From an uncultured Candidatus Saccharibacteria bacterium (GTDB taxonomy: Bacteria > Patescibacteria > Saccharimonadia > Saccharimonadales > UBA5946), in NCBI GenBank assembly GCA_946886435.1, contig CAMPIR010000013.1, positions 1 through 15,227 of the forward strand: 15,227 nt of DNA. The letters run 5' to 3'. A model generated the notes under the pieces. The model had not been told where the DNA came from. It worked only from the letters and a program-made list of their open reading frames with translations, and searched no databases. Below, one piece after another: positions 1-15,227 of the stretch (position 1 is its first letter; every line of letters starts with the position of its first letter). A program made the position numbers and the translations under genes.

Positions 1-1085
1 GTGCGGCGACGAATGAGATCATAGAGTTTTTGGTCGTATTCATTGCCTGAGCCGCGCTCCAGGCTCATGTCGGTCGGACGAATCGCTTCGTGGGCTTCCT
101 GGGCGCTCGAGTTTTTGGTCTTGAACGTACGAACATGCAAGTACTCATCACCGTAGGCACTCTTTATATAAGAGCTGGCGCCTGCGATGGCCTGTCCGCT
201 CAAGTTGACTGAGTCGGTACGCATATAGGTGATCTTACCGTCTTGGTAGAGTTTCTGAGCGCTAGACATGGTTGCTTTGGAGCCAAAACCAAGTTTTGCG
301 TTGGCGTCCTGCTGAAGCGTACTGGTCGTAAACGGCGCAGCTGGATTACGGGTACTCGGGCTGGTTGTGACGCCCGCGACGCTAAAGCTCGCGTCCCGGA
401 GGCTCTCAAGGAAAGTGCGAGCTTCGTCTTCGGTATCGAACCGATGCGGCAACTCGGCCTTTACTTCGTCTGAGCCATGCAGAAAAACAGCGACAACCTT
501 GAATTGATATGATCCCTCAAACTGCCGTATCTCACGCTCACGCTCGACGAGGAGTCTAACCGCAGGGCTCTGGACGCGACCGGCGCTTTTGCCTCCGGGA
601 ACTTTTTGCCATACGACTGGGCTTAGCTCAAAACCAACGATACGGTCCAGAATCTGCCGTGCCTGTTGAGCCTGGACAAGCTGCATATCAACTGTACGTG
701 GTTGCTTGATAGCTTCGGTGATGGCGCTTTCGGTGATCTCATGAAAGACGATACGTTTTGTCGTCTGAGGGTCGAGGCCTAGCACCTCACAAAGGTGCCA
801 AGCAATGGCCTCCCCTTCGCGGTCTTCATCAGTGGCGAGCCAGACTGTTTCAGCGGCTTTTACTGCCTTTTTGAGCTCGGTGATAACCTTTTTCTTTTCA
901 GGATCCACCTCGTAGATAGTCTTAAAGCCGTTCTTGACGTCGATCGGCGGTGTGCCGTCTTTGGTCTTTTTCACGATCGAGCGGATATGGCCGATAGACG
1001 AAAGCACAGTAAAATCCTTACCGAGGTATTTCTCGATAGTTTTGGCTTTTGCCGGGGACTCTACGATGACGAGATTTTTATTCAT
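1..1085 (-). CDS. topA: DNA topoisomerase I, N-terminal 361 residues (partial)
   Basis: Type IA topoisomerase that relaxes negatively supercoiled DNA by cutting one strand through a tyrosine-DNA link. The visible protein begins MNKNLVIVESPAKAKTIEKY, the classic TopA start, with the TOPRIM acidic residues at Glu9 and in DEDREGE (residues 86-92). The motif ITYMRTDS places the catalytic tyrosine at about residue 287, and QEAHEAIRPTD follows, as in the family. The reading frame is open to the window edge, so the rest of the catalytic region and any C-terminal zinc or basic domains lie outside. The ATG at 1085 is chosen because the conserved N-terminus starts there; only a weak AGAG lies upstream. 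The 71-codon gene to its right is divergent and dprA lies beyond it; dprA-topA proximity is common in bacteria. Confidence 0.97.
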   Translation of the reverse strand, partial: MNKNLVIVESPAKAKTIEKYLGKDFTVLSSIGHIRSIVKKTKDGTPPIDVKNGFKTIYEVDPEKKKVITELKKAVKAAETVWLATDEDREGEAIAWHLCEVLGLDPQTTKRIVFHEITESAITEAIKQPRTVDMQLVQAQQARQILDRIVGFELSPVVWQKVPGGKSAGRVQSPAVRLLVEREREIRQFEGSYQFKVVAVFLHGSDEVKAELPHRFDTEDEARTFLESLRDASFSVAGVTTSPSTRNPAAPFTTSTLQQDANAKLGFGSKATMSSAQKLYQDGKITYMRTDSVNLSGQAIAGASSYIKSAYGDEYLHVRTFKTKNSSAQEAHEAIRPTDMSLERGSGNEYDQKLYDLIRRR

Positions 1086-1091
1086 ACTCTA

Positions 1092-1122
1092 TATATGCTT
1101 GTGCTTAAGACTAGGTAGTCAA
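1092..1122 (-). promoter_or_regulatory. candidate topA promoter
   Basis: On the minus strand TTGACT (1117-1122) lies 17 nt from AGCATA (1094-1099) or 19 nt from CATATA (1092-1097), 6-8 nt before the topA ATG. The -35 is good and the -10 is ambiguous. If used, the topA mRNA would have almost no leader. Confidence 0.4.
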
Positions 1123-1288
1123 CTGCCCATACTACGGGAAACGTCAAAAAAAGCAAATAGAGTCGTCCGAATTTCGACCGTATCCACACCCTTGGAAAAA
1201 TAAGTGTAACAATTTTCACATTTTTTATTGACAAGCGTTATACCAGAGAGCAGACTAGAGGTAGCTTCCGATACCAGCCGTAAAGGTA

Positions 1289-1316
1289 TTGACAAAAACA
1301 ATATAAAGTATATAAT
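1289..1316 (+). promoter_or_regulatory. strong sigma70-type promoter for the 71-codon gene
   Basis: TTGACA (1289-1294) and TATAAT (1311-1316) are both perfect consensus boxes, spaced 16 nt. The -10 ends 9 nt before the ATG at 1326, so the transcript should have a 0-4 nt leader. The rest of the 1086-1325 gap shows only AT-rich DNA, a lone TTGACA at 1228-1233 without a matching -10, and no gene. Confidence 0.8.
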
Positions 1317-1325
1317 ACGGAGATC

Positions 1326-1541
1326 ATGGATACGATGACACCTAAAGTAGATATCATAGAGCAAGGTAACCCATACGAAGTCCCACGCGTACAGCATGGA
1401 GAAGCATTGCTTCACGATCTAGATGTGCCTGAAGTTGTTCGCTCATCCTACGAAAAAGCAGAAGCAGAGCATCACGCAGCTGCACTCGAAACACGTGGTG
1501 CGCGGATTGCTGTCGCTGACACTGTTGTCATAACTCTGTAG
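1326..1541 (+). CDS. uncharacterised 71-residue protein
   Basis: I do not recognise this protein. It is acidic, without a signal peptide or membrane helix. Residues 30-58 (after the LLHDLDVPEVV segment) are rich in Glu, Ala and His and look helical (SSYEKAEAEHHAAALETRGA), followed by a hydrophobic tail ending VVITL. The case for a real gene is the consensus promoter immediately upstream, plausible codon use, and a stop (TAG, 1539-1541) two bases before the convergent stop of dprA. A GGAG at 1319-1322 is only 3 nt from the ATG and probably upstream of the transcription start, so initiation is likely leaderless. No terminator is visible after it, so transcription may run antisense into dprA. 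Confidence 0.65.
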   Translation: MDTMTPKVDIIEQGNPYEVPRVQHGEALLHDLDVPEVVRSSYEKAEAEHHAAALETRGARIAVADTVVITL

Positions 1542-1543
1542 TT

Positions 1544-2392
1544 TTATAATCCCCACCGATTTGCCCCGAGGGGGTGTACAATACCCCTGAGCTCGAGCAT
1601 CGTCATCGTTTGGGAATACAGCGCCGGATCGAGCCTGCTTTCTACTTGTAGCTCGTCGCCATCGCTGACACCACGTACGAGTAGATCGAGTATGGTCTGC
1701 TCTTCTTTTGTCTCCGCGAGAATAGTTAACTGCTTTGCGGACACCTTCGGTAGTAGTTGATCAACGAACTGCTCGATATTGACGATCGGCGCTGCACCTT
1801 GAGCGATGAGCGCATTGCAGCCAGCACTCATAGGGCTCGTGATCGGCCCGGGGACGGCATAGACATCCTTGCCCTGTTCAAGGGCATGCGACGCAGTATT
1901 CATGGTGCCGCTCCGTATGCTTGCCTCTGTTATGACGATAATGTCCGCTAAACCGCTAACAAGACGGTTCCTCTCGAGGAATCTGTACTGTAGCGGTGGT
2001 GTCCCTGGTTCGTATTCACTTATCAAGGCGCCATGTTGGTCTGCTATGTTCTTTGCAAGTGCCTGATGTGCACTGGGGTAAATCTGGTCTGGGCCGGACG
2101 GTAGCACGGCGACCGTTTTGCCCCCTACCCTAAGCGCACCTTGGTGCGCGATGCCATCAACGCCGTGAGCCAGGCCGCTGACGATAACTGCTCCGCGCTC
2201 AGCGAGACGCTCGGCGATCATGCTCGTGACCTGCTTGCCATAGGCCGTTGGCTTACGGGTACCAACTATTGCTACTCCAGTGGCGTACGTCGGGATAGTA
2301 CCTATGACATACAGTTTACGAGGCGGCTGCGGTATGACGGTGAGTCGCTGAGGAAAGACTGGATCTGAAGCGCTTATGCTATTGATTTTCAT
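1544..2392 (-). CDS. dprA: DNA processing protein DprA/Smf
   Basis: DprA binds incoming single-stranded DNA during natural transformation and loads RecA onto it in the cytoplasm. The 282-residue protein has the Rossmann-like DprA core: VGTRKPTAYG (43-52), SGLAHGVDGIAHQGAL (72-87), LPSGPDQIYP (97-106), SEYEPG (125-130), FLERNRLVSGLAD (138-150), then SGTMNTASHALEQGKDVYAV (161-180) and PGPITSPMSAGCNALIAQGA. Residues about 220-282 fit the small winged-helix C-terminal domain (DML1-like). It is shorter than many DprA proteins because the N-terminal SAM-like domain is reduced to about 35 residues. No Shine-Dalgarno is visible before the ATG, and no better start exists downstream. Its presence implies that the organism takes up DNA or descends from one that did. 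It converges on the 71-codon gene. Confidence 0.95.
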   Translation of the reverse strand: MKINSISASDPVFPQRLTVIPQPPRKLYVIGTIPTYATGVAIVGTRKPTAYGKQVTSMIAERLAERGAVIVSGLAHGVDGIAHQGALRVGGKTVAVLPSGPDQIYPSAHQALAKNIADQHGALISEYEPGTPPLQYRFLERNRLVSGLADIIVITEASIRSGTMNTASHALEQGKDVYAVPGPITSPMSAGCNALIAQGAAPIVNIEQFVDQLLPKVSAKQLTILAETKEEQTILDLLVRGVSDGDELQVESRLDPALYSQTMTMLELRGIVHPLGANRWGL

Positions 2393-2412
2393 GAGTATTG
2401 TGTTAAATAGTA

Positions 2413-2441
2413 TTGACTTTATGTAAAAACCGTGCTAATAT
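2413..2441 (+). promoter_or_regulatory. extended -10 promoter of the ncRNA gene
   Basis: TTGACT (2413-2418), a 17-nt spacer, and TAATAT (2436-2441) preceded by TGC, giving an extended -10. Transcription should start near 2447-2449. No open reading frame of useful length follows, which points to an RNA gene. It diverges from dprA, whose ATG is at 2392. Confidence 0.75.
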
Positions 2442-2501
2442 ACTGCATGGTTGATCGCGTTAAGCGGTCAAACGCACCTTATACCCCCAATTCTAACGTA
2501 A

Positions 2502-2580
2502 GTTAGAGTGCGCGTGAATGTGCTTCGAAGTTTTCTACCCTCCACTTTGAGCAACTATAAACGTTCACGTGCATACTAAC
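2502..2580 (+). other. long hairpin inside the ncRNA, with a competing upstream stem
   Basis: The arms 2502-2521 and 2561-2580 pair over 20 positions with one mismatch. The foot of the 5' arm (GTTAG, 2502-2506) can instead pair with CTAAC at 2493-2497, forming a 6-bp hairpin (2492-2497 with 2502-2507) with a GTAA tetraloop. The two folds are mutually exclusive at the foot. Confidence 0.6.
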
Positions 2581-2729
2581 CCCTTTAACCCCCTGTTATT
2601 CTTTTGCGAGGTGACAGGGATCCCGATTTTTCAGGCGGTCTTCGCGTATTGCAAGTATGAAGAACTGGATTTATCCAGGCGCACGATGCGTACCTAAATA
2701 CATCAGTAGCGCTTTGCAGCGAGTAGCCC

Positions 2730-2789
2730 GGGTGGGTTGAAGGGTCGAATGGTGCCAGGTGATGCCCACCCTTACCTGGTACCTTTCGA
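2730..2789 (+). other. H-type pseudoknot at the 3' end of the ncRNA
   Basis: GGTGCCAGGT (2751-2760) pairs with ACCTGGTACC (2774-2783), with one G-U. The 13-nt loop contains CCCACCC (2765-2771), an exact complement of GGGTGGG (2730-2736). TCGAA (2745-2749) pairs with TTCGA (2785-2789), lengthening the hairpin stem across one U-U mismatch. Confidence 0.6.
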
Positions 2790-2805
2790 TGAATTGGATA
2801 TAAGA

Positions 2806-2839
2806 AAAATAACCCCGGCATATGTCAGGGTTATTTTTT
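2806..2839 (+). terminator. intrinsic terminator of the ncRNA gene
   Basis: AAAATAACCC (2806-2815) pairs exactly with GGGTTATTTT (2828-2837), followed by a run of T (2834-2839). It closes the RNA gene and separates it from the membrane-protein operon. Confidence 0.85.
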
Positions 2840-2909
2840 ATGTGAAATTTCAGTCTTATGCAATAACATTGACGAAATAGGAATGATTTTATTTGGTAAG
2901 GCTTTAGAG

Positions 2910-2915
2910 TATACT
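2910..2915 (+). promoter_or_regulatory. candidate -10 box for the two-gene membrane operon
   Basis: TATACT at 2910-2915 lies 37 nt before the first ATG. The -35 region at 2887-2892 (TTTTAT) is weak. A TTGACG at 2869-2874 is too far away to pair with it. Confidence 0.4.
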
Positions 2916-2952
2916 GGCCTGCAAGCCCGATGTTTTTGATAGGAGGCAGTAC

Positions 2953-3198
2953 ATGTTCTGGATGTTTTTCCCGGTCTATCGACCGCAGACGGAAACCGAT
3001 CCGGTGGTTATCCGGTGGTGCATGGTGGCGCTGGCCTCGATGGTCAGCTACGCAGTGAGCGCGATGGCGCTTCTCATCATCGAGCCGAGTGACATGTTGA
3101 GCGCACAGCTCATCCGAGGATTTTTCACGATCCTGATGTACGCAAGCATTGCCTACGTTGTCTACGCGTACCTGCGCGTAGTGACACGGCGTCGATAG
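2953..3198 (+). CDS. small two-helix membrane protein (81 residues), paralog A
   Basis: I cannot assign a family. A short N-terminal segment (about 20 residues) precedes helix 1 (about residues 21-43, rich in Val, Ala and Met), a short polar loop starting EPSDM, and helix 2 (about 55-75), then the basic tail RVVTRRR. The positive tail suggests that the C-terminus is cytoplasmic. A strong Shine-Dalgarno AGGAGG (2941-2946) sits 6 nt before the ATG. It is followed 19 nt later by paralog B in the same direction. The two align without gaps from a DP dipeptide, through a 26-residue helix, to an EP dipeptide exactly 30 residues on, and share a Y-x-YL motif in helix 2. Confidence 0.8.
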   Translation: MFWMFFPVYRPQTETDPVVIRWCMVALASMVSYAVSAMALLIIEPSDMLSAQLIRGFFTILMYASIAYVVYAYLRVVTRRR

Positions 3199-3217
3199 AG
3201 GAATCAGGAGGTAACGC

Positions 3218-3496
3218 ATGCTCGACTGGCTCATGTACCGTCGCGACGGAGGTGAACGACGGATCGATCCGTACGTGATTGCCTCCGGGTCGCTGTTTTT
3301 CGGCAGCCTCCTCTGTTCAGTGCTCTGTCTGGGTGTTCTGACGCTGTTTGAGCCGAACGGGACGATGTTTGTCTCATCTCTCTGGGTCGTACTCATGCTG
3401 TTCGCTTGGGCTAACATCGGTCTGTCGCTCTACTGCTACTTGCTTTTCGCGTTCTACATGTTCGAATGGTTGATTGCGGAAAGGCTTGAGGGATGA
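3218..3496 (+). CDS. small two-helix membrane protein (92 residues), paralog B
   Basis: Second gene of the pair, with its own strong Shine-Dalgarno AGGAGG (3206-3211) 6 nt before the ATG. An N-terminal polar stretch (MLDWLMYRRDGGERR) leads to DPYVI, a hydrophobic helix (about residues 20-44), a loop starting EPNG, and a second long hydrophobic stretch (about 52-84) rich in Leu, Phe and Tyr, with a charged end (AERLEG). The spacing from DP to EP is the same 30 residues as in paralog A, which argues for tandem duplication. Co-transcription makes a heteromeric membrane complex a reasonable guess. I see no catalytic residues and do not recognise the family. Confidence 0.8.
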   Translation: MLDWLMYRRDGGERRIDPYVIASGSLFFGSLLCSVLCLGVLTLFEPNGTMFVSSLWVVLMLFAWANIGLSLYCYLLFAFYMFEWLIAERLEG

Positions 3497-3508
3497 GCGC
3501 CCCAAAAG

Positions 3509-3548
3509 AAGGACGGCCCATGGAGCGCGTATGCTCCGGGCCGTCCTT
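3509..3548. terminator. strong hairpin between convergent operons
   Basis: AAGGACGGCCC (3509-3519) pairs with GGGCCGTCCTT (3538-3548). The inner stem GGAGC/GCTCC has a 6-nt loop and a 2-nt bulge. Reading on the minus strand, the stem is followed by TTCTTTT, so it fits best as the terminator of der-pth. On the plus strand the downstream bases are C-rich, so it would stop the membrane operon less efficiently. Confidence 0.75.
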
Positions 3549-3558
3549 CCCCTACCCC

Positions 3559-4113
3559 CTAGATGTGTGTCGTGTGGGTGAAATTGCCGGAGATAAAGTC
3601 ATTGATGATGTCGATGACTTTTTTTGATGCTGCGTGAAGCACGTCACTCTCGGTTTTGGTGAAGTTGCTGAGGACGAAATCCGCATCATCGATTTTATCG
3701 CGCAGCTCGTTATAGACACCGATCCGGATACGGGCAGTCTCATGTCCGAGATGTTGGTTTATCGACTTGATGCCGTTATTGCCAGCGTCAGAGCCGCCGA
3801 TACGGGTTCGGATGGTTCCGAACGGTAGCGCGAGCTCGTCGTGAATGATCAGGATGTCTTCTGGTGCAATCTTGTAAAAATCAACAATCAACCGTCCTGC
3901 TTCGCCGACGTTGTTATAGTATGTCGTTGGTTTCGCGAGTATGACCTTTTCGCCGTCAATGTTGAGCTCAGCGATATGCGCTCGGAACTTATCTTTGTTC
4001 TGAAAATCTACATCATGTGCGCCTGTATACGTATCCAGCATCCAAAACCCGATATTATGTCGGGTTTTCGCGTAGCGCTCTTCTGGGTTACCGAGGCCGA
4101 TGATGAGTTTCAT
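3559..4113 (-). CDS. pth: peptidyl-tRNA hydrolase
   Basis: Frees tRNA from peptidyl-tRNA dropped by stalled ribosomes, an essential cytoplasmic activity. The 184 residues match the usual size (about 190). Key positions are present: GLGNP (6-10), catalytic His19 in TRHNIGF, KPTTYYNN (61-68) with Asn67 in the substrate-binding slot, Asp92 in HDELALPFG, and NNGIKSI (112-118) with Asn113. The usual Met of the TYMN motif is Tyr here, and the GGHGGHNG loop reads GGSDAGNNG; both are divergences from the proteobacterial enzyme that keep the catalytic Asn/His/Asp set. The ATG lies 2 nt after the der stop, and its Shine-Dalgarno (AGAGGA) sits inside the end of der, so translation is probably coupled. 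Confidence 0.97.
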   Translation of the reverse strand: MKLIIGLGNPEERYAKTRHNIGFWMLDTYTGAHDVDFQNKDKFRAHIAELNIDGEKVILAKPTTYYNNVGEAGRLIVDFYKIAPEDILIIHDELALPFGTIRTRIGGSDAGNNGIKSINQHLGHETARIRIGVYNELRDKIDDADFVLSNFTKTESDVLHAASKKVIDIINDFISGNFTHTTHI

Positions 4114-4115
4114 GG

Positions 4116-5525
4116 CTAGTCCTCTTTGCTTTGCTTTTCAGCTTCCTTGCGGGCCTTGTAGGCCTTTGTAACAGGTTCTTTACCCTGCTTTACTCGTTCA
4201 CGGTTGCTTTTGATCTGCTTTTCGTCACGGAAAGAGAACATGATCGGCGTGCCGCTAAAGTCGTGTGCGTCGCGGACGCTACGCTCGAGGTAACGCTTGT
4301 AGGACCAGTGGAGGAACTTGAGGTTGGCGCCAAAGATAACGAACCACGGTGGCCCAACGTCGGTTTGTACCATATAGCGCAGTTTTGGCATGGTGTTCTT
4401 GAGGCCGGCTGGCGGGTGCTTGCGTACGCAGGCCTGAAGGACACGGTTGAGCTCTGTTGTCTTGAGTTGAGAGTGACGGCGTTCGTCGATCTGAAGCGCA
4501 ACATCGAAGAGCTTCGTGACGTTCTGGCCGGTCACTGAGCTGGTAAATACGAGCGGTGCCCACGGAACGAACGCAAAGTTCCGAGCAATCTGTGGTGCGA
4601 GCGCATCCCTCGTGTAGGCATCGCGGTCTTCGACACTGTCCCATTTACTGACGACGATAACGAGGCCTTTGCCGGCTTCTTTGATCAGCCCAGCGATCTT
4701 TTGGTCGAGCTGGGTATTGAGCTCGTTGACATCCATGAGAAGCAGGCAGATATCAGCTTCTTCAACCGCCTGGAGCGTCCGGAGGACGGAAAACTTTTCG
4801 ATGCCAACCTCTTGTTTTCCGGAACGGCGGATACCGGCGGTGTCGAGCAGTTCGATATCGCGCTCATGATAGCGAACGGCGACGCGGTTCACGTCTCTGG
4901 TCGTACCGGCTATATTGGCGACAATCGCCTGTTGTTTACCGGCGAGCGTGTTAAATAGGTTGCTTTTGCCAACGTTTGGTCGTCCAACGAGAGCGATACG
5001 TAGGACTTCATCGGGCTCAGTCTCCGTGACGGCGGGAAGTTCTGCGGTAACAGTATCGAGTAGTCGCCTCGTGCCTTGGTTGTGCTCGGCGCTCGTACGG
5101 ACGATAGTCTTGATGCCGAGTCGAAGGAACTCGTCGTTCTCGAGTGAGCCCTTGAGGTCGGTTTTATTGAGAACGAGAATAACTGGCTTTTTGCTCTTTA
5201 GCGCTGTTTTTGCGATACGACGATCCTCATCACTTGGATAAATCGTGCTGTCAACGACGACCATGATGACGTCTGCTAGCTCAACCGCTTCGGTGATCTG
5301 TTCCTGAATGCTGGCTTCGAACTCATCCTCAGCGGATTTCAGGCCGGCCGTGTCGACAAGCCAGAAGTGCTTGTTGTTGTCGGTTATGCGGCGAACAACA
5401 TTGTCTCGGGTCGTGCCCGCTTCACGCGCAACAATCGCCTCTTGTGATCCATAGAGGCGATTAAACAGGCTACTCTTGCCTACGTTAGTCTGGCCAACGA
5501 TTGCTACAGCGGGGAGCTTACTCAT
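4116..5525 (-). CDS. der: ribosome assembly GTPase Der (EngA)
   Basis: Der carries two consecutive GTPase domains and a KH-like domain and acts in late assembly of the large ribosomal subunit. G domain 1: GQTNVGKS (11-18), AGTTRD, DTAG (58-61), NKTD (120-123). G domain 2: GRPNVGKS (181-188), AGTTRD, DTAG (228-231), and SKWD (293-296), where most Der proteins have NKWD. The C-terminal part (about 350-440) fits the KH-like domain, including the GTPIMFSFRDE segment, and the protein ends in a lysine-rich tail. Length (469) is normal. The start is fixed by the N-terminal motif and by a -10 box 7 nt upstream. It heads an operon with pth. Confidence 0.97.
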   Translation of the reverse strand: MSKLPAVAIVGQTNVGKSSLFNRLYGSQEAIVAREAGTTRDNVVRRITDNNKHFWLVDTAGLKSAEDEFEASIQEQITEAVELADVIMVVVDSTIYPSDEDRRIAKTALKSKKPVILVLNKTDLKGSLENDEFLRLGIKTIVRTSAEHNQGTRRLLDTVTAELPAVTETEPDEVLRIALVGRPNVGKSNLFNTLAGKQQAIVANIAGTTRDVNRVAVRYHERDIELLDTAGIRRSGKQEVGIEKFSVLRTLQAVEEADICLLLMDVNELNTQLDQKIAGLIKEAGKGLVIVVSKWDSVEDRDAYTRDALAPQIARNFAFVPWAPLVFTSSVTGQNVTKLFDVALQIDERRHSQLKTTELNRVLQACVRKHPPAGLKNTMPKLRYMVQTDVGPPWFVIFGANLKFLHWSYKRYLERSVRDAHDFSGTPIMFSFRDEKQIKSNRERVKQGKEPVTKAYKARKEAEKQSKED

Positions 5526-5532
5526 TACCTCT

Positions 5533-5561
5533 ATTGTAACAGAGGTGCCCTATATTGACAA
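5533..5561 (-). promoter_or_regulatory. der promoter, leaderless type
   Basis: Minus strand TTGTCA (5556-5561), 17-nt spacer, TACAAT (5533-5538) preceded by TGT (extended -10). The -10 ends 7 nt before the der ATG, so the mRNA would begin at or next to the start codon. Its -35 overlaps the -35 of the divergent plus-strand promoter. Confidence 0.7.
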
Positions 5562-5583
5562 TAGTAAAAATATTTGCTATAAT
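5555..5583 (+). promoter_or_regulatory. perfect consensus promoter of the 93-codon gene
   Basis: TTGACA (5555-5560), 17-nt spacer, TATAAT (5578-5583) preceded by TGC. All elements are consensus. The -10 ends 9 nt before the ATG at 5593, and an in-frame ATG at 5587 would lie before the expected transcription start, so 5593 is preferred. Confidence 0.85.
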
Positions 5584-5592
5584 AGTATGATT

Positions 5593-5874
5593 ATGGGTCG
5601 CGAAGTTATACCTGGTGAAACCGTACCTCTCGAAGTGTTTCCGGTAGAGCTCAAGGAACGAGCCGGGCGAGTCGCTTTACGTGCGCTTGCGCTGAGCCTC
5701 CCCGTCCCGCGAGACGTCCAGGACATTTTGGATGCGACTGATGCGGAGCTCCGCGCAGTACAGCTGACCGAGAACAAGCAATCATTCGATGACCTGAATC
5801 GGCTGGAGCTGACACAGCAAGAACGGCTAGGCATTGCTTACGGGCTGGGTCTTGCCGGACGCAAGTCCGTTTAG
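5593..5874 (+). CDS. uncharacterised 93-residue protein
   Basis: I do not recognise the family. The protein is soluble-looking, acidic and mostly helical by composition: residues 17-35 (VELKERAGRVALRALALSL), 40-60 (DVQDILDATDAELRAVQLTE) and 65-88 could be three amphipathic helices, ending in GLGLAGRKSV. A consensus promoter precedes it with no room for a Shine-Dalgarno, so it is probably translated from a leaderless mRNA. The last 48 bases overlap, tail to tail, the coding end of the pseudouridine synthase on the other strand. Codon choice is like that of its neighbours. It is divergent from der and shares the promoter region with it. Confidence 0.7.
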   Translation: MGREVIPGETVPLEVFPVELKERAGRVALRALALSLPVPRDVQDILDATDAELRAVQLTENKQSFDDLNRLELTQQERLGIAYGLGLAGRKSV

Positions 5875-6519
5875 ACTGTATGGCCCAAAGTCTGTCCTGT
5901 GTAGTTTCGTTACAGTGTAGCCGAGTGCTGCAAATGTACGCCGTATCTGTCGATTTCGACCCTCACTCATCGTGACGCGCCATGTATTGCGGTCTTTATC
6001 GTTCATCCTTTCGAGTGTCAGCTTGCTCGAGCCGTCTTCGAGGGATATACCGTAGTCGTTGATCATCTGCTGATGGAGGGGCTCGAGATCCCGGTCTAGT
6101 TCGACTTCATAGAGTTTGCGTTTTTGAAACTTCGGATGAGTCATGCGGTGGGCAAAGTCGCCGTCGTCGGTCAATATAAGAACGCCCGAGCTGTCGCGGT
6201 CGAGTCGCCCGACCGGTTTGAGCTTGCGCTGTTCTGGCGGAAGGAGTTCATAAATAGTCGGATAATCGCCCTGTCGCTTGCGAGAGCAAACGTAGCCGAC
6301 TGGCTTATGCAGCGCGAGGTAGGTGTACGCTTGCTGCTCGCCGATAGGCTTTCCGTCGAGCAATACAACTGCCCCAGCAGGCACCTGCGAACCCATGCCG
6401 GCTTTTTTGCCGTCGATAACGACTCGGCCGGCTGCAATGGCGTTGTCAGCCTCGCGACGACTGATGCCGGTAGCATGGGCTAAGTATTTGTTGGCACGAG
6501 TCGTACCGGTCTCATTCAT
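5827..6519 (-). CDS. RsuA/RluB/E/F-family rRNA pseudouridine synthase
   Basis: Isomerises a specific uridine in rRNA to pseudouridine. Residues about 8-55 form an S4 RNA-binding domain (RANKYLAHATGISRREADNA, then AGRVVIDGK). The catalytic domain has LALHKPVGYVCS (68-79), GRLDRDSSGVLILTDDGD (104-121) with catalytic Asp107, and the late motifs EGRNRQIRRTFAALG and LHRTDFGPYSL. The 230-residue length is normal for the family. The sequence alone does not tell 16S-acting RsuA from 23S-acting RluB. The ATG at 6519 lies 15 nt after the response regulator stop. A TATACT box 7 nt before the ATG may allow separate leaderless transcription. The 3' end overlaps the convergent 93-codon gene by 48 bases. 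Confidence 0.93.
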   Translation of the reverse strand: MNETGTTRANKYLAHATGISRREADNAIAAGRVVIDGKKAGMGSQVPAGAVVLLDGKPIGEQQAYTYLALHKPVGYVCSRKRQGDYPTIYELLPPEQRKLKPVGRLDRDSSGVLILTDDGDFAHRMTHPKFQKRKLYEVELDRDLEPLHQQMINDYGISLEDGSSKLTLERMNDKDRNTWRVTMSEGRNRQIRRTFAALGYTVTKLHRTDFGPYSLNGLASGKTQPVSNA

Positions 6520-6526
6520 AGAGATA

Positions 6527-6532
6527 AGTATA
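6527..6532 (-). promoter_or_regulatory. possible -10 box for the pseudouridine synthase gene
   Basis: TATACT on the minus strand ends 7 nt before the ATG at 6519, inside the gap after the response regulator gene. No matching -35 is visible, so this is weak by itself; it is listed because the spacing repeats at other genes here. Confidence 0.3.
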
Positions 6533-6534
6533 CG

Positions 6535-7407
6535 CTATGCGTTCGGTGGCGTAGGCGGCGGTGGTGGAGGTGGCGGCACGGATCCGTCGTCTGGTAGCTC
6601 GAACGTCAACGATGGATCAGCCGTAATCTCACCGGGTGTAAAGTTTGCTATCTGTTCGTTGATGGCTTGCTTTTCCTGATCAGTGGTTTGTACCTCTGGA
6701 CGGCTTTCTTCAGAAATGCCGGCTTCTTTTGCGAGTTCACGATCGAGCAGTTCGTTGATATCGACTGGCTTGCTGTTTGGGTTGTCTATCGGTTGTATGA
6801 TGCGCGTCTTGATGGAGGCGGGTTTCGGCGTTTGCGGTAGAGGCGCCGGTTGAGGCATAGGCATCGGGGCCGGAGATGCTACAGGGGGCTGCGGAACCGG
6901 TGCGGGCGCTACAGGTGGCTGCGGTGTCGGTACAACAGGCTGTGGCTGAGATGGCGCCTCAGGACGAGGTGGGACGGTTTGTTGCGGAGCTGCAGCAGGT
7001 GCCGACACAGGTGCGGCGGCAGGAGCTGGGGCCGGTTGGGCATCTTCAAGTACCTCGTGGACAACCCGGACAACATCTTCGATACCTACCTGAGACTTAA
7101 CGAGGTAGCGATCCGCGCCTAGTGTCTCGCCGCGCTGCCGTTGATCCTCGCTGCTCAGCGCGGTCATCATGATTACTTTGATGTTTTTGGTTTCTGTCGT
7201 TGAACGAAGGATATCGAGCATGTCAAAGCCACTGATTTTTGGCATCATAACGTCGCTGACTATCAGCTGTGGACGTTCCTTGATGGCCATCGCTAGGGCT
7301 TCTTCACCGTCACCGGCTGAGACGATATCGTAACCTTCGGCGAGTAGTCGAACACCATAAATCTCGCGGAGGCTTTTGTCGTCTTCGACAAGCATAATCT
7401 TTGTCAT
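6535..7407 (-). CDS. response regulator with proline-rich C-terminal tail
   Basis: Residues 1-120 are a CheY-like receiver: acidic pocket Glu8-Asp9-Asp10, phospho-acceptor Asp52 in LIVSDVMMPKISG, Thr82 and Lys104 in YLVKS. The remaining 170 residues contain no recognised DNA-binding or enzymatic domain. Residues about 122-195 are a Pro/Ala/Gln-rich low-complexity linker, 200-275 are charged and may be helical (DINELLDRELAKEAG), and the protein ends with eight consecutive prolines followed by TPPNA. The output is thus unlikely to be a classical transcription factor; protein-protein contact is more likely. The ATG follows GGAG at 5-nt spacing. It is 48 nt downstream of the histidine kinase gene in the same direction, so the two very probably form a signalling pair. 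Confidence 0.88.
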   Translation of the reverse strand: MTKIMLVEDDKSLREIYGVRLLAEGYDIVSAGDGEEALAMAIKERPQLIVSDVMMPKISGFDMLDILRSTTETKNIKVIMMTALSSEDQRQRGETLGADRYLVKSQVGIEDVVRVVHEVLEDAQPAPAPAAAPVSAPAAAPQQTVPPRPEAPSQPQPVVPTPQPPVAPAPVPQPPVASPAPMPMPQPAPLPQTPKPASIKTRIIQPIDNPNSKPVDINELLDRELAKEAGISEESRPEVQTTDQEKQAINEQIANFTPGEITADPSLTFELPDDGSVPPPPPPPPTPPNA

Positions 7408-7455
7408 ATTATCTCCATTGTAAAAACTTATCGGTAAAAAAGCTATACCTTTGTT

Positions 7456-9222
7456 TTAGGTTTGCTGATTTGGCTGTGGAACTTGGGGTTCAGCCGGGGG
7501 TGCCTGGGGCTCGGTCGGTGGCGCTGGCTGCTGTGCCTGTGGCTCCACTGGGGCTTGTGTTGGTCGGACGGCATTAAGCGCATCCTCTTTTGTGACTCGC
7601 GGTACATCCACGGTAAAGGTGCTTCCCTCACCGTAGGCGCTCTCGACATTGAGATGTCCATCCATCGCTTCGCAGAGGCGACGCGCCAGATAAAGCCCAA
7701 GACCGGTACCACCGATTTCGCGGGTATCGGAGTTATCGACGCGGTAGAACTTTTGAAACAGGTGCGACATGTCTTCTGCTGGGATGCCGAGACCAGTATC
7801 TTTGACGCTGACGAAGACGTGTTGATCGTCACCGGTGACGTCAACGGTTACGGAACCTTCTTTGGTGTATTTGATGGCGTTTGTGACGAGGTTGGTGATG
7901 ACTTCGCGTAGATGGTCAAGGTCAACGTTTGCGTAGAAGAGCGGCGTTATTGTCTGGTTTGATACGCTTGCCGTTTGAGGTTTAAAGATGAGCGACAATC
8001 CTTTTTCATTGAACTGCGCCGAAAAGTCTTCGAGGACCGTTCGGATGAAAGCCGTCACATCCGTGATGGTGGGCTTGCTGTTTAGCCGACCATCCTCTGC
8101 CCTTGAGACGTCTAGGAGGTCCTGGAAGAGGCGGCCAAGGTGTTGGGCGGCCTCGTGTGCCTTTGCGAGGTAAGCCCTTGCCTTATCGTCGATGGTCGCC
8201 GTCTGCGGGTTGAGTGCTAGGCCGAGGTAGCCTTCAATCGCAGCGACTGGTGTGCGCATCTCGTGACTGGCTGTGCTGATGAATTCGGCTTGTTCACGTT
8301 CTTCGGCGTGCTGAGCGGTTGTGTCACGAAAGACGATGATTACACCGTTTCCGCCGGCTCCAAGTGGCGAAACCAATATGGACGCGAGCAACTGTTTACC
8401 CGAAACGGTCCGGATACCCAGGTCGTTGTTCATGACAGGTTCGTTCGTGCGAAGGCATTTTTGTACTGGGTCAATCTGATCATCAACGATTTCGTTCTTG
8501 CTGTTGATAATCTTGAGCACTGAACGGTAGTCGAGCGTTACCGCGTCTTCTCCGCCCCAGCCGATGATTCGCTGTGCGGCTGGATTGATGAGCTGGATGG
8601 TGCCTCGAGGGTCTATCGCGATTACACCGTCTGCGATAGCGTTGATGACGATGTCGGATTTGTTTGATTCCTTGTCGAGCTCGAGTGTCAGCGCAGACAT
8701 TTTTGAAGGAGAGCTATCTTGACCCTGGAGTCGACGCGCCCAGATAAAGTAACCGACGATGACTGGCAGGGCGAAGTTCAACCCAAACGTTACCCAGGTT
8801 GCGACCGTTGCTTCATCTATATACCACAAGTAGGCGCCATAGGCTGTGATAGCTCCGATAACCGGTAGCGCTGAACGTAGTCCGATGAGCCCGGAAAACA
8901 GAGCGACCATCATCCAGAATGCCAGGTACGGCGAGCTGAGGTTGCCGGTACTCGCGATGACGAGGAGCATGGTTACGCTCAGCGACACGATGACGGCAAA
9001 TGTCCCCCAGGTGTAGGTTTTTTTGCGCTGTAAGATGGCCATTGAGCCAGCAACCACCCCAGTGATAGCCAGCATGAGCGCGGTAGTTGTCGAAACATGC
9101 AAAGGCTCAAGAATCGAGCTATGCAGGAAAAATGTAGAGGCTATCCAGATGCCGCCGATGATCATGCACAGCAAGACGGCGATTTCACATATGAGTCGGT
9201 ACCAAAATTTTACGAGTGTCAC
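7456..9222 (-). CDS. membrane sensor histidine kinase with PAS domain and proline-rich tail
   Basis: Sensor kinase of 588 residues. The first 165 residues hold about six hydrophobic helices with short loops, so sensing is probably within or near the membrane. Residues about 185-300 are a PAS domain (NAIADGVIAIDPRGTIQLIN ... VIIVFRDTT). HisKA domain: FISTASHEMRTPVAAIEGYL with phospho-acceptor His320. ATPase domain: N box VITNLVTNAIKYTKEG (441-456), G1 DTGLGIP (475-481), F box FQKFYRVDNSD, and G2 GGTGLGLYLARRL. Residues about 550-588 form a Pro/Gln/Glu tail with repeated PQA/PPAEPQ units, echoing the tail of the adjacent regulator. The start is GTG (9220-9222) with AAAAGG 9 nt upstream. It is the first gene of the kinase-regulator-pseudouridine synthase cluster. 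Confidence 0.93.
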   Translation of the reverse strand: MTLVKFWYRLICEIAVLLCMIIGGIWIASTFFLHSSILEPLHVSTTTALMLAITGVVAGSMAILQRKKTYTWGTFAVIVSLSVTMLLVIASTGNLSSPYLAFWMMVALFSGLIGLRSALPVIGAITAYGAYLWYIDEATVATWVTFGLNFALPVIVGYFIWARRLQGQDSSPSKMSALTLELDKESNKSDIVINAIADGVIAIDPRGTIQLINPAAQRIIGWGGEDAVTLDYRSVLKIINSKNEIVDDQIDPVQKCLRTNEPVMNNDLGIRTVSGKQLLASILVSPLGAGGNGVIIVFRDTTAQHAEEREQAEFISTASHEMRTPVAAIEGYLGLALNPQTATIDDKARAYLAKAHEAAQHLGRLFQDLLDVSRAEDGRLNSKPTITDVTAFIRTVLEDFSAQFNEKGLSLIFKPQTASVSNQTITPLFYANVDLDHLREVITNLVTNAIKYTKEGSVTVDVTGDDQHVFVSVKDTGLGIPAEDMSHLFQKFYRVDNSDTREIGGTGLGLYLARRLCEAMDGHLNVESAYGEGSTFTVDVPRVTKEDALNAVRPTQAPVEPQAQQPAPPTEPQAPPAEPQVPQPNQQT

Positions 9223-9252
9223 GGTTATATGCCTTTTATAATGCTTTTGTTT

Positions 9253-9258
9253 AGTATA
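9253..9258 (-). promoter_or_regulatory. candidate -10 box for the kinase cluster
   Basis: TATACT on the minus strand would give a start near 9246 and a leader of about 24 nt that includes the AAAAGG ribosome site. No good -35 is visible because a terminator stem occupies 9273-9300. Confidence 0.35.
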
Positions 9259-9272
9259 GCGTACTACGAAAC

Positions 9273-9300
9273 AATCTCACGCCGTTTCTGGCGTGAGATT
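9273..9300 (-). terminator. hairpin terminator after the 83-codon gene
   Basis: AATCTCACGCC (9273-9283) and GGCGTGAGATT (9290-9300) are an exact 11-bp inverted repeat with a 6-nt loop. On the minus strand it is followed by a moderately T-rich GTTTCG, so it is a plausible but not textbook terminator for the gene ending at 9323. Confidence 0.65.
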
Positions 9301-9322
9301 ACAACATTTTTTGAGAGATGGC

Positions 9323-9574
9323 TCAACGCGATATGGTGAGCAGGTTCCAGGTGTGGGTGCTCGGTTCGAGCTTGAGGCGAAAGAGCGACTCGCCATCACT
9401 TAGGTCGAATAGCCTCGTGATAACTCCACCTCGTTTGATGCAGTAGCGAAGACCCTCGTCGATAAAGCTGATCGTTCGTCCCTCGAACTCTATTCTTTTT
9501 GGAACCGGTTCGAAGTTTCTCGCAAAGCGAACTGCGGTTACTTCGACTGGCTGCTCTATTTTCGTCCTTGTCAT
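9323..9574 (-). CDS. uncharacterised 83-residue basic protein
   Basis: I do not recognise a named family. The protein starts MTRTKIEQPVEVTAVRFARN and alternates short hydrophobic strands with charged turns (PKRIEFEGRTISFIDEG, GGVITRLFDLSD, SLFRLKLEP, WNLLTIS), which suggests a small all-beta fold of about five strands. The pattern resembles short bacterial proteins with a 'PKRIxFxGR' core, but that is an impression only. The ATG at 9574 is chosen because GGGAG lies 7 nt upstream. A longer frame from a GTG at 9685 would need to translate through a terminator hairpin and its T-run, and has no ribosome site. The long leader with a hairpin suggests control after transcription initiation. Confidence 0.75.
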   Translation of the reverse strand: MTRTKIEQPVEVTAVRFARNFEPVPKRIEFEGRTISFIDEGLRYCIKRGGVITRLFDLSDGESLFRLKLEPSTHTWNLLTISR

Positions 9575-9604
9575 AGCACGTCTCCCTGTAAGATAAAAAG
9601 ATAT

Positions 9605-9646
9605 AAAAAAGACTGACAGAATCGTTTGAACTATAAACGTGTCAGT
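9605..9646 (-). terminator. attenuator-like hairpin upstream of the 83-codon gene
   Basis: On the minus strand ACTGAC (9641-9646) and CGTTT (9635-9639) pair with AAACG (9623-9627) and GTCAGT (9612-9617), with a 5-nt bulge, followed by TTTTTT (9605-9610). It lies 31 nt before the start codon. An alternative 7-bp stem AATCGTT/AACGATT uses part of the same sequence and would break the terminator. Confidence 0.5.
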
Positions 9647-9808
9647 GAACGATTGGTGGAGATTGGTACTACATGGATACGGCACGCTATTCGTTCAAGT
9701 AGCTGCTAAAACCGAGGTAGTAAGTGTGTAAGCGCGGGTGCGCCGTGCGTAAAGCTTGTCAGTGAAAATCCATCTATTTGGACGAAAGTACTCACATAGC
9801 TACGCCCT

Positions 9809-9814
9809 AGTATA
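9809..9814 (-). promoter_or_regulatory. possible -10 box of the leader RNA
   Basis: TATACT on the minus strand, with TTACGA 17 nt upstream as a poor -35. A start near 9802 would give a leader of about 230 nt before the ATG at 9574. Confidence 0.35.
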
Positions 9815-9882
9815 GCCCGCTCCATGAGCTGTCGTAAGTCTTGTTTTGCTGTGCGATTGAGTGTGAAAATGAGGTTTTATGG

Positions 9883-11229
9883 TTAACCAGGCAGTCGGAT
9901 GTAGACCGTTGTGCCCTTATTCTCTTCTGAGGTGAGCCAGAGCTCGCCGCCGTGCTGTTCGATGGCGTCCCGTGACATATAGAGCCCCATTCCGGTTCCG
10001 TTGGTCTCAGTGCTGACGGCGTTGCTTGCACGGTAAAATCCAGCAAAGACCTTTTCCTGCTCGCCCTTTGGGATGCCAATCCCACGGTCGGTGATGCTGA
10101 TAACGTGGTGACCGCCAACTCTTTCGTAGGAGACGGTGACGGCTGTGTCGGGGTGGGCGTATTTGATGGCGTTGCTGATGAGGTTGTTAAATACTCGCTT
10201 TAACCGTTGGGCATCACAGTTGATGACTAGCGCCTTTGGCCATTTGCGGGCGTACTCGAGCGTGACGTCTCGCTGAGCAGCCGGGAGCTTTTGGGTGGCA
10301 AATATACCGTCAAGGATGTGGACGATGTCGGTCGAGGTGATAAGCAGCTGTTCTGACCGGCCTGCCTGCCAGTTGGCTACCTGTAGGATGTCCTCGATAC
10401 TTTCCTGGAGCCGGATCGTGCTATCGTACATACTCTGGACGGTTTCATGGTTCTGTTTCGGGAGTTTTGCCCCGAGAAGTGTCTCCTCACTCCAGCGGAT
10501 ACCAGTAAGCGGTGTCCGTAGTTCATGTGACGCGATCGAGACCAACTCGCTTCGCATTCGCACGGCTTCTTGGCGGCGGCGGTGGATTGAGTCAGTCATC
10601 ACAAACACAGCCATGATCAGCAAAGCGCCAAATACCGGCAGCAATGCGGCCAAAGCTATGTTCTGATAATAGATGGCTGCTGGTGTATCTATGCCAAGCA
10701 TCGCGACTGTTTCGTTCTGAATAGTACGGATTGGCGCCGTGGCCGACAGCCAGGTGCCATTTTGATCATTTCGTGGCCCTTCGATAAGGGTCGTGCCTGT
10801 AAAGTATGCTGACTTCAGCGCTTCTGATGCCCGGGCAGAGGTCGAGGATTGTTCATCCTTCGAGCTCAGAAGATAGTAGACGTCGTTTGTATTAGTGACG
10901 GCTATGAGATAAATGCTGTGCACGTCGTTGTTTACTGAACTTGCCTGTTCAAGGCGTTGTTTGAGCGATCGAACCTCAGGCTGGTCTTTTGGTGCCGCTG
11001 ATTTGACGGACTCTATCTGCTTTGAACTGATAAGTGCCGCCATACTCTCGACTCGCTGCGTGAGCGATGAGATATACGCATTGTGGACGATAAAGACAGA
11101 CAAAATCCCTACGACCAGGCCAACGAGAAACACCAGCAATACTTTGACGCGGGTCGACACGAGCAGGCCGCCCTGTTCGTGTCGGGGTTGTTTAGTGATG
11201 ACTGGTTTTTTTGTGTTTTTCAGAGGCAT
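9883..11229 (-). CDS. membrane sensor histidine kinase with extracytoplasmic sensor domain
   Basis: Sensor kinase of 448 residues. Helix 1 (about 28-50, VLLVFLVGLVVGILSVFIV) and helix 2 (about 190-212, IALAALLPVFGALLIMAVFV) enclose an extracytoplasmic domain of about 140 residues, size and pattern of a PDC/dCache-type sensor (inference). HisKA: ELVSIASHELRTPLTGIRWS with phospho-acceptor His235. ATPase: RVFNNLISNAIKYAHPD (345-361), G1 DRGIGIP (381-387), F box KVFAGFYRASN, G2 GTGMGLYMSRDAI (411-423). No HAMP domain is evident. The start lies 9 nt after the stop of the receiver gene, so both are co-transcribed with the regulator first. No terminator is visible after the stop. Confidence 0.93.
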   Translation of the reverse strand: MPLKNTKKPVITKQPRHEQGGLLVSTRVKVLLVFLVGLVVGILSVFIVHNAYISSLTQRVESMAALISSKQIESVKSAAPKDQPEVRSLKQRLEQASSVNNDVHSIYLIAVTNTNDVYYLLSSKDEQSSTSARASEALKSAYFTGTTLIEGPRNDQNGTWLSATAPIRTIQNETVAMLGIDTPAAIYYQNIALAALLPVFGALLIMAVFVMTDSIHRRRQEAVRMRSELVSIASHELRTPLTGIRWSEETLLGAKLPKQNHETVQSMYDSTIRLQESIEDILQVANWQAGRSEQLLITSTDIVHILDGIFATQKLPAAQRDVTLEYARKWPKALVINCDAQRLKRVFNNLISNAIKYAHPDTAVTVSYERVGGHHVISITDRGIGIPKGEQEKVFAGFYRASNAVSTETNGTGMGLYMSRDAIEQHGGELWLTSEENKGTTVYIRLPG

Positions 11230-11238
11230 AGTTGCGAG

Positions 11239-11616
11239 TTATATCGTGACGTATTTTCTAGCAAGCTCAAGAATCTGTTCGAGCGACGTGTCAGCCTTTA
11301 GGACATAGTCGTGGACGCCGCTCGCTAGCGCCTCATAGACCACTGACGTGTCGTAGCCGTTGGTGTCAAAAACGACCTCGGCTTTTGCGCCCCATTCGTC
11401 TTCACGGAGTTTTTTGAGTACTTCGAGACCGTCCATGCCAGGCATTTGATAATCGAGAAATAGTAGCTTTGGCTTGTGCTCGAGAGCCAGTTTTAGGCCT
11501 TCTTCGCCGTTTGGTGCATCCATGACGGCGTAGCCTGCTCCAGTCAGGTGTTTAACAATCGCCTCGCGCAAGGAGTCGTCGTCATCGATCACGAGGATGT
11601 GTAGCGTGTCACTCAT
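11239..11616 (-). CDS. stand-alone CheY-like response regulator
   Basis: A receiver domain alone (125 residues). DDDD (11-14) forms the acidic pocket, Asp55 in LLFLDYQMPGMDG is the phospho-acceptor, and Lys107 in DYVLKAD is the conserved lysine. The strand before the switch threonine reads EVVFDTNGYDTS, where most receivers have VIxLTA, so Thr85 is the likely equivalent but the context is unusual. Without an output domain it probably acts by binding a partner, as CheY or Spo0F do. It is first in the operon, and AAAGG lies 10 nt before the ATG. Its partner is presumably the kinase encoded next. Confidence 0.92.
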   Translation of the reverse strand: MSDTLHILVIDDDDSLREAIVKHLTGAGYAVMDAPNGEEGLKLALEHKPKLLFLDYQMPGMDGLEVLKKLREDEWGAKAEVVFDTNGYDTSVVYEALASGVHDYVLKADTSLEQILELARKYVTI

Positions 11617-11638
11617 ACTATATAAACCTTTACTTCTT

Positions 11639-11668
11639 ATAGTACCGTTAGCCGGGGGGTGTTGGCAA
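11639..11668 (-). promoter_or_regulatory. promoter of the receiver-kinase operon
   Basis: Minus strand TTGCCA (11663-11668), 18-nt spacer, TACTAT (11639-11644). The start would be near 11632, with a leader of about 16 nt that contains the ribosome site. Confidence 0.6.
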
Positions 11669-11727
11669 TCGGAAAAGCGTGAGCATTCACTCGCTGCTTA
11701 GCGCTATAAAAATGTCTAGGCACCAGT

Positions 11728-11733
11728 TATACT
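11728..11733 (+). promoter_or_regulatory. -10 box of the 64-codon membrane gene
   Basis: TATACT ends 9 nt before the ATG at 11743, the same distance as at 1326 and 5593. No good -35 is present. The lack of any Shine-Dalgarno between it and the ATG supports leaderless initiation. Confidence 0.5.
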
Positions 11734-11742
11734 GATAGAACA

Positions 11743-11937
11743 ATGAATTTTCTAGAAAATAGATACGTACAGTTGGTTGCATTGACACTAGGTCTTGGCC
11801 TGCTGTTTTGGGCGGTATTTTGGCTGGTGCTCGGCGCACTCGGTCTCAATGACTTTCCCGTAGGTCTGCAGTTGCTTGTCGCCTTTCTCGGCGCGGGGCT
11901 GATCGTGACAAAGTTCTTCTCAAACCGCATTTTTTGA
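11743..11937 (+). CDS. small two-helix membrane protein (64 residues)
   Basis: Two hydrophobic helices: about residues 10-33 (VALTLGLGLLFWAVFWLVLG and following) and about 41-56 (VGLQLLVAFLGAGLIV), separated by a short loop with LNDFP, ending in the basic tail KFFSNRIF. The short N-terminus has one Arg. I do not recognise the family. It has no ribosome-binding site but a -10 box 9 nt upstream, so a leaderless mRNA is likely. It is followed 90 nt later by another envelope protein with its own promoter and ribosome site, and it is divergent from the receiver-kinase operon. Confidence 0.65.
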   Translation: MNFLENRYVQLVALTLGLGLLFWAVFWLVLGALGLNDFPVGLQLLVAFLGAGLIVTKFFSNRIF

Positions 11938-11974
11938 CCCGCTACGCCTGTTGTGAGATATGTTACTTACATAC

Positions 11975-11994
11975 ACCACCCCTGGTGGTATAGT
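11975..11994 (+). promoter_or_regulatory. inverted repeat abutting a -10 box: possible operator
   Basis: ACCACC (11975-11980) and GGTGGT (11984-11989) form a perfect 6-bp inverted repeat with a 3-nt centre. TATAGT (11989-11994) shares its last base and fits as the -10 of the following gene; a repressor bound there would block the spacer. As RNA it would not be transcribed, so an operator is more likely than a terminator. Confidence 0.45.
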
Positions 11995-12027
11995 CTACTC
12001 TCGTAAGTCATAGACGAGGAGGTCATA

Positions 12028-12516
12028 GTGCTAGCCATACGAAAACGATTGCCTATTCCAAAGATGGTAGCATCAGGAATGCTCGTCTTTACTGTTGGAC
12101 TTACCGCTTCTGCGGCGTATCTCAGCACTACTATCGAACGAATGCCGTATAGCTTTAATACCCAACAGCAAACCCCGGAGAATACTGCAGAAGATACAGC
12201 TGCTCCGGGCGTCACAAAAGGCACTTCTGATAAGAATAAACAGACCAGCGCATCCACTATTCCTGTTGGAGCGGCAGAGTCGGCACCTCTAACGTCAGAT
12301 TGGGAGCCATACGTTGCGCCGGTTTCTTCGACTCAACCAAGCGGAGCCTCCGTGCTACCTTCGGGTGAATCCGGTACAGCCGGAGTCGTTCCCGCGCCCG
12401 TTCAGACGGTTACTGAACCGGTCCAGTCAGCACCTGAGCAAAGTACACCTTCCGAACCTCTCCTGCAGCCAGTGACGAACGTGGTTGACGGTATCGTCCG
12501 GGTCGTCGGTCCGTAG
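12028..12516 (+). CDS. membrane-anchored Ser/Thr/Pro/Ala-rich surface protein
   Basis: Start GTG at 12028, with AGGAGG (12017-12022) 5 nt upstream. A basic N-terminus (MLAIRKRLPIPK) and one hydrophobic helix (about residues 13-33, MVASGMLVFTVGLTASAAYL) form a signal anchor or an uncleaved signal peptide. The remaining 125 residues are low-complexity, rich in Ser, Thr, Pro, Ala, Glu and Gln, and probably disordered outside the cell, ending in the short hydrophobic segment VTNVVDGIVRVVGP. No LPXTG, lipobox or catalytic motif is present. It looks like a stalk, spacer or glycosylated surface protein; the function is unknown. It converges on the transglutaminase-like operon, whose terminator region lies just beyond its stop. 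Confidence 0.75.
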   Translation: MLAIRKRLPIPKMVASGMLVFTVGLTASAAYLSTTIERMPYSFNTQQQTPENTAEDTAAPGVTKGTSDKNKQTSASTIPVGAAESAPLTSDWEPYVAPVSSTQPSGASVLPSGESGTAGVVPAPVQTVTEPVQSAPEQSTPSEPLLQPVTNVVDGIVRVVGP

Positions 12517-12539
12517 CTATATACCGTATACCTATAATT

Positions 12540-12596
12540 AAAAAAGGCCCACGCGCGGGCGGTGGCATTACCGGGGTTGCCGGTAACGTCACCGCC
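12540..12596 (-). terminator. terminator of the transglutaminase-like operon, with long inverted repeat
   Basis: Positions 12558-12574 pair with 12580-12596 over 17 positions (one mismatch, one G-U, 5-nt loop). Reading on the minus strand, a second GC hairpin GCCC/GGGC (12547-12560) is followed by TTTTTT (12540-12545). On the plus strand no T-run follows, though the long stem could still slow transcription after the gene ending at 12516. Confidence 0.65.
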
Positions 12597-12613
12597 TCGC
12601 GGCGGACCTGGTG

Positions 12614-12835
12614 TCAGAGCGTCGGTCGTCGGGTCATCGACGAGATTGCTCTGGTGCTGCCCGAGCCACGAGGCTTGGGCTGAGCTGTGGACTCCTGCTC
12701 CTCACGGACGGCGGCGACGCCATCGGCGAGGTTGGGGTAGCTCTTCTCGATGTCATCGAGCGAGCTTCCATCGCTCATCGCTGATCGCACGGCTGCGACC
12801 TGCATCGCTTCACTCATCTTTCTGCTGCGCGGCAT
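12614..12835 (-). CDS. uncharacterised 73-residue protein, partner of the transglutaminase-like gene
   Basis: I do not recognise this protein. The first half (residues 7-45, MSEAMQVAAVRSAMSDGSSL then DDIEKSYPNLADGVAAVREE) looks helical. The second half (46-73) is rich in Ser, Thr, Arg, Pro and Gly and has no predicted structure. The ATG lies 6 nt after the stop of the 492-codon gene, and AGGGAG, inside the end of that gene, is 9 nt upstream, so translation is coupled. An internal ATG at residue 7 is possible but has a poorer ribosome site. A two-part build (helical lead plus flexible Ser/Thr/Arg tail), tightly linked to a Cys-His-Asp enzyme, could mean a substrate, inhibitor or adaptor. That is speculation. 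Confidence 0.7.
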   Translation of the reverse strand: MPRSRKMSEAMQVAAVRSAMSDGSSLDDIEKSYPNLADGVAAVREEQESTAQPKPRGSGSTRAISSMTRRPTL

Positions 12836-12841
12836 CTCGCA

Positions 12842-14320
12842 TCACTCCCTTTTCGTGATTTCTGCCAGCAATGCTGGCATGACCATGTGTGGATAGTTCT
12901 TGAGTATTCGCAGGTTGCCCTCGACTATTCGCCGAAGACGCTTGTCGTTGGAGCTCATCACCTCTTTCAGGGTATCATGGATGATCCACTGTGACGTGTC
13001 GTAGCGCAGCAGATCTGCCTTCGGTTCGTTCGTCATGGTGCCGATGTGGTTGAGCGTCATCACCGCAAGATGAAGCGCCGGGTGAGCAATCTCGATCCGA
13101 CGGTGGTCGGAGCGTCGTTGCTGGCTGGACGAAAAGATAACGTCCAGTCCCGTCTGGCAGATGTGCTTGACGAGTCGTACCAGTGCGGCATTCCGGGCTC
13201 GTTTGGTGCGATCTGCACGTTGGAGCTGACTTGGCAATGAGCGCTTCACCGCGGTCGGCATGTTCGCGCCCGGCTTCCAGGACTTCTGTTGCGTCCAAGT
13301 AAGCAAACTCTCGAGAATGATGTGGTAGAAAACGCTATCCGCCGCATCTTCTGTGACTTTCGAATCGGTTCGCTCCACATTCGCGCAGTAAAACGGCGCA
13401 AAAACCTCTTCTGCGGCATCACTCAGCCCAAAACCGGCCGCAGCCTCGTCGCGTCGAGCAACGAACGTCAGCGCTCGCTCCAGAGCGTCGACGCTGCGGA
13501 GACAGGCGGCTCGTCGTGCAACTCCTCCATACACCATCCAGCGACGACGTGGTTGTGCCATGCTGGCGGAGTAGATATCGAACCGCGGCTTACTCAGGCC
13601 TGGGAGCGGATACTTACGCCCCATGTACGGATCGACTACCACCCACTCTTGATCGACTTTGATCAGTAGCGCATGATGGGCCTGAATCTCCACGAATCTC
13701 ACCAAGACGCTCAACGCGCTTTCGTGCAGCGTTTCGAGCTTTCGTATGGTCCGTCCGATTCCCGGTACCTCTCGATGTGGCTCGAGCTCTGCGATCATCT
13801 TCCTGGTCAGTTGCTCGAGCAGCTCTTCGTTGTACTGGTCAAACTGGGTAATAGCGTCCACCATGAGGTGCTCGGCGCCGGTTGCTCGGGCAAAGCCGAT
13901 CAGCATCTGCGTCAGACCGAGACAGTTCGGCTGCACGTTGCCGCGCGACCAACTACCATACTCGGCTGGCGAGACACGCGAAACATCATTGTCCTGGTCT
14001 ACCTTGTCCCGGTGGATGCGGCACCACTCGTGAGTGGTGAGTCGCGACATCAACATGTTGAGCGTGAAGTGCTTCTCGAGATAGTCCATCTCCGACCAGC
14101 GCTCGGCTCGCCTCCTGATCTTGTACGGAAGGTTTGTGAACGCACGGTCGGCGAGGCGCTCACCGAGATAAATCATCTCGGCGGTTTCTTGTTGGGTCGT
14201 GTTCGGGATGCGCGGCGCCGAGGCGAGTAGCTCGCGATAGCGCGGGGTTCGAAGAGCGTGAACTCTCGAAGCCCCACAGCCACGCGTAAACGCGAGTTCA
14301 AGCAGGCTTTCGAGAGCCAT
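12842..14320 (-). CDS. transglutaminase-like superfamily protein (492 residues)
   Basis: The middle of the protein has the sequence signature of the transglutaminase/papain-like fold. Cys133 lies in NVQPNCLGLTQMLIGFARAT, at the start of a helix and followed by a Gly-containing turn (ATGAEHLMV). His216 lies in IQAHHALLIKVDQEWVVVDP with Asp230 fourteen residues on, the usual Cys-His-Asp order and spacing. Such enzymes act as cysteine proteases, peptide ligases or cross-linkers; the substrate here is unknown. The N-terminal 120 residues are charged and helical (RRRAERWSEMDYLEKHF), and the C-terminal 250 are Arg-rich and helical with no recognised domain. No signal peptide, so it is cytoplasmic. 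AGGAGG lies 7 nt before the ATG. It is expressed from its own promoter together with the 73-codon gene. Confidence 0.72.
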   Translation of the reverse strand: MALESLLELAFTRGCGASRVHALRTPRYRELLASAPRIPNTTQQETAEMIYLGERLADRAFTNLPYKIRRRAERWSEMDYLEKHFTLNMLMSRLTTHEWCRIHRDKVDQDNDVSRVSPAEYGSWSRGNVQPNCLGLTQMLIGFARATGAEHLMVDAITQFDQYNEELLEQLTRKMIAELEPHREVPGIGRTIRKLETLHESALSVLVRFVEIQAHHALLIKVDQEWVVVDPYMGRKYPLPGLSKPRFDIYSASMAQPRRRWMVYGGVARRAACLRSVDALERALTFVARRDEAAAGFGLSDAAEEVFAPFYCANVERTDSKVTEDAADSVFYHIILESLLTWTQQKSWKPGANMPTAVKRSLPSQLQRADRTKRARNAALVRLVKHICQTGLDVIFSSSQQRRSDHRRIEIAHPALHLAVMTLNHIGTMTNEPKADLLRYDTSQWIIHDTLKEVMSSNDKRLRRIVEGNLRILKNYPHMVMPALLAEITKRE

Positions 14321-14363
14321 AAGGAATCCTCCTAGTTGTGTAGGTACGCCACTCTTAATGTTA

Positions 14364-14392
14364 TTTATACTATATTTTTAGATTATTATCAA
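14364..14392 (-). promoter_or_regulatory. promoter of the transglutaminase-like operon
   Basis: Minus strand TTGATA (14387-14392), 17-nt spacer, TATAAA (14364-14369). The start would be near 14357, with a leader of about 37 nt containing the AGGAGG site. Confidence 0.7.
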
Positions 14393-14414
14393 TATCCGAC
14401 CACTGTTCGTGGTA

Positions 14415-14447
14415 AACAAAACCCTCGCCGGTGAGAGCGAGGGTTTT
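14415..14447. terminator. terminator after the basic microprotein gene
   Basis: ACCCTCGC (14421-14428) pairs with GCGAGGGT (14437-14444), extended by AAA/TTT to 11 bp, with an 8-nt loop. On the minus strand it is followed by TTTTGTTT. It sits 8 nt past the stop at 14455 and insulates the operon to its left. A T-run on the other side means it could also work on the plus strand. Confidence 0.85.
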
Positions 14448-14454
14448 TACCGAT

Positions 14455-14544
14455 TTAGCGGTTGTTGCGGCGCTTTTCGATCTTGAGTTTCTTCTTGAGA
14501 GCTCGTTTTCGAGACGCACCATGCCAGTTTTTATGCTTGGCCAT
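14455..14544 (-). CDS. 29-residue highly basic microprotein, possibly ribosome-associated
   Basis: The ATG at 14544 opens a short frame, MAKHKNWHGASRKRALKKKL then KIEKRRNNR, with 14 Lys/Arg and a single acidic residue. The composition and length are those of tiny ribosomal or RNA-binding proteins (Thx and the AURKAIP1/COX24-type bacterial microproteins are known examples), but I cannot align it convincingly to either. A GGAA about 5 nt upstream is a weak ribosome site. An extended -10 promoter lies about 30 nt upstream and a textbook terminator 8 nt downstream, so the gene is neatly bounded, which argues strongly that it is real despite its size. Confidence 0.75.
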   Translation of the reverse strand: MAKHKNWHGASRKRALKKKLKIEKRRNNR

Positions 14545-14573
14545 GGGGTTCCAATCTGTTATTTGCTCGTACT

Positions 14574-14582
14574 AGTGTACCA
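14574..14582 (-). promoter_or_regulatory. extended -10 promoter of the microprotein gene
   Basis: Minus strand TGG followed directly by TACACT (14574-14579). No -35 is evident. The start near 14567 gives a leader of about 23 nt. Confidence 0.4.
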
Positions 14583-14589
14583 CGGATGA

Positions 14590-14745
14590 CTATTTCTCGA
14601 CGCGACGGAATGGTTTTACCTGGCGAGCCTTTAAAAACGCACGCATACGCTCTGCGAGGATCCGGTCGAGTTTGACGGGCTGGCTCTGAGCGCGCGGCGT
14701 TTCGAGATACTGTAGCCATGGGTAACTGTTAAGAGATTCATTCAT
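14590..14745 (-). CDS. uncharacterised 51-residue protein
   Basis: I do not recognise this protein. It begins MNESLNSYPWLQYLETPRAQ and continues with a basic, probably helical segment (KLDRILAERMRAFLKARQVK) ending FRRVEK. It has no membrane helix. The ATG at 14745 is chosen because AGGGAG lies 8 nt upstream; the frame stays open upstream to another ATG at 14853, but that has no ribosome site. It lies 45 nt before the basic microprotein gene in the same direction. An extended -10 promoter at 14932-14940 would give it a leader of about 180 nt. Confidence 0.6.
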   Translation of the reverse strand: MNESLNSYPWLQYLETPRAQSQPVKLDRILAERMRAFLKARQVKPFRRVEK

Positions 14746-14931
14746 ACGGTTTGCTCCCTGTTCATTGAAGTTTGAAAAAGCAACTAAACGTAGGCGATTA
14801 GCTGCAACGGGATTTGGGTATGAAGCTTGCCGATAGACTGTACCCACCGTCATGGGAGAGATCGTGACGCCAAACTGGTTGTATGAATATGAGGCGCACA
14901 GGGACCGGAGTTTGATTGCCTAGTGTTTATG

Positions 14932-14940
14932 ATTATAGCA
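14932..14940 (-). promoter_or_regulatory. extended -10 promoter upstream of the 51-codon gene
   Basis: Minus strand TGC followed directly by TATAAT (14932-14937), a perfect extended -10; the -35 (CAAACA, 14954-14959) is weak. The start would be near 14925. It also lies just after the stop of the GPGGG-repeat gene. Apart from this the 14746-15011 gap shows no gene or clear structure. Confidence 0.5.
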
Positions 14941-15011
14941 CCTCTTAATCACCTGTTTGGGGCGCTACGAGTTAGTTGAGAGGTGAAAAATAACTTTCAG
15001 TGGCCTTTCGG

Positions 15012-15227
15012 TTAAGTGATATACCGTCTTAGTATTTCGTAGTAAGTAAGCATTCCACGTTTTTGTAATTCAATTAATAATATGTGCTTCGGGGGCTGAT
15101 TACTTCTGTAGGGTCGGCTGGATCGACCGGTATACATGCCGCCTCCAGGGCCGGTGTAAAGCCCACCTCCGGGACCGGTATACATGCCGCCTCCAGGGCC
15201 GGTGTAAAGCCCACCTCCGGGACCGGT
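15012..15227 (-). CDS. C-terminal 71 residues of a GPGGG octapeptide-repeat protein (partial)
   Basis: The minus-strand frame is open from the window edge to TAA at 15012-15014. The visible part starts with four octapeptides of the form TGPGGG(L/M)Y, alternating Leu and Met, then a C-terminal domain of about 39 residues: TGRSSRPYRSNQPPKHILL followed by IELQKRGMLTYYEILRRYIT. The tail looks like one or two short helices with an 'RGM' turn. From memory, unrelated bacteria have short proteins ending in similar GPGGG repeats plus a PYRSNxPP...RGM tail, so this may be a widespread but poorly studied family; I cannot verify that here. The N-terminus and any ribosome site are outside the window. Confidence 0.75.
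   Translation of the reverse strand, partial: TGPGGGLYTGPGGGMYTGPGGGLYTGPGGGMYTGRSSRPYRSNQPPKHILLIELQKRGMLTYYEILRRYIT
15126..15227. repeat. 48-bp tandem repeat (two exact copies plus 6 bp)
   Basis: Positions 15126-15173 and 15174-15221 are identical and a third copy begins at 15222. Each unit holds two 24-bp sub-repeats coding TGPGGGMY and TGPGGGLY. The sub-repeats differ from each other while the 48-bp units do not, which points to recent expansion of the longer unit. The array continues past the window edge. Confidence 0.95.

What the first reader, a model, noticed from the sequence alone, without database searches (positions are those of the whole stretch)
2448..2839. Unassigned structured RNA gene of about 390 nt
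Seen directly: an extended -10 promoter, no coding frame, at least seven stems (including one of 20 positions with three compensatory-style G-U pairs), a 3' pseudoknot and a perfect intrinsic terminator. It lacks the conserved motifs of RNase P RNA, tmRNA, SRP RNA and 6S RNA that I know. It lies alone between dprA and a membrane operon. It may be a new RNA family or a very diverged known one.
Basis: partly seen in the sequence, partly recalled or inferred. Interest (0 to 1): 0.85.

Follow-up and report, generated by a model that had tools for sequence, protein, structure and literature searches.

The report
Class-wide structured RNA of Saccharibacteria
Next to the dprA gene, Saccharibacteria (tiny bacteria that live on other bacteria) carry a conserved, folded, non-coding RNA that matches no known RNA family and holds out a loop resembling the ribosome's mRNA-recognition sequence, so it may be a shared but overlooked regulator of translation.

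Summary
Window 2448-2839 is a structured non-coding RNA gene with its own promoter and terminator (fold z = -8.7). No Rfam 15 family reaches its threshold. It belongs to a family spread across the class Saccharimonadia: blastn matches 227 of 392 genomes, and a full-length covariance model matches 21 of 40 genomes that blastn missed. That model, built without the window, scores the window 187 bits, E = 8.6e-62, and hits none of 79 non-Saccharibacteria dprA loci. Covariation is strong: 33 of 62 pairs change on both sides, reached by 0/500 shuffles. The gene usually lies between topA-dprA and pth-der. tmRNA (20 of 20 genomes) and RNase P (one genome tested) lie elsewhere; no SRP was detected. Among all aligned columns, the only run of five identical in all 107 rows is CCUCC in one hairpin loop, the core of the 16S anti-Shine-Dalgarno sequence. 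My best reading is a trans-acting RNA that pairs with ribosome-binding sites through this loop; a protein-binding scaffold is nearly as likely. Transcription and function are inferred, not shown.

The parts
2413..2441 (+). promoter: -35 TTGACT (2413-2418), 17-nt spacer, extended -10 TG-C-TAATAT (2433-2441)
   Evidence: sequence; a loose -35/-10 expression matches upstream of 107 of 120 homologs
2448..2839 (+). the RNA gene (start inferred from the -10 box; end from the terminator)
   Evidence: R2 match 2445-2802, 187 bits, E 8.6e-62; fold z -8.7
2451..2471 (+). P1 hairpin (2451-2458 with 2464-2471)
   Evidence: covarying helix 1; on 107 rows less uniform, 71-93 of 95-103 paired for the first five pairs down to 39 of 81 for the last
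2474..2489 (+). highly conserved unpaired segment GCACCUUAUACCCCCA
   Evidence: ACCUUAUACCCC in 91 of 121 members; 79-100% identity per base except the last; no conserved 14-nt complement elsewhere in 40 genomes
2493..2506 (+). P2 hairpin CUAAC/GUUAG; its 3' strand is shared with the alternative helix P3ext
   Evidence: 92-107 of 102-107 rows paired, hardly any compensation; loop carries extra complementary bases in some lineages (seen)
2502..2580 (+). P3ext: 2502-2506 with 2576-2580, competes with P2 for GUUAG
   Evidence: 105-107 of 107 rows paired; A-U to G-C in 11 rows and G-C to C-G in 10 rows; two of its pairs in the unbiased covariation list
2509..2573 (+). P3: 2509-2519 with 2563-2573
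   Evidence: 11 of 11 pairs change on both sides in A1; among the top pairs of the unbiased scan
2528..2548 (+). P3b hairpin; 12-nt loop UUUCUACCCUCC (2532-2543) with CCUCC at 2539-2543
   Evidence: CCUCC in 121 of 121 members and identical in all 107 aligned rows; pair 2529-2546 covaries, 107 of 107 paired
2581..2590 (+). P4 5' strand CCCUUUAACC, pairs with 2735-2744
   Evidence: 105-107 of 107 rows paired at nine pairs, 79 of 107 at the tenth; compensatory changes at 2581, 2585, 2587, 2588
2592..2728 (+). lineage-specific middle region (shorter in compact members, which hold hairpin P5 here)
   Evidence: alignments; R2 leaves 124 nt of the window unaligned here
2730..2744 (+). G-rich strand: pseudoknot 5' side GGGUGGG (2730-2736) overlapping P4 3' strand (2735-2744)
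2751..2783 (+). P6 hairpin; its loop 2761-2773 carries CCCACCC (2765-2771), the possible pseudoknot partner; terminator-like in most homologs
   Evidence: helix covaries (8 of 10 pairs on both sides); a U4 run follows P6 in 95 of 107 rows but not in the window
2805..2839 (+). intrinsic terminator AAAAAUAACCC...GGGUUAUUUUUU
   Evidence: sequence, hairpin in the fold
1544..2392 (-). dprA, divergent neighbour
   Evidence: Pfam PF02481 E 5.7e-74; within 200 nt and divergent in 95 of 120 homologous loci
3..1085 (-). topA (partial), recurrent neighbour
   Evidence: PF01131 E 6.4e-63; in the upstream flank of 56 of 120 loci
3559..5525 (-). pth (3559-4113) and der (4116-5525), recurrent downstream neighbours
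   Evidence: PF01195 E 8.6e-56; MMR_HSR1 and KH_dom-like; convergent Pth in 63 and Der in 39 of 120 flanks, which are short

Best explanation
SHOWN: a structured RNA family (core about 260 nt, up to about 400 nt with lineage-specific inserts) with its own promoter- and terminator-like signals, present in most sampled genomes of the class Saccharimonadia, usually at one locus. Helices P3/P3ext, P4 and the 3' hairpin P6 (terminator-like in most members) are conserved by covariation. They hold out hairpin loop P3b, whose CCUCC never changes. INFERRED: it is transcribed and acts in trans. The exposed loop UACCCUCC (ACCUCC in one clade, AUCACCCUCCUUU in some of the most divergent members) resembles the 16S 3' tail (AUCACCUCCUUU, recalled). 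It most likely pairs with Shine-Dalgarno-like G-rich ribosome-binding sites and so blocks or tunes translation start of several mRNAs. The rest of the fold would be a stable scaffold, with a possible two-state rearrangement because P2 and P3ext compete for the same GUUAG strand.
For: Family and fold; specificity. Loop: CCUCC in 121 of 121 members and the only run of five columns identical in all 107 aligned rows, while other C-rich segments are missing in some clades. In the 14 most divergent members the local fold leaves CCUCC in a hairpin loop in 8, with one lone predicted pair in 4 more. Own promoter and terminator signals, and convergent pth downstream in 63 of 120 loci, point to a free RNA and not a leader. 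The RNA remains in loci where dprA is not detected. AGGAG is enriched at -18..-4 of ORF starts in these loci (18 against 3 in background, 361 starts), so such binding sites exist. Precedents with invariant unpaired anti-SD-like motifs: Yfr1 (PMC2190773, abstract and passages) and alpha-r14/NfeR1 (PMC10746234, one passage).
Against: No target was identified. GGAGGGU, the exact complement of the usual loop, occurs upstream of 1 of 361 starts; SD signals there are weak, and the most enriched upstream words are A/T-rich, not SD-like (first ATGs, not verified starts). The conserved 5' segment has no conserved 14-nt complement in 40 genomes, so much unpaired conservation is not explained by a long duplex. 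In two divergent members (L238, L256) the local fold does not show CCUCC in a clean hairpin loop. The fold is much larger than known anti-SD small RNAs need. Expression is not shown.
Confidence: 0.4

Rival explanations
1. A housekeeping ribonucleoprotein RNA: the invariant unpaired segments (CCUCC loop, ACCUUAUACCCCC, the P6 loop) are protein-binding or tertiary contacts, possibly with a ribosome-assembly factor or ribosomal protein that normally reads the 16S 3' tail, and not mRNA seeds.
For: Spread through the class with one model match per matching genome, recurrent locus, large covarying architecture with long-range P4, long conserved unpaired stretches without conserved complement.
Against: No protein partner gene is linked: the recurrent neighbours are ordinary housekeeping genes. 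The 5' segment ACCUUAUACCCC is absent in 30 of 121 members.
Confidence: 0.38
2. A cis-acting element: transcriptional attenuator or leader for a downstream gene, or a regulator of the divergent dprA.
For: Terminator at the 3' end; competing helices P2/P3ext and overlapping P4/pseudoknot strands could switch; dprA divergent within 200 nt in 95 of 120 loci.
Against: Convergent pth lies downstream in 63 of 120 loci; the window's downstream ORFs have no match beside the RNA elsewhere; in nine loci the nearest known gene is pth in the upstream flank, so the RNA is turned round there; in several loci dprA is not detected.
Confidence: 0.08
3. A very diverged known housekeeping RNA (RNase P, tmRNA, 6S or SRP RNA).
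For: Size range fits RNase P or tmRNA; 6S and SRP RNA are not clearly found in these genomes, though the 6S and large-SRP searches rang in only 5 and 6 of 14 control genomes.
Against: No Rfam match; tmRNA 20 of 20 elsewhere; RNase P elsewhere in G001, the one genome tested; weak 6S-like matches a few kb from tmRNA in 2 of 20; Ffh M domain 0 of 10 with controls 14 of 14.
Confidence: 0.04

Closest known systems
Yfr1 (cyanobacterial small RNA; PMC2190773, abstract and passages seen)
   Same: Lineage-wide RNA with an invariant unpaired anti-SD-like motif (ACUCCUCACAC) and a terminator hairpin; conserved genomic position in the majority of members.
   Different: Yfr1 is 54-69 nt with two stem-loops; this RNA is 260-400 nt with long-range P4 and a possible pseudoknot. 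No sequence relation was found.
alpha-r14 / NfeR1 family of rhizobia (PMC10746234, one passage seen)
   Same: CCUCC-containing anti-SD motifs in unpaired regions of hairpins, motif invariant while the stems vary.
   Different: Three simple hairpins each with CCUCCUCCC; here one CCUCC loop in a complex fold.
C-rich-loop RNAs of staphylococci such as RNAIII (recalled, not read here)
   Same: Long structured RNA presenting C-rich loops that pair with ribosome-binding sites.
   Different: No Rfam family matches the window; a different architecture as far as recalled.

Membership tests
RNase P RNA (RF00010) | match to the covariance model / conserved P4 core | tested here: not met
   no Rfam match in window or 20 homologous loci; G001 has a separate RNase P at 224.8 bits as well as this RNA
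tmRNA (RF00023) | tRNA-like domain and tag ORF | tested here: not met
   no Rfam match, no ARAGORN hit; a separate tmRNA above cut-off in 20 of 20 genomes with the RNA
6S RNA (RF00013) | match to the covariance model / open-promoter-like long hairpin | tested here: not met
   no Rfam match; below-cut-off 6S-like matches elsewhere in 2 of 20 genomes
SRP RNA (RF00169, RF01854) | helix 8 with GNRA loop and Ffh-binding internal loops | tested here: not met
   no Rfam match; in 10 genomes the helix-8 pattern with one mismatch gives 9 matches against 6 for the reversed control; Ffh RNA-binding domain not found in 10 of 10
anti-SD small RNAs (Yfr1, alpha-r14, C-rich RNAs) as a mode of action | invariant unpaired anti-SD motif | tested here: met
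   CCUCC in 121 of 121, identical in 107 of 107 aligned rows within hairpin loop P3b; in 2 of 14 divergent members the loop is not clear in a local fold
anti-SD small RNAs (Yfr1, alpha-r14, C-rich RNAs) as a mode of action | pairing with ribosome-binding sites of mRNAs | not testable with these tools
   needs whole-genome target prediction or experiment; GGAGGGU only 1 of 361 upstream regions
anti-SD small RNAs (Yfr1, alpha-r14) by descent | sequence/structure homology | tested here: not met
   no match to any of 4227 Rfam families at gathering score; whether each of these RNAs is in Rfam was not checked

The most novel reading that the evidence does not exclude
A new housekeeping RNA class of an entire bacterial class: a ribosome-tail mimic that works on translation initiation globally (competing with or guarding the 16S anti-SD) or that forms a stable RNP acting on ribosomes, in streamlined parasitic bacteria in which no SRP was detected. 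Its two competing helices would make it a two-state device.
Probability: 0.2. Interest if true: 0.92.

Novelty: new variant of a known kind. Interest (0 to 1): 0.78.

Why it matters
Saccharibacteria are widespread, genome-reduced epibionts with few known regulators (recalled). A large RNA kept across the class at a recurrent locus, also where dprA is not detected, is likely important, yet it matches no Rfam family and my paper searches (several listings capped) showed no description of it. (The loci were chosen for having the RNA, so loci with dprA but no RNA were not examined.) In cultured members it is directly testable. If it mimics the 16S tail it would be a large, intricate anti-SD RNA; if it is an RNP it would be a new housekeeping RNA.

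Tried and rejected
Diverged tmRNA, RNase P, 6S and SRP RNA: rejected. The SRP idea arose because no SRP RNA was found; it fell when Ffh and a convincing SRP54/FtsY GTPase domain (hits in 5 of 10 genomes, all partial, one above cut-off covering positions 3-41 of 196) were also missing, as published for Parcubacteria (PMC4508563, passages) and stated for many CPR bacteria (PMC8080830, passage).

Membrane-protein partner (an OLE-like idea, recalled): rejected, the two small ORFs have no tblastn match beside the RNA in 120 loci.

A single conserved long-duplex target of the 5' segment: not found. Of 40 genomes, 38 have a match to the 14-nt complement with up to one mismatch. By place, this is the RNA's own antisense copy; 8 of the 38 have 9 further matches (control pattern: 3 genomes), whose genes I did not inspect.

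Plasmids and phages: no blastn match. R1 across the phylum: 25 of 379 genomes, all with handles already in the class search; the tool does not say how many of the 379 lie outside the class, and only 8 candidates per genome were scored, so absence elsewhere is weak evidence.

Copy number: one model match per matching genome, but two genomes (G258, G378) show 3'-block pieces on a second contig, near its end; not followed up.

Weak points: the 227 blastn genomes include matches near E 1e-3 that I did not inspect one by one (per-genome E-values, so few by chance). Half of the 40 genomes are printed as unmatched; the other half I took as unmatched because they are not in its table of matches. A2 used 36 of the 121 collected members, the compact ones; long forms and the divergent clades were left out. 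A1 used 31. Eight loci that repeat a genome and one truncated locus (L185) were dropped. L110 was missed by the regular expression but used later. Two members (L134, L199) and ten clade-II members were cut out by hand-set bounds. For the 14 divergent members CCUCC was found by pattern, then checked by local folds. Rows P4 and PK were in the wrong register and are replaced; the P3 helix was in the wrong register and is replaced; the script stopped on an index error after its P1 rows.

Full report
WHAT IS THERE. Window 2448-2839 (+) lies between dprA (1544-2392, -) and two small ORFs without Pfam match; beyond them are pth and der, and beyond dprA is topA (gene names by Pfam). A strong promoter-like sequence, TTGACT-17-TAATAT with an extended -10, ends at 2441 and an intrinsic terminator sits at 2805-2839. 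The RNA folds far better than shuffles (z -8.7). No Rfam family reaches its gathering score in the window; at E<=10 within 2390-2870 there are 18 matches, best E 0.048, all far below gathering scores and most over the terminator. ARAGORN finds nothing. The one long ORF over it is antisense and matches other loci only in short stretches at the conserved 3' block.

HOMOLOGS. The best DprA relative in named genomes is a Ca. Saccharibacteria MAG (L001); its genome G001 gave the handle for class searches. blastn with 2400-2860 matches 227 of 392 genomes of the class, mainly in two blocks: the 5' 190 nt and a 60-nt 3' block. From these and later searches I extracted 120 loci plus the window, 121 members. 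Compact members are about 260 nt; the window's type carries an insert of about 100 nt in the middle.

STRUCTURE. With 31 sequences of the 5' domain, 18 of 28 pairs change on both sides, 93.8% of cells pair, and no measure is reached by any of 500 shuffles. Over 36 full-length compact sequences, 33 of 62 pairs change on both sides and 94.6% of cells pair, again 0 of 500; sliding the partner by 1-3 columns drops pairing to 35-45%. These shuffles do not keep relatedness, so they are not probabilities. In an unbiased mutual-information scan over 103 non-redundant rows, 19 of the first 22 column pairs belong to P3, P6 (with its A-U extension), P3b or P4; two pairs of P3ext follow lower down, among other pairs that reflect clade differences or alignment noise. 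P4 is a long-range helix, CCCUUUAACC with GGUURAAGGG: nine of ten pairs form in 105-107 of 107 rows, with compensatory changes at four positions. GUUAG (2502-2506) can pair upstream (P2) or downstream (P3ext); P3ext has the better covariation, so the two may be alternative states. The 3' pseudoknot fits most members (82-103 of 104 rows at each pair) but shows no compensation (five pairs), and some divergent members lack its C-rich loop.

INDEPENDENT TEST. Model R2, built from A2 which holds neither the window nor its closest relative L082, finds the window at 187.4 bits, E 8.6e-62. It finds nothing at E<=1 in 79 non-Saccharibacteria dprA loci and hits only L001 (81.7 bits) among those 80. In 40 class genomes without a blastn match it finds 21. 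Of the 14 divergent members found only by it, 13 have dprA within 200 nt and the other, at a contig edge, has pth 40 nt downstream, so even the low-scoring hits look real.

CONTEXT. dprA is divergent and within 200 nt in 95 of 120 loci; pth is convergent downstream in 63 and der in 39, with flanks that are often too short to show them; in eight loci topA is in the upstream flank and dprA is either not detected or lies beyond 200 nt. In nine loci of one clade the RNA is turned round relative to topA and pth. The window's two downstream ORFs have no match beside any of the 120. So the RNA looks like a free-standing gene that can remain where dprA is not detected; because loci were chosen by the RNA, the reverse case was not sampled. 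A U4 run follows P6 in 95 of 107 rows; in the window and 11 others it does not, and in the window a separate terminator follows.

WHAT IT IS NOT. tmRNA: 20 of 20 genomes have it elsewhere. RNase P: elsewhere in G001, which also has this RNA. 6S: weak matches a few kb from tmRNA in 2 of 20, with controls ringing in 5 of 14. SRP RNA: 0 of 20 with the small model (controls 11 of 14) and 0 of 20 with the large model (controls 6 of 14, Bacillus subtilis not among them, so weak alone); helix-8 pattern near its control; Ffh M domain 0 of 10 against 14 of 14 controls. Loss of SRP is published for Parcubacteria (PMC4508563) and stated for many CPR bacteria (PMC8080830); passages seen.

HOW IT MAY WORK. 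Of all columns of the window's row, 13 are identical in all 107 aligned members; CCUCC at 2539-2543 in loop P3b is the only run longer than two, and CCUCC is present in 121 of 121 members. The usual form is ACCCUCC; one clade has ACCUCC; some of the most divergent members read AUCACCCUCCUUU, close to the 16S 3' tail (recalled). In local folds of the 14 divergent members CCUCC is in a hairpin loop in 8, has one lone pair in 4, and is unclear in 2. The other conserved unpaired segment, ACCUUAUACCCC, is in 91 of 121 and has no conserved long complement elsewhere. I take the loop as an anti-Shine-Dalgarno element acting on mRNAs, as in Yfr1 and alpha-r14 RNAs. SD signals in these loci are AGGAG-like and modest, A/T-rich words are more enriched, and the exact complement GGAGGGU is rare, so a protein-binding role is almost as likely.

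NOVELTY. Full-text searches listed no paper on such an RNA; and 75 more papers matched than were listed. One search was a search for anti-SD precedents. Two large bacterial ncRNA surveys do not mention Saccharibacteria, TM7 or dprA in their main text (PMC8632094, PMC11109978; find only). A TM7x transcriptome paper has no occurrence of 'ncRNA' or 'non-coding' (PMC10768705, find only). A complete Saccharibacteria genome was annotated with two ncRNAs, not named in the passage seen (PMC8830319), and five MAGs with one to four (PMC9302068, passage). The library lacks most subscription journals, so print absence is not certain.

Noticed in passing
genomes G057, G177, G117, G112, G085, G167, G059, G053, G042, G105: No detectable SRP: Ffh M domain 0 of 10, SRP54 GTPase only partial hits in 5 of 10, small and large SRP RNA 0 of 20 in a wider set. 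Agrees with published SRP loss in Parcubacteria and many CPR bacteria.
   Followed up: partly
L087:1818-1955, L089:1906-2059, L097:1789-1943, L099:1868-2035, L101:1858-2012, L102:1857-2021, L121:1842-1989, L164:2867-3016 (coordinates with the RNA turned to +, not always the stored strand): A second conserved hairpin-rich element lies just downstream of the RNA: an HMM from six loci matches 10 of 120, eight of them strongly, two of these eight not among the seeds; six of the eight were scanned against Rfam without a hit.
   Followed up: partly
L244-L249, L251, L254 (divergent members): Here P3 extends so far that it competes with P4 for the CCCUUU strand, and the C-rich pseudoknot loop is missing: another hint of a two-state RNA (seen by eye).
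   Followed up: no
G177:C1:821085-821237 and G295:C2:918320-918473: Below-threshold 6S RNA-like matches within about 4-8 kb of tmRNA in both genomes, possibly the diverged Saccharibacteria 6S RNA.
   Followed up: no
window 2953-3198 and 3218-3496: Two tandem small ORFs that look membrane-bound (by eye), with no Pfam match and no tblastn match beside the RNA in other loci.
   Followed up: partly
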